Assembly: GCF_014696435.1 (NCBI RefSeq)
Contig: NZ_JACJQG010000012.1
Coordinates: 95,432 to 159,431 of the forward strand
Length of the DNA stretch: 64,000 nucleotides
From: Calothrix anomala FACHB-343
Lineage (GTDB): Bacteria > Cyanobacteriota > Cyanobacteriia > Cyanobacteriales > Nostocaceae
Direction: 5' to 3'
Positions within the stretch are counted from its first letter, which is position 1. Every line of letters begins with the position of its first letter. A model generated the notes under the pieces. That model was not told where the DNA came from and ran no database searches. It saw nothing but the letters and a program-made list of their open reading frames with translations. The position numbers and the translations under genes were made by a program. Shown piece by piece: positions 1-64,000 of this stretch.

Positions 1-71
1 TAACTGAAGGCTGAATCCTCGATCCTTTAAGCTAATACGCATCTAAATTGCGTAACTACTAATAAGGGCTA

Positions 72-106
72 TCAACAGTCAACAGTCAACAGTCAACCGT
101 CAACAG
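72..106. repeat. STRR heptamer tract
   Basis: Tandem copies of TCAACAG/TCAACCG lie in the otherwise gene-free first 284 bases. Such short tandemly repeated repetitive sequences are typical of heterocystous cyanobacteria. The segment just after it (about 101-127, CAACAGCCCTCAC then ATGGATTGTGCAAC) recurs in inverted orientation beside the STRR tract at 27684-27710, so the tract and its flank form one repeated unit. No gene is visible in 1-284. Confidence 0.85.
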
Positions 107-284
107 CCCTCACAATGGATTGTGCAACTTCAAAGCAGATTAGCTTATCCTGTTATTTGGTAAATAAATGTAAAGAAAATCGCAATTAAACTTAACTCAA
201 ATTAAGCAATTAGCATCCGGTAAGTCACTCACTGCGGTAGTCTAGATGAGAGTGAAATTATCGCCTTGTTTGACATTTTGTTTT

Positions 285-1256
285 ATGACTTCAACTGTTT
301 CCAGTCCTGCACGCACAATCCGTATTGGTTCTCGTAAAAGTCAACTGGCTCTAGTTCAAACCCACTGGGTAAAAGAGCAACTGCAAAAAAGCTATCCTGA
401 GATTGCTTTTGAAGTCCATACCATGTCTACCCAAGGCGACAAAATCCTGGATGTAGCATTAGCCAAAATTGGTGATAAAGGATTATTTACCAAAGAATTA
501 GAAGTTGGGATGCTCAACAAGGAGATTGATTTTGCGGTACATTCCCTCAAGGATCTGCCAACTAAATTACCAGAAGGTTTAACATTGGCAGCAATTACCG
601 AAAGGGAAAATCCAGCAGATGCTTTGGTACTGCACGAAAAGTATAAAGGTCAGCAAATTGATACTTTACCAGCAGGTGCAGTAATTGGTACATCCTCTCT
701 GCGGAGATTAGCCCAGTTACGCCATAAATTCCCCCATTTTACATTTAAAGATGTGCGGGGAAATTTGAATACACGCATGGCTAAATTAGATGCGGGTGAA
801 TATGATGCTTTAATTTTGGCAGTTGCCGGGTTAGAGCGGTTGGGAATGAGCGATCGCGTTCATCAAATTTTACCTAAAGAAATCTCGCTCCATGCAGTTG
901 GTCAAGGTGCTTTGGGTATAGAATGCCGTGCAGATGATACCGAATTGATATCTCTGCTCAAAGCGATCGAACATCCCGAAACCCGCGATCGCTGTTTAGC
1001 TGAACGTGCCTTTTTACGCGATCTCGAAGGCGGCTGTCAAGTACCCATTGGTGTAAATACGGAAATTAATGGTGATACTTTAACCTTAACCGGGATAGTT
1101 GCTAGCGTCGATGGACAAAATCTAGTCAAAGACACCGTTACCGGAGAAGCCAAAAACGCCGAAAATCTGGGTACACAACTGGCGCATTTATTGCGAGAAC
1201 AAGGCGCACAAGCAATCTTAGATGTGATTTTTACCGAAATCCAAAGAGGTTCTTAA
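285..1256 (+). CDS. hemC: Porphobilinogen deaminase (hydroxymethylbilane synthase)
   Basis: The enzyme polymerises four porphobilinogen molecules into hydroxymethylbilane in the tetrapyrrole pathway that supplies chlorophyll, haem and phycobilins; it is cytosolic. The N-terminus [12 protein letters not shown], the segment [10 protein letters not shown] and the block EGGCQVPIG are family signatures. The cysteine of that last block (about residue 251 of 323) is expected to bind the dipyrromethane cofactor. Length fits the family. The reading frame opens at 246, but the extra 13 residues ([13 protein letters not shown]) are unlike the family. The ATG at 285, just ahead of the conserved IRIGSRKS block, is chosen. 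It appears monocistronic, with 116 bp to glgA and no strong terminator between them. Confidence 0.95.
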
Positions 1257-1372
1257 GCCAATCCGCACCCGGATATGGTTAGATAAGTAATCAGTGAACA
1301 GTGAAAAAGTCATGATTGAGTAACTAAAAACTGATTCACTGTGTAGGCAGAATCGGGGAAACATATATTACC

Positions 1373-2806
1373 ATGCGGATTCTATTTGTTGCAGCAGAGG
1401 CAGCTCCAGTTGCAAAAGTTGGCGGAATGGGTGATGTTGTCGGCGCATTACCCAAAATCTTGAGAAAAATGGGGCATGATGTACGGATATTCTTGCCCTA
1501 CTATGGCTTTCTCCCAGACAAAATGGAGATTCCTAAAGAACCCATTTGGCGGGGATATGCCATGTTTCAGGACTTTGCTGTTTACGAAAGCATCCTTCCT
1601 GGTACTGATGTTCCCTTGTATTTATTTGGACATCCTGCCTTTATGCCTCGACGGATTTATTCGGGAGAGGATGAAGACTGGCGGTTCACCTTGTTTGCCA
1701 ACGGTGCAGCCGAATTTTGCTGGAATTATTGGAAGCCACAGATTGTCCACTGTCACGATTGGCACACAGGGATGATTCCCGTATGGATGAACCAAGATCC
1801 AGATATCACCAGCGTGTTCACCATTCATAACTTGGCTTATCAAGGGCCTTGGCGTTGGTATTTAGATAAAATTACTTGGTGTCCTTGGTATATGCAAGGA
1901 CACAACACAATGGCGGCGGCGGTGCAATATGCAGACAGGGTAAATACTGTATCTCCCACCTACGCCGAGCAAATTAAAACACCTGCTTATGGCGAAACCA
2001 TAGAAGGTTTATTGTCTTTTATTAGCGGTAAGTTATCCGGGATTATTAACGGTATAGATACTGAGGTTTATAACCCAGAAAACGACAAATATATTGCCCA
2101 GACATTTACAAAGGATACTTTAGATCAACGTAAAGCCAATAAAATTGCCTTACAAGAAGAAGTTGGGTTAGAAGTTAATTCCAATGCCTTTTTAATTGGC
2201 ATGGTAACCCGGTTAGTAGAGCAAAAAGGCTTAGATTTGGTGATCCAAATCCTCGATCGCTTTTTGGCATATACTGATGCTCAATTCGTGTTGCTGGGAA
2301 CAGGCGATCGCTATTACGAAACTCAAATGTGGCAGTTAGCATCCCGCTATCCCGGACGCATGGCTACTTACCTGCTGTATAACGATGCTTTATCTCGCCG
2401 CATCTACGCTGGTACAGATGCTTTCTTAATGCCTAGCCGGTTTGAACCCTGCGGTATCAGTCAAATGATGGCTTTGCGTTACGGTTCCGTCCCCATTGTT
2501 CGGCGTACAGGTGGGTTAGTTGATACAGTATCCCATTTCGACCCCATGAACGATGCCGGTACTGGTTATTGTTTTGACCGTTATGAACCCCTAGATTTAT
2601 TCACCTCCATGATTCGCGCCTGGGAAGGTTTCCGTTTCAAACCCCAATGGCAAGAATTACAAAAACGCGGTATGAGTCAGGATTTCAGCTGGTATCAATC
2701 AGCCAAGCAATATGTCAAGCTGTATAGATCCATTTACGGCTTACCAGAAGAAGAGGAAGCACCGCAACCAGAATTAGAGTTAAATCAGCCAGTAGCTACT
2801 AGTTGA
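1373..2806 (+). CDS. glgA: Glycogen synthase (ADP-glucose type, GT5)
   Basis: Transfers glucose from ADP-glucose to the growing alpha-1,4-glucan during carbon storage. The N-terminal ADP-glucose site reads [13 protein letters not shown] (about residues 15-27), a Met variant of the usual KxGGL motif. The C-terminal half has the GT-B signatures [12 protein letters not shown] and [19 protein letters not shown], the latter holding the catalytic Glu. Length (477) fits the family. The ATG at 1373 begins the conserved [18 protein letters not shown] block, so the start is well placed. It ends in a Glu-rich tail ([14 protein letters not shown]). A strong hairpin terminator follows seven bases after the stop. 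Cyanobacteria often carry two glgA paralogues; which one this is cannot be told here. Confidence 0.95.
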
Positions 2807-2812
2807 TAGCAC

Positions 2813-2843
2813 AAAAGTCTCTTCCTCTAGTGAAGAGACTTTT
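2813..2843 (+). terminator. Intrinsic terminator of glgA
   Basis: A perfect 12-bp stem (AAAAGTCTCTTC / GAAGAGACTTTT) with a 7-base loop starts six bases after the glgA stop codon and ends in a T run inside the stem arm. Its position and A/T-flanked stem fit a rho-independent terminator. Confidence 0.8.
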
Positions 2844-2889
2844 AGTAACTCCCCCGACTGCTTACAGCTATTTTCATCGAAAATTTGGG

Positions 2890-3240
2890 TAGAAACCCCG
2901 TCCTTGTAGGACGGCTTTATATTAAAATATAGATGGTCAATGACCCACCCGAGACGATGGATTCAGACAGCCTAACGAGCGAAGTCCAGTAAAATTGGCG
3001 GCGCAGACAAATCGGTAGACCGGGATGCATAGGATAGGGCAATGGCAAACATCCCTAGAATCAAAACAACAGATAAGAATTCCTTTTGGGTATTCGACAC
3101 ATAAAACCGCTGGACTAGCGGGGTTAGTCTGTGGAGCGAACATAAGACCATAAAACTCCTTGAGGGTGGAGGCAGTTGCTATGAAGCAGAAACTCAAATC
3201 GTGAGGTTTGGGAATCACCGTTCCTTTAGGTCGGTGAGGA
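2890..3240 (+). mobile_element. Probable decayed IS200/IS605-type element
   Basis: The left edge has a CCGTCCT-TGT-AGGACGG hairpin (2898-2914) and the right edge has ACCGTTCCTTTAGGTCGGTG followed by AGGATGTCAAG. Both resemble the hairpin ends of cyanobacterial OrfB-only IS elements as I remember them. A short plus-strand frame near the right end (roughly 3113-3252) reads LEGGGSCYEAETQ, like the C-terminal tail of some TnpB proteins, but the frame is broken upstream and no RuvC motif survives. The minus-strand open frame here (2937-3218) is not credible as a gene. With the next repeat, this fills the 676-bp glgA-ileS gap. Confidence 0.4.
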
Positions 3241-3242
3241 TG

Positions 3243-3364
3243 TCAAGTAAATAGACCACGCTGTAGGGGCACGGCATCAGTAAAATTATTGTATGTACAA
3301 AAAGATTGTCGGTGCCGTGCCCCTACGATAGATGTGGTTCAAATAGGTGAAAACTGCTGTAAAT
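3243..3364. repeat. Dispersed 120-bp palindromic repeat, copy 1
   Basis: Nearly the same sequence occurs at 8159-8280. The shared frame is AGGTAAATNGACCAC, CTGTAGGGGCACGGCATC, a variable centre, GGTGCCGTGCCCCTAC, TGTGGTTCAAAT, then TGAAAACTGCTGTAAATA. The GTAGGGGCACGGCA and TGCCGTGCCCCTAC arms pair with each other, so the unit folds as one hairpin with a variable loop. A left-hand fragment is present at about 29957-29980. Confidence 0.8.
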
Positions 3365-3482
3365 ATCGCCCTAGCTTGCGCCAACGCCTCGCAAATTAAA
3401 AACCATCCTTCTGTTATCTGCCCTCTGCCTTCCATCTTCTATAATTTATAAATCCTGCACAACTAATTCTAGGCATGAAACT

Positions 3483-6365
3483 GTGACAGAAACTGGAAGC
3501 TACAAAGATACTGTAAATCTACCTAAGACTAATTTTGATATGCGGGCAAACGCACTCAAGCGCGAGCCGGAAATTCAAAAGTTTTGGGAAGAAAATAAAA
3601 TTTACGATCGCCTCAGTGAAAAGAACCCCGGCAAATTATTTATACTACATGACGGGCCTCCCTACGCAAACGGCTCGTTACATACTGGTCATGCCTTAAA
3701 TAAAATTCTCAAAGATATTATTAACCGCTACCAACTGCTACGGGGGCGGAAGGTGCGTTATGTGCCTGGTTGGGACTGCCACGGCTTGCCAATTGAACTG
3801 AAAGTTTTACAAAATATGAAGTCCGCAGAACGGCAAAACCTCACACCGTTACAACTGCGCCAAAAAGCCAAGGAATTTGCCCTCGCTACCGTAGATGCCC
3901 AACGCCAAAGTTTTAAACGTTATGGTGTTTGGGGAAATTGGGAAGATCCTTATTTAACCTTGAAGCCGGAATACGAAGCGGCGCAAATTGGCGTGTTCGG
4001 GCAGATGGTGTTAAAAGGTTACATCTATCGCGGTTTGAAGCCTGTACACTGGAGTCCTAGCTCCAAGACGGCTTTAGCGGAAGCTGAATTAGAATATCCT
4101 GAAGGTCATACTTCTCGCAGTATTTATGCAGCTTTCCCCGTTACCAGTCTTTCTGAATCTGCTCAACCATTGCTAGGGGATTATTTACCAGATTTGGGTG
4201 TGGCGGTTTGGACAACTACACCTTGGACAATTCCCGGTAACTTGGCGGTAGCGGTAAATGCTGACCTCAATTATGCTGTGGTGGAAGTTTCACGCAGAGA
4301 CGCAGAGGCGCAGAGTAATTTTAAATACCTAATTGTCGCGGCTGATTTGGTGGAACGATTAACGGCAACTTTGGGAGTTGAGTTAACCGTAAAATCCACA
4401 TTTAAAGGGCAAGAATTAGAACATATTACTTACCGTCATCCATTATACGATCGGGAAAGTCCGGTGGTGATTGGTGGCGATTACATTACCACTGAGTCCG
4501 GTACGGGGTTAGTACATACAGCCCCCGGACACGGTCAAGAAGACTACATTGTCGGTCAGCGCTATGGTTTACCTATCCTCGCGCCAGTGGATGATAACGG
4601 TAACTTTACTGCCGAAGCGGGAGAGTTTGCTGGGTTGAATGTGCTGGGTGATGGAAATCAGGCGGTAATTGATGCCTTAGCTGGGGCTGGTTCCTTACTC
4701 AAGGAAGAACCTTATCAGCACAAATATCCTTACGACTGGCGGACGAAAAAACCAACGATTTTCCGCGCTACTGAACAGTGGTTTGCTTCGGTGGAAGGAT
4801 TTAGAGAAGAAGCACTAAAAGCGATCGCATCAGTAAGATGGATTCCCGCTCAAGGTGAAAACCGCATTACACCAATGGTAGCGGAACGTTCTGATTGGTG
4901 TATTTCTCGTCAGCGTGCTTGGGGCGTGCCTATTCCGGTATTCTATGATGAGGAAACTGGGGAACCCCTGCTAACAGAAGAAACCATCAACCACGTGCAA
5001 GCAATCATCGCTGAGAAAGGTTCAGATGCTTGGTGGGAAATGTCGATAGAGGAATTGTTACCCGAACAATACCGCAATAATGGCAAGTCTTACCGCCGAG
5101 GTACAGACACAATGGATGTGTGGTTTGATTCTGGTTCTTCTTGGGCGGCTGTCGCTAAACAGCGATCGCAATTAGGCTACCCCGTAGATATGTATCTGGA
5201 AGGTTCCGATCAACATCGCGGTTGGTTCCAGTCGAGTTTGCTTACCAGTGTAGCGGTGAATGATATTGCACCTTATAAAACTGTCTTAACTCATGGCTTT
5301 GTTCTGGATGAACAAGGGCGGAAAATGAGTAAATCACTGGGTAACGTAGTAGATCCCCAAGTGATGATTGTCGGCGGTAAAGATCAGAAAAAAGAACCCC
5401 CCTATGGTGCTGACGTATTGCGGTTGTGGGTGTCGTCTGTTGATTACACCTCCGATGTCCGTATCGGGAACAACATCATCAAGCAGCTAAATGATGTTAG
5501 GGGTAAAATTCGCAATACAGCGCGGTTCTTGCTGGGTAGCTTGCATGATTTCGATCCCGAAAAAGATGCAGTACCTTTAGCAGAATTACCAGAACTCGAT
5601 CGCTATATGCTGCATCGGATGACAGAAGTATTTCAGGAAGTAACCGAAGCCTTTGACAGCTTCCAATTCTTCCGCTTCTTTCAAACAGTGCAGAATTTCT
5701 GCGTCGTCGATTTATCTAACTTTTATCTCGACGCTGCCAAAGATAGACTTTATATCAGCACCCCTGATGGTTTCCGCCGTCGCAGTTGTCAAACAGTGCT
5801 GAGAATAGCTTTAGAGAATTTAGCACGAGCGATCGCTCCCGTGTTATGTCACACGGCTGAAGATATTTGGCAACATCTCCCTTATAAAACACCGTATAAA
5901 TCGGTGTTTGAAGCAGGTTGGGTACAATTAGACGAAGCATGGCAAAATCCCGCCATTGCAGAATTCTGGCAACAAATTCGCCAACTGCGTACTGAGGTAA
6001 ACAAGGTATTAGAACAAGCAAGAATCGAGAAGTTAATCGGTTCTTCCTTAGAAGCCAAAGTCTTACTATATATCAATGACGAGCAGTTACGCGCCTCTGT
6101 AAAAACACTGAATCCAGACAAAGGTAACGGTATCGATGAACTCCGCTATTTGTTCATCACCTCCCAAGTGGAAGTATTAGACACACCCGCAGCCTTAGAA
6201 GGATTGAAATATAACCTACAATCGGATACTTGGGCTATAGGTGTAGTTAATGCAGATGGCGAAAAATGCGATCGCTGTTGGAATTATTCAGTTCATGTAG
6301 GAGAATCAAAAGAGCATCCTCTATTGTGCGAAAGGTGTGTTGATGCCTTAGCAGGTGAATTTTAA
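3483..6365 (+). CDS. ileS: Isoleucyl-tRNA synthetase
   Basis: Class I aminoacyl-tRNA synthetase charging tRNA-Ile, with post-transfer editing of valine. The HIGH-type motif is in SLHTGHALNK (about residues 62-71), and KMSKS is at residues 614-618. The CP1 editing domain lies between them, with WTTTPWTIPGNLA at its start. The C-terminal zinc finger is CDRCWNYS...CERC. The 960-residue length is normal. It starts with GTG (3483), placed immediately before the conserved N-terminus. Oddity: codons for SRRDAEAQS (residues 270-278) are encoded by a cyanobacterial dispersed repeat, CACGCAGAGACGCAGAGGCG and following bases (4291-4315), which appears to have inserted into the editing-domain coding region without breaking the frame. 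A strong terminator follows the gene. Confidence 0.97.
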   Translation: MTETGSYKDTVNLPKTNFDMRANALKREPEIQKFWEENKIYDRLSEKNPGKLFILHDGPPYANGSLHTGHALNKILKDIINRYQLLRGRKVRYVPGWDCHGLPIELKVLQNMKSAERQNLTPLQLRQKAKEFALATVDAQRQSFKRYGVWGNWEDPYLTLKPEYEAAQIGVFGQMVLKGYIYRGLKPVHWSPSSKTALAEAELEYPEGHTSRSIYAAFPVTSLSESAQPLLGDYLPDLGVAVWTTTPWTIPGNLAVAVNADLNYAVVEVSRRDAEAQSNFKYLIVAADLVERLTATLGVELTVKSTFKGQELEHITYRHPLYDRESPVVIGGDYITTESGTGLVHTAPGHGQEDYIVGQRYGLPILAPVDDNGNFTAEAGEFAGLNVLGDGNQAVIDALAGAGSLLKEEPYQHKYPYDWRTKKPTIFRATEQWFASVEGFREEALKAIASVRWIPAQGENRITPMVAERSDWCISRQRAWGVPIPVFYDEETGEPLLTEETINHVQAIIAEKGSDAWWEMSIEELLPEQYRNNGKSYRRGTDTMDVWFDSGSSWAAVAKQRSQLGYPVDMYLEGSDQHRGWFQSSLLTSVAVNDIAPYKTVLTHGFVLDEQGRKMSKSLGNVVDPQVMIVGGKDQKKEPPYGADVLRLWVSSVDYTSDVRIGNNIIKQLNDVRGKIRNTARFLLGSLHDFDPEKDAVPLAELPELDRYMLHRMTEVFQEVTEAFDSFQFFRFFQTVQNFCVVDLSNFYLDAAKDRLYISTPDGFRRRSCQTVLRIALENLARAIAPVLCHTAEDIWQHLPYKTPYKSVFEAGWVQLDEAWQNPAIAEFWQQIRQLRTEVNKVLEQARIEKLIGSSLEAKVLLYINDEQLRASVKTLNPDKGNGIDELRYLFITSQVEVLDTPAALEGLKYNLQSDTWAIGVVNADGEKCDRCWNYSVHVGESKEHPLLCERCVDALAGEF

Positions 6366-6388
6366 GTCTGAGGGATAGTTATTTTCTA

Positions 6389-6427
6389 ACAAAGTCTGAA
6401 CAGAGGTTTTCTCCGTTCAGACTTTGT
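6389..6427 (+). terminator. Intrinsic terminator of ileS
   Basis: A 13-bp perfect stem (ACAAAGTCTGAAC / GTTCAGACTTTGT) encloses a 13-base loop that starts 23 bases after the ileS stop. A short T-containing stretch (GCTTTATT) follows. Confidence 0.8.
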
Positions 6428-6652
6428 GCTTTATTGGCTTTGTACTTAATTATTTATCGTTTCTCTTCCTCATTCAATGCTAAGAAGTGGTTTTAAAAGT
6501 GATTGGCTATGATTTAGATAATTTTTCACCCCCTAACCCCCGCAAACAGGGGTATTTAGGGTAATCCAACAAAATTTGCTAAATCACCCCAGACTTTTAA
6601 AACATCCTCTCAGCCAAAGACGCAGGAAAGAAATCATAAATCATTCCTTATA

Positions 6653-6685
6653 CCCCATGCCCAATGCCCCATGCCCCATGCCCAA
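6653..6685. repeat. ATGCCC-type short tandem repeat
   Basis: Copies of CCCCATGCCCAATG-like units sit in the 338-bp gap between ileS and the P450 gene, ending only six bases before the P450 ribosome binding site. The same family appears at 15071-15112, 32522-32560, 42107-42163, 50271-50342 and 60452-60476. The rest of the gap holds the ileS terminator and a C-rich stretch (6528-6560) with no gene. Confidence 0.75.
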
Positions 6686-6703
6686 TTCTAATTGGAGAAA
6701 ATT

Positions 6704-8053
6704 ATGGAAACTAAAGATAAAATCCTCAAAGGACACAAACGCCAAATACGGCTTTCACGTTGGCTTGCCAAAGTTGGTTATAACAGCCCCATTGGCAAGT
6801 TCCTCCGCTTAATAATGTATTATCAGGATGGTTTTATCTTACTCAAAGCCTGGAGAGATTTTCTGAACATCCGTCGAGAAAATATTGGCGACAAATTCTT
6901 TGCAGTAGATCATGCAATTATACATGCCTCTCACACTTTGGTAAGAGATTTGATGCATGTCGAGCCACAATTGCGGGGTAATGATTTAGGGATTATTAGA
7001 ATCTACGCTTCTAGCTACATGCTCAATAATCCCTTAAGTTTAGGAATGAATGGTAACGAACATACAGGAGTACGGGCTGTATTTTTACAAGCATTACCAA
7101 ATCCCTATTCCCAAGCAGAATTATTAGGACAATTAGTCGATCAATCCCTAGCAAAAGCTGCCGATAGGCGTCAGTTACATGTTGGTAATGATTTACCAAA
7201 AATGATGTTAGAGATTTTGCACCAACTTGTTTTTCAAATTTCCTTATCTGAAGAAGAACTTGCTGGATCGGGTGCTTATATTAAAGGGTTGGTACTTTCA
7301 TCCTTACCAACTTTTGTCAGCAAATATCTTCTATTTTCCAAAACAGGGCCAAATATTCGCCATCGCCAACGCTTAATTGAACGCTATAAACAATCCCCCA
7401 AATGGGCATCATACATGCAAATTGCTGCCCAATATCGGCTGAACGAACACCAAATTGCTAACAGCTTATTTGATATGATTCATATTGCTGGTACTGCGGG
7501 AACTAGTGCCCTTTTAGGTTCTGTAATTGGTGTTCTTTGCCTAGATGATAATCTCAAAAATGATGTATTAGCAGAGATTAATACTGTCTGGAATGGACAA
7601 AATACTCCCAACGGTTCTGCTTTAGAACAGTCAACACTAACTAATAGAATAGTTTTAGAAACCTCTCGCCTATATCCCCCAGTACGCTTTGTTAGCCAAC
7701 TCACGACTAACAAGGGAACAGTAGAAATTGGCGGACAACAATGTCCATTTCAAAAAGGGACTCGTTTACTTGGCTCTATCTTTAATGCTAATCGAGATCC
7801 TCAAAGATACCAAAACCCCAATGATTTTGATGTAACGCGAGATTTCTCTGATATTTTATCTTGGAATGGCGAAGGACATGAACGAGTTTGTCCTGGTAAA
7901 TCCTTATCCATTGGTATAATTCAAATGTTCTGTTTCTATTTGTTGAAAAAATATCAATGGAACTCAATTACAGAAGTAAAGTGGGATTTTGAAAAAGTAA
8001 CTGCTGTGACTCCTAATAATTTAATCTTACAAGGCTTTACTCATCAACAGTAA
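6704..8053 (+). CDS. Cytochrome P450 with atypical haem loop
   Basis: A haem-thiolate protein of 449 residues. The K-helix ExxR motif is ETSRLYPPVRF, and the cysteine ligand lies in GEGHERVCPGKSLSIG near the C-terminus. The usual FxxGxxxCxG loop is altered: the Phe and the first Gly are absent and a Lys follows CPG, as in the CYP74 hydroperoxide-metabolising group. The I-helix reads HIAGTAGTSALLG, with Gly where oxygen-activating P450s have an acidic residue. From this I infer a P450 that rearranges or cleaves peroxides rather than a redox-partner-driven monooxygenase. The frame opens at a TTG (6692), but ATG 6704 has a GGAGAAA box at the right distance. No ferredoxin, reductase or lipoxygenase gene is adjacent. 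A P450 is secure; the subclass is a guess. Confidence 0.85.
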   Translation: METKDKILKGHKRQIRLSRWLAKVGYNSPIGKFLRLIMYYQDGFILLKAWRDFLNIRRENIGDKFFAVDHAIIHASHTLVRDLMHVEPQLRGNDLGIIRIYASSYMLNNPLSLGMNGNEHTGVRAVFLQALPNPYSQAELLGQLVDQSLAKAADRRQLHVGNDLPKMMLEILHQLVFQISLSEEELAGSGAYIKGLVLSSLPTFVSKYLLFSKTGPNIRHRQRLIERYKQSPKWASYMQIAAQYRLNEHQIANSLFDMIHIAGTAGTSALLGSVIGVLCLDDNLKNDVLAEINTVWNGQNTPNGSALEQSTLTNRIVLETSRLYPPVRFVSQLTTNKGTVEIGGQQCPFQKGTRLLGSIFNANRDPQRYQNPNDFDVTRDFSDILSWNGEGHERVCPGKSLSIGIIQMFCFYLLKKYQWNSITEVKWDFEKVTAVTPNNLILQGFTHQQ

Positions 8054-8083
8054 AGAAACACTTCTCTTGCATAAACCTTATAC

Positions 8084-8316
8084 CAATTCTCTGTAAACTT
8101 GCACTTAATAACTGCTTCTTTTCTCTTGGCGTACTTGGCGGTTCATTACAGAAATTTTCAGGTAAATCGACCACACTGTAGGGGCACGGCATCCATAATA
8201 TTCTCATATATACAATAATCTTACTGGTGCCGTGCCCCTACTACGATTGTGGTTCAAATGCATGAAAACTGCTGTAAATAAATATTTAGTGCATCATAGT
8301 GAATTGGTATTAGTAT
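8084..8316. repeat. Composite of two dispersed repeats
   Basis: This fills most of the 451-bp gap after the P450 gene. The first part (8088-8146) is the reverse complement of 35016-35137, where the same sequence is split by a 48-base insertion, so this copy is the empty site. The second part (8159-8280) is copy 2 of the 120-bp palindromic repeat at 3243-3364. No gene is visible in 8054-8504. Confidence 0.8.
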
Positions 8317-8504
8317 TTTCAAGGTGAATAACAACATCTCGCCCATGATTCCTGAGTCATCTCTTCCTCTGTGTTCTCTGTGGTTAAATAAAGAAATCTC
8401 AACCGCACCAGACGCAGAGTAGGCAGAGAAAAAAATAGATTTTATTTCACCTTGAAAAGCTACTTCTAAGCTCTAACCTCTATTTTCTACACTGGAATTA
8501 ACTA

Positions 8505-9062
8505 ATGATTAAACCTATTGAGAAAAAGCAACTCGACAATATTGCTACCTGGATGGTTCCCACTGTCGAAACCAAATTACCGACCATTCTTCAAGGTGTA
8601 TTCTTTATGGATGGCAATCCCTTACCTGATGATTGCATCACATTTTACAACCTAGAATGGGACACCCAAGACCTCAGCTTACTCCTTCCTGTTTTTGCAC
8701 CTTTGCAATGGACTTTTCATAATTCCTTTGCAGGCTGGCTATTACTAATAGGCGCGCAAATATCCCGATTTACCTACAAAGTTCAATTTGAAGATGAAAC
8801 CTTACAGCGATCGCAAATTATCGCCTTTGCTTTTGGCATCCCAATTCCTAAGTGGATACTAGATTTTACAATGATCCAAGACGAGAATTCTCCTAATGGC
8901 GATATTTGGTATCGTAAAAACACTTTTTTCGGCAGATTTTCCGGGATGGGAAACTATACACTACGTAAAGTTGTTGATGCTGAAGGCAAATATACACCCG
9001 CCTTCTCAGATATGCTGAGTAAGGTTAACAATGAATGTTTAGTAATTGTGAATTATTCTTAA
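8505..9062 (+). CDS. Hypothetical protein, 185 residues
   Basis: I do not recognise this protein. It starts at ATG 8505, has a GGAATT box a few bases upstream, and uses codons like its neighbours (it contains a HIP1-like GCGATCGC site). There is no signal peptide and no repeat. Aromatic-rich hydrophobic stretches (WTFHNSFAGWLLLIGAQI, and QIIAFAFGIPIPKWILDF) could be core strands or one weak membrane-associated segment. The single-domain size and the ending NNECLVIVNYS suggest a small soluble alpha/beta protein. It lies downstream of the P450 on the same strand but 451 bp away with repeats between, so an operon is doubtful. Confidence 0.7.
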   Translation: MIKPIEKKQLDNIATWMVPTVETKLPTILQGVFFMDGNPLPDDCITFYNLEWDTQDLSLLLPVFAPLQWTFHNSFAGWLLLIGAQISRFTYKVQFEDETLQRSQIIAFAFGIPIPKWILDFTMIQDENSPNGDIWYRKNTFFGRFSGMGNYTLRKVVDAEGKYTPAFSDMLSKVNNECLVIVNYS

Positions 9063-9166
9063 TAGTCATTTGTCATTAGTCATTTGTGATTTGGTGGATT
9101 TACTGGGGCGGAGTCCAAGCTTCTTTCCAAGCCTTCCCCCTTGCTCCCTGCTCCCTGCTCCCCTGC

Positions 9167-10603
9167 CTAGCCCCTAGTCCCTATTGGTAAGGTGAGGGTA
9201 AAGGCTGTTTGCCCTGGAAATGTGCTATTTACAGTCAAATCGCCATGATGGGCGCGGGCGATTTCTCTAGCGAGGCTGAGTCCGAGTCCGATTCCTTCTA
9301 CTTGGCGGGTACGTGCTGGATCGCCACGATAAAAGCGGTCGAATAGGCGATCGCGATCGCTTGCGGGAATATCTTTTGATGCATTTGTAATGGTAATATG
9401 GAGTTGATTTTGCTGTTGTTGAGCGGAAATCTCAATCCAGCCATTGTCAGCGAGATTGTATTTGATGGCGTTACTCAAAAGATTTTGCAGTACTTGCATG
9501 AGTAAATCGCGATCGCCTTGTACTTTTAATCCAGAAAGAATGTGATTTTTAACAGTTAAATGAGGGGCTAATAATTCGACATCTTCTAGCATTTCCATTA
9601 GTAACTCAGACATATCCACCCCCACTAAATACAAACTCATCTGTCCCGCATCAGCTAGGGATAACAGCAAGAGTTTGCGCATAATTCCACTGAGACGACG
9701 CACTTCATCTAATAAATTGCTGAGGCGTTGTTGGACTTCACTACCGGGGTCAACTTGTTGTAGAGTTCTTTCTAATTCCCCTTGTAAAATAGTTAGGGGC
9801 GTTTTCAATTCGTGCGCTGCATCAGCACTAAAGCGGGAAGCTTGGGTAAAACTGCGTTCTAGGCGTGACAGCATTTGATTAAACACCTGAATCAGTTCGA
9901 CAAATTCTACATCTGTTGTCCCAATGGGGATGCGCTGATCTAGTCCTTTGACTGTTACCTGTTGAATTACACCTGTTAATTGAGCGATGGGACGTAACGC
10001 ACCACCAGAAATTAACCATGCTCCCACTGCTATAAGTAGCAAAGCGATGGGAATGGAAACCAAGAAAATATTGCTAATACTTGCCATTTCTTGATTGACA
10101 GCTTGCAAACTAACTGCGATCGCAACTTGACTGTGGGGAGATTTCATCACACCGATTCGCCAGTGAGCTTTTGCTGTTTTTTCTGTGACAAATGGCGGCG
10201 GATCTGGGCGAAATGGTCGAGAATCTCGTCTTTCTCGCGGTGGTAGTATTAAAGGCGTTAATTGCAGACGTTTAACTAATAAGCCCTGCACCTGTGTATC
10301 TTCCGGGAGGGAGTTAAATTCAGTCAATGTGTTGCTATTGCTATCAACTACTAAAGCGGCGACGGGAATTGTTGTATGGTTACCCCAATCAAAGGATAAT
10401 AATTCTGGGCGAGGATGCAATCGCTCTGGTTCTGGGGGACGACTAGTCCGCATTAACTGATTTAATAATTGTGCATCCAAGCGGCTGATTTTAGCATTGT
10501 AAATCTGAAACCAGGAGACAACCGCAAACCCAAGCAAGGTGCTACCCGCCAAAGCTGCAGATAATAGCGCCATCCGTAAGCGAAACGATCGCAGTTGTTT
10601 CAC
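9167..10603 (-). CDS. Membrane sensor histidine kinase (HAMP type)
   Basis: Sensor partner of the response regulator just upstream. Two membrane helices (about residues 10-32 and 180-200) flank a roughly 145-residue periplasmic region rich in Pro and Arg. A HAMP segment follows, then HisKA with the phospho-acceptor in SADAAHELKTPL (about residue 265), N-box NLLSNAIKYN, and an ATPase domain with GIGLGLSLAREI. All kinase boxes look intact. Its start codon overlaps the regulator stop by four bases (ATGA), so the two are translationally coupled. The architecture and regulator type resemble heavy-metal or envelope-stress kinases of the CusS/NrsS type. The ligand cannot be read from the sequence. 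Confidence 0.9.
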   Translation of the reverse strand: MKQLRSFRLRMALLSAALAGSTLLGFAVVSWFQIYNAKISRLDAQLLNQLMRTSRPPEPERLHPRPELLSFDWGNHTTIPVAALVVDSNSNTLTEFNSLPEDTQVQGLLVKRLQLTPLILPPRERRDSRPFRPDPPPFVTEKTAKAHWRIGVMKSPHSQVAIAVSLQAVNQEMASISNIFLVSIPIALLLIAVGAWLISGGALRPIAQLTGVIQQVTVKGLDQRIPIGTTDVEFVELIQVFNQMLSRLERSFTQASRFSADAAHELKTPLTILQGELERTLQQVDPGSEVQQRLSNLLDEVRRLSGIMRKLLLLSLADAGQMSLYLVGVDMSELLMEMLEDVELLAPHLTVKNHILSGLKVQGDRDLLMQVLQNLLSNAIKYNLADNGWIEISAQQQQNQLHITITNASKDIPASDRDRLFDRFYRGDPARTRQVEGIGLGLSLAREIARAHHGDLTVNSTFPGQTAFTLTLPIGTRG

Positions 10604-11280
10604 GATGGTTCTGGTTTGCGAAACCGATAACCAACACCGCGAATACTTTCAATCCAACTCGGTTCGTCACTGGGGTCAATTTTTTTGCGAATGCGCTGAA
10701 TACAGACATCCACCACATTTGTATTCGGGTTAAAGTCGTAACCCCAAATATGTTCCAGGATTTGGGTACGGGTGAAAACTCGTCCAGGCGATCGCATGAG
10801 ATATTCTAAAAGATTAAATTCCCGACTGGTAAGTTCAATTGCTTTTTGATTGCAAGTAACTTCGCGAGCAATGCGATCGAGTTTAATCGGCCCTACTGTG
10901 AGTATATTTTGGCGATCGCCCACACTGCGACGTACCACCGCATGAATCCGCGCGGCTAACTCTTCGACAAAGAAAGGTTTAGCAATATAATCATCGGCTC
11001 CCAAGTTCAAACCTTGCAAGCGATCGTCTAATTCATTCCGCGCCGTCAACAAAATTACGGGAGCATTGCGTCCTTCTCGCCGCAATTGTTTGAGAATTGA
11101 TAGTCCATCTTTTCCCGGAACCATGATATCAAGAATAATCGCATCATATTCGTTATCTAATGCCCGGAGATAGCCATCATCGCCATTGTCGCAATAGTCT
11201 ACGACAAATCCTTGCTCCTTCAGTCCAGCCCGGACGAAGTTAGCAATTTTTGCTTCATCTTCGACAAACAGAACATTCAC
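10600..11280 (-). CDS. OmpR-family response regulator
   Basis: DNA-binding regulator of 226 residues. The receiver domain (1-118) has the acidic pocket VEDE, the phospho-acceptor in IILDIMVPGKDG (about Asp51) and the switch Lys in YIAKPF. The C-terminal winged helix (about 125-222) has the usual ELTSREFNLLEYLM and RVFTRTQILEHIWGYDF blocks and ends in IRGVGYRF. It is the first gene of a pair with the kinase above. A perfect ATTACA-N4-TGTAAT palindrome lies 58-73 bases upstream of the start and recurs before the repeat-protein gene at 13660, suggesting autoregulation plus at least one target nearby. The sequence is closest to CopR/CusR/NrsR-like regulators. Confidence 0.92.
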   Translation of the reverse strand: MNVLFVEDEAKIANFVRAGLKEQGFVVDYCDNGDDGYLRALDNEYDAIILDIMVPGKDGLSILKQLRREGRNAPVILLTARNELDDRLQGLNLGADDYIAKPFFVEELAARIHAVVRRSVGDRQNILTVGPIKLDRIAREVTCNQKAIELTSREFNLLEYLMRSPGRVFTRTQILEHIWGYDFNPNTNVVDVCIQRIRKKIDPSDEPSWIESIRGVGYRFRKPEPS

Positions 11281-11337
11281 AAGCTTTTATGAGTTGATCT
11301 ATAGGTTCTATTTTAAATTGATTAATCTTTAGCTGAA

Positions 11338-11353
11338 ATTACAAAAATGTAAT
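11338..11353. promoter_or_regulatory. Putative operator, ATTACA-N4-TGTAAT (copy 1)
   Basis: A perfect 6-bp inverted repeat with an AAAA spacer lies 58 bp upstream of the response-regulator start (minus strand) and 227 bp upstream of the secreted-protein gene at 11580 (plus strand). Its 18-base context AAATTACAAAAATGTAAT recurs exactly at 13561-13578. The divergent position fits regulation of both flanking genes. Binding by the adjacent regulator is inferred. Confidence 0.55.
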
Positions 11354-11579
11354 TTAAAAACTAGAGCATCTGTCATTTTTGTTCTAATATGGCTTAGTCC
11401 TTAAAATTCTTTTAAGGTTTCCCGCAAGGTTTTTTTAACCTATTGTCAGTATTGTAAAAGTTATGGCATTTTAACTTATCTTGTCAAATAAGAGCTTACT
11501 ATATGATAATTTTGCCAAAAATTCTGTCAACTCGGCTCTTAACAAAGGTATTGAACTCTCAAAAAAAAATAAACCTACC

Positions 11580-12344
11580 ATGAACAAAAGACTGTTTGAC
11601 TACAAACACCCATTTATTCTCCTATTCAGTGCTTTAATTGTTAGCTACGGATTTTTCTCCAAAGTATCTGCTCAAAACATTGCTGCTCCAGACACTACAG
11701 ATTCTGAAGCAACCACTGTCAACAACCAAGAGTTTCCACAGTGGGGATATTACACGGTAAGAAGAGATTTTCGCAAATGTGTTTCTCCTATATGTGGGGG
11801 ATATTTCATTAAGCAGGTTAACTTGAAAGCTACTCCTTGCATCGATGGTGTTTTTCGTGAGGAATGCTATGTGTCTGCAATTGATTGGAGTTCCCTAAAA
11901 GTAGCATCTTCCGAACTGGCAAAAATCCAAAGTGATGATGGTAGCCGTGTGATTCTTCGAGGTAGCATAGTTCCAGTGGAATTTCCTGGATTTGGTGAGT
12001 TTGGGAATTTGAGAGTTAAAGAAGCCTTCATCGCTGCTACAGCTGCGCCACCAAAAGGTACTTTTGTGGGACTCAAAAACAATGGCATTGTCTGCATCAC
12101 TACCCCTTGCTTCTCCACAAATCAACTGGTTTTGAATAAGCCTAACATTTCTCAAGTTTCGTCAATCGATTTAAGTCAAACGGGTGCAACAAAGAAACAA
12201 ATTGAAGCAGCAACAAGAGAAATTTTTGCTAAAGGTTTAATTACTGTAGGTAGAACTGAGGTAGTAAACAACTTAGATCCGACCAAGAGAGATATTAAGT
12301 TTGTGGGTACACAATTTTATCTGAGAGTAGAACCGAAATTTTGA
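11580..12344 (+). CDS. Secreted Cys-containing protein (DUF6748-like)
   Basis: A 254-residue exported protein. The N-terminus MNKRLFDYKHPFILLFSALI with a following SKVSAQ forms a signal peptide with an Ala-Gln cleavage end. The mature part begins with an RRDFRKCVSPICGGYFIKQ block, followed by further Cys residues (TPCIDG, REECYV, GIVCITTPCFS), suggesting disulfides in the periplasm. I recall the RKCxxPxCGG signature from DUF6748 proteins, function unknown. The frame opens at TTG 11481, but those 33 residues lack signal character, so ATG 11580 is chosen. It is divergent from the two-component pair and may share its operator region. A MITE-like repeat begins two bases after the stop codon. Confidence 0.75.
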   Translation: MNKRLFDYKHPFILLFSALIVSYGFFSKVSAQNIAAPDTTDSEATTVNNQEFPQWGYYTVRRDFRKCVSPICGGYFIKQVNLKATPCIDGVFREECYVSAIDWSSLKVASSELAKIQSDDGSRVILRGSIVPVEFPGFGEFGNLRVKEAFIAATAAPPKGTFVGLKNNGIVCITTPCFSTNQLVLNKPNISQVSSIDLSQTGATKKQIEAATREIFAKGLITVGRTEVVNNLDPTKRDIKFVGTQFYLRVEPKF

Positions 12345-12346
12345 TT

Positions 12347-12459
12347 AGGGAACTCCAAAAATTAAATTATCCCAAATTGTAGGGGCGGGGTTACCCCGCC
12401 CCTACAATTTGCGGATTTGGTAAGTAATAATTGGAATATTTTTTTATTTGGAAATCCCT
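12347..12459. mobile_element. 113-bp MITE-like repeat, copy 1
   Basis: The terminal inverted repeats are imperfect (AGGGAACTCCAAA and TTTGGAAATCCCT) and the centre is a palindrome GTAGGGGCGGGGTTACCCCGCCCCTAC-type hairpin. A second copy lies at 45540-45653 with about 90% identity. Each copy is bordered by TA. It starts immediately after the stop of the preceding gene, so it may also serve as that gene's terminator. Confidence 0.75.
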
Positions 12460-12497
12460 TAGGAGTCGTGTAAAAATAAGTTGAACAATTTAATATT

Positions 12498-12541
12498 TGT
12501 AGTGCGGGCATCTTGCCCGCGCGAGCAAGATGCTCGCACTA
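12498..12541. repeat. Palindrome with 20-bp arms
   Basis: TAGTGCGGGCATCTTGCCCG on the left pairs imperfectly with CGAGCAAGATGCTCGCACTA on the right. It lies in the 399-bp gap between the secreted protein and arfB together with the MITE-like repeat. Nothing else is visible in that gap. Confidence 0.65.
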
Positions 12542-12743
12542 CTTATTTTTACTTGATGCCTTAGTCTGATCCGGGGTGAAATGAGCAGTAATAGCGAAAG
12601 TTAGGCGCTGGGAATTGATGAGTCACTTTCAATAACTGCGATCGCCTTTTCCTCTGTCGAAACTTGCTTTTGTTTCATAGGTGCAACAAAAAGCCCCAGC
12701 TTGGTAGCTCTGTAATTAGGAGAAGTCTTTTGGCCATTGCATT

Positions 12744-13157
12744 TTAATCAATGATCTGCCTTCTACTGGATTTAATCTGTCCGCGCTTGGTTTTACTATC
12801 AAGGCGTTTTTTTTGCGAACTGCGTGTTGGCTTAGTAGATTTGCGTTTTTTCTTGAGTACAACTGCGCTTTTAATCAGTTCTTTAAGTCTTTCTAAAGCC
12901 TCCTCTCGGTTCTGCTCCTGGCTGCGGTGTTCTTGGGCTTTGATGACAATTACTCCCTCTTGGGTAATGCGTCTGTCGTTTAGCGTCAAAAGCTGCTGTT
13001 TATAGAAAGCGGGTAAAGATGAAGCTCCAATATCAAAGCGTAAGTGAATGGCGGTAGCAACCTTGTTGACGTTTTGACCACCTGCGCCTTGGGAGCGAAT
13101 CGCGCTAATTTCGAGTTCGCTATCTGAGATGAGAATTTTATGAGAAATTTGCAGCAT
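12744..13157 (-). CDS. arfB: Alternative ribosome-rescue factor ArfB (YaeJ-like)
   Basis: A peptidyl-tRNA hydrolase that rescues ribosomes stalled on non-stop mRNA. The catalytic GGQ lies in IRSQGAGGQNVNKVATAIHL (about residues 20-39), as in class I release factors. The C-terminal tail is Lys/Arg-rich (KKKRKSTKPTRSSQKKRLD, then KTKRGQIKSSRR), as needed to probe the empty mRNA channel. The 137-residue length and lack of a codon-recognition domain separate it from RF1/RF2. It stands alone on the minus strand. The start is at ATG 13157. Confidence 0.92.
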   Translation of the reverse strand: MLQISHKILISDSELEISAIRSQGAGGQNVNKVATAIHLRFDIGASSLPAFYKQQLLTLNDRRITQEGVIVIKAQEHRSQEQNREEALERLKELIKSAVVLKKKRKSTKPTRSSQKKRLDSKTKRGQIKSSRRQIID

Positions 13158-13210
13158 ACCTTATATATAGCGTTATTAGGGCGGTCTTTGTTTGTCACAG
13201 TTGTATTTTG

Positions 13211-13371
13211 GGGAGCATCCCAATTTTGACGCAATACCCTAGAAGGGTATTGCTATACCAACAAAGCCTGCCTTGGCAGGCTAAAAGTTTGATAGCCTGC
13301 CAAGGCAGGCTTCGTATTTCTAGCCCCACCCTTATAGGGTGAGGGCGTTTTTGCACATTTGGGATGCTCCC
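13211..13371. repeat. Multi-hairpin repeat element, copy A
   Basis: The element has outer inverted repeats GGGAGCATCCCAA (13211-13223) and TTGGGATGCTCCC (13359-13371). Inside are three palindromes. H1 (13231-13253) has a 10-bp stem. H2 has 20-base arms (13264-13283 and 13293-13312, 9-base loop), each arm itself a GCCTGC-N4-GCAGGC hairpin. H3 (13323-13346) is GCCC-CACCCT-TAT-AGGGTG-A-GGGC with one bulged A. A second copy lies at 63677-64000; related elements lie at 29991-30232 and 17086-17287. Minus-strand open frames across this repeat are not credible genes. With the next two entries it fills the 500-bp gap before 13660. Confidence 0.9.
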
Positions 13372-13387
13372 GTACTTTGATGATGCA

Positions 13388-13558
13388 ATGAGCGATCGCA
13401 TCTACAGTCAAGCACCCTACAACAGCAAGGGACAACGCACGCTGAAAAATGCCGATGACGGAATTTTTCAAGATGGTGGCGAACAAATGTTACTCAAGCT
13501 TACCCAAAACGGGCAAGGCTATACAGCTACCTTTGATGTGGGACTACAAATCGCCTAG
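13388..13558 (+). pseudogene. Possible gene fragment beside repeat A
   Basis: A 56-codon frame starting at ATG 13388 (MSDRIYSQAPYNSKGQRTLK...) begins 17 bases after the multi-hairpin repeat. I do not recognise it. Its composition (LLKLTQNGQGYTATFDVGLQ) looks like a real, beta-rich protein end rather than random sequence, and it contains a HIP1 site. It could be the remaining 3' end of a gene cut by the repeat insertion, or a small gene. There is no convincing ribosome binding site. Confidence 0.3.
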
Positions 13559-13562
13559 AAAA

Positions 13563-13578
13563 ATTACAAAAATGTAAT
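13563..13578. promoter_or_regulatory. Putative operator, ATTACA-N4-TGTAAT (copy 2)
   Basis: Identical to the palindrome at 11338-11353, including the AAAA spacer and two flanking bases on the left. It ends 81 bases before the start codon of the secreted repeat protein at 13660, a typical operator distance. The match makes that gene a candidate target of the OmpR-type regulator encoded at 10600-11280. Confidence 0.55.
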
Positions 13579-13659
13579 CCACAAGCAAGGCGAACTGTAA
13601 TTTTGAGTCGATTAAATCATAAATATCAACACACAACACAAGTCACACGGGGAAAGATT

Positions 13660-14292
13660 ATGAAGGTTAATAAAACAGTTGTCGTAGCAGCTATTTCTAT
13701 TCTTGCAGGTACATTTAGTTTAATTTCTCTCAATTCAGTCAATGCTGCCAAGCCATCCCACCGCATTGCCCAAGGTTCACAACAACCTAATCAACAACAA
13801 CAGGATGGACAACGGCGTCCACCTCACCCTGATTTTAAAGCAGCAGCCGCCAAACTGGGTGTAACTGAACAGCAATTAAAAGATGCCTTAGGCGTTCCCG
13901 CTAATCCTCCGGCTCAAGGTGACAGAAATCAAAGACCACCCCGTCCCGATTTTAAAGCAGCAGCTGCCAAGTTAGGCGTGACTGAACAAAAATTAAAGGA
14001 TGCCTTAGGCGTTCCCGCTAATCCTCCCGGTGAAGGTGACAAAAATCAAAGACCACCCCGTCCCGATTTTAAAGCAGCCGCAGCCAAGTTAGGCGTAACT
14101 GAACAAAAATTAAAGGATGCGTTAGGCGTTCCCGCTAATCCTCCCAGTGAAGGCCAGCGCCCACCCCGCCCTGATTTTAAAGCCGCAGCCGCCAAATTAG
14201 GTGTGACTGAACAGCAATTAAAAGATGCCTTAGGCGTTCCTCCCCATCCTCCCGGCGAAGGCGATCGCCCAGAGTCTTCCCAAAATAGATAG
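13660..14292 (+). CDS. Secreted protein with four 28-35-residue repeats
   Basis: A 210-residue exported protein of unknown function. The signal peptide is MKVNKTVVVAAISILAGTFS with an NAAKPSHRIA end. Four near-identical repeats follow, each containing PDFKAAAAKLGVTEQQLKDA and LGVP, separated by Pro-rich, charged linkers (ANPPAQGDRNQRPPR). Each unit looks like a helix-turn-helix of two short amphipathic helices with no Cys and few aromatic residues. The DNA repeats are also nearly identical, which points to recent unit duplication. ATG 13660 has a GGGGAAAG box; the upstream TTG extension lacks signal character. The upstream operator matches the one before the two-component genes, so it may be an envelope or metal-stress effector, which is inference. 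Confidence 0.85.
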   Translation: MKVNKTVVVAAISILAGTFSLISLNSVNAAKPSHRIAQGSQQPNQQQQDGQRRPPHPDFKAAAAKLGVTEQQLKDALGVPANPPAQGDRNQRPPRPDFKAAAAKLGVTEQKLKDALGVPANPPGEGDKNQRPPRPDFKAAAAKLGVTEQKLKDALGVPANPPSEGQRPPRPDFKAAAAKLGVTEQQLKDALGVPPHPPGEGDRPESSQNR

Positions 14293-14456
14293 TTTACAAA
14301 CAAAGGCAGAGGGACGAGGGCAGAAGGTGAAGAGTAACCTCAAACACATCTAATTTGCGGATTAAATTTTATCAATCTCTTGTGGGGTGGGCATCTTGCC
14401 CGCCCAAATTATACAACTACCCCATTTATATTTGGTATATTGGAGCTGTTATGAAT

Positions 14457-14592
14457 CAATACGGTTCAGTTAGCCTCAAAAAACTGATTTGGTGTAGGTT
14501 GGGTTGAGGAACGAAACCCAACATTTTCGGCGCTTTGTTGGGTTTCACTTCGTTCAACCCAACCTACATTTATCCTTAACTGAACCGTATTG
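14457..14592. mobile_element. 136-bp MITE with perfect 16-bp ends
   Basis: The terminal inverted repeats are CAATACGGTTCAGTTA (14457-14472) and TAACTGAACCGTATTG (14577-14592). The interior is a long imperfect palindrome built on GTAGGTTGGGTTGAGGAACG and its complement. A related half-arm occurs at about 50720-50752. It is flanked by a 10-bp direct repeat TGTTATGAAT (14447-14456 and 14593-14602), the expected target-site duplication. The duplicated target contains the start codon of the next gene. TIR form and duplication length suggest mobilisation by an IS4-like transposase, which is inference. Confidence 0.85.
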
Positions 14593-14596
14593 TGTT

Positions 14597-14881
14597 ATGA
14601 ATCGCTTTTTTCGCAAATATCATCGTTGGTTGGCAATTGTCTGTGCCCTACCGTTAATGCTAACAGTCATCACTGGTATGACTTTTCCCATCGCTAAAGC
14701 TCTACATCAACGAGAATTAGCAGGTTTCCTCATCCACCTGCACACCCTAGAAACTTTTGGACTCGATGGGATTTTCCCCATAATTAACGGATTTGGTTTA
14801 CTAGGCTTATTAGTGAGCGGAATTTATATGACAAGTTTATTTCGCGATCGCCGTTTACCTGGTAATAGACTTGATGTTTAA
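14597..14881 (+). CDS. Small PepSY-TM-like membrane protein
   Basis: A 94-residue protein. The N-terminal FFRKYHRWLAIVCALPLMLT and VITGMTFPIAKAL form a membrane helix with the HRWL...TG pattern of PepSY-associated membrane domains. A second helix is FPIINGFGLLGLLVSGIYMT. The periplasmic PepSY domain and remaining helices of the larger family are absent, so it is a minimal or truncated relative. ATG 14597 is set by similarity; the longer frame (14504) begins inside the MITE. The MITE insertion has moved the likely original ribosome binding site (GGAG, 14442-14445) away from this ATG, so expression may be reduced. Function is unknown. Confidence 0.7.
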   Translation: MNRFFRKYHRWLAIVCALPLMLTVITGMTFPIAKALHQRELAGFLIHLHTLETFGLDGIFPIINGFGLLGLLVSGIYMTSLFRDRRLPGNRLDV

Positions 14882-14888
14882 TATTCGC

Positions 14889-15112
14889 GACACATCAATA
14901 TATTCTAGAGGGCAAAGCAGTGCCTAGCCCCTACTATATTAAAAAATGTAAATAGGATTGCAACCCTTATCAATGACAAATGACAAATAACTATTAAATT
15001 TGCCTGATATATTTCATCTTCATGCTCCAGGCTTTGACAATCATCGTCAAGCCTTTTCTTATTCATCGCAACGCTCCAATGCCCCATGCCCAATGCCCAA
15101 TGCCCCATGCCC
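14889..15112. repeat. Two dispersed repeats
   Basis: The first (14889-14934) is GACACATCAATATATTCTAG with an AGGGCA...GTGCC...CCCCTAC tail, a family also seen at 17287-17325 (inverted), 34789-34836, 44955-45012, 45668-45735 and 57718-57755. The second (15071-15112) is an ATGCCC-type short tandem repeat that ends two bases from the kinase stop codon. Confidence 0.7.
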
Positions 15113-15113
15113 A

Positions 15114-16883
15114 TTATCCTATAGGTAACGTAAACCAAAATGTCGCACCGGCGGATAATGCGCTAGTAACACCAATTTCCCCACCATGCGCTTGGATAAT
15201 TTGCTTGCACAGATATAACCCTAATCCTAAGCTGACAGAATTGCGGGTGTTTGTACCTCGATAATAAAGGTCAAATAAGCGTTCGCTTTGCTGTTGACTG
15301 ATTCCCACACCGTTATCGCTGACAGTGCAATAAATTTTGTCTCCGGCAACGGTAGCGTTAATGGTTAACATTAAACCAGGGGGATTGTGTTTAATTGCAT
15401 TGGCAATTAGGTTAGAAAAAACTCGCCATAGTTGCGTCGGATCGGCGTTAATGTATGGTAAATCTGCACTAACTAAATTGGTGAGGGTGGCTTGATTTTC
15501 CCCTAGCATCGGTTCTAAATCTGCGATCGCGGCTTCGACCACTGTATGTAATTGTACTGATTGTAATTGTAAGATTACGCCTTGAACTGCACTGATATGA
15601 GCTTCGAGCAAGGAATTAATTAAATTGAGTTGGCGATCGCTACTTTTCACCATTCGTTCTAAAATTGACCGAGAAATAGTGATTTTACTCTCTGGGTTAG
15701 CTAGCAAGTTTTTCAACACCATTAAAGTTCCTAATACGGGGTTGCGTAAGTCGTGGGAAACCGCATGAAAAAATACCCGCACTGCTTCCTCTGCTTGCTT
15801 GCGCTTGGTGATATCTTCTGTCATTCCCTCGTAGTAAAGCAGTTTTCCTTGTTCGTCACGTACTGCGTAGGCTTTTTCCGAAATCCACACAATGCTTCCG
15901 TCTTGGCGATAAATTTGCGATTCAAATTCCGAGAGACTACCATATTTTTCGATTAAGCGAACAAACTCGGCTCTCCGCTTAGGGTCAACATATAATTGAT
16001 GTTCGATATCTGTTAATTTGGCTGTGACTTCTTGGGGCGATGCATAGCCGTAAATCTTCGCTAAAGCGGGATTAGCTGTAATATACTTACCATCAGCACT
16101 ACTTTGGAAAATCCCTTCGATGGCGTTTTCTACGATACTGCGATATTTAGCTTCTGCAACTTGCAGTTTTTGATAAGCTAATTCTAGTTCTTGATGGGCA
16201 TAAAAATCTGAGCGTTGTAGGCGATCGTAAAGATAAACGCCGATGTCACAGATAGCACATAGCCAAAAAACATATAAGATAAAAGTTACATCATAAAGTT
16301 CTGGATGTTCGGGTAGGAATGTTTTCAGTCCTAAGACTTGATTCACACCAAAATAGTAAATTAGCAAACCCACCTGTGAAGTTAAATGTAAATGCCAACA
16401 CACAGGTATAAATGTAGCTTGACTGACAAATAGCAATGACCAAGATAAAGGATCGCGTAGGGCATAGCCTTGAATTGTAGCGAAAAACTGCGTTCCTAGA
16501 CTAATTGACCAAGAAGACCCCAATAATAGCATTCCCGGATAACGTTGACCAAACCGGGTTTTATGCACAATAAAACAAACCAGTAGAATCAAGAACATGG
16601 CAAAATTAATACATAATGCTTGGGTTCTCAATGGTTGGGGTAGTTTGTCTAACTCTTTTAAGGGAAAATAAACATCATAAATACTACGCAAAGTAAAAGT
16701 AAATAAGCAGACTAATCCTACTAATAACCATAACTGCAATCTTTGCCATAAAAAGCTTCTTCTAGCATTCAGCCATTGTTCATCGCGAACAGCATTTATC
16801 GCCACATCCGCCGTTATTTTTGATGTTGAGGCTGGAAAGGCTTTTTTCCCCCACCTTTGCAGTGTTTTCCAGAAGGTAGCCAT
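15114..16883 (-). CDS. Membrane-bound PAS histidine kinase
   Basis: A 589-residue sensor kinase. Residues about 45-225 contain roughly six membrane helices with short loops, so the input domain is membrane-embedded rather than periplasmic. Next come a short coiled coil, one PAS domain (about 245-365, ending in the PAC-like EGMTEDITKRKQ), HisKA with AVSHDLRNPVLG, N-box NLIANAIKHNPPG, and an ATPase domain with DNGVGIS and SLGLGLYLCKQI. All catalytic boxes look intact. The C-terminal half closely matches that of the kinase at 17330 (shared SHDLRN/AHDLRT, NNPPGL and QIIQAHGGEIG blocks), so the two are paralogues. No response regulator adjoins it. Confidence 0.9.
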   Translation of the reverse strand: MATFWKTLQRWGKKAFPASTSKITADVAINAVRDEQWLNARRSFLWQRLQLWLLVGLVCLFTFTLRSIYDVYFPLKELDKLPQPLRTQALCINFAMFLILLVCFIVHKTRFGQRYPGMLLLGSSWSISLGTQFFATIQGYALRDPLSWSLLFVSQATFIPVCWHLHLTSQVGLLIYYFGVNQVLGLKTFLPEHPELYDVTFILYVFWLCAICDIGVYLYDRLQRSDFYAHQELELAYQKLQVAEAKYRSIVENAIEGIFQSSADGKYITANPALAKIYGYASPQEVTAKLTDIEHQLYVDPKRRAEFVRLIEKYGSLSEFESQIYRQDGSIVWISEKAYAVRDEQGKLLYYEGMTEDITKRKQAEEAVRVFFHAVSHDLRNPVLGTLMVLKNLLANPESKITISRSILERMVKSSDRQLNLINSLLEAHISAVQGVILQLQSVQLHTVVEAAIADLEPMLGENQATLTNLVSADLPYINADPTQLWRVFSNLIANAIKHNPPGLMLTINATVAGDKIYCTVSDNGVGISQQQSERLFDLYYRGTNTRNSVSLGLGLYLCKQIIQAHGGEIGVTSALSAGATFWFTLPIG

Positions 16884-17085
16884 CAGCTTTTACCAAGTTT
16901 GCCTATATGCTATTGTCTCCTATTCTGAATTGGGCGATGAAGTCGTGAGTTAGAGACGCGATGAACCCTTGTCTGTACAAGTTTGATTGGTAAGGGTTTT
17001 TGGGATATTGCTATGATTTTGCGATCGCCTAATTATGCTAAATTCTACTCATTTTCAAACAGAATGCCACAGATGGTAGGGCATA

Positions 17086-17287
17086 GGTGTCAACTCAAGT
17101 TAAAAATAGCCTATGTCTTGGCTTTGTCACCCGCCTGAGAATGAATTCTCAGGGCCAAAGCTCAAGTCTACTAAAGTAGACTCAAGATTTGGAAGATATT
17201 TAGTCATCTTGAGATGACTTTGGCTATTAGCAAGGAACTTCAGTTCCTTGCGGTAGCTGGGTTTTGCGTTAAGTTGACACTAATGGG
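17086..17287. repeat. Multi-hairpin repeat element, member C
   Basis: The outer ends GTGTCAACTCAAGTT (from 17086) and GCGTTAAGTTGACACTAATG (from 17266) are inverted repeats and match the ends of the element at 29991-30232. Inside are four 8-9-bp hairpins: CTGAGAAT/ATTCTCAG (17135-17152), AGTCTACT/AGTAGACT (17165-17182), AGTCATCT/AGATGACT (17202-17219) and GCAAGGAAC/GTTCCTTGC (17230-17251). The bases between hairpins (TTTAG before the third, CTTTG after it, TTAGC before the fourth, GCGGT after it) follow the framework of elements A and B while the stems are unrelated. It fills most of the 446-bp gap between two kinase genes. Confidence 0.8.
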
Positions 17288-17329
17288 CACTGCCATGCCC
17301 TCTAGAATATATTGATATGCATGGTGATT

Positions 17330-20011
17330 TTAAGGGCGAACTGTGGAATTTGGGGTAGCGAGGGGTAATGTAAACCAAAATGTTAAACCACGCTGGCGAT
17401 GACTAATAATTCCAATTTCCCCACCATGCGCTTGGATCACTTGGCGACTCAAATACATTTTTAAAGCAATACTGCTAGAACAACAAGCTTGTGGTTCGGG
17501 AATGTACAAATCAAACAAGCGATCGCACTCTAGTTTACTTAGAGTAATGCCATTATCTTGAATCTCGGTGCGAATGATGTCGCCTTCAACTTTGGTTTTT
17601 AGGGTAAAAGTCAGTCCTGGTGGGTTGTTTTGCAAACTATATGTGAATATATTGGCGAGAACTTTTTGCAACCGCGTCGGATCGGCCATGACTAAGGGTA
17701 AATCGTCAGGGACTAAATTATTTAATATGGCTTGATTGTGGTTAAGTAATGGCTGCAAATCTTTGATAATTGAGTCTAGCAGCGTGTTATAATGTACTAG
17801 CTCTCGACGCAGATTAATTCCTTGAGCTTCACAACTATGAATTTCTAGCAAAGAGTCGAGCATTGCTAGTTGGCGATCGTTACCTTGAATCATGCGTTCA
17901 ATCACCGAACGCGATACAGGAATAAAGGATTGAGAATTGGGAAGGCGATTTTGGGTTGCTTCTTTAGCTAGTTCCCACTCACTATTGCCTAAACTTTGAG
18001 TTTTGAGTAAATTCTTCAATACCATTAAGTTACCCATAACCGCAGTCCGCAAATCGTGGGCTACAGTATGTAAAACTACATTTTTCACCCGTTGCATTTC
18101 TTCTAGTTCCTGCATTTTCTGCTGGAGTTGGGCGGTGCGTTCTTCTACTTGACGTTCTAAATTAGAATTAAGTGCAGCTAATTCTTGATATAATTGAGCT
18201 TGTTGAATAGCGATCGCTAATTGCTCTGACATTTGCTGCAATAAATCAATTTCGATAGTTTGCCATTGCCGAGGCCCAGAACATTGATTAGCTACTAACG
18301 CCCCAAATAATTGCTGATTGAGCATAATCGGTACAGCTAAGGTAGCTCTTGTCTGAAATTGTTGATAGTGCGTTCTAATTTTGGGAGAAACAACAGTTTT
18401 ATTCACATCTTCCACTAACCGCACGCTATTAGTGATCAGGAGATTTTTTAATTCCTGGAGATAACTTTCATCGTCAGTAGTCCAACCTAAGACTGCGGGA
18501 TATTGGGGATTGACTGATTCGGCGACAGTTTTCGCTTTCCCTTGACAATCGCTAATCCCAATAAATACGCGATCTGCTTGCAAAAATTGCCGAACTTCGG
18601 TGACTGTAGTTTGGAGAATTTGCTCTAGATTCAGGGAAGAACGAATTCGCGCTAATGTTTCTGTTAATAAGCGATCGCGCTGTACAGTCAGGTGTAATTG
18701 TGCTTCTACTTGCTTGCGTTCGGTAATATCGTGAATTACAGCCAGTATGCAGGGAATATTTTCTAATTCGATGATTTCGGCTGATACTAGGGTTGTAATG
18801 ATTTTCCCCGATTTGACGCGGAAGTTGAGTTCTAAGTTACGCGCAAAGCCTTCCATTTGCAATTGTTGCAACAACGCCATGCGATCGCGCTTATCTAGCC
18901 AAATATTTAATTCAAAAGCTGTACGTCCAATCACTTCCTCTTGCTGATACTCAGAAAGCTTGACAAAACTCTCGTTCACTTCTAAGAAAAGTCCTTCTTC
19001 CACAGTGCTGAGGAGAATTGGATCGGGACTGCAACGAAAAGCTTTAGCATATTTTTGGGCGAGACTTTGTAAGTTAGTTTCCCCTTGTTTGCGTTCTGTA
19101 ATATCCCGCACAATGGCTAAAACTTCGTCGCTACCACTAACTACCAAGCGTGCTTCATAATCGCGAACGCCTACAGGTGTTGCTAATTGATATTCACAAA
19201 TTTGTAAATTTTGCGAATCCAAAGTTTTAGCGATCGCTTCTTGACTAATTGCGGCGACATCAGAAGGTAATAAATCTCCTACTTTTTTGCCTAAAATCTC
19301 TTCTTTAGGTAGCAGCAAACTGTCTACATCTTCTTTTAAATCTAAATATTCGCCTTCCCGGCTGAGGCGAAACATCAAATCGGGAATTGCATCTACAATT
19401 GCTTTATAGCGCCTCTCACTGTGACGCAATTGTTCTTCTACCTGCTTGCGGTCTGTAATATCCATTACCAAACCCTCCCATAGCCAATCACCGTTAGCTT
19501 GTCTTTCCAATTGGGAAGCACCTTGAATCCACTTGATTTTGCCACTTGGTGTAATGATGCGACCTTCCCAACGCCAAGGTGATAATGTAGCTTTCGCAAC
19601 TTCTATAGATTTCGCTAACGATTGCACATCTTCTGGATGAACTAGTCGATCTAAAACCTGCAAATTTGCTTGGATAACTTCTGGTTCTAACTCATATAAT
19701 TCGCGACAACCAGAACTTACATACATCACCAATTCCGAACCATCCTGCCGTTGCAGGATTTGAAAAATCATTCCCGGTAAATTAGCAGCAATTTTTTCCA
19801 ACAAAGTGTGATTCCCCTGTGGAAAATCTGGTTTATGCAGTAATTTTACAATTTCATCCACTTTTTGTGCCTTGATAAAACCAGCAAATAATCTGATTGT
19901 GACAATTTCTGCCAGCCTGACAACTTTGACGCTGCATAAATCATCATTGTCAGCAGCAAAAATGCCTCTTACTTCAGAGTAATTCTGGATGCGGCGATCG
20001 CATTCACCCAA
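17330..20011 (-). CDS. PAS-PAS-PAS-GAF sensor kinase, ATPase domain degenerate
   Basis: A soluble multidomain sensor. It has three PAS/PAC units (about 60-185, 195-310, 320-440), each ending in a DITERKQ-type linker, then a GAF domain (about 450-600), a coiled coil, and HisKA with TVAHDLRTAVMG. The ATPase domain looks decayed: the N-box is NIFTYSLQNNPPG where the paralogue at 15114 has NLIANAIKHNPPG, the G1 box is DNGITLS, and the G2 box is SSSIALKMYL instead of SLGLGLYL. ATP binding is therefore doubtful and it may act as a scaffold or phosphatase. The frame opens at a TTG (20011) and the true start is uncertain; the first 55 residues match no domain I recognise. Confidence 0.85.
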   Translation of the reverse strand: MGECDRRIQNYSEVRGIFAADNDDLCSVKVVRLAEIVTIRLFAGFIKAQKVDEIVKLLHKPDFPQGNHTLLEKIAANLPGMIFQILQRQDGSELVMYVSSGCRELYELEPEVIQANLQVLDRLVHPEDVQSLAKSIEVAKATLSPWRWEGRIITPSGKIKWIQGASQLERQANGDWLWEGLVMDITDRKQVEEQLRHSERRYKAIVDAIPDLMFRLSREGEYLDLKEDVDSLLLPKEEILGKKVGDLLPSDVAAISQEAIAKTLDSQNLQICEYQLATPVGVRDYEARLVVSGSDEVLAIVRDITERKQGETNLQSLAQKYAKAFRCSPDPILLSTVEEGLFLEVNESFVKLSEYQQEEVIGRTAFELNIWLDKRDRMALLQQLQMEGFARNLELNFRVKSGKIITTLVSAEIIELENIPCILAVIHDITERKQVEAQLHLTVQRDRLLTETLARIRSSLNLEQILQTTVTEVRQFLQADRVFIGISDCQGKAKTVAESVNPQYPAVLGWTTDDESYLQELKNLLITNSVRLVEDVNKTVVSPKIRTHYQQFQTRATLAVPIMLNQQLFGALVANQCSGPRQWQTIEIDLLQQMSEQLAIAIQQAQLYQELAALNSNLERQVEERTAQLQQKMQELEEMQRVKNVVLHTVAHDLRTAVMGNLMVLKNLLKTQSLGNSEWELAKEATQNRLPNSQSFIPVSRSVIERMIQGNDRQLAMLDSLLEIHSCEAQGINLRRELVHYNTLLDSIIKDLQPLLNHNQAILNNLVPDDLPLVMADPTRLQKVLANIFTYSLQNNPPGLTFTLKTKVEGDIIRTEIQDNGITLSKLECDRLFDLYIPEPQACCSSSIALKMYLSRQVIQAHGGEIGIISHRQRGLTFWFTLPLATPNSTVRP

Positions 20012-20030
20012 TCGGGTTATTTATTATTGG

Positions 20031-20100
20031 TCAATAGTCAATAGTCAATAGTCAATAGTCAACCGTCAACAGTCAACGGTCAAGGGTCAACGGTCAACAG
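20031..20100. repeat. STRR heptamer tract
   Basis: About ten copies of GTCAATA, GTCAACA and GTCAACG follow one another between two kinase genes, running into the last codons of the downstream-most kinase (its stop lies at 20094). The mix of heptamer variants in blocks suggests slippage followed by drift. Confidence 0.85.
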
Positions 20101-21218
20101 CTAATGGGTAAACTAATATTTACAGTTGTTTCTTGTTTGTAAACGCTGCTAATTGAGAATTGCCCACCATAACGTTCAACGATTTTTTTAACTAAATTTA
20201 AGCCCATACCTAAGCCTTGCTGTTCATAGGTTTTGCGCTCAAATTGCATGAAAGCAGCAATTTTAGAAATCTGTTCTGCTGTCATTCCCCGTCCCCAATC
20301 GTGAACGTAGACATTGAGCATTCCTGAATCTACTTGACTAGTAATCTTGATGGCTGTCCCCGGTTGGGAGAATTTCAAGGCATTATCCACTAATTCATAG
20401 AGGATAATTGCGAGATATTCAGCTGATATTGACACTTCAGCCTCGGCGATCGCAAACATTAGATCGTGATTGCGATTTAAACTGCGAGCCAGAGCTTGCA
20501 AAGGTGGAGCGATCGCGGCTAGAGAAAATTTAGTTGACTGCGGTTTGCTAATCGGCTTTTTCGGCGTTGATAGTTCAAATTCTAAATAAATCAACAATTT
20601 TTGCGTTAATTTTTCTAGCCTTCGTGCGGATTCATCAGCCCAGCCTAGTAATTCTCGAATTTCCTCAGTATGCATATTTTCCAGATCGGCTATGAGGAGG
20701 TTGAGGGTACCGACGATACCATGTAGCGGTGTATTCAGTTCATGGGGTACAGTCACAGCTAAATTACCGCGCAGTTCATTCAGGGTATTTTCTAAAAATT
20801 TAATACTATTAGCTTGGATATTCGCTAAATTTTGAATTTTATCGTACTGTTGCTTAATTCTCAGCATAGACTGAACACGTGCCCGTAATTCTACTTGATT
20901 TACAGGCTTACTAATAAAGTCTTCAGCACCCGTATCTAAGCAACGAGCTAGGTCTTCTTTGCCTGTGAGCGCAGTTACCATAATGATGGGAACTGACTGC
21001 CATTGAGGAATGGCTTTAATTTTTCGGCAAACTTCGATACCATCCATTCCTGGCATCATGACATCGAGCAAAATTACATCTGGCTGAAATAAGTTGAGTG
21101 AGGCGATCGCTTGTTGACCGCTGGCAGCGTAATGTAACAAATAATCTTGTTCGCTTAATAGCGTTTCAATCACATCAAAGTTATCGGGGTCATCATCAAT
21201 GACTAAAATAGAAGGCAT
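20094..21218 (-). CDS. Response regulator-histidine kinase hybrid (REC-HK)
   Basis: A 374-residue protein with an N-terminal receiver (about 5-120; acidic DDDPDN, phospho-acceptor in ILLDVMMPGMDG, Lys in DFISKPV) followed by a kinase core. The HisKA block is TVPHELNTPLHG, the N-box ELVDNALKFSQPG, G1 DWGRGM and G2 GLGMGLNLVKKI, all intact. This REC-first architecture is common in cyanobacteria, where an upstream kinase phosphorylates the receiver and controls the output kinase. It lies between two other kinases on the same strand, with 128 bp to the CBS kinase. The frame opens at TTG 21233, but ATG 21218 (MPSILVIDDD) gives a normal receiver start. It ends inside an STRR tract. Confidence 0.9.
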   Translation of the reverse strand: MPSILVIDDDPDNFDVIETLLSEQDYLLHYAASGQQAIASLNLFQPDVILLDVMMPGMDGIEVCRKIKAIPQWQSVPIIMVTALTGKEDLARCLDTGAEDFISKPVNQVELRARVQSMLRIKQQYDKIQNLANIQANSIKFLENTLNELRGNLAVTVPHELNTPLHGIVGTLNLLIADLENMHTEEIRELLGWADESARRLEKLTQKLLIYLEFELSTPKKPISKPQSTKFSLAAIAPPLQALARSLNRNHDLMFAIAEAEVSISAEYLAIILYELVDNALKFSQPGTAIKITSQVDSGMLNVYVHDWGRGMTAEQISKIAAFMQFERKTYEQQGLGMGLNLVKKIVERYGGQFSISSVYKQETTVNISLPISC

Positions 21219-21225
21219 ATTAATA

Positions 21226-21344
21226 AAATTCAAAATTCAAAATTCAAAATTCAAAATTCAAAATTTCCCAACGATTGTTGACTATTCTAGAGACGCGATG
21301 AATCGCGTCTCTACAAGATAGACGCGATGAATTGCGTCTCTACA
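21226..21344. repeat. Tandem and palindromic repeats between kinases
   Basis: Tandem AAAATTC units (21226-21264) are followed by two copies of the palindromic repeat AGACGCGAT-N2-ATCGCGTCT with a CTACAA tail (21291-21344). The same palindrome occurs at 28685-28750, 32571-32594, 39056-39086, 59539-59570 and 60637-60660. Confidence 0.8.
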
Positions 21345-21346
21345 AT

Positions 21347-24300
21347 TTATTGATGATGGGTTAACAACTGCTGAATGGTGGTAGATAATTGCTTGAGCTT
21401 GACGGGTTTACTGAGGTAATCGTTGGCTCCTGCTTCGAGACAGCGATCGCGATCGCCTGCCATTGTTAAGGCGGTGAGTGCGACAATCGGAGTCTCACGC
21501 AATTGCGGATCTTGGCGGATCTTGCTGATAGCTTCTAAACCGTCCATTCCTGGCATTTGAATATCCATTAAAATCAAGTCGGGCTGATGCATTTTAGCTT
21601 GATCGATGGCTTCTTGACCGTTATATGCCAAGATAATGCAATAGCCTTTGGCAGTGAGGTAGCTAGAAACTGTACTGATATTAGCTTCGTTATCTTCTAC
21701 CAGCAAAATTGTGGGCGCAAGGCTAACGGCTGGGTCAACTGTTACGCAATTCAGTTCTAAAGTAGTGGCTGGTTGAATATCTAGTGTGAGGAGAGAAGCG
21801 GGATCGTAGGGAAGTTCGATAGTAAAGCAACTACCTGCACCTAGTTCGCTAGTTAGCCCCACTCTACCACCATGAAGTTCAACAATTCGCTTGACTAAAG
21901 CTAGTCCCAAACCTGTACCACTATATTGACGGTTTAAGGCGGTATCAATTTGGATAAAAGGCTTAAATAGTTTTTTGCTATCTTCTGCGGAGATGCCAAT
22001 ACCTGTATCGCTCACAGCAATTTGCAGGAAGTTTTGCTTTGAGACATCGCTAGTAGTAATTTCTGAGGCAAGTTTGCTAACTTCTAGGGTAATGAGTCCC
22101 CCTTCTGGGGTGAATTTAACTGCATTATTCAGCAAGTTAATTAATACCTGACGAATACGTCGTTCATCTACAAGTAAGTCTGGTAGTTTGGGCTGAAGTT
22201 TGATTTCTATCTGAATGCGTTTTTGCAATGCCTGCTGTTTAATAAATGCCAAACTAGATTGGCAGAGATTAGCTACAGAAATTGAGGTGCAATTTAGTTC
22301 AATTTGTCCGGCTTCGATTTTGGCGACATCGAGGATATCGTTGATTAACTCTAGCAAATGAGAGCCACTGCGCTCGATGGTTTGCAAGGCTTTGCGTTGT
22401 TGATCGTTAATCGTGCCAAAAACCTCGTCTTGTAGCCCTTCTGTCATACCGAGAATGGCATTTAGGGGAGTACGAAGTTCGTGACTCATATTCGCCAGAA
22501 ATTCGTCTTTGAGGCGGGTAGCACGGGCGAGTTCTTGATTAGACAAGGCTAGCTGTTGATTAGCTTCGGTGAGCTTGGCTTCGGCTTGTTGGCGTTCAGC
22601 GAGTTCTTGCTGTAATTGCTCAAATAAACTCGCTTGCTGAATGGCGATCGCTAATTGGTTGGCAATTTGTTGCAGCAGTTGAGCTTCTGAGTCTCGCCAA
22701 ACGCGCTTTTCTTGGCAAGCATGAACCACTAAAATTCCCCAAAGCTTGTTTTGAGTCCAAGGCGCAACCCAGCGATGATTTTGGTTGTGGACTTCTTGCA
22801 GAATGGGTGCGACAATTTTTGACTGAATTTGACCTTGACGAGAATATTCTACTAGGCAATCCGTCCAGATATCATCCATAACATCAGGGACGATGCGGGG
22901 TTTACCTTTCCAGTAGCAATCTAGGATTTCTTGTGACCAAACTTCGTTTTGCCAACCCAGGTTTTTCAAGCGGGGAAACTCAGCAGATACGGCTTCTTCG
23001 GCAATGTGACTGCTACCATCGGCAAACAGTCGAAACACAATGACGCGATCGCACTGCATTACGTCTTTTACCTGCTGAGTCACTGTTGCTAATATCTCAT
23101 GAATATCCAGGGACTGGCGTATTTGTTCGATAATCGCCCCTAGAGTTTGCTGTCGCCGCAGTTGTATGGCAATTTTCGCTTCGGCTTGCTCCCGCACTAA
23201 CAGTTCTGATTGAATTTGCTCGTAGAGACTGGCTTGTTGAATCGCGATCGCTAACTGACTAGCAATTTGTTGCAATAATTCAATTTCCCATGTTGTCCAG
23301 GTATAAGGCTGAAGATTTTGGTACATCGCCAACAGCCCCCAGAGCGCTCCATTCACAAATATAGATGTAATTACATAAGCTTTGGCTTGAAACTGTTCTA
23401 AAAGTTCTACATGACATGGCTTTAAGCCTGCTTGATAAATATCAGGGACAATAAGTGTTTCCCCTGTTTGAAAGCGTCCGCCTTGAGTTTCTTGGAGATA
23501 GGTATCTTCCCATACTTGTTGCACATCAGCGCCTACAAGTTTTACCCAATCGCCAGTTACAGCTTCTGCAATAAATTCACCGCTCCAATCTGCTCCAAAG
23601 CGGTAAAGTGCTACCCGATCTACTGCTAATATCTGCCTAACTTCCTGTACGGCAGCATTAATAATGACTTCAATTTCTAAAGATTGGCGAATTGTTTGGG
23701 TAATATTCCAGAGTAACTGTTTGTGTCTTGCTTGTTGTTGTAGTTGCGCTTGTGCTTTTTCTCGTTCTTGCTGTGCGGCTTTCTGCTTGCTAATATCAAC
23801 TACTACACAAATGGTTTGATTATCTGAACCTGAGAGGATTGCAGCACCCAACAAGACAGGAATCCGACTGCCATCTTTACGGTAATATTCTTTTTCCCAA
23901 GGATCGATTTCGCCATATTGCATGAGATGTTGCATTGCGGCAAAATCTGCAGGTAAATGTTCGGGTGGAGTCATTGCTTGCCAATTCATCGCCCCTGCAT
24001 TGAGTTCTTCCCTGGTGTAGCCTACCATTTCTAAAAAATGATCGTTGGTATCGATTACGTTGCCTTGAAAATCAGCAAAGATCATCCCGACTACATGGGA
24101 ATCAAAAATTCGCCGGAAACGAATTTCACTACTTTGTAAAGCCAGTTCGGCGCGTTTGCGTTGCGTAGCTTGCCGATAGGCATCGCTTAAATCGAAGTGA
24201 ACGCCAATCATTTTCTGGGGATTTCCCCGCTCATCTCGTACTAATACCCCACAGGCTTTAATATAGTAAATGCTCGAATTATCATGTACTACTCGAAACT

Positions 24301-26629
24301 CAGTATTGTACTCTGCCAGTCCTAAAACTGCCTGCTGTAGCAAGGTTTCTGTAGACTTACGGTCATCTGGATGTAGTCTATTCGACCAAACTTCATAAGT
24401 TAGATTAATATCAGGTTGTGGCGTCACTCCATAGAGTTCGTACATCCGCTCATCCCACAGGATGGTGTTCTCGACAATATCCCATTCCCAACAGCCAAAC
24501 GCCCCAGATTTCAAGGCCAAGCTGAGGCGTTCTGATATTCTCCGCAGTTCGGCTTTACGGGCTTTTATTTCTTGGGTGCGTTGTTCTACCCTGATTTCTA
24601 AGTCTTGGTTTAAGCGATGTAGAGCATCGATAGCTGCTTGGCGTTGTAATTCTGCTGCTGCTCTGGCTGCAAATACTTGGAGAATGGCGATCGCTTGGTT
24701 GCGTTTAGTTTGGGATAAGGGCTGTCGATGGAGAATACAAAGGTTACCAATGATATTACCGAGATCGTCTTTTAACGCTATTCCTACATAGCTTTCTGCT
24801 TGCATTCTCACCAAGTCTAAATCATCAGGAAAAGATGTTTGCACTTGGTTGTCACAGTAAAATTCCCCATATTTCAGGCTAGATTCACAGGGAGTGCAAT
24901 TGGGATCGTAGATAATTTGTGGCTCTAAGGTACGATTTGCCCAGAATCCCAAGGTGTGGAGTTTGTTATCCACCAATTCGCTAACGATCGCATAGGAGAC
25001 ATCCAAGGCTTCGGCAATATGGCGGACTAAGGCGGGAAAAAAATCGTCTCCGGTGACTGCTGCTGTACCGTTGACTAGTTTTTGCAGTGTTAATTCAGCT
25101 TGCTGGCGATCGCGCAGTTCTTCCTGCAATTTGTGGTGGGTGGTGGCTTGGTGCAGAGCAATTTCTAGATGCACTGATAATGCTTCTAGCAGTTCGATTT
25201 CTGACTGTTGCCATTCACGGGGTTGGTGGCTTTCGCTGACATTAAGTAAGCCCCACAGTTGATCGTCACAGAGCAAAGGTACCAAAATTTTGGCACGAAT
25301 TTGCAGATTCTGCAGCATTTCTCGATGGCATTCAGCCATTTCCATCTGATATATATCGGAAACAACGCGAATCCGCCCCTGACGATAAAGCTCTTGGTAG
25401 TCCTGAAAGCAGGTGTCTTTGACTCGTTCGCCCAAAACAGACAAAGAAGAATTGGTAGATTCTGCAACGACTATCGCTTCGCCATCGGCTTCTAAGCGTG
25501 TAATCATGACGCGATCGCAGTTCAACAATTGCTGCACTTGGGCTACTGTGGTATCAAGAATTGTTTGCAAACTCAAAGATGAGCGAATTTGCATGGCAAT
25601 ATCAGATACCAGTTGCGCCTGTTCGACTTTCTTGTTGAGGGCGTTTGTCCGGGCTGCAACTTGCTGCTCTAATTCCATGTTACGCGCTTCTAGCAGTTGC
25701 ACTTTCTCTGTTTCTAGCTGCACGACTTTCTTCTCTAACACTTGTGCTAGTTTGTATAGTTCTAAAGGGTTGAGGGCTTGGAGCAAACTGCTTTGAGTCA
25801 CAATCCCTAATAATTCTCCCTGCACTCCTGTCACTACCAACCGTCGAATCAAGCGCTGCTCGACAATCTCCTGTATAGTCCACAAAGAATCATCAGGTTT
25901 GACGGTAAAGATGGGGCTACTCATTACCGTTTGTGCTGTATAGGTAGCCAAGTTCAATTCTAAAGACTGAAATTGCACAATATCCCCCTCGGTGACAATT
26001 CCCACAGGTATATTGAGGGTTTTGTCTGGATTACCGCCAGGTTCAACAATAATTACAGAACTAACTCGGTTAGCTGTCATCAATTGCGCGATCGCTAACA
26101 GAGAACTATCTGGTGCAGCACAAATTACTTCCCGCGTCATTACCTCACCAGCCAAGCGCAAGCGCAAGATCTTGGTAAAACTAGAAGAATGACGCAAGCT
26201 TTCATTCGTCAGCAACCCCACCACCTGTCCTTGTTCATCTAAAATCGGTAGGTGACGTATGTGATACTGCTGGAGCAAATTTACCGCAAAAAAGAAATCG
26301 CTAAATTCAGACTCTTCTAGGGTGATGACTGGATGTATCATCACATCCCCTATCCTTAAATTTTCGAGATGTCGCTGTTGTGCGCATAAACGCACTATAT
26401 CTCGTTCTGTGAGGATACCTACCAATCGCCCATTGTCAACAACTAACACGCAACTCGACCTAGCATTGAGATGGAGTTCATCGATTTTTGTCCTATCGCA
26501 TACCGCCCGAACGCTACTCATTTGAGCGATCGCGTCTATGACCAGAGTATCTAATTTAACTATTATGGGATCGCGGACGATTGCCGATTTCAGTTCTAAT
26601 GGAATCAGAGAATTTGTGCTGTTAAACAT
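21347..26629 (-). CDS. Hybrid histidine kinase: CBS x4, GAF x4, PAS x2, HK, REC
   Basis: A 1760-residue cytosolic sensor. In order: two CBS pairs (about 15-160 and 165-300; GILTERDIVRL, GIVTEGDIVQF), a coiled coil, GAF 1 (about 345-500), GAF 2 (about 525-665), PAS 1 and 2 (about 700-945, ending DISKQK), GAF 3 and 4 (about 975-1330, both of the DRV..R type), HisKA with [17 protein letters not shown]-box NLLNNAVKFTPEGG, G2 GTGLGLALVKRI, and a C-terminal receiver (about 1635-1750; LILMDIQMPGMDG). CBS pairs usually bind adenine nucleotides, so energy charge may be one input. Several GAF domains are of the phytochrome-related kind, but no bilin-binding Cys is obvious. There is no Hpt domain, so the phosphoryl acceptor lies elsewhere. 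Confidence 0.92.
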   Translation of the reverse strand: MFNSTNSLIPLELKSAIVRDPIIVKLDTLVIDAIAQMSSVRAVCDRTKIDELHLNARSSCVLVVDNGRLVGILTERDIVRLCAQQRHLENLRIGDVMIHPVITLEESEFSDFFFAVNLLQQYHIRHLPILDEQGQVVGLLTNESLRHSSSFTKILRLRLAGEVMTREVICAAPDSSLLAIAQLMTANRVSSVIIVEPGGNPDKTLNIPVGIVTEGDIVQFQSLELNLATYTAQTVMSSPIFTVKPDDSLWTIQEIVEQRLIRRLVVTGVQGELLGIVTQSSLLQALNPLELYKLAQVLEKKVVQLETEKVQLLEARNMELEQQVAARTNALNKKVEQAQLVSDIAMQIRSSLSLQTILDTTVAQVQQLLNCDRVMITRLEADGEAIVVAESTNSSLSVLGERVKDTCFQDYQELYRQGRIRVVSDIYQMEMAECHREMLQNLQIRAKILVPLLCDDQLWGLLNVSESHQPREWQQSEIELLEALSVHLEIALHQATTHHKLQEELRDRQQAELTLQKLVNGTAAVTGDDFFPALVRHIAEALDVSYAIVSELVDNKLHTLGFWANRTLEPQIIYDPNCTPCESSLKYGEFYCDNQVQTSFPDDLDLVRMQAESYVGIALKDDLGNIIGNLCILHRQPLSQTKRNQAIAILQVFAARAAAELQRQAAIDALHRLNQDLEIRVEQRTQEIKARKAELRRISERLSLALKSGAFGCWEWDIVENTILWDERMYELYGVTPQPDINLTYEVWSNRLHPDDRKSTETLLQQAVLGLAEYNTEFRVVHDNSSIYYIKACGVLVRDERGNPQKMIGVHFDLSDAYRQATQRKRAELALQSSEIRFRRIFDSHVVGMIFADFQGNVIDTNDHFLEMVGYTREELNAGAMNWQAMTPPEHLPADFAAMQHLMQYGEIDPWEKEYYRKDGSRIPVLLGAAILSGSDNQTICVVVDISKQKAAQQEREKAQAQLQQQARHKQLLWNITQTIRQSLEIEVIINAAVQEVRQILAVDRVALYRFGADWSGEFIAEAVTGDWVKLVGADVQQVWEDTYLQETQGGRFQTGETLIVPDIYQAGLKPCHVELLEQFQAKAYVITSIFVNGALWGLLAMYQNLQPYTWTTWEIELLQQIASQLAIAIQQASLYEQIQSELLVREQAEAKIAIQLRRQQTLGAIIEQIRQSLDIHEILATVTQQVKDVMQCDRVIVFRLFADGSSHIAEEAVSAEFPRLKNLGWQNEVWSQEILDCYWKGKPRIVPDVMDDIWTDCLVEYSRQGQIQSKIVAPILQEVHNQNHRWVAPWTQNKLWGILVVHACQEKRVWRDSEAQLLQQIANQLAIAIQQASLFEQLQQELAERQQAEAKLTEANQQLALSNQELARATRLKDEFLANMSHELRTPLNAILGMTEGLQDEVFGTINDQQRKALQTIERSGSHLLELINDILDVAKIEAGQIELNCTSISVANLCQSSLAFIKQQALQKRIQIEIKLQPKLPDLLVDERRIRQVLINLLNNAVKFTPEGGLITLEVSKLASEITTSDVSKQNFLQIAVSDTGIGISAEDSKKLFKPFIQIDTALNRQYSGTGLGLALVKRIVELHGGRVGLTSELGAGSCFTIELPYDPASLLTLDIQPATTLELNCVTVDPAVSLAPTILLVEDNEANISTVSSYLTAKGYCIILAYNGQEAIDQAKMHQPDLILMDIQMPGMDGLEAISKIRQDPQLRETPIVALTALTMAGDRDRCLEAGANDYLSKPVKLKQLSTTIQQLLTHHQ

Positions 26630-26984
26630 TCATGTTAAAAGGGTTTATGCTCTATGATTCCCGTGAAGAATATCCAAGTTTCATAAAACATAAAGTTATT
26701 AAATATTGAGTTTGCTGGCATTATGGGTCAGTCTACATACTTTTACAGAGATGATTTCATCATCTGTAATTGTCAATAATTCTTCAAAGGTATTAATTGT
26801 CAGATGATTGCTGATTTATTGGGCAAAATTAAGGCAAATTTAATAAATCAAAGATGATGGATCTATAAAAAGGGATTATTAATTTTCGATTTACATCTAA
26901 TCTGGGCGATCAATACCTCCTGTCAATTCATATTATAGACAATTTGTAATTTTAAGCACCAAACATTGCTCTATAAGTAAGCAA
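26630..26984. other. Divergent intergenic region, no gene seen
   Basis: A 355-bp AT-rich stretch between the CBS kinase (minus) and the glycosylase gene (plus). I see no repeat family, RNA gene or credible short frame. It presumably holds both promoters, but no -10/-35 pair stands out enough to call. Confidence 0.6.
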
Positions 26985-27647
26985 ATGACTCAAACACCAG
27001 AAATACTCTGCTTGACACCTAAAACCTTTAACCATGCTTTGACGGTTTTAGCTGATTCTGACCCAGATTTTGCCGAGATTATCGCCGAATTTGGTCAGCC
27101 TCCTCTTTGGCAACGCCCTACAGGTTTTCCGACATTATTGCAAATTATTCTTGAACAGCAAGTATCCTTAGCCGCAGCAAAGGCTGTATTTAACCGTTTA
27201 TGTAATCTGCTTTCGCCGCTAACACCAGAAAATTTTGTGCTATTAACAGATATACAATTAAGAAATATTGGATTTAGTCGCCAAAAAATACTTTATTGTC
27301 GTGAATTAGCCCAAGCCATTGTCAAAGGTCAGCTGAATTTAACCAAGCTAGAAACAATGGAGGAAATGACAATTAGAAACGAATTAAAGCAGATCAAAGG
27401 CATTGGCGATTGGACAGTAGATATTTATTTATTAATGGCGCTACTACGTCCTGATGTCATGCCCAAAGGCGATTTAGGAATCGCGATCGCCATCCAAAAT
27501 CTCAAAAGTTTGACAGCCCGTCCTACACCGACAGAAATCGCAGCGATCGCCCAACAATGGCGACCTTGGCGGGCAGTTGCTACGAGAATACTTTGGCACT
27601 ATTATCTCGGTGAGATTACGGTTAAAGCAAAAGTAAATCAAGTTTAG
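26985..27647 (+). CDS. DNA-3-methyladenine glycosylase (AlkA/HhH type)
   Basis: A base-excision repair enzyme removing alkylated bases. The helix-hairpin-helix motif is KQIKGIGDWTVDIYLLMALL, with the catalytic Asp expected in the following MPKGDLGIAIA (about residues 163-173). The EQQVSLAAAKAVFNRL segment is the usual N-terminal helix of the family. The 220-residue length matches compact bacterial AlkA without the N-terminal domain of the E. coli enzyme. The start at ATG 26985 fits. It is monocistronic and convergent with dapF, with an STRR tract between the two stops. Confidence 0.9.
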   Translation: MTQTPEILCLTPKTFNHALTVLADSDPDFAEIIAEFGQPPLWQRPTGFPTLLQIILEQQVSLAAAKAVFNRLCNLLSPLTPENFVLLTDIQLRNIGFSRQKILYCRELAQAIVKGQLNLTKLETMEEMTIRNELKQIKGIGDWTVDIYLLMALLRPDVMPKGDLGIAIAIQNLKSLTARPTPTEIAAIAQQWRPWRAVATRILWHYYLGEITVKAKVNQV

Positions 27648-27703
27648 CAGATAGATATGGATAAGCTATTCTGCTTTTAAGTTGCACAATCCATGGTGAG
27701 GGC

Positions 27704-27787
27704 TGTTGACAGTCAACAGTCAACAGTCAACAGTCAACAGTCAACCGTCAACAGTCAACCGTCAACAGTCAACCGTCAACCGTCAAC
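27704..27787. repeat. STRR heptamer tract
   Basis: Twelve or so GTCAACA/GTCAACC heptamers lie between convergent genes and stop one base before the dapF stop codon. The left flank (27684-27703) is the inverted copy of the unit next to the tract at 72-106. Confidence 0.85.
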
Positions 27788-27788
27788 G

Positions 27789-28628
27789 CTATAACTTACC
27801 TGTAAACACTCTCTCAGCCGGGCCAGTCATGTAAACCCGTTGGTCAATTTCTGACCATTCGATTTCCAAGGGGCCACCAGGGAGTTCTACAGTTGCGGTG
27901 CGATCGCATTTTCCAGTCAAAACACCAGCAACTAAGGAAGCACAAGCACCAGTACCACAAGCTAAGGTAATACCTGCACCCCGTTCCCAAACGCGCATTT
28001 TTAAGTAATTGCGGCTGACAACTTGTATAAATTCCGTATTTGTCCGTTGAGGGAAAACTGGGTGATGTTCAAATTGCGGCCCGATACTTTCTAAGGGAAT
28101 AGCGGCGACATCATCCACAAAAGTAATACAGTGAGGATTACCCATACTGACACAGGTAACTTCCCAAGTTTTCCCCGCTACCTCTAGGGGCTGATTAATT
28201 ACCTTGCTATCCCCAGCACTCAAGGTTGTAGGAATTTCTGCGGCTAGTAATTTGGGTAAACCCATATCTACCTTAACTTGACCATCCGCCATCAGTTGAG
28301 GTGTAATCACGCCAGCTAAAGTATGAATGCGATATAAGTCTTTACTTCGCGATTCCCCTTCTAAATCGGCTAAAAATACACCTAAACAGCGAATTCCATT
28401 GCCGCACATTTCCGGCTCTGAACCATCAGAATTAAAAATCCGCATGGTGTAGTCAGTACCGTTTTCCCCAGGTAAAGCAAAAATAACACCATCAGCACCG
28501 ATGCCAAAATGGCGATCGCACAATTTAATAGCTTGCTCTGGAGTGATTACCGGCACTGATGAAGAGCGATTGTCAATGAGAATAAAATCATTCCCCAAAC
28601 CGTGATACTTAGTAAATTCGATTGCCAT
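27789..28628 (-). CDS. dapF: Diaminopimelate epimerase
   Basis: Converts LL- to meso-diaminopimelate for lysine and peptidoglycan synthesis without a cofactor, using two Cys residues. The first is in [16 protein letters not shown] (about residues 66-81) and the second in [11 protein letters not shown] (about residues 224-234); both are present. The N-terminus [17 protein letters not shown] is the family start, so ATG 28628 is secure. Length (279) is normal. It is divergent from hfq across 187 bp, a neighbourhood I recall from other cyanobacteria. Two AGACGCGAT palindromes sit in the shared promoter region. Confidence 0.96.
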
Positions 28629-28684
28629 TTATCCCAGGATGAATTATCAAAGATTAGTTACTGTTGAATGTCAGTTGTCAGAAA

Positions 28685-28750
28685 AGAGACGCGATGAATC
28701 GCGTCTGTACAATTGTCAGAGACGCGATGAATCGCGTCTGTACAATTGTC
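28685..28750. repeat. Two tandem palindromic repeats in the dapF-hfq promoter region
   Basis: Two copies of AGACGCGAT-GA-ATCGCGTCT followed by GTACAATTGTC lie between the divergent dapF and hfq genes. The tail TACAATTGT(C) is itself palindromic. The identical tail at 39056-39086 and 59539-59570 shows that it belongs to the repeat unit. Confidence 0.8.
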
Positions 28751-28815
28751 CTCCTTGTCCTCCTTCTCTAGCCCCTAGTCCCTAGCCCCTATCCCCCATT
28801 ACACCATTTTCTCTT

Positions 28816-29052
28816 ATGCATCCATCACCAGCCAAAATGCCTACGGATTTTGATACTTCTCTACCGAGTATTCGCCAAGTCCAAAATTTGATTAAAAATA
28901 CAACTCACGTAGATTTGAAACTGATGACAGGCGATTTACTTACAGGGAGAATCATCTGGCAAGATCCCAACTGTGTATGTATTTTAGATGAACACAGCGA
29001 GCAAACTACTATTTGGAAGCACGCGATCGCTTATATTAAACCAAAAAACTAG
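28816..29052 (+). CDS. hfq: Cyanobacterial Hfq (Sm-like protein)
   Basis: A 78-residue Sm-fold protein. The Sm1 part is IRQVQNLIKNTTHVDLKLMT with GDLLTGRIIWQDPNCVCIL; the Sm2 part is TTIWKHAIAYIKP, where the classical YKHA is replaced by WKHA. As is known for the cyanobacterial branch, the RNA-binding residues of enteric Hfq are not conserved. In Synechocystis the protein acts in motility by binding a pilus ATPase rather than as a classical sRNA chaperone. No pilus genes are in the window. The start is at ATG 28816; a second ATG (MPTDFD) lies seven codons in and could be used instead. Confidence 0.93.
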   Translation: MHPSPAKMPTDFDTSLPSIRQVQNLIKNTTHVDLKLMTGDLLTGRIIWQDPNCVCILDEHSEQTTIWKHAIAYIKPKN

Positions 29053-29199
29053 CCCTGAATTCATATTTCTCAAAATTAACGGCATATACTCGCAGAATTG
29101 CGGGTGAATTTGATAACCCAAATTCTGCAGATGTCTGCCGCGATCGCTCTCTATAATCGTTAAAATATTAATTAATGTAAAGATATTTATGAAAAATCA

Positions 29200-29868
29200 A
29201 TGGCATTATTTGGATTTGGCAAGAAAACAGTAATACCCACTCCTGAGCAAGCTTTACCAGGAAGAACAGAACAAATGCACGTACCTGCGGCTCACTATGT
29301 CAATGGTAATCCGCTCAAACCACCTTTTCCCGATGGATTAGAAACAGCTGTATTTGGTTTAGGCTGTTTTTGGGGTGCAGAGCGTAAATTCTGGCAAGTT
29401 AAAGGTGTTTATTCTACGGCAGTTGGTTATGCTGCTGGCTACACACCAAACCCCACCTATGAAGAGGTATGTACTGGATTAACCGGTCATAATGAAGTGG
29501 TATTGGTAGTGTTTGATCCGGCGGTGGTGAGTTATTCCCAATTGTTAAAGGTTTTTTGGGAAAGCCACAACCCCACCCAAGGAATGCGTCAAGGTAATGA
29601 TGTGGGAACTCAATACCGTTCGGGAATTTACTTCTATTCTGAAACCCAACGTCAACAAGCAGAAGCATCAAAGGCAGCTTATCAACAAGCCCTAACAGAT
29701 GCAGGCTATGGAAACATTACCACAGAAATTTTACCTGCACCTGAGTTTTACTATGCTGAGAAATACCATCAACAGTATTTAGCTAAAAACCCAAATGGCT
29801 ATTGCGGTTTAGGCGGAACCAATGTTTCCTGTCCCGTAGGAATTGCTGAATCCCAACTCAGTGGTTAA
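29200..29868 (+). CDS. msrA: Peptide-methionine (S)-S-oxide reductase
   Basis: Repairs methionine-S-sulfoxide in oxidised proteins with thioredoxin as reductant. The catalytic Cys is in [14 protein letters not shown] (about residues 51-64), a family signature, and [20 protein letters not shown] is the second conserved block. C-terminal Cys residues ([13 protein letters not shown]) can serve as resolving cysteines. Length (222) fits. The N-terminal 45 residues ([19 protein letters not shown]) are a typical cyanobacterial extension. ATG 29200 is chosen; a nearby ATG at 29190 is out of frame. Stop at 29868 is followed by a 501-bp repeat-filled gap. Confidence 0.95.
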
Positions 29869-29990
29869 GCAATAATCAAATGGTAACTACGCTCCCTGAG
29901 CGAACTCAAAGGACGGAATGTAGGTTAACAAATGTGCGTAGTTACAGCTATTTTCAGGTAAATAGACCACACTGTAGAGGCGGGGTTTAC

Positions 29991-30232
29991 CCCATTGGTG
30001 TCAACTTAAGTTCAAACGCTTACCCAACAAATCGCCCACAGGCTGTAAGCCTGGGGCTAACGCTACAAAGCCCACCTTTGTGGGCTAAGAAAATTTAGCC
30101 CACGCAGGTGGGCTTTGTTCAATTAGCCGCACCCTTACAGGGTGACGGCGGTTTATTGGGTAAGCGAGGGGTTGAGAGTGAGGACAAAACTTTGCAACCA
30201 AAAGGGTTTCACGTTAAGTTGACACCAATGGG
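29991..30232. repeat. Multi-hairpin repeat element, member B
   Basis: Perfect 19-bp outer inverted repeats CCCATTGGTGTCAACTTAA (29991-30009) and its complement (30214-30232) bound the element. A second pair, GCTTACCCAA and TTGGGTAAGC, lies inside. The core has H1 (30034-30057), H2 with 23-base arms (30065-30087 and 30096-30118) around a 9-base loop, and H3 (30126-30149) GCCG-CACCCT-TAC-AGGGTG-A-CGGC. Arm length, loop length and hairpin order match element A at 13211-13371, but the stems differ. It fills the msrA-ftsH gap with a fragment of the 120-bp repeat; open frames crossing it are not credible genes. Confidence 0.88.
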
Positions 30233-30369
30233 TTTCCCCCCCCTTACCCATTTTTTAGACAGCGCATTTCAGATAAATGAAGTAAGCAGACAGGGGCATA
30301 GCACTGCCATGCCCTTAAAATCAAAGATATCTGTACCTCACCAACCTGTATTTGCTGTACGTCGCTGAA

Positions 30370-32256
30370 TTACTGATGTGATACAGCTACCTTTTCATCA
30401 GCTACCTGCGCATGTTCAGCAACAATTTGGCGGAAGAGTTCGCCTTCAATTGTCTCTTGGTCAGATAACAAATCTACCAGGCGTTCTAAAGCAACGCGGT
30501 TTTGTTCCAAGATTGATTTTGCAGTTTGGTAAGAACTACTGATAATTTCCCGGACTTGGGCATCAATTTTGGCAGCAATCTCTTCCGAATAATCTGATTT
30601 ATTCATCCAATCGCGACCGAGAAAGACTTCACCGCTTTGATTTTCTAAAGATAAGGGGCCTAAGGTAGACATCCCAAATCGGGTAACCATTTGACGGGCT
30701 AAATTTGTGACTTTCTGCAAGTCATCACCCGCACCGGTGGTAACTTCTGGCTTACCAAATACAACTTCCTCGGCAGCCCGACCGCCTAAAATTGAGGTAA
30801 TTCGCGCTTTGAGTTGAGAACGGGAAATTAAACCCTGTTCTTCGTTGGGGGTGAACCAAGTTAAACCTAGTGCTTGTCCGCGTGGAATCAGGGTAACTTT
30901 CTGCACGGGGTCGTGGTCTTTAATTAAGGTTCCGACTAAGGCATGTCCCACTTCGTGATAAGCAATTAACCGTTTAGCCTTACTATCTACTAGGGCGGTT
31001 CTTTCCATCCCTGCAACTACCCTATCGACAGCATCATCAATTTCCAGGATGGTAATGGCTTCTTTTCTGCGTCTGGCGGTGAGAATTGCAGCTTCGTTGA
31101 GTAAGTTAGCTAAATCTGCGCCTGTAAATCCTGGGGTGCGGCGCGCGATCGCATCTAAGGATACACTAGGATCGATTTTCTTATTTCGAGCATGAACTTT
31201 TAAAATATCCAAGCGCCCTTTTAAATCTGGTGAATCAACAATCACCTGTCTATCAAAGCGTCCGGGACGTAATAACGCTGCATCAAGGACATCGGGACGG
31301 TTAGTGGCAGCAATTATAATGATGCCAGTGTTACCTTCAAAACCATCCATCTCCGTGAGCAATTGATTTAGAGTTTGCTCTCTTTCATCGTTACCGCCAC
31401 CGATACCCGCACCCCGTTGTCTACCAACAGCGTCAATTTCATCGATAAATATCAAACAGGGTGCATTTTCCTTGGCTTTTTTAAATAAATCGCGGACGCG
31501 GGATGCACCCACACCGACAAACATTTCCACAAATTCTGAGCCAGAAATGCTAAAAAAGGGAACGCCCGCTTCTCCTGCGATCGCTTTTGCGAGTAAAGTT
31601 TTACCTGTACCCGGAGGCCCAATTAACAGCACGCCTTTGGGAATCTTCGCACCTACAGCCGTAAATCTTTCTGGTTGCTTCAAAAATGTGACCACTTCTT
31701 GCAGTTCTTCTTTGGCTTCTTCTACCCCTGCCACATCGTCAAATTTTACTCCCGTTTTCGCCTCCATTTGAAAGCGCGCTCGCGATTTGCCAAAATTCAT
31801 TGCTTGGCTAGAAGCATTCGTAGAGCGGCGCAAAAACAAGAGCATTAAAGCCACCAGTGGTAAAATCCACATCAGGTTAATCAATAACCCTACAGCAGCT
31901 CTACTGTTGGCGGAAGAAACTTCCCCAAACTCCACATTTTTATCTTTGAGTTTATTAATTAACTCTGTGTTTTGGTCTAAAAGTTTCACTTGAATAGGTG
32001 TATCTTTTTGCCCAACTAAGTAAACCTTAGCAATATTTTCCGCCTCATCCAGTTCGACTTTTGCCACTTCCCCCTTGTCTGTTTTTTTAATCAACTCCCC
32101 ATAACTTAAGGAATTGCGCTCTGCTTTTTGCGCCAAGGCCGGATTTCCAGCGACAATCCCCGGTAATAATATCAAACTGGCAGCTAATGCTCCAGCCCAA
32201 GAAACACGCTTTGTCGATGGCTGTTTGTACAATTCTTTTTTACCTAAAACTTTCAT
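30370..32256 (-). CDS. ftsH: ATP-dependent zinc metalloprotease FtsH
   Basis: A membrane-anchored AAA+ protease; in cyanobacteria these degrade photodamaged D1 protein and other thylakoid membrane proteins. Two membrane helices (about residues 19-42 and 122-142) flank a lumenal or periplasmic domain. The Walker A is GPPGTGKT, Walker B is [15 protein letters not shown], the second region of homology is [20 protein letters not shown], and the zinc site is HEVGH. It is full length (628). The start at ATG 32256 has an AGAAAGGT box seven bases upstream. Cyanobacteria have several FtsH paralogues; the N-terminus ([20 protein letters not shown]) did not let me assign which one. It stands alone between long gaps. 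Confidence 0.96.
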
Positions 32257-32733
32257 AACAATTACCTTTCTCGTGGTGGCAAAAGCTGCGCGCTGTTTTT
32301 ATGCCTATTCTTCTAGCCAAAATTGAAATAACGGGAAATAAATGTTTTCTCATCTAGTTTAGCTTCCACACAAAACCATTTCCCAGAGTTTTTTCATTAG
32401 GTTTTCAGAATACAGTCCCTAAAATCAGGGGATGAAAATCAACCCAACTTTGAGCCTAGCAAATTGGTAGGTAGCTATAAGCCCCATAAGGCTATATACA
32501 TGGTATCTATTTTGACAAAATATGGGCATGGGGCATTGGGCATGGGGCATTGGGCATTGCTAATTATTGTACAGACGCGATTCATCGCGTCTCTGACTAA
32601 TGACTAATTACATATTTGTCAACAAAATTGCTAAAATAACCATAGTCGTAATGATTCCGCTTTTCAAAAATCTGATTGTTAGCAGATATCTAGTGATTTA
32701 GTCAATGTTGTTATTGAGTTGGTGGGTGAAATT
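32257..32733. repeat. ftsH upstream gap with short repeats
   Basis: The 477-bp divergent gap holds an ATGCCC-type tandem repeat on the opposite strand (GGGCATGGGGCATT units, 32522-32560) followed by a TACAGACGCGAT palindrome (32571-32594). The remainder, including the first 100 bp before ftsH, is AT-rich and must carry both promoters, which I could not place. No gene is visible. Confidence 0.65.
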
Positions 32734-33279
32734 ATGGTGAAAATTGTTGGTATTGGTGGTAGTTTAAGATCCAACTCCTATACCCAGCTTGCTTTAGAAT
32801 TGGCAGCACAAAGGGTAGAAGTATTGGGTGCAGAAGTAGAAATTCTGGATTTGCGGCAGATGCAGCTACCATTTTGCAATGGTGGTAAAGAATATCCAGA
32901 TTTTCCAGAAGTTCAGCGTTTGCGGGATACAGTCAAAAATGCTGATGGTTTAATTTTAGCGACACCAGAGTATCATGGCGGTGTCAGTGGTGTGTTGAAA
33001 AATGCACTGGATTTATTGAGCTTTGAAGAATTGTCTGGTAAAGTGACTGGACTAATTAGTGTATTAGGGGGACAGTCAAACAGTAACGCCCTTAATGACT
33101 TGCGGTTAATTTTGCGCTGGGTACATGGTTGGGTAATTCCTGAACAAATTGCGATTGGACAAGCTTGGGGTGCTTTTAGTCCTGAAGGTAAACTTAAAGA
33201 TGAACAACTCTCCCAACGCTTTGATAGCTTTGCTCAGAGTTTAGTTGATAATACTCGCAAACTTCGAGGAATAAGTTAA
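32734..33279 (+). CDS. NADPH-dependent FMN reductase (flavodoxin-like)
   Basis: A 181-residue flavoprotein of the SsuE/ChrR-like family that reduces FMN, quinones or metal ions with NAD(P)H. The FMN phosphate loop is GIGGSLRSNSYTQLAL at the N-terminus, and the second flavin-binding block is ATPEYHGGVSGVLKNALD (about residues 75-92). ISVLGGQSNSNALNDLR is the third. Length fits. The frame opens at TTG 32719; ATG 32734 has a GGTGGG box and begins the conserved MVKIVGIGGS block. The physiological substrate cannot be told. It stands alone, followed by an STRR tract. Confidence 0.9.
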   Translation: MVKIVGIGGSLRSNSYTQLALELAAQRVEVLGAEVEILDLRQMQLPFCNGGKEYPDFPEVQRLRDTVKNADGLILATPEYHGGVSGVLKNALDLLSFEELSGKVTGLISVLGGQSNSNALNDLRLILRWVHGWVIPEQIAIGQAWGAFSPEGKLKDEQLSQRFDSFAQSLVDNTRKLRGIS

Positions 33280-33321
33280 ATTTTTACTTGCTTGGCTGGT
33301 CAAGAGTCAATAGTCGATTAT

Positions 33322-33378
33322 CTGTTGACTGTTGACTGTTGACTGTTGACTGTTGACTGTTGACTGTTGACTGTTGAC
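33322..33378. repeat. STRR heptamer tract
   Basis: Eight TGTTGAC heptamers lie between the FMN reductase stop and the stop of the small convergent gene at 33385. The tract ends only six bases from that stop. Confidence 0.85.
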
Positions 33379-33384
33379 AGCTAT

Positions 33385-33549
33385 TCACCACAACATCATT
33401 GGTAACCCTGCAATTACAGAAGCAATTCCTGTCCAAATCGAAAAGCGTCCAATATCTGCTTCGTCTAATGCCATACTCATTTGTGCTAAAGCTGCTAACA
33501 ATGCTGCTAACATCACAATAAATAAACTTGCATATCCCAAGTTACTCAT
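33385..33549 (-). CDS. Small two-helix membrane protein, 54 residues
   Basis: A short gene on the minus strand: ATG at 33547-33549, stop TGA at 33385-33387. The protein begins MSNLGYASLFIVMLAALLAA, continues LAQMSMALDEADIGRFS and ends IASVIAGLPMMLW. Two hydrophobic helices flank a short acidic loop (ALDEADIGR). A clear ribosome binding site (GAGGAT) lies seven bases before the ATG. Codon use and clean hydrophobic periodicity support a real gene; the plus-strand frame covering the same bases has no such pattern. I recognise no function. Small one- or two-helix proteins of this size in cyanobacteria often attach to photosynthetic or respiratory membrane complexes, which is only a suggestion. 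Confidence 0.7.
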   Translation of the reverse strand: MSNLGYASLFIVMLAALLAALAQMSMALDEADIGRFSIWTGIASVIAGLPMMLW

Positions 33550-33781
33550 GATTCATCCTCATTATTTAATCATAGTTTTGGATGTAAGAGTATTTGCGCT
33601 ACCAACAATCAATACTCTTCTCTAAGAAAATAATGGCGATGAATGGCTTTAACTTCTGCTATACGGATGGCAAATTTTTTATTTCTTTCTATTTCAATCA
33701 GAAGATTAATATTAAGTTAAATTAGTGGCAATTAGCACAAAAATTCTGCAAACTAGTATTCAGAAGTTGGCTGTTATTTAG

Positions 33782-34735
33782 GTGTCAAAGATGGGACATA
33801 ATCATCATCATGGTCATCACAATCATCATCATCATAGTCATGAGCATGAACATGGTACTAATAACTACAGCCGTGCCTTTACAATTGGTATCATTCTCAA
33901 TGTTGGATTTGTCATTATTGAAGCAACTTATGGATACTTAGCTAACTCGTTGGCTTTGCTGGCTGATGCAGGGCACAATATGAGTGATGTTTTAGGATTA
34001 TTACTAGCTTGGGGTGCGAGTTTTTTGGGTAGCCGACCCCCCAGCCAACGCTATACTTATGGATGGCGACGTTCTTCGATTTTAGCGGCTTTAATTAATG
34101 CGATCGCACTTTTATTAGTCATGGGCGGGATTGGCTGGGAAGCAGTCCAACGCTTCAGTCAACCTGCATCTATCGGGGGAAATACAGTTATTGTTGTAGC
34201 GATAGTTGGCATCATTATTAACACTATCACCGCTTTAATGTTCATGTCAGGTCGCAAACATGACTTAAACATTCGCGGCGCATTTCTACACATGGCTGCT
34301 GATGCCGGAGTTTCTTTAGGAGTAGTATTAGCTGGGATTACTATTATTTTAACTGGTTGGCTGTGGTTTGATCCAGTTGTTAGCTTAATAATTGTCGCAG
34401 TGGTAGTAGTTGGAACTTGGCAATTATTAAAAGATTCAGTCAACTTAGCATTAGATGCTGTTCCAGAAAGTATTGAACCACTAGCAGTACAAACTTATTT
34501 ATCTGAACGTCCTGGTGTTACCCAAGTTCACGATTTACATATTTGGGCGATGAGTACCACAGAAACAGCATTAACAGCCCATTTAGTAATTCCTTCTGGC
34601 CATCCTGGCGATGATTTTCTCATTAAAACTTGCAAAGAACTGCACGATCATTTTGGTATTGAACATTCTACCTTACAAATAGAAGTTGGCGATTCTCAGC
34701 AAACCTGTACTTTGGCTTCTTACCATAAATTTTAA
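33782..34735 (+). CDS. Cation diffusion facilitator (Zn/Co/Cd exporter)
   Basis: A proton-coupled metal exporter of the CDF family, CzcD/ZitB-like. The N-terminus is a His-rich metal-binding tail (HNHHHGHHNHHHHSHEHEHG). Six membrane helices follow. The metal sites are in LLADAGHNMSDVLGL (helix 2, HxxxD) and HMAADAGVSLGVVLAG (helix 5; the usual HxxxD here reads HMAAD). A cytosolic C-terminal domain contains VHDLHIWAMS. Length 317 is normal. The frame opens at GTG 33782; an ATG at 33791 (MGHNHHH) is equally possible and gives three residues fewer. The regulator gene is not adjacent. The two-component system at 9.2-11.3 kb is of metal-responsive type, but no shared operator was found here. Confidence 0.93.
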   Translation: MSKMGHNHHHGHHNHHHHSHEHEHGTNNYSRAFTIGIILNVGFVIIEATYGYLANSLALLADAGHNMSDVLGLLLAWGASFLGSRPPSQRYTYGWRRSSILAALINAIALLLVMGGIGWEAVQRFSQPASIGGNTVIVVAIVGIIINTITALMFMSGRKHDLNIRGAFLHMAADAGVSLGVVLAGITIILTGWLWFDPVVSLIIVAVVVVGTWQLLKDSVNLALDAVPESIEPLAVQTYLSERPGVTQVHDLHIWAMSTTETALTAHLVIPSGHPGDDFLIKTCKELHDHFGIEHSTLQIEVGDSQQTCTLASYHKF

Positions 34736-34788
34736 CCAGGATTTACGCAAATATTTTATTATGCCAATTCAAATAATGTTTGCGACAC

Positions 34789-34980
34789 ATCTATATATTC
34801 TAGAGGTCATGGCATTGCCATGACCCTACTCATTTGTTACATTCTTTTTCCAAATTCCTATTATTTTAATTACAGCAGATTGCCAGTTGATAAGGTACAG
34901 ATAATCGTTGATTGTAGGGGCACTGGCACTGCCATGCCCCGAAGCGCGTACCTCATTTACCTGAAATATGCTGTAATACC
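34789..34980. repeat. Two dispersed palindromic repeats
   Basis: The first (34789-34836) is the GACACATC-type TATTCTAGAGG repeat with a CATGGCATTGCCATG palindrome. The second (34871-34980) begins TACAGCAGATTGCCAGTTG, has a centre GTAGGGGCACTGGCACTGCC, and ends GAAATATGCTGT. Its other copy is at 44831-44940, again next to the first repeat, so the two travel as neighbours. They occupy much of the 539-bp gap after the CDF gene, and no gene is visible there. Confidence 0.75.
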
Positions 34981-35027
34981 AATTCGCTATGATGATGTAC
35001 TTAATATTTATTTAATGAACCGCCAAG

Positions 35028-35075
35028 ACGAGGCAGTGCGTTGGGCGGCTTTGCCGACTTGAAGCAACTGCCGTG
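35028..35075. mobile_element. 48-bp palindromic mini-insertion with empty-site copy
   Basis: The surrounding sequence (35016-35137) matches the reverse complement of 8088-8146 except for these 48 bases. The insertion is flanked by CCAAG on both sides, and the empty site at 8134-8138 has it once (CTTGG on that strand). The insert folds as GGCAGT...ACTGCC outside and CGGC-TTT-GCCG inside. A relative lies at 60477-60523. Confidence 0.8.
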
Positions 35076-35274
35076 CCAAGTACGCCAAGAGAAAAGAAGC
35101 AAGTATTAAGTGCAAGTTTACAGAGAATTGGTATAAGTCAATAAGCGGAAATAAACATAATTATATTACGAAACCTAAACAGTCTTGAAACTCTTACCAA
35201 TGACAAAGCGCAAAGTCTGAGTGCCAACTTACTTACGAATTACGAATTACGAATTACCAATTACCAATTACCAA

Positions 35275-36063
35275 TTATGTTGGTTTCACTCTGCTAGCTA
35301 TCCAATAAAATAATGTGGGTAGATATCTTTTAAAATAAATTAATAAAATATCAAAACTACCAATATAAACTTCTCGTTTTTTACGGTAAATAGCCGCCAG
35401 TATTTTTTGAGCGCAAATATCGGCATTCATGCCTTTTTCTTGCCCTTCATCCATTTTTTGATAGGCACTACCATCATAATTTAAGGCATTATAAGAAATA
35501 TTAGTTTTAATTCTGCCAGGACAGATAATGGTAATAAAAATATTATTCTCAGGCTTTAATTCCAATTGCAAGGTTTCAAAAAAGCCATGTAATGCATGTT
35601 TTGAAGCTGCATAAGCCGAACGTAAGGGAAAACCTACTGCACCAACAATACTAGAAACAACCGCAATTTGTCCGCTACCATGAGCAATCATATAAGGTAG
35701 AATTTTTTTAGTCAAATTGATAGTGCCAAAATAATTAATTTCCATAATTTTTCTATCCACTATCTCTTGGGTATCAACGACTAGAGAACGTTGACTGATA
35801 CCTGCATTATTGACTAAAATATCAATTTTCTGGTAATGATTGATTGCTGTTTGTACTGCTGTTGCTAATGATGTCGAATCTGTAATATCAAGGGTGATAA
35901 TCAAACATTCGCTCTTGATATTTTGTTTGACTCTTTGTAATTCCTCTTCCCGTCTAGCGGAAATAATTAATTTTGCTCCTTGATGAGCAAATTGATAAGC
36001 TAAAGCTTCACCAATACCAGAAGATGCTCCCGTAATCCAAACAACTTTATCAATAAATTGCAT
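35275..36063 (-). CDS. Short-chain dehydrogenase/reductase
   Basis: A 262-residue NAD(P)-dependent oxidoreductase of the classical SDR family. The cofactor loop is TGASSGIGEALAYQ (residues 11-24), followed by SARREEEL (Arg suggests NADPH preference), the NNAGIS strand, and the catalytic Ser-Tyr-Lys in VVSSIVGAVGFPLRSAYAASK (Tyr about 151, Lys about 155). The hydrophobic C-terminus (LLIYFKRYLPTLFYWIASRV) may lie on or in a membrane, as in DHRS7-like enzymes. The substrate is unknown. It starts 26 bases after the pxcA stop with an AAGGG box, so the two are probably co-transcribed. Base composition is AT-rich like pxcA. Confidence 0.9.
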   Translation of the reverse strand: MQFIDKVVWITGASSGIGEALAYQFAHQGAKLIISARREEELQRVKQNIKSECLIITLDITDSTSLATAVQTAINHYQKIDILVNNAGISQRSLVVDTQEIVDRKIMEINYFGTINLTKKILPYMIAHGSGQIAVVSSIVGAVGFPLRSAYAASKHALHGFFETLQLELKPENNIFITIICPGRIKTNISYNALNYDGSAYQKMDEGQEKGMNADICAQKILAAIYRKKREVYIGSFDILLIYFKRYLPTLFYWIASRVKPT

Positions 36064-36089
36064 TGCTTTACACCCTTGATTACTCTCAA

Positions 36090-37349
36090 TTATTCGTCCA
36101 TCTCTTTTAAAGTCGCTAATGCTGAAGGAGATAAACGACTGAGATAGCGGAATATCCAGTATTTAAATATAGTATCTAAAATCACGGGAAATGTGGCAAT
36201 AAAGAGAAAAATTGCACTTCTATTGGCGGGGATACCTAGATGTTCTGATAAACCTTCTAATAGTACTTCCCATCCATGTGGTGAGTGAAATCCGACAAAT
36301 ATATCAGTAAATAAGATGATTAAAAAGGCTTTGGCGCTATCGCTTAAACCATAGACAATATTGTCGATAAAAGATTTGACAATGACAATTTCTTTTTTAC
36401 TCATAGCCACTATAATGCCAAAAGCAACTAAGGATAGTAAATCGGCAAATATATTACTGATAGCGCTATTACTTTCCTGAGTAAATTCCTCGGCTATTTC
36501 TAGGGCTTTCTCACGCATTTGTTCTTGAACTTCTTCATGAGAGAATTTTGGTGATTCATATAATAAATTTTCAAACTTTAGTTTATGTTCAAAAGTTTTT
36601 AATTCCTCCAAAGCCTTGATTTCCATATTGACATTAAGGAAAATATGCTCGCTTGTTTCACCTCTAACTTTTTCTACTAGCGGACTGAACAATACTTGCT
36701 TAGAAATATGCTGAGTTAATAGGGGGACAAGTATTAAAATTAAGAAAAATCTTAAGGCAATTCTTGTCCGCCTTTGGGTAATATGGTAATTTCTGATAAA
36801 ATCGGCTTCAGCTTGGGGTGATAAGTCTGATTGAATGCGATTAATTGTTCTCCCTAAAGAACGAGGGAGAAATCCCGTTTTTTGAGTGACAGGGGGAACA
36901 TTAGCAATATTGTTATCAGAGATTTTTACTTTTTTATTAACTGGGTTATTAATTGGTATAGGTGTGACATTTGAGATGTCTTGAATAGTACTTATTTGTT
37001 CAGTTGGTATATTATATTTAGAGATGACATCATCAATAAACTGTAGTTGTTCTAAAATTGCAGCTTCAGAGATATTTAACACTGAGCGACTGAGGCGAAA
37101 TTCGGCAAGTTTGACTTTAATAAAAATTAAGTTTTTATTGAGATAACCTTGCCAATAAGACATGACATTTTCGGTATAGTTTCCTGTTGATGCAGAAATC
37201 TTTTGATTACCAAAATGTTCGATTTCAATGTTTCTAATTATCTGCGCTGCTTGGTAAGCTTCTAATAATGCTCTTTCTGGTGTACTGAGAAACCATTGCT
37301 TAAATTTGCTGATTTGGTATTTAATGTTCTGAAAAAATGAATTTTTCAT
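36090..37349 (-). CDS. pxcA: Proton extrusion protein PxcA (CemA/YCF10 family)
   Basis: A membrane protein needed for light-induced proton extrusion and, indirectly, for CO2/HCO3- uptake in cyanobacteria. The C-terminal half (about 215-419) carries the CemA signature: FFLILILVPLLTQHISKQ as helix 1, then KSFIDNIVYGLSDSAKAFLI, TDIFVGFHSPHGWEVLLEGL, and ATFPVILDTIFKYWIFRYLS. The N-terminal half has the TPERALLEAYQAAQIIRNIE block typical of the long cyanobacterial form. The frame opens at TTG 37430, but ATG 37349 (MKNSFFQNIKYQ) matches the family start as I remember it. It is the first gene of a likely two-gene unit with the dehydrogenase below it. The long AT-rich region upstream presumably contains its promoter. 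Confidence 0.93.
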   Translation of the reverse strand: MKNSFFQNIKYQISKFKQWFLSTPERALLEAYQAAQIIRNIEIEHFGNQKISASTGNYTENVMSYWQGYLNKNLIFIKVKLAEFRLSRSVLNISEAAILEQLQFIDDVISKYNIPTEQISTIQDISNVTPIPINNPVNKKVKISDNNIANVPPVTQKTGFLPRSLGRTINRIQSDLSPQAEADFIRNYHITQRRTRIALRFFLILILVPLLTQHISKQVLFSPLVEKVRGETSEHIFLNVNMEIKALEELKTFEHKLKFENLLYESPKFSHEEVQEQMREKALEIAEEFTQESNSAISNIFADLLSLVAFGIIVAMSKKEIVIVKSFIDNIVYGLSDSAKAFLIILFTDIFVGFHSPHGWEVLLEGLSEHLGIPANRSAIFLFIATFPVILDTIFKYWIFRYLSRLSPSALATLKEMDE

Positions 37350-38480
37350 GGCTGATTTTTTGAATTTATTATGATTGAATTTATAGTAACCTATATTTTC
37401 GTTATTAACCCTTGTAAGTAGAATCTGCAATCCAATTTAGTTGAGCTACTAGGTATTATTTTATCTCAAGCTAAATATATTGTTGTTATTTATGCAGCCT
37501 CAATTGTTATATTGGGGACATTTATACTATACATTGTGGCATATTTCACAACTCTTAAATTTGTATTTCAAGAGTATGAACATAATATGTAATTTTTATG
37601 TCATTACTATGACAGTAACCCGAAGAAATGCCTCTGGTATAGGAGAATTTAGAGTGAATTTCTCCCAGATATCTAAGTGAGCGATCGCCAATCATCGATA
37701 TACTTAAATTTTTGCAGTAATTAAAGCGGCTTTATATATGGTAATAATTTATTTTCAGTGCAGGGTAAATTAAATTTTATTTAAATACGAATTATACGAT
37801 TAATATATTATTTTTAAATTATAAAAATGACTTTATTGCTGACATCAATATTCTTATTACACAGGCGTAAATCATACAACTTTGATGGATTATGTTGATA
37901 TTAATTAAGTATCTATACTAAAAATACTGTAATTCATAGCAATACAACAATTGAATATATTGTCAAGGATATCTAATATTTTTTAGGAAAATTAATGTTG
38001 TTTACATAATATTTCATTAAATCACAGTATTTATCATATTAGTTATTATATTTTATATATTTATTGTATGATAACTAGACGATGCTATTATTCCTTTAAC
38101 AACATACCTCTGGTAACTGACTCAACCTTTACCCACCGGATTGGTATTTGGTTAATTTGATTAACTTGTAGTTACTGCTTTGTCTGCTTTTGGGAATTTC
38201 GGAAATTGATTACAAGTCATAAAAATTAATCAGTATTGTGCTGATTTTATGCAAAGAAACTGCAAATACAAAGTCTAGTTAATTTAGTTGAATTTGCTAT
38301 CTAAAATTAACCGTGATTTTTGGTAAGCTACAATTTTTTAAATCGATTCCCTATGAAGTTTCAACATTAATAATCTAGTTAACTTTGCTGCCTGTTTTAG
38401 CTTTGCTATGTTGTTAAACCTGACATTTTAGTGACAATCAAAGTTGGTATTTACACTAAGTTACTGTGAACTAAACAATC
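37350..38480. other. AT-rich 1.1-kb divergent gap, no gene seen
   Basis: This is the longest non-repetitive gap in the window. It is strongly AT-rich (stretches such as 37780-38080 are almost only A and T) and contains one HIP1 site near 37681. I found no tRNA, no repeat family of those listed elsewhere, and no convincing reading frame; the 66-codon frame at 37480 lacks a ribosome binding site and has random composition. It separates pxcA and the pentapeptide-repeat gene. Confidence 0.6.
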
Positions 38481-39050
38481 ATGAATGTCAAAGAACTTCT
38501 AACTAGGTATGCAGCAGGAGAAAGAAGCTTTAACGGTATAGAATTACCGGAAGCAGATTTACGCGGGGCTAACTTGGGTGGTGTAGATTTTGGTAGAGTT
38601 AACCTCGAAGGTGCTAACCTCACTGGTGCATCTTTAAGCGGGGCTAATTTAAGTCGGGCAAATCTTAGAGGTGCGAAACTTCATAGAGCGAATTTATCGG
38701 AAGTTATTTTGAGTGGTGCGGATTTACGCCAAGCGGCGCTAACAACTGCGAATTTAAATGAATCAGATTTAAGTGGTGCATGTTTGAATTATGCAGATTT
38801 ATGTGATGCTAATTTACACATGGCATCACTGAGTGTAGCTAATTTGCAGGGTGCTAATTTAAGCGGGGCGAAAATGGGCGGAGTACGGATGTGGAAAGCT
38901 GATTTGCAGTGGGCGGATTTAAGTGGCGCTGATTTAAGCGAAGCTAACTTAAGCGAAGCTAACTTAACAGGCGCGAATCTTAACGCTACAGATATGAGCG
39001 AAACCTTTATGACGGGAACAATTATGCCTGATGGCTTTATCCATCAGTGA
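38481..39050 (+). CDS. Pentapeptide-repeat protein
   Basis: A 189-residue protein. After a 20-residue N-terminal segment (MNVKELLTRYAAGERSFNGI) it consists of about 30 A(D/N)LXX repeats (LPEADLRGANLGG, GANLTGASLSGANLS), predicted to form one right-handed quadrilateral beta-helix. There is no signal peptide, so a cytosolic location is likely. Such proteins are very common in cyanobacteria and mostly of unknown function. The N-terminal LLxxYAAGERxFxGI block is typical of the cyanobacterial group. The start is at ATG 38481. The extended tnpB frame on the other strand overlaps its last 87 bases. Confidence 0.92.
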   Translation: MNVKELLTRYAAGERSFNGIELPEADLRGANLGGVDFGRVNLEGANLTGASLSGANLSRANLRGAKLHRANLSEVILSGADLRQAALTTANLNESDLSGACLNYADLCDANLHMASLSVANLQGANLSGAKMGGVRMWKADLQWADLSGADLSEANLSEANLTGANLNATDMSETFMTGTIMPDGFIHQ

Positions 39051-40406
39051 AAGGGAGACGCGATTCATCGCGTCTGTACAATTGTCTTGGTGGTTAGCGA
39101 TTTTTGCTGATTCAATGGGGCTGATTGTGAGGTGACAGGCTTGAGGGGAAATTTTCTGGATAAATTCACTATTCTTTAAGTGACATCTCCTACACTTCTG
39201 CTTCGCAGTAAGTGTAGGCTTCTCAGCGACTCCTAATCCGGACATTGACTGAGCTTTAAGACCGTGTGCCCCACGGTTCTTTATATTTATAGCCGCATTT
39301 AAATCCCTGCACAAACTAGCATGACAAACAGGGCAATTGTGCATTCTTTGGGATAGCGGCTTTTTGACTATGTGACCACAACTAGAACATTCTTGGCTTG
39401 TGCCGTTTGGTTTAACAGCTATTACTTTCAAACCAGCGTTTTCGGCTTTGTTAGAAAGTATTGTGATAAACTTACTCCAACCAGCATCATTAATACTTTT
39501 AGCCAGTCTTGTTTTAACTAGTCCTTTAATATTCAACTTTTCAACAGCTACAACATCATACTTATCAAGCAGTGATTTAGCTGTTTTGAAGTGGAAATCC
39601 CTACGGGTATCAGCAACTTTCTTGTGCTGTTTACCTAGTTTCTGGATAGCTTTTTTACGACGATTAGAACCTTTTTTGCGTCTTGACACCTTACGCTGTG
39701 CTGACTTTAATCTACGTTCAGCTTTTCGTAAATGTTTTGGCGCAGCGATTCTAGAACCATCAGATGCTACATAAAAATCAATTAAGCCAACATCAATCCC
39801 AATAATATTGTCAGGATTAAAATCAGGCTTAACAGTTGGTACTGTTTTATCATCAAGGCTCAAGGTTACGTAATAACCATCGGCTTTCTTGGTAACAGAT
39901 ACAGTTTTAATATCAAATCCATCAGGTATTGGGCGATGGACAATTACTTTAACATCTCCAATCTTTGACAGTGTAATTTTGTTGTTAACAAAGTGATGTT
40001 GTTTAAATTGGGTGTAAATAAAAGTTTTGTACTGTCCTTTACCCTTAAATCTAGGTCTACCAGACTTCTTGCCGTTAACATCACCTTTGAGCCATCTATC
40101 AAAAGCTAGTTCAACTTTTTTAGGAACTTCCTGCAATACTTGAGAGTGAATATCCTTGTACCAAGGTCTATCAACTTTCAATTGAACCAAAGACGCTTTT
40201 TGAGCGTAGTAGTTAGGTTGTTCCTTTAACTCTGGTAGATGACAAATTAGCGGGCATCTATCAATAGGACAACGATTCATTTCATACCAGTCAAACCTTT
40301 GAGCAAGCAAATAGTTATACTGGCAACGTAACATTTCCAAGATTTTATCTATTTTCTTTTCTTGTTCTTTAGTTGGCTTGATTTTGTACTGGTATGATGT
40401 TTTCAT
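38964..40406 (-). CDS. tnpB: IS200/IS605-family TnpB (RNA-guided nuclease)
   Basis: TnpB proteins are RuvC nucleases guided by an RNA made from the element's right end. RuvC acidic residues are in NIIGIDVGLIDF (about D206), DVVAVEKLNIKGL (about E294) and CRDLNAAINIKNRG. The zinc ribbon is CSSCGHIVKKPLSQRMHNCP with a following VCHASLC. The nuclease core looks intact. There is no TnpA transposase next to it. Oddity: no stop codon occurs before the predicted right end (near 39180), so the frame continues about 70 codons into host DNA, across an AGACGCGAT repeat and antisense to the last 87 bases of the pentapeptide gene. The native product may therefore carry a foreign tail. The start is at ATG 40406. 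Confidence 0.92.
   Translation of the reverse strand: MKTSYQYKIKPTKEQEKKIDKILEMLRCQYNYLLAQRFDWYEMNRCPIDRCPLICHLPELKEQPNYYAQKASLVQLKVDRPWYKDIHSQVLQEVPKKVELAFDRWLKGDVNGKKSGRPRFKGKGQYKTFIYTQFKQHHFVNNKITLSKIGDVKVIVHRPIPDGFDIKTVSVTKKADGYYVTLSLDDKTVPTVKPDFNPDNIIGIDVGLIDFYVASDGSRIAAPKHLRKAERRLKSAQRKVSRRKKGSNRRKKAIQKLGKQHKKVADTRRDFHFKTAKSLLDKYDVVAVEKLNIKGLVKTRLAKSINDAGWSKFITILSNKAENAGLKVIAVKPNGTSQECSSCGHIVKKPLSQRMHNCPVCHASLCRDLNAAINIKNRGAHGLKAQSMSGLGVAEKPTLTAKQKCRRCHLKNSEFIQKISPQACHLTISPIESAKIANHQDNCTDAMNRVSLSLMDKAIRHNCSRHKGFAHICSVKIRAC
39056..39086. repeat. AGACGCGAT palindromic repeat
   Basis: GAGACGCGATTCATCGCGTC followed by TGTACAATTGTC, the same unit as at 28685-28750. It lies just after the pentapeptide gene stop and is read through by the extended tnpB frame. 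Confidence 0.8.
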
Positions 40407-40471
40407 CTCTTTATCCTTGTTTTTCGACCTGAAAACAGTATAACATAAAGTGTATCCACTGTGTAACCAGT

Positions 40472-40681
40472 ATGAAAAACAAGCAATTAAGATTAAGGAT
40501 GTCAGAGCGACGATTCAATAAGCTTAGACAATATGCAGAGTACGCAGACAAAACAATGACTCAAGTGATAGATGAGCTTATCGACACGTTGCCAAACATA
40601 AAAAATGGCGACTCCGACGCTCGCGGACTCGCTAACGCTGCGCTATCACCGACCAACAACCAATTCAATCCGCAGGATTGA
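40472..40681 (+). CDS. Ribbon-helix-helix protein, divergent from tnpB
   Basis: A 69-residue protein. Residues 1-42 (KNKQLRLRMSERRFNKLRQY, then AEYADKTMTQVIDELIDTLP) have the strand-helix-helix pattern of RHH (CopG/Arc/MetJ) DNA-binding proteins. The start lies 65 bp from the tnpB start on the other strand, so one shared promoter region could be autoregulated. It sits inside the element. The C-terminal tail (SDARGLANAAL) is encoded by a dispersed repeat (about 40607-40645) that seems to have inserted in frame. The stop codon lies in the right arm of a 21-bp perfect hairpin. A regulatory role for tnpB expression is inference. Confidence 0.75.
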   Translation: MKNKQLRLRMSERRFNKLRQYAEYADKTMTQVIDELIDTLPNIKNGDSDARGLANAALSPTNNQFNPQD

Positions 40682-40695
40682 ATTGGTTGTTGGTC
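40651..40695 (+). terminator. 21-bp perfect hairpin at the end of the RHH gene
   Basis: GACCAACAACCAATTCAATC and one more C pair perfectly with 40675-40695 around a GCA loop, and the RHH stop codon is inside the right arm. No T run follows directly, so it may be a structural part of the element end or an RNA-stability hairpin rather than a terminator. A second hairpin at 40721-40750 is followed by TTCTTTTTG and is the better terminator candidate. Confidence 0.5.
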
Positions 40696-40836
40696 AATTC
40701 GTCGCCGCCCAAAAATTCATCCCACACTGCCCTTCGGGTCAGATGTGGGGATTCTTTTTGTTTAAGCTAAATTAAAAACGGTTATATTCGATTGAGAAAT
40801 ATGTAAAATTTTTCAAATCATTAGAGTGCTTTAATT

Positions 40837-42024
40837 ATGAATCTCAGCCTGTGCATGATTGTTAAAAATGAGGCAGCTACACTGCATAAATGTCTCAGCA
40901 GTGTAGCAAATGTTGTTGATGAGATGGTAATTTTAGATACAGGCTCTAGCGATCGCACTCCAGAAATCGCTAAATCTTACGGTGCAAAAGTACATCATTT
41001 TAGATGGAATAATAATTTTAGTACTGCTCGCAATGAAGCTCTCAAATATGTTAAAGGTAACTGGGTGTTAGTTTTAGATGCAGATGAGACGCTAACACCA
41101 GAAATTGTACCACAAATTTATTCTGTAATTCAAAGAGAAGAATATCTTTTAATTAACCTGCTGCGTCAAGAAGTTGGTGCCGAACAATCACCTTATTCTT
41201 TAGTATCTCGACTGTTTCGCCGTCACCCAGAAATTCAATTTTCGCGTCCTTATCACGCTTTAATTGATGATAGCGTAGCGACAATTTTAGCTAAGGAACC
41301 TAAGTGGCAAATTGGCTATTTACAAGGTGTGGCGATTCTCCATAAAGGATATCAAAAAAGTGCGATCGCGCAAGGTAATAAATACGCGAAAGCTCAAGCA
41401 GCAATGGAACAATTTTTAGCTGCTCATCCTTACGATGCTTATGTATGTAGTAAGTTGGGGGCTTTGTATGTTACCACTGGTAAAATTAATGAAGGGATAG
41501 AACTTCTCAAACGAGGAGTAAGAACCAGTGAAGAAAACTACGAAATTTTATATGAACTGCATTATCATTTAGGAATTGCTTACAGTCGGTTACAGAATCC
41601 TAAACAAGCTAGTTTGCATTATCAAGCGGCTATTAAGTTACCAATTTACCCAATTTTAAAGTTGGGTGCATATAACAATATTGGGAATTTACTCAAAGAA
41701 GCTGGAGATTTAAAAACTGCTAGAAAAGCTTATGAAGCAGCTTTGAAAATTGATGATAATTTTGCTGCCGGACATTACAATTTAGGCATGACATTAAAAG
41801 CGATGGGTTTATTTACCGATGCGATCGCCTGTTATCAAAAAGCCATCAAGTTAAACCCCAGATATGCAGAAGCTTACCAAAATTTAGGAGTAGTGCAGCT
41901 AAAAGTCGGCAATCACCAAGCGAGTTTAATTGCTTTTAAAAATGCGATCGCTCTCCACCAAGAACAAAACCCCGAAGAAGCCCAAAGGCTGCGTCAGGGT
42001 TTGCAGGAGATGGGGTTGTTGTGA
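40837..42024 (+). CDS. Family 2 glycosyltransferase with TPR repeats
   Basis: A 395-residue cytosolic protein. The N-terminal GT-A domain (about 1-210) starts LSLCMIVKNEAATLHKCLSS, with ILDTGSSDRT and the metal-binding LDADETLTPE (DxD-like). The C-terminal half has at least four TPR units (for example AAGHYNLGMTLKAMGLFTDA, and AYQNLGVVQLKVGNHQASLI). This SunS/TPR-type fusion is common in cyanobacteria; members glycosylate proteins or polysaccharides, with the TPR part docking the acceptor. Neither donor nor acceptor can be read from the sequence. The start is at ATG 40837. It stands alone, followed by a G-rich tandem repeat. Confidence 0.9.
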   Translation: MNLSLCMIVKNEAATLHKCLSSVANVVDEMVILDTGSSDRTPEIAKSYGAKVHHFRWNNNFSTARNEALKYVKGNWVLVLDADETLTPEIVPQIYSVIQREEYLLINLLRQEVGAEQSPYSLVSRLFRRHPEIQFSRPYHALIDDSVATILAKEPKWQIGYLQGVAILHKGYQKSAIAQGNKYAKAQAAMEQFLAAHPYDAYVCSKLGALYVTTGKINEGIELLKRGVRTSEENYEILYELHYHLGIAYSRLQNPKQASLHYQAAIKLPIYPILKLGAYNNIGNLLKEAGDLKTARKAYEAALKIDDNFAAGHYNLGMTLKAMGLFTDAIACYQKAIKLNPRYAEAYQNLGVVQLKVGNHQASLIAFKNAIALHQEQNPEEAQRLRQGLQEMGLL

Positions 42025-42163
42025 GAGGGATAGGGGAGACAAGGGAGATGAGGGGGACAAGGGGGACAAGGAGGATAGGGGGGACAAGGAAGTAGTTAAG
42101 AAAGAAGCAATGCCCAATGCCCAATGCCCCATGCCCAATGCCCAATGCCCAATGCCCCATAAT
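42025..42163. repeat. GGGGACAAG and ATGCCC tandem repeats
   Basis: About eight AGGGGGACAA-like 9-mers (42028-42090) are followed by ATGCCC-type units (42107-42163). They fill the whole convergent gap between the glycosyltransferase and the aminotransferase stop codons. Confidence 0.75.
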
Positions 42164-42164
42164 T

Positions 42165-43331
42165 CTAAATTCGCGCTCGCACAAATTTCTCTAATCGATC
42201 CATGCCTTTTTCAATTGTTGCCATGTCTGTGGCGTAGGAAAGGCGGATGTTTTTATCGGCACCAAAGGCAATACCGGGAATTACTGCTACTTGATGTTCT
42301 TCGATGAGCGCATCGCAGAATTCTAGGGATTTTAAGCCAGTTTTGCTGATGTCGGGGAACAGATAAAAAGCACCATCTGGTTTTGGACAACTCAAGCCGG
42401 GGATGGCGTTGAGTCTGTCTAACATTACCTGTCGCCGTTTAGCAAAAGCTTGGCGCATTTCTTCCACGCAGTCTTGAGAACTTTCTAAAGCCGCGATCGC
42501 GCCATATTGGGCAAAGGTACAAACGTTAGATGTACTATGCCCTTGGATGGTACTGGCGGCTTTAATGATTTCTACAGGCCCGGCTAAATAGCCAAGCCGC
42601 CAGCCTGTCATAGAATAAGCTTTGGCAAAACCGTTGCTAATTAAAGTCCGGGCGAAAATTTCTTTTCCCAAGGAACCGATGCTGATATGTTCTGCACCAT
42701 CGTAGAGAATTTTCTCGTAAATTTCGTCAGAAACAACAAAGATATCTGCATCAACTACTACCTCTGCCAAGGCTTTAATTTCCTCTGGGGTATATACCAT
42801 TCCCGTAGGGTTAGATGGGGAGTTGAGGATAAATAGCTTGGTTTTGGGGGTAATTGCTTGGCGCAGTTGTTCGGGAGTAATTTTATAGCCCGTGGAAGCA
42901 TCTGTATGTACAATTACGGATACTCCCCCGACTAAAGTAACCATCTCTGGATAACTGAGCCAATAGGGTGCGGGAATAATGACTTCATCACCTGGATCGA
43001 TGAGGGCGACGATCAAGTTGTAGAGAGAATGTTTCCCGCCATTGGTGACGATGACATTTTCGGCTTTGTAATCGAGTCCGTTATCTGTTTTCAGCTTGTG
43101 GGCGATCGCTTCCCTTAACTTTGGTTCTCCGGCGGCTGCGCCATATTTGGTTTTCCCTTCATCCAAAGCTTTTTCGGCTGCTGCTTTGATATGGGCTGGG
43201 GTATCAAAATCCGGTTCTCCAGCGCTAAAACTACAAACATCTATCCCCTCTGCTTTCATTGCCTTAGCTTTAGCTGCGATCGCTAAGGTTAAAGAGGGTG
43301 TTACCTGACTTACTCGTGCTGCCAGTTTCAT
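42165..43331 (-). CDS. aspC: Aspartate aminotransferase (PLP, fold type I)
   Basis: Transfers the amino group between aspartate and 2-oxoglutarate; it may also accept prephenate, as several cyanobacterial relatives do. The PLP lysine is in [20 protein letters not shown] (about residues 232-251). Other family blocks are [26 protein letters not shown] and [11 protein letters not shown]. Length (388) is typical of the class Ib enzymes. ATG 43331 begins [18 protein letters not shown], a standard N-terminus. It is monocistronic on the minus strand. Confidence 0.93.
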
Positions 43332-43769
43332 TCTTAATTATTTATTCGCTTAATCTCTAACCTATTTAACAATATCCCACAATCTCGATTGAGAATTGAC
43401 TTTTTAGAATTCATTAGCCCATCTCGTTAGTAAATTTTGGCAATATTAAGAATTTTGTTAATAGGAGAGCGTGTAAATATTTGTACCTGCTGAAGTTTTA
43501 AAAGTAGGGGCTAGGGATTGGGGGCGCTGAGGCTAGGGAAGAGAGATGATTATACTTGGTTGTGGACTGACATCGGGTGAATAGCTAATTGGATTAGTCG
43601 GTTTTGGATGTTATGAGTTAGATATTAGGTATAATTTGTTGCTATATAGCCTATTAAATAATTTTTGGCGACAAATAGATTTTTTTCGATGTTTATTGCA
43701 GGTTTTTAGTGATATATAGGTGCAAGGAAAAAATTATGCGATCGCCCAAGCAAGACACAATTGACGATA
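43332..43769. other. Divergent gap, no gene seen
   Basis: A 438-bp AT-rich region between the aminotransferase (minus) and the Rpn-type gene (plus). It holds a short GTAGGGGCTAGGGATTGGGG stretch near 43505 and two HIP1-like sites. No RNA gene or further repeat is apparent. Confidence 0.55.
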
Positions 43770-44723
43770 ATGACTGATAATAATGACAACAAAAATCTCA
43801 ATCCCGCAACCGAATATGATTCACCCTGGAAGGATATTTTACAAACATATTTTTCCGAATTTATGCAGTTCTTTTTCCCCAATGCATATAATGAAATTGA
43901 TTGGAGACAACAGCCAGAATTTCTCGATAAAGAATTACAAGAAGTCGTAGCCGATGCAGAAATCGGTCGCCGTTTTGCTGACAAATTAGTCAAAGTTTAT
44001 CTGCAAAATGGTCAAGAAACTTGGGTGTTAATTCATGTTGAGGTGCAATCTCAAGAAGAAGCAGATTTTGCCGCGAGGATGTATACCTATAATTATCGCA
44101 TTTACGATAGATACAAAAAATCGGTAGCTTCTTTAGCAATTTTAGGTGATGAAAAAGCAAATTGGCGACCGGAACAATTTGGTTATAGCCTATTTGGGTG
44201 TAGGTTAAATTTTCAATTTCCGATTATTAAATTGATAGATTATCAATCAAGGTTATCGGAACTAGACAACGACAATAACCCATTTGCAACGGTAGTAATG
44301 GCACACTTAGCGGCGCTGAATACCCGTAATGACCGTAACAACCGTAAACAGCAAAAATTGGCGTTAGTACAAAGGTTGTATGAAAAAGGCTTTGAAGAGC
44401 AGGATGTAATTAATTTAATAGGGTTTGTGGATTGGATGTTAACTTTGCCACCTAATTTAGAAGCAGAGTTTAAACTAGAAATACAACAAATTGAGGCTAG
44501 ACGACGGATGAAATATGTAACTTCTTTTGAACGTATTGCCAAGCTGGAAGAAGCATTATCATTAGTGACACGGTTACTCAATCGTCGTTTAGGTAATGTT
44601 GATGAGGCATTACTTGAGCAGGTGCGCTCTTTAACTATTAACGAGTTGGAAACATTAGCTGAGGATTTACTTGATTTTACTTCGATGGCTGATTTAACTA
44701 ATTGGTTATCAGCCAGAGGATAA
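43770..44723 (+). CDS. Rpn/PDDEXK-type nuclease-like protein with DUF4351 tail
   Basis: A 317-residue protein of the Rpn (recombination-promoting nuclease) / putative transposase_31-like group. The N-terminal PD-(D/E)XK-like domain has RFADKLVKVYLQNGQE and WVLIHVEVQSQEEADFAARM, giving the D...ExQ core seen in this group. The C-terminus LLNRRLGNVDEALLEQVRSL with ETLAEDLLDF and DLTNWLSARG is a DUF4351 domain. These families are much expanded in cyanobacteria and their cellular role is unclear. The frame opens at TTG 43761; ATG 43770 (MTDNNDNKN) is preferred. It stands alone among dispersed repeats. Codon use resembles the rest of the window. Confidence 0.88.
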   Translation: MTDNNDNKNLNPATEYDSPWKDILQTYFSEFMQFFFPNAYNEIDWRQQPEFLDKELQEVVADAEIGRRFADKLVKVYLQNGQETWVLIHVEVQSQEEADFAARMYTYNYRIYDRYKKSVASLAILGDEKANWRPEQFGYSLFGCRLNFQFPIIKLIDYQSRLSELDNDNNPFATVVMAHLAALNTRNDRNNRKQQKLALVQRLYEKGFEEQDVINLIGFVDWMLTLPPNLEAEFKLEIQQIEARRRMKYVTSFERIAKLEEALSLVTRLLNRRLGNVDEALLEQVRSLTINELETLAEDLLDFTSMADLTNWLSARG

Positions 44724-44830
44724 AATAATTACTAATTCCTAATAGTTGGGGAAAGCCACAATAAATTTTTAAATTGGTGGTATTTATATTGTGAGGTGCT
44801 AAACCCCAACTAATTTAATATCAATACAAA

Positions 44831-45012
44831 TACAGCAAATTGCCACTTGGTGAGGTACAGATTATTTTTGATTGTAGGGGCACTGGCATTGCCATGCCCG
44901 AAGCGCGTACCTCATTTATCTGAAATATGCTGTCATACCAATTCAAATAATGTTGGCGACACATCAATATATTCTAGAGGATATGGCAGTGCCATGCCCC
45001 TACCATCTGTCG
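44831..45012. repeat. Two dispersed palindromic repeats (second site)
   Basis: This is the other copy of the pair seen at 34789-34980: the TACAGCA...ATGCTGT unit (44831-44940) followed by the GACACATCAATATATTCTAG unit (44955-45012). An inverted TAGTTGGGG / CCCCAACTA pair (44742-44814) precedes them. Together these occupy the first part of the 1-kb gap 44724-45766, in which I see no gene. Confidence 0.75.
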
Positions 45013-45159
45013 CATTGTTTTTTCAAATGGGTATGATACAGGCGATTTGTAATGCTCTAACTGATTGCTGACTCAAAAAGTCTGTAGGCGTAGCCTGTGG
45101 TAGACATCCCTTGATGATTTCTTTAAATTAGAGACTCATTTTTATATTTTGAGTAAACA

Positions 45160-45431
45160 AAAAAGCTGATTACTTTCTCATTTAGATGTTTTAAGTAAGC
45201 GAAAAGCCATTTCACTTACTTAAAAAGCCATTTCAACTACTCAAAAAGCCTTATTGCTTTCTGGTTTTGGTGTTTTCCGCAGGTAAAAAGCCATTTCATC
45301 TACTTAAAAAGCCTGATTGCTTTCTCATTTTGGTAAATCACGCACTCATTTTGGTGTTTTCCGCAGATAAAAAGCCTTGTTGCTTACTCATTTCGGTAAA
45401 TCGCGCAATCATTTTGGTGTTTTGCGCAAGT
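45160..45431. repeat. Degenerate tandem array with a 63-base unit
   Basis: Units begin with AAAAAGCC and continue TGATTGCTTTCTCATTTTGG, TAAATC(A/G)CGCA, TCATTTTGGTGTTTT and CCGCAG. Two complete units are in register at 45306-45368 and 45369-45431 (period 63). Upstream, shorter variants (AAAAAGCCATTTCATCTACT) recur about four times. There is no open frame of note on either strand. The function is unknown. Confidence 0.75.
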
Positions 45432-45539
45432 TTTTGGGTTGATTAATTGCTTAAAAATTGCAATGTTGAACAACAAGCTTTATGGCAGCTAGGTTTTCTC
45501 GTTTTTGCGATCGCACTTGCTAAAAATAGCCTTTGTCTT

Positions 45540-45653
45540 AGGGAACTCCAAAAAATAAATTATGCCAAATTGTAGGGGCGGGGTAACCCCGCCCCTACGA
45601 GTTGCGGGTTTGGTAAGTTAATGATTGGAATATTTTTTTATTTGGAAGTCCCT
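45540..45653. mobile_element. MITE-like repeat, copy 2
   Basis: This is the second copy of the element at 12347-12459, with ends AGGGAACTCC and GGAAGTCCCT, a GTAGGGGCGGGGTAACCCCG palindromic centre, and TA on both sides. It is followed by another GACACATC/TTCTATAGGGC repeat (45668-45735). Confidence 0.75.
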
Positions 45654-45766
45654 TATCCCAATTCAAATAATCTTTGCTACACATCAAAATATTCTATAGG
45701 GCATGGCAGTGCCAGTGCCCCTACAATCTGTCGGATTTTTTCAAATTGGTATAATTACGAAATATT

Positions 45767-47881
45767 TTAATTTGGGTAATTCTGTTCGGCTAATTTAACG
45801 ATCGCATCAATTAATTGAGTTGGTTCTACGGGTTTGGTAGCATACATGTGAAAACCAGCTTCTATTGCTTGTTTGGCGTCTTCTTCTCTAGCATAGGCGG
45901 TAAGAGCGATCGCGGGAATTGTTCCGCCTTGTTCTGGTGGTAGCAGTCTGACTTTGCGAATTAATGTATAGCCGTCTTCTTCTGGCATTCCAATGTCGCT
46001 AATTAAAATATCTAGGGAAGATTGTTGAATTGCAGCCAGGGCTTCTTTGACGGAATTTACAGATGTGACTTCTGCACCAGCTTGCTGTAAGGCGACGGTG
46101 AGAAAATGGCGGGTATCAGTATCGTCATCGACTACTAGCAGTCGTAAATTTTTTAGGGGTAATTTGGGGGTAACTAAGGCTTTTTCCGGGGAATTTTCGC
46201 CGCTTTCCTGGGTTTTAGCTGCTAAAAATGGTAATCTGACAGTAAATGTTGCGCCTTGTCCCTCACCAGGGCTATCAGCGTGGATCGTTCCGCCATGTAA
46301 TTCTACTAAGTGACGGGCGATCGCTAATCCTAATCCTAAGCCAGTATGACTGCGAGTTGTACTGCCGTCAGCTTGACGAAAGCGATCGAATACATATTGT
46401 AAAAAGTCGGGTTTTATGCCTATACCTGTATCGTTCACTTGAATTTGGGCGTAGTTGTCTTTGATTTCTTTACCCTTAATCGCTGATAATCTAATTTCCA
46501 CTCGCCCGTTTTGGGGTGTGAATTTAATTGCATTGCTGAGTAGGTTCCAGACGACTTGTTGTAATCTATCGGGATCGCCAGAAACCATAAAGGGTGAAGC
46601 TAGATGGCTAGCTACAGAGACGTAGCCGTTATTCTCTTTTAGCTTTTTGGCTTTTTTCCTGACTTCATCAATGCTACCCGCTTCACTGGGTGCGATCGCA
46701 AATTCAAATGTCAAATTTTTGGCTTCGGCTTGGAGACGTACTGTATCTACGGCGGCGTCAATCACTGTCACTAAATTGACGGGGCAAATATTTAAAAATA
46801 GTTTGCCGCGAATGATGCGCGAGACATCTAAAATATCTTCGATGAGTTGTTCTTGTAATAGGGCGTTGCGTTCAATGGTTTCCAAAGCTCGCGCCGTAGC
46901 TTTTTCATCGAGTTTGCGATTGCGCAGAAGCTTCGACCAACCGAGAATTGAATTTAAAGGTGTGCGTAGTTCGTGAGATAAGGTGGCTAAAAACTCATCT
47001 TTCATGCGGTTGGCGGCTTCCGCTTCTTTGAGTGCAGCTTGTTCGCGGATTAATTTAGCGCGTTCTTCTTCCGCTCGTTTGCGATCGCTAATATCTTCTA
47101 CTGTACCTACATAACCAATCACTTTACCTTGCTCAGATAGCATCGGTGAGGAACGCAAAGTTAACCATTTTACATCCCCCTCTGGGGTGAGAATAGTAAA
47201 CTCGTTATAGTATTCTGTACCTTGTTGGGCGCAGCTTGTCCAATCTGCAAAGATAGTTTCTCTATCTTGGGGTGCTAGCGATCGCAACCAACCTTTGTTT
47301 AAACATTCTTCACCTGAAATCCCTAAAATTGTTTGGTAGCGGGGATTTGTATAAGTGCAATTACCATCTGCATCTGTTAAAAAAATGCCGATTGGGGAGT
47401 TAACACACAAAGAACGAAATTGTTCTTCACTCTTTTGCAAACTCGCATTTAAGGCTGCTAATTGGGCGGCTTGACGTTCTACCTCTGCAGTTTTTTGGAA
47501 TAAATCGACAAACGCCGCCACCTTTGATTTCAATATTTCTGGCTCAATGGGCTTAAATAGATAGTCTACTGCGCCTAAAGAATAGCCTTTAAATACCATT
47601 GATTCGTTGGTACTAAATGCCGTCAAAAAAATGATCGGCGTATGACGCGATCGCTCTCTTTGGCGGATGAGAGTGGCTGTATCAAATCCATCCATCTCCG
47701 GCATTTGCACATCGAGCAAAATTACCGCAAAATCTTGATTAAGCAAACATCTCAAAGCTTGGGCCCCCGATGTCGCCCTTACCAGATTCTGACCCAGGCT
47801 GTGTAATATGGCTTCTAAAGCCAACAAGTTTTCGGCGTGGTCATCAACCAGGAGAATATTTACTGGTAATTCAGACGGCAT
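45767..47881 (-). CDS. Hybrid histidine kinase: REC-PAS-HK-REC
   Basis: A 704-residue soluble signalling protein. Receiver 1 (about 8-125; phospho-acceptor in VILLDVQMPEMDG, Lys in YLFKPIE) is followed by a coiled coil, one PAS/PAC (about 150-275, ending VEDISDRKRAEE), HisKA with [16 protein letters not shown], an ATPase domain with NLLSNAIKFTPQNG, NDTGIGIK and GLGLGLAIARHL, and receiver 2 (about 580-695; ILISDIGMPEEDG). All phosphorylation and ATP sites look intact. It is co-directional with xisHI, cheR and the HAMP kinase but separated from xisI by nearly 0.8 kb, a plus-strand gene and STRR tracts. In other cyanobacteria I recall hybrid kinases of this shape beside cheB/cheR. Confidence 0.92.
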   Translation of the reverse strand: MPSELPVNILLVDDHAENLLALEAILHSLGQNLVRATSGAQALRCLLNQDFAVILLDVQMPEMDGFDTATLIRQRERSRHTPIIFLTAFSTNESMVFKGYSLGAVDYLFKPIEPEILKSKVAAFVDLFQKTAEVERQAAQLAALNASLQKSEEQFRSLCVNSPIGIFLTDADGNCTYTNPRYQTILGISGEECLNKGWLRSLAPQDRETIFADWTSCAQQGTEYYNEFTILTPEGDVKWLTLRSSPMLSEQGKVIGYVGTVEDISDRKRAEEERAKLIREQAALKEAEAANRMKDEFLATLSHELRTPLNSILGWSKLLRNRKLDEKATARALETIERNALLQEQLIEDILDVSRIIRGKLFLNICPVNLVTVIDAAVDTVRLQAEAKNLTFEFAIAPSEAGSIDEVRKKAKKLKENNGYVSVASHLASPFMVSGDPDRLQQVVWNLLSNAIKFTPQNGRVEIRLSAIKGKEIKDNYAQIQVNDTGIGIKPDFLQYVFDRFRQADGSTTRSHTGLGLGLAIARHLVELHGGTIHADSPGEGQGATFTVRLPFLAAKTQESGENSPEKALVTPKLPLKNLRLLVVDDDTDTRHFLTVALQQAGAEVTSVNSVKEALAAIQQSSLDILISDIGMPEEDGYTLIRKVRLLPPEQGGTIPAIALTAYAREEDAKQAIEAGFHMYATKPVEPTQLIDAIVKLAEQNYPN

Positions 47882-48087
47882 TATGGGTATAGACTCCTAG
47901 CTAGACTAAAAAATTAGTTTCTATGCTTTTTTATAGACTTTCGACTTTCTGGAGGACTTTTACAACTATCTCAGGTTACAGCTTTGAGGAAAAGGAATAA
48001 AGATATACTAGATGTTTTGCTCAAAGACTTGATTTTCGTTTCTCAAGGGTCATTGTAGAAAGATCGTAGTTGGCTGTCAAAAGCTTG

Positions 48088-48178
48088 GTTGATGGTTGAT
48101 GGTTGACTGTTGACTGTTGACTGTTGACGGTTGACTGTTGACTGTTGACTGTTGACTGTTGACGGTTGACTGTTGACT
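48088..48178. repeat. STRR heptamer tract
   Basis: About thirteen TGTTGAC/GGTTGAC heptamers lie in the 431-bp gap between the hybrid kinase and the 107-residue gene. A second short tract of the same kind (48641-48668) follows that gene. No other feature is seen in the gap. Confidence 0.85.
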
Positions 48179-48312
48179 CTTACGAGAGATTTTCATTGCT
48201 TCGTTATGCAATTTAACTATTGGGTGAGAATAGTTAATATCAAAACTGTCTTTGGTAGGTCAAAATTAATCCATAATTGAATCACAGCAGCGATCGCATC
48301 TTGATATTGCAT

Positions 48313-48636
48313 ATGACTCAGGTTTCCCCACCACGACGTACTCGCATCTTACCGCCATCTCCCATAGCAGCAGCAGAAAAAATTCGCCGCCAAGAACAAC
48401 GTGATGCGATTGCTGCAAAATCCCGTGTAATTTTTGAGCGTTTACGTCCCCAACTTAGAGAAGCTTACAACAACTGGCATATTGCAATTGACCACGAAAC
48501 TGAGAATTACCTCCTCGATCCTACATTAAACGGTATAATCCAAAAAATTCGTGATGCTTACGGTAAGACTAACGAAGTGAAACTGACTATTTTTCGACTC
48601 AACGACACTGGAACCTGTGGTAGGTTATGGCTATAG
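48313..48636 (+). CDS. Conserved hypothetical protein, 107 residues
   Basis: I recognise no domain. The Pro-rich N-terminus (TQVSPPRRTRILPPSPIAAA) is followed by a long basic helix (EKIRRQEQRDAIAAKSRVIF) and a compact end with the segment YNNWHIAIDHETENYLLDP, finishing LTIFRLNDTGTCGRLWL. There is no signal or membrane segment. The frame opens at 48277, but ATG 48313 gives the simpler N-terminus. It is the only plus-strand gene between the hybrid kinase and xisI, with STRR tracts on both sides. The impression that it belongs to a cyanobacterial family is from memory. Confidence 0.65.
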   Translation: MTQVSPPRRTRILPPSPIAAAEKIRRQEQRDAIAAKSRVIFERLRPQLREAYNNWHIAIDHETENYLLDPTLNGIIQKIRDAYGKTNEVKLTIFRLNDTGTCGRLWL

Positions 48637-48673
48637 GCTCAGTTGACTGTTGACTGTTGACTGTTGACTCACT

Positions 48674-49027
48674 CTAGGCGATCGCAAATTCCGTTAATGC
48701 TCGTTTACTAGGATGATGAAAACCGAGAATGATATCCGTCTGAGGAATACCTGCGGCTAATAGATCGTCAACAATTGCCAAGTTGGTGCTATCCTCTTCC
48801 ACCCAGATTTTACCGTTGTGAATCTGCAAGTATAAAATAATGTGTTGTACTCGTCTTTTGCCATCCCAACCACAACGCAGCCACAGGTATTGATCGCGTT
48901 GTTCGTCTAAAATCAGGCGATCGCTAATTGTCGGTTCTGTATTTTTAGCAGATTGAGTATTGCTGAGTTCGTAGTATCTTTTAATGTTTTTTTGCACAGT
49001 ATTGCGATATTGGATTAAGGTATCCAT
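48674..49027 (-). CDS. xisI: XisI-like protein
   Basis: A 117-residue protein of the XisI family, named for a factor needed with XisH to control excision of the nif fdxN element in Anabaena heterocysts. Family blocks visible are YRNTVQKNIKRYYEL, DQYLWLRCGWDGKRRVQHII, GKIWVEEDSTN and LGFHHPSKRALTEFA. The start codon lies inside the last codons of xisH (13-base overlap), so the two are translationally coupled. Most xisHI copies in cyanobacteria lie nowhere near an excision element, and none is visible here, so its actual role is unknown. Confidence 0.92.
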   Translation of the reverse strand: MDTLIQYRNTVQKNIKRYYELSNTQSAKNTEPTISDRLILDEQRDQYLWLRCGWDGKRRVQHIILYLQIHNGKIWVEEDSTNLAIVDDLLAAGIPQTDIILGFHHPSKRALTEFAIA

Positions 49028-49431
49028 TGCACAATTTGCTCCTGTTCAGTATCGACAATCATTAATTGCAGGTTATTTTGGCGGATAATTAGCTGAATTG
49101 ATGGACGTTGAAAAAAGTTAAAATAAACAATGTCGTCAATTGCTAGATATAAATTATATTCAGGTTCACTGACTTGGATAAGGTTACGATAAACGATGTA
49201 TTGACCCAGGGCGTTATGAAAGTCATACATCTGAGATTTCCCGACAAAGCTTTTAATTTCAACAACAATTTTTTGCCCTTGGCGTTCTGCTGCTATTGGT
49301 TTCTCAGCAGCTAAATCAGCATAAAGTTCAGCGTCTTCATATTTAATTATGTAAGGGTCAGCAATTATTAGCCAACCATCTTTAATCAGAGCATTTTTGA
49401 CAGCATCATGGTAAATATCTTTAGCAGGCAT
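49015..49431 (-). CDS. xisH: XisH-like protein (PD-(D/E)XK fold)
   Basis: A 138-residue partner of XisI. The family has an endonuclease-like fold; candidate active-site residues are in YADLAAEKPIAAERQGQKIV, VEIKSFVGKSQMYDF and HNALGQYIVYRN, with E-x-K in VVEIKSF (about residues 55-61). The start at ATG 49431 (MPAKDIYHDAVKNALIKDGW) is the family N-terminus. It lies 24 bases after the cheR stop and overlaps xisI, so cheR-xisH-xisI may be one transcript. No clear Shine-Dalgarno sequence precedes it, suggesting coupling to cheR. No recombinase XisF or element ends are present. Confidence 0.92.
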   Translation of the reverse strand: MPAKDIYHDAVKNALIKDGWLIIADPYIIKYEDAELYADLAAEKPIAAERQGQKIVVEIKSFVGKSQMYDFHNALGQYIVYRNLIQVSEPEYNLYLAIDDIVYFNFFQRPSIQLIIRQNNLQLMIVDTEQEQIVQWIP

Positions 49432-49455
49432 GGAGTGACTTTTTTATCTTTAATT

Positions 49456-50274
49456 TTAACTTATTCTCCGATAAAGCTTCTCACGAACATCTAAAGCTTC
49501 ATACTGTTGTTCATAAGGTGTAAATTTCAGAGATTCTTGGCGTCCTAAACCTAATATGCCAAACCTAATTAGGCTTTCATAAAGTAAATGATGTACTCTC
49601 TGTTGCAGGGTTTTATCAAAGTAGATTAAAACGTTGCGGCAAAAGATGACATTAAATTCATTAAAAGAACTATCTGTAACTAAATTATGCGGGGAGAAGA
49701 CAATATTATCCTTTAAGGATGAGCGAAAGATAGCGCTATCATAGGCGGCTGTGTAATATTCAGAAAAATAAGTTTTACCCCCTGCTTGTAAATAATTATG
49801 GGTATACTGCTGCATTAATTCTAAAGGAAAAATCCCCTCTTTTGCTTTGCGCAATACTGTTTCATTCATATCTGTGGCATAAAGACGAGAGCGATGATAA
49901 AGTCCTTCTTCTTGCAGCAAAATTGCCATAGAATAAACTTCTTCGCCAGTAGAACAACCTGCGTGCCAGATGCGAATAAAAGGATAGGTTTTTAACAGGG
50001 GGATAACTTTATTTCTAAAGGCAATGTAAAAGTCAGCATCGCGAAACATGGAAGTTACATGAACGGAAAGATTTAATAAAAATCGTTCCATACATTCGCG
50101 ATCGTGCAAGACTTTTTCTTGTAAAGCGGAGATGGTAGTTAAATTTTCTGCGCGAATAGTATTCCAAATTCTACGTTTTAGAGAAGCTAGCGCATAATTG
50201 CGAAAATCTAAACCATAGTAACGGTATATGCCCTCTAGCAAAAGTTGAATTTCGATGTCTTCTAAATGGGGCAT
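49456..50274 (-). CDS. CheR-type protein-glutamate methyltransferase
   Basis: An SAM-dependent methyltransferase that methylates glutamates on chemoreceptors or on other signalling proteins. The N-terminal helical domain (YYGLDFRNYALASLKRRI) precedes the SAM site IRIWHAGCSTGEEVYSMAIL; NVIFCRNVLIYFDKTLQQ is the family block near the C-terminus. The frame opens at 50316, but the first 14 residues are encoded by the ATGCCC tandem repeat; ATG 50274 (MPHLEDIEIQ) is chosen. There is no CheB methylesterase and no chemoreceptor in the window, although the upstream 2199-residue kinase has HAMP arrays and could be a substrate (inference). Confidence 0.9.
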   Translation of the reverse strand: MPHLEDIEIQLLLEGIYRYYGLDFRNYALASLKRRIWNTIRAENLTTISALQEKVLHDRECMERFLLNLSVHVTSMFRDADFYIAFRNKVIPLLKTYPFIRIWHAGCSTGEEVYSMAILLQEEGLYHRSRLYATDMNETVLRKAKEGIFPLELMQQYTHNYLQAGGKTYFSEYYTAAYDSAIFRSSLKDNIVFSPHNLVTDSSFNEFNVIFCRNVLIYFDKTLQQRVHHLLYESLIRFGILGLGRQESLKFTPYEQQYEALDVREKLYRRIS

Positions 50275-50342
50275 GGGGTATTGGGCATTGGGCATTGGGC
50301 ATTGGGCATGGGGCATTGGGCATGGGGCATGGGGAATGGGGT
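50271..50342. repeat. GGGCATTGGGCAT short tandem repeat at the cheR start
   Basis: About nine GGGCATT/GGGCATG units abut and partly overlap the cheR start codon, so the repeat supplies its 5' leader. Expansion or contraction would change the leader length. Confidence 0.8.
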
Positions 50343-50365
50343 ATTATTAATCAAAAGTTAGGCTG

Positions 50366-50680
50366 AAAGGTGCAACTTTCGGGATAAAAGGCGCAACGTT
50401 GAGGTTTAAAGCTGCAACTTTCGGGATAAAAGGCGCAACGTTGAGGTTTAAAGCTGCAACTTCCGACATCAAAGGCGCAACGTTGAGGTTTAAAGCTGCA
50501 ACTTCCGACATCAAAGGCGCAACGTTGAGGTTTAAAGCTGCAACTTCCGGGATAAAAGCCGCAACATTCATGCTGAAAGGTGCAACTTTCGAGATAAAAG
50601 GCGCAACATTCATGCTTAAAACTACAATTTCCAAGATAAAAGCCCCAACCTCCGCAATCAAAACTCTAACTTCCAACCTC
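50366..50680. repeat. 21-bp minisatellite, fifteen units
   Basis: Units have the form AAAG-N-(C/T)GCAAC then nine variable bases ending in ATA, TTT or ATC. Two unit types alternate (AAAGGCGCAACGTTGAGGTT-T and AAAGCTGCAACTTCCGACAT-C). Variation increases towards 50680. Because the period is 21, several frames stay open on both strands (heptads like KAATSDI or NVAPLMS), but neither strand offers a start codon with a ribosome binding site, so I treat it as DNA repeat. It lies between the HAMP kinase and cheR in a 525-bp gap. Confidence 0.8.
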
Positions 50681-50799
50681 AAAACCTCTAGCCCCTAGCC
50701 CCTAAGCCCCTAGTGACGTAAATGTTGGGTTTCGTTCCTCAACCCAACCTACAATTAAGTCTAATTTAGAGTTTGAAAACACGCCCTAGCCCCATGCCC

Positions 50800-53700
50800 T
50801 TACCTATACAACCAAACGCGCAATAAAGAAAGCAATTGTTCCGTATCTACAGGCTTGGTGATGTAGTCTGATGCACCGGCGGCGATGCATTTTTCGCGAT
50901 CGCCTTGCATGGCTTTGGCGGTGAGGGCAATAATTGGGAGGCTGCGTAATTTATTGTTTTGGCGGATGAGTTTGGTTGTTTCGTAACCGTCCATTTCTGG
51001 CATCATTACGTCCATCAACACAATATCAATGTCTGGTGTATTGTCTAAAATGGCAATTCCTTCTCTACCATTCTCGGCATAGACTACTTGCATTTGATAT
51101 CGTTCGAGCATACTTGTTAAGGCGAAGATGTTACGCACATCGTCATCTACAATTAAGACTTTTTTATTTGTGAGTAAATAGTCTCTAGCATGTAGCTGTT
51201 CTAATATTTCCCGTTTTGGTGCTGGTAGATTTGCTTGGACGCGATGTAAAAATAGTGCTGTCTCATCTAAGAGACGTTCAGGCGATCGCACATCTTTGAC
51301 GATGATGGTATCAGCTAACCGTCTTAGTTCTGTTTCTTGGGTTCTACTCAGTTCTTGACCTGTATAAACAATGATTGGTAAGCTTTTCCCATTGGGTAAG
51401 AGTTTAATCTGCTCGATTAACTCAAAACCTGTCATATCTGGTAGACCTAAATCCAGCACTAGACAATCATAATACTTATTTTGAATGGCTTCTAAGGCGG
51501 CTGCACCTGTACCCACTGCTGTGGTAGTTACGTCGTTATTTCCAATTAATTCGACGATGCTGTGGCGTTGGGTGTCGTCATCTTCTACTACTAGCAGGTT
51601 TTTCACGCGCCGTTCGATAAAGCCTTTAATTTTAGTTAAGGCTTCGGAAATCACTTCGCTGGTTAAGGGTTTTTGTAAATATGCGATCGCACCGAGTTGT
51701 AAACCGCGCTGTCTTCCTTCTTCTACGGTGATGATATGTACGGGGATGTGGCGGGTTTTGGGGTTATGTTTTAACCTGTCTAACACCGTCCAACCGTCCA
51801 TTTCTGGGAGGCGGATATCTAATAAAATGGCGGAAGGATGATATTGCTGGGCTAAGGTAAGTCCAATACTGCCGTTTTGGGCGGTAATTACCTTAAATCC
51901 TTGCTGTCGCGCCATATCTAAAAGGATACGGGCGAAATTAATATCATCTTCGACGATTAATAAAACGCGATCGTCTTCGGCTAAGATTGCGCGATCGTCG
52001 TTGAGTACGGGAGAATGGTTAGTAGCAGCGAGGAATTGAGGACTAGAAATTGGCTTTGGTGTTAAAACTTCAGAACTCAACCCGCGTAACTCTGGGCTGG
52101 TTTGGGGAAGGTAGAAAGTAAAGGTACTACCTTGATTCGGTTCGCTAACAAGTTTAATTTCTCCACCAAATAAGCGGGCGATTTCTCGGCTAATTGATAA
52201 ACCTAATCCCGTACCGCCGTATTTTCTACTAGTACTACCATCGGCTTGTTGGAAAGCTTCAAATATTACTTTTTGTTTATCTGGCGCAATTCCGATACCT
52301 GTATCGCTGACTGAGAAAGCAATTACACTGTGGGCGCGATTCAAGGTTTCTTGTGATGAATTCCAACCGGCTTTGACTACTTCTACTCGTAAACGAACTT
52401 CTCCACGTTCGGTAAATTTAAAAGCGTTGGAAAGTAAGTTCTTTAAGACTTGTTGTAAACGTTTGCTATCTGTGTAGAGAGTTTTGGGTAAATCCGGCGC
52501 AAGTTCAATTGTAAAGCCCAGTCCTTTATTCTGAGCTATTTGTCCAAAGGTGCGTTCTAATTGATCGCCTAATTCCGAAAATAGCATCTGATGCATATCA
52601 ATGGACATGGTTCCAGATTCGATTTTCGCTAAATCCAGAATGTCGTTAATTAAGGTTAATAAGTCAGTACCCGCAGAGTAAATTGTCTGACTATATTCAA
52701 TTTGTTTGGTGGTGAGATTACCTTCGGTGTTATCGGCTAATAACCGCGCTAAAATTAACAAACTATTTAGGGGTGTCCGCAGTTCGTGGGACATATTCGC
52801 GAGAAATTCGGATTTATATTTAGATGAGAGGGCTAGTTGTTCGGCTTTCTCTTCTAAAGAACGTCTCGCTTGTTCTATCTCTAAATTCTTCCGCTCAACT
52901 TCTTTCTTTTGCAACGCTAACAACTCGGCTTTTTCTTCTAATTCGGCGTTGGTTTGTTGCAGTTCTTCTTGCTGTCCTTTGAGTAAATCTTCGGAGGCTT
53001 TGAGTGATTGGGCTTGCTGTTCTAGCCGCTTGTTGGTTTCCCGGAGTTCGTTTTGCTGGGTTTGCAGTTCTTCGGCTAAGGATTGGGATTGTTTGAGTAA
53101 TTCTTCGGTGCGCATGGAAGCGGCGATGGTATTTAAAACGATCGCAATACTTTCGGTGAGTTGATCGAAGAAGGTTAAATGTATTTCACTGAAGCGCCGG
53201 AAGGAAGCTAATTCTATCACGGCTGTCACTTGTCCTTCAAACAACACAGGTAAGACAACTGCATTCAAAGGTGAAGCTTCGCCTAAACCTGAGCTAATTT
53301 TCACATAATCGCTCGGCACTTCTGTTAACAGAATTCTTTCTTTTTCCAAAGCGCATTGTCCCACCAAACCCTCACCCAAGTAGAAGCGGTTCGCTAAATG
53401 ACGGCGTTCGCGATAAGCATAGCTACTGAGTAATTTGAGGAAAGCCTGATGATCTGCGGCTTCCATCATGTAGAATACGCCATGTTGTGCGCCTACTAAT
53501 GGTGCAAGTTCTGAGAGGATGAGTTTAGAAACAGTTTCTAAGTCACGTTGACCTTGTAACATGCGGGTAAACTTAGCGAGGTTCGTTTTCAACCAATCCT
53601 GCTCAGTATTTTTCTGGGTAGTCTCCCGTAGGTTAGCGATCATTTGGTTGATGTTGTCTTTGAGGATGGCGACTTCTCCTAAAGCTTCCACCGCAATCGA

Positions 53701-56700
53701 CCGAGTTAAATCGCCTTTGGTTACGGCTGTTGCAACTTCTGCGATCGCTCTTAGCTGTGTAGTTAAAGTTGCAGCGAGTTCGTTGACATTATCCGTCAAA
53801 TCTTTCCAAGTACCCGCAGCACCAGGTACTCTGGCTTGTCCGCCTAATTTTCCTTCAATTCCTACTTCCCGCGCTACTGTAGTTACCTGATTGGCGAAGG
53901 TTGCTAGGGTATCAATCATTTCGTTGATTGTTTCCGCGAGGGTTTCAATTTCTCCCTTCGCATCTAACATGAGTTTGCGTTTCAAGTCTCCATTCGCCAC
54001 TGCGGTAACAACTCTGGCGATACCCCGTACCTGGGCTGTTAAATTCCCCGCCATTGAGTTGACATTATCAGTTAAATCCTTCCAAGTCCCCGCCACACCT
54101 TGCACTTGGGCTTGCCCGCCTAATTTTCCTTCCGTTCCCACTTCCCTTGCTACCCGCGTTACTTCCGATGCAAAGGAACTCAGTTGATCCACCATTGTAT
54201 TGATGGTGTCTTTCAACTCCAAAATTTCCCCGCGCACATCTACAGTAATTTTCTTCGATAAATCGCCATTCGCCACGGCTTTGGTAACTTCTGCAATGTT
54301 CCGCACTTGGGCTGTTAAGTTTCCCGCCATTGAGTTTACATTGTCGGTGAGGTCTTTCCAAGTTCCCGCCACACCTCTGACGTAGGCTTGTACGCCTAAT
54401 TTACCTTCCGTTCCCACCTCTCGCGCTACCCTGGTTACCTCTGAAGCAAAGGAATTTAATTGATCCACCATTGTATTGATGGTGTTTTTCAACTCCAAAA
54501 TTTCACCCTTCACATCCACGGTGATTTTCTTCGATAAATCACCATTCGCCACTGCTGTGGTAACTTCTGCAATATTCCGTACTTGGGCTGTTAAACTACC
54601 CGCCATGAAGTTTACACTGTCGGTTAAGTCTTTCCAAGTTCCCGCAACTCCCTTCACCTCAGCTTGTACACCGAGTTTTCCTTCGGTTCCCACCTCTCGC
54701 GCTACCCTGGTTACCTCAGAGGCGAAAGAATTAAGTTGATCCACCATCGTGTTGACGGTGTTTTTCAACTCCAAAATTTCCCCTTTCACATCCACAGAAA
54801 TTTTCTTCGATAAATCGCCATTCGCCACTGCGGTAGTAACTGCGGCGATATTCCGCACTTGGGCTGTTAAACTACCCGCCATGAAATTTACGCTGTCGGT
54901 TAAGTCTTTCCAAGTTCCCGCAACACCCCTTACATCGGCTTGTACGCCTAATTTTCCTTCGCTTCCCACCTCCCTTGCTACCCTGGTTACTTCCGAGGCG
55001 AAAGAATTTAATTGATCCACCATGATATTGATGGTGTTTTTCAACTCCAGAATTTCGCCTTTAACTTGGACAGTAATTTTTTTGGATAAGTCACCGTTTG
55101 CGATCGCAGTTGCAACTTCTGCTATATTCCTTACTTGATCGGTGAGGTTTCCAGCCATCATATTCACCGCGCCTGTTAAATCTTTCCAGGTTCCCGCCAC
55201 ACCGCGCACTTCTGCTTGTACGCCTAATTTACCTTCCGTTCCCACCTCTCGCGCTACCCTGGTTACCTCCGATGCAAAGGAACTAAGTTGATCCACCATT
55301 GTATTGATGGTATTTTTCAACTCCAAAATTTCGCCCTTCACATCCACAGTAATTTTCTTGGATAAATCACCAGTCGCCACAGCTGTAGTTACTTCCGCAA
55401 TATTCCGCACTTGGGCTGTTAAACTACCCGCCATAAAATTCACGCTGTCGGTTAAGTCTTTCCAAGTTCCCGCAACACCGCGTACATCAGCTTGTACTCC
55501 CAGTTTCCCCTCACTTCCCACCTCTCGCGCTACCCTGGTTACCTCAGAAGCGAAGGAATTTAATTGATCCACCATTGTATTGATGGTATTTTTCAACTCC
55601 AAAATTTCGCCCTTCACATCCACGGTGATTTTCTTGGATAAATCACCAGTCGCCACCGCCGTGGTTACTTCTGCAATATTCCGTACTTGGGCTGTTAAAC
55701 TACCCGCCATGAAATTCACGCTGTCGGTTAAATCTTTCCAAGTACCAGCCACACCGCGAACTTCCGCTTGTCCCCCTAATTTACCTTCCGCGCCTACTTC
55801 TCGCGCTACCCTGGTTACTTCCGATGCAAAGGAATTTAGTTGATCAACCATGATGTTGACGGTGTTTTTTAACTCTAAAATTTCACCTTTGACATCAACG
55901 GTGATTTTCTTGGATAAATCGCCATTCGCCACGGCTGTAGTTACTTCCGCAATATTTCTGACTTGGGCTGTCAAATTCCCAGCCATCAAGTTAACGTTAT
56001 CAGTTAAATCTTTCCAAGTACCAGCCACACCGCGAACTTCTGCTTGTACACCGAGTTTCCCTTCGGTTCCCACCTCTCGCGCTACCCTGGTTACTTCCGA
56101 CGCAAAGGAATTTAATTGATCCACCATTGTATTAATGGTGTTTTTCAACTCCAAAATTTCGCCCTTCACATCCACGGTGATTTTCTTGGATAAGTCACCA
56201 TTCGCCACAGCCGTAGTTACTTCTGCAATATTCCGCACCTGGGCTGTTAAACTACCCGCCATGAAATTCACGCTGTCGGTTAAGTCTTTCCAAGTACCAG
56301 CCACACCGCGAACTTCAGCTTGTCCCCCTAATTTACCTTCCGCGCCTACTTCCCGCGCTACCCTGGTAACTTCCGATGCAAAGGAGTTGAGTTGATCAAC
56401 CATGATGTTGACGGTGTTTTTCAACTCTAAAATTTCGCCTTTAACATTTACAGTAATTTTCTTCGATAAATCGCCATTCGCTACAGCCGTTGTCACTTCC
56501 GCAATATTCCGCACCTGGGCTGTTAAATTACCCGCCATCAAATTCACGTTATCAGTTAAATCCTTCCAAGTACCCGCCACACCGCGAACTTCTGCTTGTA
56601 CGCCTAACTTCCCTTCCGTTCCTACTTCCCTTGCTACCCTGGTAACTTCCGATGCAAAGGAATTTAATTGATCTACCATCGTGTTGACGGTGTTTTTCAA

Positions 56701-57399
56701 TTCGAGAATTTCGCCTTTAACATTAACAGTGATTTTCTTGGATAAATCACCATTCGCGATCGCAGTTGCAACTTCCGCAATATTACGTACTTGGGCAGTT
56801 AAATTTCCTGCCATCAAATTCACGTTATCAGTCAAATCCTTCCAAGTACCAGCCACACCGCGAACTTCAGCTTGTACACCTAATTTCCCTTCCGTCCCCA
56901 CTTCCCGCGCGACTCTGGTAACCTCCGATGCAAAGGAACCAAGCCGATCTACCATTGTGTTAACAATATTAGCAGTTTGGAGAAATTCCCCCTTCAAAGG
57001 TCTACCTTCAATTTCTGGGGCGATAGTTTGGGATAAATCGCCATTAGCTACAGCGCGAATCACCCGCGTAGTTTCTGCTGTAGGCTGGACTAAATCGGTA
57101 ATTAAAGTATTAACAGAATTAACGCAACTTAACCAAGAACCGCGAACATTTCCTAAAGAAGCGCGTTCGGAAACATTACCATCTTTACCCACAACATTAC
57201 CGATGCGCTGTAGCTCTGCTGCCATGCGCTCGTTCTGATCGATAATATCATTCAGCGTATCAGCAATTTTACCCGCCATTCCTGTTTGATCGATAGGCAT
57301 CCGAGCAGAAAAATCGCCTTTTTTTACAGCATTTAACGTTCTCAATAGCTGTTTTAAATCTAGGTTGTCGCTTTCTCTGATTAACTGTTCGGTTGCCAT
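50800..57399 (-). CDS. Giant hybrid kinase with tandem HAMP array (HAMPs-GAF-HK-REC x3)
   Basis: A 2199-residue cytosolic protein resembling fungal group III kinases (Nik1/Os-1) in its HAMP ladder. Residues 1-229 hold a divergent first segment, then eleven 92-residue units (about 230-1241), each with [31 protein letters not shown] and [17 protein letters not shown] domain (about 1285-1420), a long coiled coil, HisKA with [16 protein letters not shown], an ATPase domain ([12 protein letters not shown]) and three receivers follow ([34 protein letters not shown]). There is no membrane helix and no Hpt. The start at ATG 57399 has an AAAGGG box. HAMP ladders relay conformational signals; osmotic or ionic sensing is known for the fungal relatives only. 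Confidence 0.94.
53677..56712 (-). repeat. Eleven tandem 276-bp coding repeats (HAMP units)
   Basis: Each repeat encodes 92 residues beginning EILELKNT. Identity between neighbours is very high except for the last two units, which are divergent ([20 protein letters not shown]). Units 1/3 and 2/4 match each other better than their neighbours ([18 protein letters not shown] versus [18 protein letters not shown]), so a two-unit block of 552 bp has been duplicated. Confidence 0.85.
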
Positions 57400-57974
57400 T
57401 ACTATACCCTTTAGGAATTAATTTTATATATTTTTTCTCCCCATTTTGACTTGGGGAATAGTGTTAAGTTCTGAATTGGCAATATTTAGAACGGGGTTAA
57501 ATTCAGCCAATAACCTTATCCTTAACTATTGAGAAATAAGGTTGACACAACACTTGTTTGCACCTCATATAGCCAATCATAGCCTTTGCATCGTTCTGAG
57601 GATAGCCGCTTCTAGGAGATTTTTCTACAGTAAATATTTCCAGAGTTTTTTATCTATTCCTTTTGGTATATGTCTTAGGGAGGAAGACTTTTAATAATAT
57701 TTAAATATCGTTTCCAGCAAATCAATATATTCTAGAGTGCATGGCATTGCTATATTTTGCCGCTCTGTCCGAGTCACAAGTAGGGGCGGGTTCACAGATA
57801 TGCTCATTTATTAACAAAGATCCAAATAAACCCGCCCCTACTAAATTTATTTATGAAACTATAGGATTCCTATTTGATTTTTGAAAAAACTCAGTAAACT
57901 TTGATTTTTTCTTCCCTGTTCCCCGTTCCCTGTTCCCTCCCAATGCAAATAATTTCAGTAATCAAAGCGGATTC
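57400..57974. other. 575-bp gap with dispersed repeats, no gene seen
   Basis: It contains a CAATATATTCTAGAGTGCAT repeat (57718-57755) and an inverted pair GTAGGGGCGGGTT / AACCCGCCCCTAC (57780-57841) around a 35-base centre. The part nearest the HAMP kinase (57400-57700) is AT-rich and presumably contains its promoter, which I could not place. Confidence 0.55.
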
Positions 57975-59435
57975 CTATATGCTTAATTGCTGAATAATTG
58001 CTGCTAAATTACAAGCAATGTAACCAATGGCTAAAGGAGATTTATCCTTTAACAACAAGAAAATTGGCTCTAGGGTTTGGGGTAAAGTTGCACCATATAC
58101 TCGCCAGAGATTTTCCCGCAGTTGATGCAAAATGCGATCGCCTGCAATATCATCAGTACCAGGACGCAATAACCAATGTGTCCGCAAAATTTGAAAATGG
58201 CGTAAATCTTGAGTCTCGATTACTTGCTGAATCTCGGTTGTCGCATGTTCTACCAACTCGTCGGTAACTACTTTCATTACCAAGGGTTGCAAACTAAAGG
58301 CGATTTCTGCTGTACCGATCCATTTTTCTAAAAGCGATCGCCTTTCTAATGCCATAATCGCTTCTAACACCATAGCCGGATCGATGGCTATGAATAGATG
58401 AGTCTGCAATCGCGCAAAAGCAATCGGTTCTTGCCAAATTGCTAACCAATAAAGAATATCTTGCTCTAAATCGCTCAATTGGGCAAACTGTTGTTTTAAA
58501 ATATCCCGTAAGCGATCGCCAATTACTAAGGTATTTTGAGTCAAAAATCCGGCGATATTTCCCCCAAACACCAATTGAATTAACGGTGTTACCAGTTTCA
58601 AAGCCAAGGGATTTCCGCGATAAAGGTGAATTAAAGCTGATAGTCCGATTTCTTTCCCGGTAAATCCGCGCGATCGCAATAATTCTACCGCTTCTGTTTT
58701 CGCCAATCCCTTGAGATTTAAACAGTAAACTGTCTTATTATCAATTTCTATCGTCTTGGGGGTTTCCCGACTAGTAATGATAATGCAACTTTGATGCTGA
58801 TAACGGCTGATTTTTTGGATAAATTGATTATATATACTTGAATCTGCCTCTAATCCATCCAGTATGATTAAACAGCGCTGTTTTTGCAAATGATAGATAA
58901 TATCGGCACTTGGTTCAAAATTTGCCAGCAAGCTATCTATGAGAGAATCAACAGATGGTGTAGATTGCAGGGATTTCCAAATCAAGCAATTAAATTGCGA
59001 TTGAATCCGATCTATCAAAGCCAGCGTTAAAGCAGTTTTACCAATCCCCCCGATTCCCACAATCGCGACTAACTTACAACCGCCGAAAATCCATTGTTCT
59101 AGCTGAGTTAACTCCTGATTTCGCCCATAAAAGCTTTCTACGTTCGGTGCTTCATGCCAATCGAGGTATGGTGTAGAGATATCTGCAATTATTGCCGATT
59201 CTCCTGAGGAAGCATCCGCGATCGCTTCCCAATCAGAAATACCTACAGCTTCACAAATTGCAATAAAAATTTCTCGTTGAATGCGATCGCCTTGCCAAAA
59301 TCGCCGTAAAGTAGCCCTAGAAGTGTGTGCATCTACCCACCAACGCGCTGTACTGGTTTTCGTCCAACCCAGACGCAACCTCGCTTTATCGACAATTACC
59401 AATCCTGCTGTTGATGCTCTCAACGAGTTTGACAT
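57975..59435 (-). CDS. STAND NB-ARC ATPase without a C-terminal sensor
   Basis: A 486-residue signal-transduction ATPase. The N-terminal about 100 residues (KARLRLGWTKTSTARWWVDA, HTSRATLRRFWQGDRIQ) form the helix-rich, HTH-like domain seen in cyanobacterial WD40 STAND proteins. The NB-ARC part has Walker A VAIVGIGGIGKTALTLAL, Walker B CLIILDGLE and the GNPLALKLV block, followed by a winged-helix region. Family members usually continue into WD40, TPR or pentapeptide repeats, but this one stops at LAIGYIACNLAAIIQQLSI. The frame opens at 59528; ATG 59435 (MSNSLRAST) with an AGGTG box is chosen. Loss of the sensor may be natural or a truncation. Confidence 0.85.
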   Translation of the reverse strand: MSNSLRASTAGLVIVDKARLRLGWTKTSTARWWVDAHTSRATLRRFWQGDRIQREIFIAICEAVGISDWEAIADASSGESAIIADISTPYLDWHEAPNVESFYGRNQELTQLEQWIFGGCKLVAIVGIGGIGKTALTLALIDRIQSQFNCLIWKSLQSTPSVDSLIDSLLANFEPSADIIYHLQKQRCLIILDGLEADSSIYNQFIQKISRYQHQSCIIITSRETPKTIEIDNKTVYCLNLKGLAKTEAVELLRSRGFTGKEIGLSALIHLYRGNPLALKLVTPLIQLVFGGNIAGFLTQNTLVIGDRLRDILKQQFAQLSDLEQDILYWLAIWQEPIAFARLQTHLFIAIDPAMVLEAIMALERRSLLEKWIGTAEIAFSLQPLVMKVVTDELVEHATTEIQQVIETQDLRHFQILRTHWLLRPGTDDIAGDRILHQLRENLWRVYGATLPQTLEPIFLLLKDKSPLAIGYIACNLAAIIQQLSI

Positions 59436-60015
59436 ACACCTATCACTCAGTCGATGATTCCCATTTTGGCTTACCTGGAAACCCTTATGGCAGTCACTAC
59501 AACCCAGTAACCCAAAGCAACGCAGCAACTCACTAATGACAATTGTACAGACGCGATGAATCGCGTCTCTGAGTAATGACTATAATGATTAAAAATTTTC
59601 GTTAATATTGAGAATATCTATAAACTTATACCGATATCGTATTGATAATGTTGTTGAAAGGCTTGTTTGTAATTATTAAATTTTTGTTCTTACTTACTTA
59701 TAGTTGGGATTTACATTTATCGACATACAAACCTTGGCATATGTATATTTATGCCAAGACAAAATATCAGAAAGTATACCAATCTATTTATTACCATGAG
59801 TTGCAATAAAAATAGCTGAAGAAATTATTAATTTTTCAGTTAAATGGTGTTTCGGATAATACTATTAAGCCTGGACAAGAGAAAAGTAATTTGAATTTAT
59901 TACAACTTTGTTTGCAATTTATGAAGTTAATTTACTTGATTTTCTATCGGCTATAGGGAGTTTAATTCGGTTTTTTCGATCATCAGTGGTGGGTTCATAA
60001 CCAAAAACAGCTAAC
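59436..60015. other. 580-bp AT-rich divergent gap
   Basis: A CATTAGTC/GTACAGACGCGAT palindromic repeat lies at 59539-59570. The rest (59580-60010) is AT-rich, has no repeat family I recognise, and shows no credible short gene. It separates the STAND gene from the response regulator. Confidence 0.55.
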
Positions 60016-60447
60016 ATGACAGCACAATTACTCCAGATACATCAGCGATTGAGTTCGCAACAACTGAGACGCATCTTGCTCGTTGAGGATAATGATGTAA
60101 ACAGAATGTTGATGAGCGACTATCTGAGTTACTGTGGATATAATGTCCATAGTTTATCGATAGGTTCTGCCTTATTCTCAACTGTTGAAAAATTCCAGCC
60201 AGAGTTAATATTACTGGATTTAAAACTGCCAGATATTGATGGTTATTCATTGCTAGAAAAAATTCAAAGAAAACCATCATTTCCCAAAATACCTATTATT
60301 GTAGTTTCCGCATTTGCATTTAAAAATGACCAAGAACGGGCGATGAGATTAGGAGCTTATCGCTACTTTGTCAAACCTGTAAATCTCAAAGAGTTAATTA
60401 CGACAATTAGCGAAAAATTAGCTTCTCGCAATGTTGTGGGATATTAA
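60016..60447 (+). CDS. Single-domain response regulator (CheY-like)
   Basis: A 143-residue receiver without an output domain. The acidic pair is in LVEDNDVNRMLM, the phospho-acceptor in ILLDLKLPDIDG (about Asp70), the conserved Thr/Ser position in VVSAFAF (Ser) and the Lys in YFVKPVN. An N-terminal 18-residue extension (MTAQLLQIHQRLSSQQLRR) precedes the domain. It probably shuttles phosphoryl groups from one of the many kinases, or acts by protein contact. No kinase adjoins it. The start is at ATG 60016. Confidence 0.9.
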   Translation: MTAQLLQIHQRLSSQQLRRILLVEDNDVNRMLMSDYLSYCGYNVHSLSIGSALFSTVEKFQPELILLDLKLPDIDGYSLLEKIQRKPSFPKIPIIVVSAFAFKNDQERAMRLGAYRYFVKPVNLKELITTISEKLASRNVVGY

Positions 60448-60476
60448 ATATAGGGCATGGGGCATTGGGCATTGGG

Positions 60477-60523
60477 GAGCCACTGCGTTGGACGGGTTTC
60501 CCGGCTTGAAGCAAGTGGCGTCA
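60477..60523. mobile_element. Palindromic mini-insertion, second copy
   Basis: About 46 bases inserted within an ATGCCC-type tandem repeat (GGGCATTGGG before, ATGGGGCATTG after). It has the same framework as 35028-35075 (TGCGTTGG, TTT, CTTGAAGC), but the outer stem is GCCACT/AGTGGC instead of GGCAGT/ACTGCC and the inner stem CGGG/CCCG instead of CGGC/GCCG. Confidence 0.75.
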
Positions 60524-60590
60524 TGGGGCATTGATGAAAATAAACGCTCAATAAAAAGTGGTGGGAAGATAAGCTGAACTTAAAAATACT

Positions 60591-60660
60591 ATTGACCATT
60601 GACCATTGACCATTGACCATTGACCATTGACCATTGTACAGACGCGATTAATCGCGTCTC
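60591..60660. repeat. ATTGACC tandem repeat and AGACGCGAT palindrome
   Basis: Six ATTGACC heptamers (60591-60636) run directly into GTACAGACGCGATTAATCGC (60637-60660). Both families are frequent in the window. Confidence 0.8.
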
Positions 60661-60729
60661 TAACAATTAACCAGAGATTTTCTCTAAAATAGATATAGGT
60701 GGATTTGTCAATTTACCTATTTGCGAATC

Positions 60730-62601
60730 GTGACACAAACTGCTAAAACACTAGTTAAAGATACCGAACGCCTGGAAAACCGTCTAGCCGAGATACCGCC
60801 GGAACCAGGTGTTTATTTAATGCGGGATGAAGGCGATCGCATTATCTATATAGGGAAATCGCGGAAATTGCGATCGCGGGTGCGTTCCTATTTCCGTGAT
60901 GGCTACAATAAAAGCGATCGCATTGCCACAATGGTAAAACAAGTGGCAGAAATTGAATTCATTGTTACCGATACCGAAGCGGAAGCTTTGGCGCTGGAAG
61001 CGAATTTAATTAAGCAGCATCAGCCATATTTTAATGTGCTGCTCAAAGATGATAAAAAATATCCTTATGTCTGCATCACATGGTCGGAAGCATATCCGCG
61101 TATTTTTATAACCCGTAAACGTCAATTAGGCAAAGAAAAAGATAAGTTTTACGGCCCTTATACAGATGCAGGTTTATTAAGGGAAATATTACGCCTATCC
61201 AAACGCATTTTTGCTCTGCGACAACGACCCCAACCATTATTTAAAGACCGTCCTTGTTTAAATTATGATTTAGGGCGCTGTCCTGGGGTGTGTCAAAAAT
61301 TAATTACACCAGAAGAATACCGCAAAACTGTCCAAAAAGTAGCGATGGTATTTCAAGGTCGAACTCAAGAATTAATTGAGATTTTGACACAACAAATGGA
61401 GAAAGCCGCCGAAGCGTTGAATTTTGAAGCCGCAGCGCGGATTCGCGATCAAATCTCTGGGTTAAAATCCCTGACGGCACAGCAAAAAGTATCCTTACCA
61501 GATGATACAGTGTCGCGGGATGCGATCGCCTTAGCCGCAGATGAACAACTAGCTTATATTCAATTATTTCAAATTCGGGCTGGGCAATTAGTCGGACGTT
61601 TAGCATTTGTAGCGGATGCTCATGCTGAACCTGGGGCAATTTTACAACGAGTATTAGAAGAACATTATCAAACTGCTGATTCTGTGGAAATTCCCATAGA
61701 AATATTGGTACAGCATGAGTTACCACAAGCAGAAATTTTGGCAGATGTTTTAACTGGGCGTAAAGGGCGAAAAGTCACAATTTTAGCGCCTCAACGCCAA
61801 ACTAAGGCAGAATTAATTGAGATGGTAGAGCGCAATGCTCAATATGAATTGCAAAGAATGCAAAAATTAGGCGATCGCAATCAGCAAGCAATGGAAGATT
61901 TAGCTGCAATTGTCGATTTACCCGACTTACCCCATCGCATCGAAGGTTACGACATTTCCCACATTCAAGGCTCAAATGCAGTCGCTTCTCAAGTAGTATT
62001 TATCGATGGGTTACCCGCCAAACAACACTATCGTCACTACAAAATCAAAAATCCCAACGTTACCGCCGGACATTCCGATGATTTTGCCAGTTTAGCCGAA
62101 GTCATTCAACGCCGCTTTCGCAAGTATATCGAAGATCCGCAATTACAACGCGCAGGTAATCCAGACTGGCCGGATTTAGTGATGATTGATGGCGGTAAAG
62201 GACAATTATCATCGGTTGTCGCCATTTTGCAGGATATGAACTTATTAGAAGACTTGCGGGTTGTTAGTTTGGCGAAGCGACGGGAAGAGATTTTTGTCCC
62301 CGGAGAATCTCAACCTTTAGAAACCGATGCAGAACAACCAGGAGTACAACTATTACGCCGATTGCGCGATGAAGCCCATCGTTTTGCTGTGAGTTTCCAT
62401 CGTCAGCAGCGTAGTGATAAATTAAAGCGATCGCGTTTAGACGAAATTCCCGGTTTAGGACATTATCGCCAAAAGCAGCTTTTAGGACATTTCCGTTCCG
62501 TCGATTATATCCGCCAAGCCACACCCGCCCAACTAGCAGAAGTCCCGAGCATCGGCCCCCATTTAGCACAGGAAATCTACGATTATTTTCATCCTGCTTA
62601 A
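60730..62601 (+). CDS. uvrC: UvrABC excinuclease subunit C
   Basis: Makes both incisions around UV and bulky lesions in nucleotide excision repair. The N-terminal GIY-YIG nuclease begins [20 protein letters not shown] with the [14 protein letters not shown] block; the UvrB-binding region includes [13 protein letters not shown]; the C-terminal RNase-H-like domain has [17 protein letters not shown] and [13 protein letters not shown]; two HhH motifs close the protein ([37 protein letters not shown]). Length is about 623 residues. The frame opens at TTG 60721, but GTG 60730 ([15 protein letters not shown]) fits the family start better. It is monocistronic; a weak CATCAGGA/TCCTGATG hairpin (62638-62659) follows. 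Confidence 0.96.
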
Positions 62602-62703
62602 GGAGAATCTAAAGCTGACAAATTCTCTTTACTTCGTCATCAGGAATTCAATCCTGATGCGAATCTTTCTGTAAAAATTCCTTAAGAAATATTTTTATAT
62701 CTT

Positions 62704-62778
62704 ATGACCAATGACAAATGACCAATGACAAATGACCAATGACAAATGACCAATGACAAATGACCAATGACAAATGAC
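62704..62778. repeat. ATGACCAATGACAA tandem repeat
   Basis: Five or more 14-base units (two alternating heptamers, TGACCAA and TGACAAA) lie in the 735-bp gap between uvrC and the zinc-ribbon gene. A run of CCCATTAC units follows (62812-62850). From 62860 to 63336 I see only AT-rich sequence with no gene. Confidence 0.8.
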
Positions 62779-63336
62779 TAAAAAAAAGTTATGGGTAATT
62801 GATAACTGAGATAACCCATTACCTAATTACCCATTCCCCATTACCCATTACCAACCACTAGCCTAGCAGACATAACCTACGTCTTGGGTCATAAATATTG
62901 GAAGTTTTAATTAAATTGTTTCCCGACAAATTCATCCCCACATCAACCCAGAAAACATTAAGCAAAGCTTAAAAAAATATTTTTGTGACTAAAGTTACAG
63001 TATTTTTCTCTATTTAACTTTTTGCTATTAATATACAGACTAATCTGCGAGATCGCAGCAAATGAGTTTATCTCCAAGCATTATTGTTAGGGATCAGTAA
63101 ACTTCTAAATAGGAGCCTTACCAAAAATTAATTTATATATCCAAAGTGAGATGTTACACTTATAGATCTAATAAGATAATAGATAGACAATAAGGGCTTG
63201 TTTTAAAAAATTGAAGTTTGTTTGAAGAAATCAGGCAAATTATAGAGGCTTTTATTAATTTGCATTAAACCAGTGATTGACTGGTCTGATTGGCTGTCTT
63301 TACTCACCATAATTCATTAAAACCAGGGAATTTAAA

Positions 63337-63516
63337 ATGCAAATAGTACAAGAAATTTGCTGCCCCAACTGTGGCAGTAAAGCTGAACGTCACTATATAT
63401 CTGATAGTCAAATAACTCGTACCCAATGCCCAACTTGTGATTACTTAATGATTACTTGTACGCGCACTGCTAAAGTCATTGAGGCTTATGCCCCAGGTAT
63501 TTACGCCAAGACTTAA
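63337..63516 (+). CDS. Small zinc-ribbon protein, 59 residues
   Basis: A short gene at ATG 63337 with an AGGGAA box seven bases upstream and stop TAA at 63514-63516. The protein begins MQIVQEICCPNCGSKAERHY and contains RTQCPTCDYLMITCTRTAK. The two CxxC knuckles (CPNC, CPTC) are 18 residues apart, as in a rubredoxin-like zinc ribbon. Cyanobacterial relatives are, as I recall, sometimes labelled PriA-like from the zinc-binding part of that helicase, but no helicase domain is present. The role is unknown. It stands alone between AT-rich DNA and repeats. Confidence 0.8.
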   Translation: MQIVQEICCPNCGSKAERHYISDSQITRTQCPTCDYLMITCTRTAKVIEAYAPGIYAKT

Positions 63517-63676
63517 GATAAATCAATTCAAAATTCAAAATTCAAAATTCAAAATAAAAGGCAGTGGTTCGGTTTCGTTCAACTACCGCGAAGCCGAAAT
63601 TTACCAACCGGGCAGAGGGCAGAAGGAAAGATATATTGAGGTAACTTTACTTTGAGTTACATGCTTGTGTTATTTG

Positions 63677-64000
63677 GGGAGCATCCCAATTTTGACCGAA
63701 GCAATTTTAGATTTTAGATTTTAGATTTTGGATTAAATGAAAATTTGAAATCTAAAATATTTGGTCTCAAGCCTCTGGGTTAACCCAGAAGAAAAACAAA
63801 AATTTTTCAATATTTAAGCCTCTTCTTTATAAGGAGAGGTTAATCCAAAATCGTAAATCCAAAATCCAAAATTGAATGACGCAATACCCTAGAAGGGTAT
63901 TGCTATACCAACAAAGCCTGCCTTCGCAGGCTAAAAGTTTGATAGCCTGCGAAGGCAGGCTTCGTATTTCTAGCCCCACCCTTATAGGGTGAGGGCGTTT
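63677..64000. repeat. Multi-hairpin repeat element, copy A' (cut by the window edge)
   Basis: The left end GGGAGCATCCCAATTTTGAC (63677-63696) matches copy A at 13211. The core (63882-64000) is nearly identical to 13231-13350: H1 63882-63904, H2 arms 63914-63933 and 63943-63962, H3 63973-63996. The H2 arms differ from copy A by one base each (CCTTGGC to CCTTCGC, and GCCAAGG to GCGAAGG), and the two changes compensate. A 181-base segment splits the left end from the core. The right end lies beyond the window. Confidence 0.9.
63697..63877. mobile_element. 181-bp insertion nested in repeat A'
   Basis: Copy A shows these bases are absent from the intact element. The insertion is bordered by TGAC on both sides (63693-63696 and 63878-63881), a likely 4-bp target duplication. 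It begins CGAAGCAATTTTAG, contains tandem ATTTTAG units, the palindrome CTGGGTTAACCCAG, and an inverted pair GATTTTGGATTAA / TTAATCCAAAATC near its ends. It carries no gene. Confidence 0.7.

Follow-up and report, generated by a model that had tools for sequence, protein, structure and literature searches.

Does a paired base change between two nearly identical repeats of a cyanobacterial genome point to a hairpin that is selected as a folded molecule, or to the way in which hairpin DNA is copied? The question is raised by two copies of a repeat, A and A', in a window of 64,000 nucleotides of Calothrix anomala FACHB-343, the whole stretch of DNA that was analysed here. A sequence-only reading of the window had described a multi-hairpin repeat family with an architecture unlike that of named cyanobacterial elements, and had taken the paired change between the two copies to imply selection on folded RNA or single-stranded DNA, or hairpin-templated repair. 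Paired base changes are usually read as a signature of functional RNA.

Copy A and its parts lie at the following positions.

13211–13371, forward strand: complete MITE copy of 161 bp (copy A), non-coding
13203–13210, no strand: left target-site duplication GTATTTTG, one mismatch from its right partner GTACTTTG
13372–13379, no strand: right target-site duplication GTACTTTG
13211–13228, forward strand: left terminal inverted repeat GGGAGCATCCCAATTTTG, 18/18 bases identical to one end of the ISKra4 element of G004
13354–13371, reverse strand: right terminal inverted repeat GGGAGCATCCCAAATGTG, 18/18 bases identical to the other end of the same element
13231–13253, forward strand: hairpin H1, GCAATACCCT-AGA-AGGGTATTGC, from the MFE fold; the loop occurs as AGA or TCT
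13264–13283, forward strand: arm 1, GCCTGC-CTTG-GCAGGC, a hairpin in itself
13284–13292, forward strand: central loop, known in two orientations (AAAAG or ATCAA type)
13293–13312, forward strand: arm 2, GCCTGC-CAAG-GCAGGC, a hairpin in itself
13323–13345, forward strand: hairpin H3, CACCCT-TAT-AGGGTG, the insertion place of another IS in other copies

The 13-mer GGGAGCATCCCAA forms both termini of copy A. The 18-nt terminal arms (13211–13228 and 13354–13371) are 89% complementary, and the inner part is a quasi-palindrome with two 48-nt arms that are 81% complementary. The folding z-scores are −11.7 for DNA and −12.5 for RNA, and none of 200 shuffles is equally stable. Each 20-base arm had been described as a GCCTGC-N4-GCAGGC hairpin, and this is confirmed by four mismatch-free occurrences of the motif in the window; with up to two mismatches allowed, six matches are found against 1.43 expected, a number reached by 0 of 100 shuffles. 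The Rfam scan of the window yielded 0 families at the gathering score, in line with the sequence-only reading. Other GTAGGGGC-type palindromes of the window, at 12373–12411, 45566–45604, 3263–3326 and 8178–8241, are REP-like.

The repeat is abundant. The GGGAGCATCCCAA 13-mer has 142 exact matches in the window's own genome (G000, a draft of 144 contigs) and 96 in a second genome (G001, with a main contig of 8,527,291 bases), while a reversed-pattern control has 0 in both. A full-length search of G000, with 40 of 199 first-look candidates scored and one strand of each place counted, gave at least 41 places that span at least 140 of the 166 query bases, and element matches of some kind were found in 32 of 59 relatives. 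We extracted 98 oriented copies, 51 from G000 and 47 from G001, and kept 97 for analysis (50 and 47) after leaving out the 241-bp form at L071 as a nested duplicate; the sample is partial, the 142 terminal matches in G000 implying about 70 copies against the 51 taken. Target-site duplications (TSDs) are exact in 76 of the 97 copies (8 bp in 68 and 9 bp in 8) and exact or one-mismatch in 87 (11 with one mismatch), and 10 copies have none. The target of the window copy is uninterrupted in all eight same-genus genomes searched, where query bases 86–198 run unbroken across the insertion point at 75–95% identity; the closest of these genomes has a single GTACTTTG at the empty site.

Insertion into a long ORF was scored by a strict rule in one of the 97 copies, which is a lower bound, the rule having missed the window copy, which interrupts a gene. 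Only 16 bases of this gene, presumably for an intradiol dioxygenase to judge by its sequence, remain to the left of the MITE, and the left neighbour of copy A is by its resemblance taken to be arfB. The remaining left flank matches other places, so that the locus must also have been rearranged. Family A, as copy A and its relatives are called here, shows the marks of a MITE: a short element bounded by terminal inverted repeats (TIRs), without a transposase gene, with TSDs, empty sites and a high copy number, and mostly intergenic. The description as a multi-hairpin repeat family is borne out. A search of a plasmid collection gave nothing beyond one 72% partial match, in Gloeothece.

Several arrangements depart from the simple copy. 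L071 (G000:C63:1-800) holds nested or tandem MITEs, in which a complete copy adjoins a partial copy whose core forms the flank. At L002/L003 two tandem copies have a common 9-bp TATTGATTC, and G001 (L031) has one copy. A 185-bp form with a 24-bp extension of one arm hairpin is common in G001 (L101, L105 and others) and occurs once in G000 (L078); an GCAAAAGAAGGC arm variant was noted alongside the 185-bp copies in G001.

The repeat has the ends of a known kind of element. Judged by sequence, the MITE ends are ISKra4-type, an outcome that the sequence-only reading had itself listed as one that would count against it. A 1.8-kb element of the same genus (G004) is identical to the MITE in 13 of 13 terminal bases at both ends, and each MITE end matches its own end of this element further inward (AAATGTG and AATTTTG), 18 bases in all. 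The element has an 8-bp TSD, AATTGTTC, and its transposase scores 209.2 bits against NCBIfam NF033572 (ISKra4), for which the cut-off is 205. The window's own genome has a diverged ISKra4 element (L157) with a 9-bp TSD and with ends GGGAGCATCTCAG that differ from the MITE at 2 of 13 positions; it has two consecutive ORFs, of which only the second matches NF033572, with 258.3 bits. With the G004 transposase as the one query, the own genome gave one match, in the element with ends GGGAGCATCTCAG, and no autonomous partner with exactly the MITE ends was found there, 100 of the 142 TIR places being listed. G001 contains one further match to this transposase, in an element with ends GGGAGCATCCACT. 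An ISKra4-type transposase probably moved the copies, and an abundant repeat of filamentous cyanobacteria is tied in this way to ISKra4-type ends.

The layout of two consecutive ORFs in the own-genome element is shared with the ISMich2 group, for which one report describes it (PMC3942029); the criterion for this subgroup is a transposase encoded by two ORFs that a −1 frameshift connects. Within the ISKra4 family (ISMich2-like layout, p-MULT 4 Mutator-like transposases), the G004 element has its 18-nt ends and an 8-bp TSD in common with the MITE, whereas the four-hairpin interior of the MITE stands where the IS has its transposase gene. Other candidate sources were rejected. An IS1-family mobiliser was suggested by the TSD length and the appearance of the ends, and the three IS1 transposase matches bear other ends. 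An IS with ends CTTGTCATTACC abuts the MITE at H3 with both ends; it has thus inserted into the MITE and did not give rise to it. Solo TIR matches were also discarded as ISs: L100, L104 and L118 have no second end nearby, and L118, L132, L134, L135, L138 and L145 lie in or at what is apparently one conserved gene.

Copy A' had been described as a continuous stretch up to the end of the window. Repeat sequence is indeed present there, but it is split by a foreign insert and cut by the end of the contig.

63677–63696, forward strand: left end of copy A'
63697–63876, no strand: foreign insert inside copy A', containing a 35-nt inverted repeat and bordered by TGAC on either side
63877–64000, forward strand: remainder of copy A', ended by the contig end

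The insert (63697–63876) is about 180 bp long and AT-rich, with ATTTTAG-like repeats. Position 64000 is the last base of the 159,431-base contig C24 and lies inside the repeat, and many other contigs of the draft also end in it. Over the 123 shared bases compared, from GACGCAATACCC to the window end, copies A and A' have two differences only, namely G at 13275 against C at 63925 and C at 13301 against G at 63951. One falls in each arm and the long-stem pairing is kept; the paired difference is thus real.

This pairing is not kept in the family at large. The cores of the 97 copies include 72 short and 21 long ones, with four unparsed (L117, L123, L204 and L209). Among the 72 short-core copies of the two genomes the tetraloop pair is CTTC/GAAG in 51 and deviates in 21, and the deviating pairs are complementary in four cases (CTTG/CAAG twice and CAAG/CTTG twice) and non-complementary in 17, for example CTTG/CTTG, CTTG/GAAG and CTTC/CTTC. 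The difference seen between A and A' belongs to a set of mixed variants and is no general rule, and as evidence of selection the paired change fails among close copies.

The same four-hairpin core was found with other ends in a second family, represented in the window by one copy.

30017–30166, no strand: copy B, with the same four-hairpin core as copy A and other ends

Copy B and 29 further loci of the own genome (family B) have the hairpin order of family A, similar linkers and different ends. The nearest ends are CTTACCC/GGGTAAG, in many cases as part of TGTCAACTTAA, a sequence present at either side of copy B.

The mechanisms originally named include hairpin-templated repair, and the H1, central and arm loops as well as whole cores do occur inverted. 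The H1 loop is AGA in 26 and TCT in 9 of the 50 copies of G000, and AGA in 29 and TCT in 13 of the 47 copies of G001. Another 11 copies of G000 have a shorter H1 loop, CAA, the inverse of which, TTG, was found in one copy of G001. The central loop is of the AAAAG type in 23 and of the ATCAA type in 27 copies of G000; the corresponding numbers in G001 are 14 and 29, with four left unassigned. All four combinations of the H1 and central loops occur in both genomes (12/14/6/3 and 10/18/3/9). The 4-nt arm loops are also found turned round (CTTC/CTTC and GAAG/GAAG), the 185-bp form of G001 has the whole core in both directions, and G022, from another genus, has both H1 loops and an inverted core. 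In family B the centre is inverted as well (11 against 8 of 30 loci in G000 and 7 against 5 of 29 in G001, the remainder having other loops), the GAGCTTAC arm lies on either side (3 and 6 in G000, 1 and 4 in G001), and the whole core occurs in both directions. No inversion of the H3 loop was found in the 95 copies parsed of 97 (TTATA in 94, TTCTA in one, two unparsed), and none of the 97 copies has any of the four unpaired linker strings inverted. The loops that turn over most are those on perfect 20- and 10-bp stems, and the loop on the short, imperfect H3 stem does not, which suggests that stem length matters for loop turnover.

Inversion differences were also found at single insertion sites common to two species, in 3 of the 10 sites with both flanks aligned (five of family A and five of family B). 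In family A, compared between G000 and G001, the H1 loop is inverted at two of five sites (L027/L111 and L217/L183), where the arm changes are uncompensated, and three sites have no clean loop inversion. In family B an arm loop is inverted at one of five sites (L274/L342, of which L274 is copy B), where the other arm loop is replaced; three sites have no inversion, and at L302/L343 the element is in opposite orientation with a different sequence. Other differences accompany the inverted loops (L027/L111 differs in an arm block, L217/L183 in two arm bases and L274/L342 in the second arm loop), so that conversion from another copy could have supplied the inverted form at these three sites. Pairs aligned at one flank were left uncounted (L024/L198 in family A; L283/L341, L293/L355, L299/L363 and L299/L364 in family B).

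Loops and cores of both orientations are thus present in copies with MITE anatomy and ISKra4-type ends, and at some shared insertion sites the orientation differs. The best explanation, to which we assign a probability of about 0.78, is a MITE with ISKra4-type ends in which template switching or the processing of cruciforms rewrites the palindromes and the variants are reassorted between copies. The molecular route that we infer for the inversion is as follows. An ISKra4-type transposase would bind the GGGAGCATCCCAA ends and insert the element with target duplications of 8 or 9 bp, the element itself coding for nothing. Between the ends, H1, arm 1, arm 2 and H3 make the whole a quasi-palindrome, and hairpins could form when its DNA is single-stranded or extruded. 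A strand switch inside a hairpin during replication, or the processing of a cruciform, would copy a loop or the whole core as its reverse complement, and either event could also bring the two arms into agreement. The variants would then be mixed as copies reassort. The two-base paired difference between A and A' would be one such product and not evidence of a selected RNA.

Template switching between inverted repeats is described in one account as homogenising arms and inverting spacers (PMC8604942), and another describes compensatory changes and loop inversions among its possible products (PMC8794818). Loop inversion together with arm matching makes the MITE similar to the template-switch evolution of hairpins (PMC8794818, PMC8604942) and to the small hairpin inversions of plastid genomes. 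Unlike those cases, the present one is a high-copy bacterial MITE in which several hairpins and the whole core are affected at once.

The alternative that survives best, and that we nevertheless hold to be rather unlikely, is that the hairpins are selected as RNA, for transcript stability or termination, or as protein-bound single-stranded DNA. Compensation would then reflect selection, and the loop inversions would be neutral since the loops would not matter. The relevant comparison includes 113 cores that give 51 distinct arm pairs, drawn from families A and B and from other genera; 45 further cores were tried for this set, and L301, L233, L241 and L250 were unparsed. Pairing was tested by pair counts against shuffles and slides. 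In favour of selection, 94.8% of the cells of the local hairpins are paired (86.8% in shuffles) and 7 of the 12 pairs have double changes, 86 cells in all; the core is found again in other genera and between different ends; and four arm pairs combine perfect local hairpins with a broken long stem, while none shows the reverse. Inspection by eye shows the stems of H3 in G022 and of H1 in G030 preserved through double changes. Double changes between families and genera are genuine, but 81 of the 86 double-changed cells represent one family-level switch, from GCCTGC to GCCCAC, which affects pairs four and five of each arm, and kinship alone can beat such shuffles without structure. The long stem beats its shuffles too, with 87.0% of cells paired against 80.4%. 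The further pair types of the local hairpins do not exceed shuffles (14 against 15.3; 500/500), and the long-stem pairs with a double change do not clearly exceed them (8 against 6.8; 127/500). Against selection also stand the mostly uncompensated deviations of close copies (17 of 21 tetraloop pairs) and the absence of Rfam matches at the gathering score in the window, and template switching can, in one description, keep stems matched without selection (PMC8794818).

The core had been proposed to fold either as one long stem or as two short ones. Both folds beat their shuffles, as stated, but the long stem is the poorer of the two (87.0% against 94.8%), and its four loop columns are unpaired in 12–19 of the 51 arm pairs. 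The short local hairpins are what persists across families. The better local pairing between families fits selection on structure and also template switching.

Two further explanations are improbable. The flips could arise during transposition, for example in an intermediate that is single-stranded or has hairpin ends, with resident copies unaffected. Most copies do look recently moved, with exact TSDs in 76 of 97, but inversion differences are present at 3 of 10 orthologous two-flank sites, although conversion is possible there. Alternatively, and with little likelihood, the core could be a unit of the REP/REPIN type that a RAYT (tyrosine transposase) moves and that has come to lie in several MITEs. 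As in GTAG REPs and REPINs, the MITE core has TAG-tagged, GC-rich hairpins in opposed orientation; the copies of G022 and G030 read GTAG, and GTAG REPs are reported from filamentous cyanobacteria, some of them within longer palindromes (PMC3733652). Against this, the GTAG tag at the hairpin foot is present only in some other genomes and absent from the window copy, which reads CTAG at H3 and ATAG at H1, and the MITE, unlike REPs and REPINs, is bounded by transposon ends with TSDs. A hairpin scan, by one rule, of seven of the nine Y1-transposase loci of the own genome gave one unrelated palindrome, at L265. It is very improbable that misassembly of inverted repeats produced the orientation variants: G000 is a draft of 144 contigs, many of which end inside the repeat, but the same variants are present in G001, with its main contig of 8,527,291 bases, and in G022, and contigs that stop about 106–140 bases inside the element suggest that the assembly used words exceeding the hairpins in length.

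Rewriting of the palindromes by template switching or cruciform processing remains the preferred explanation for family A, and it bears on how paired changes are read. In about 100 close copies and at shared insertion sites, loops and cores are inverted and arm changes are mostly unpaired, and covariation in repeat families hence needs such a control. Family A is a directly testable system for the rate of in-place inversion as a function of stem length.

MITEs as a kind are well known, and it is the hairpin turnover by inversion and the shared core that make family A a variant. Nezha and other cyanobacterial MITEs, from Anabaena and Microcystis, are likewise short TIR elements in many copies, a likeness drawn from their description, and family A may coincide with one of them; for Anabaena sp. 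90, 147 MITEs of 77–541 bp are reported (PMC3542288). No earlier description of the family (ISKra4 MITEs, core inversion, Calothrix or Tolypothrix repeats) was recognised in the literature searched, which covered few subscription papers.

The results suggest that a single hairpin core is passed from one MITE family to another. Besides families A and B, a core with CTACCGTGTACACACAAG-like ends was found in another genus (G019), with such an end at one side in each of three loci. We tentatively consider it possible that the core is a separate transferable module in MITEs with unrelated ends; its short hairpins would be retained on the time scale of genera, and frequent inversion in place would keep changing its loops and its whole orientation. 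The carriers of such a module might then be, as tentatively, MITEs with ISKra4-type ends, MITEs of the own genome with CTTACCC / TGTCAACTTAA-type ends, and those of another genus, with ends of a third kind. If this is true, the core would be a hairpin cassette that outlives its carrier transposons, and its many copies would be a natural record of bacterial template switching.

The MITE is also entered, at H3, by another mobile element. An IS with ends CTTGTCATTACCAACATCTTTTAAAGTG (L083 and L085–L099 in the own genome) has 11 of 16 ends inside the MITE, always at the H3 palindrome CCCTATAAGGG. The single end of this IS in G001 (L084) lies outside the MITE, and at L247 in G007 a related IS end was found within an H3-like palindrome. 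The CTTGTCATTACCAACATCTTTTAAAGTG-ended IS looks like a second element that targets the hairpin of the MITE.
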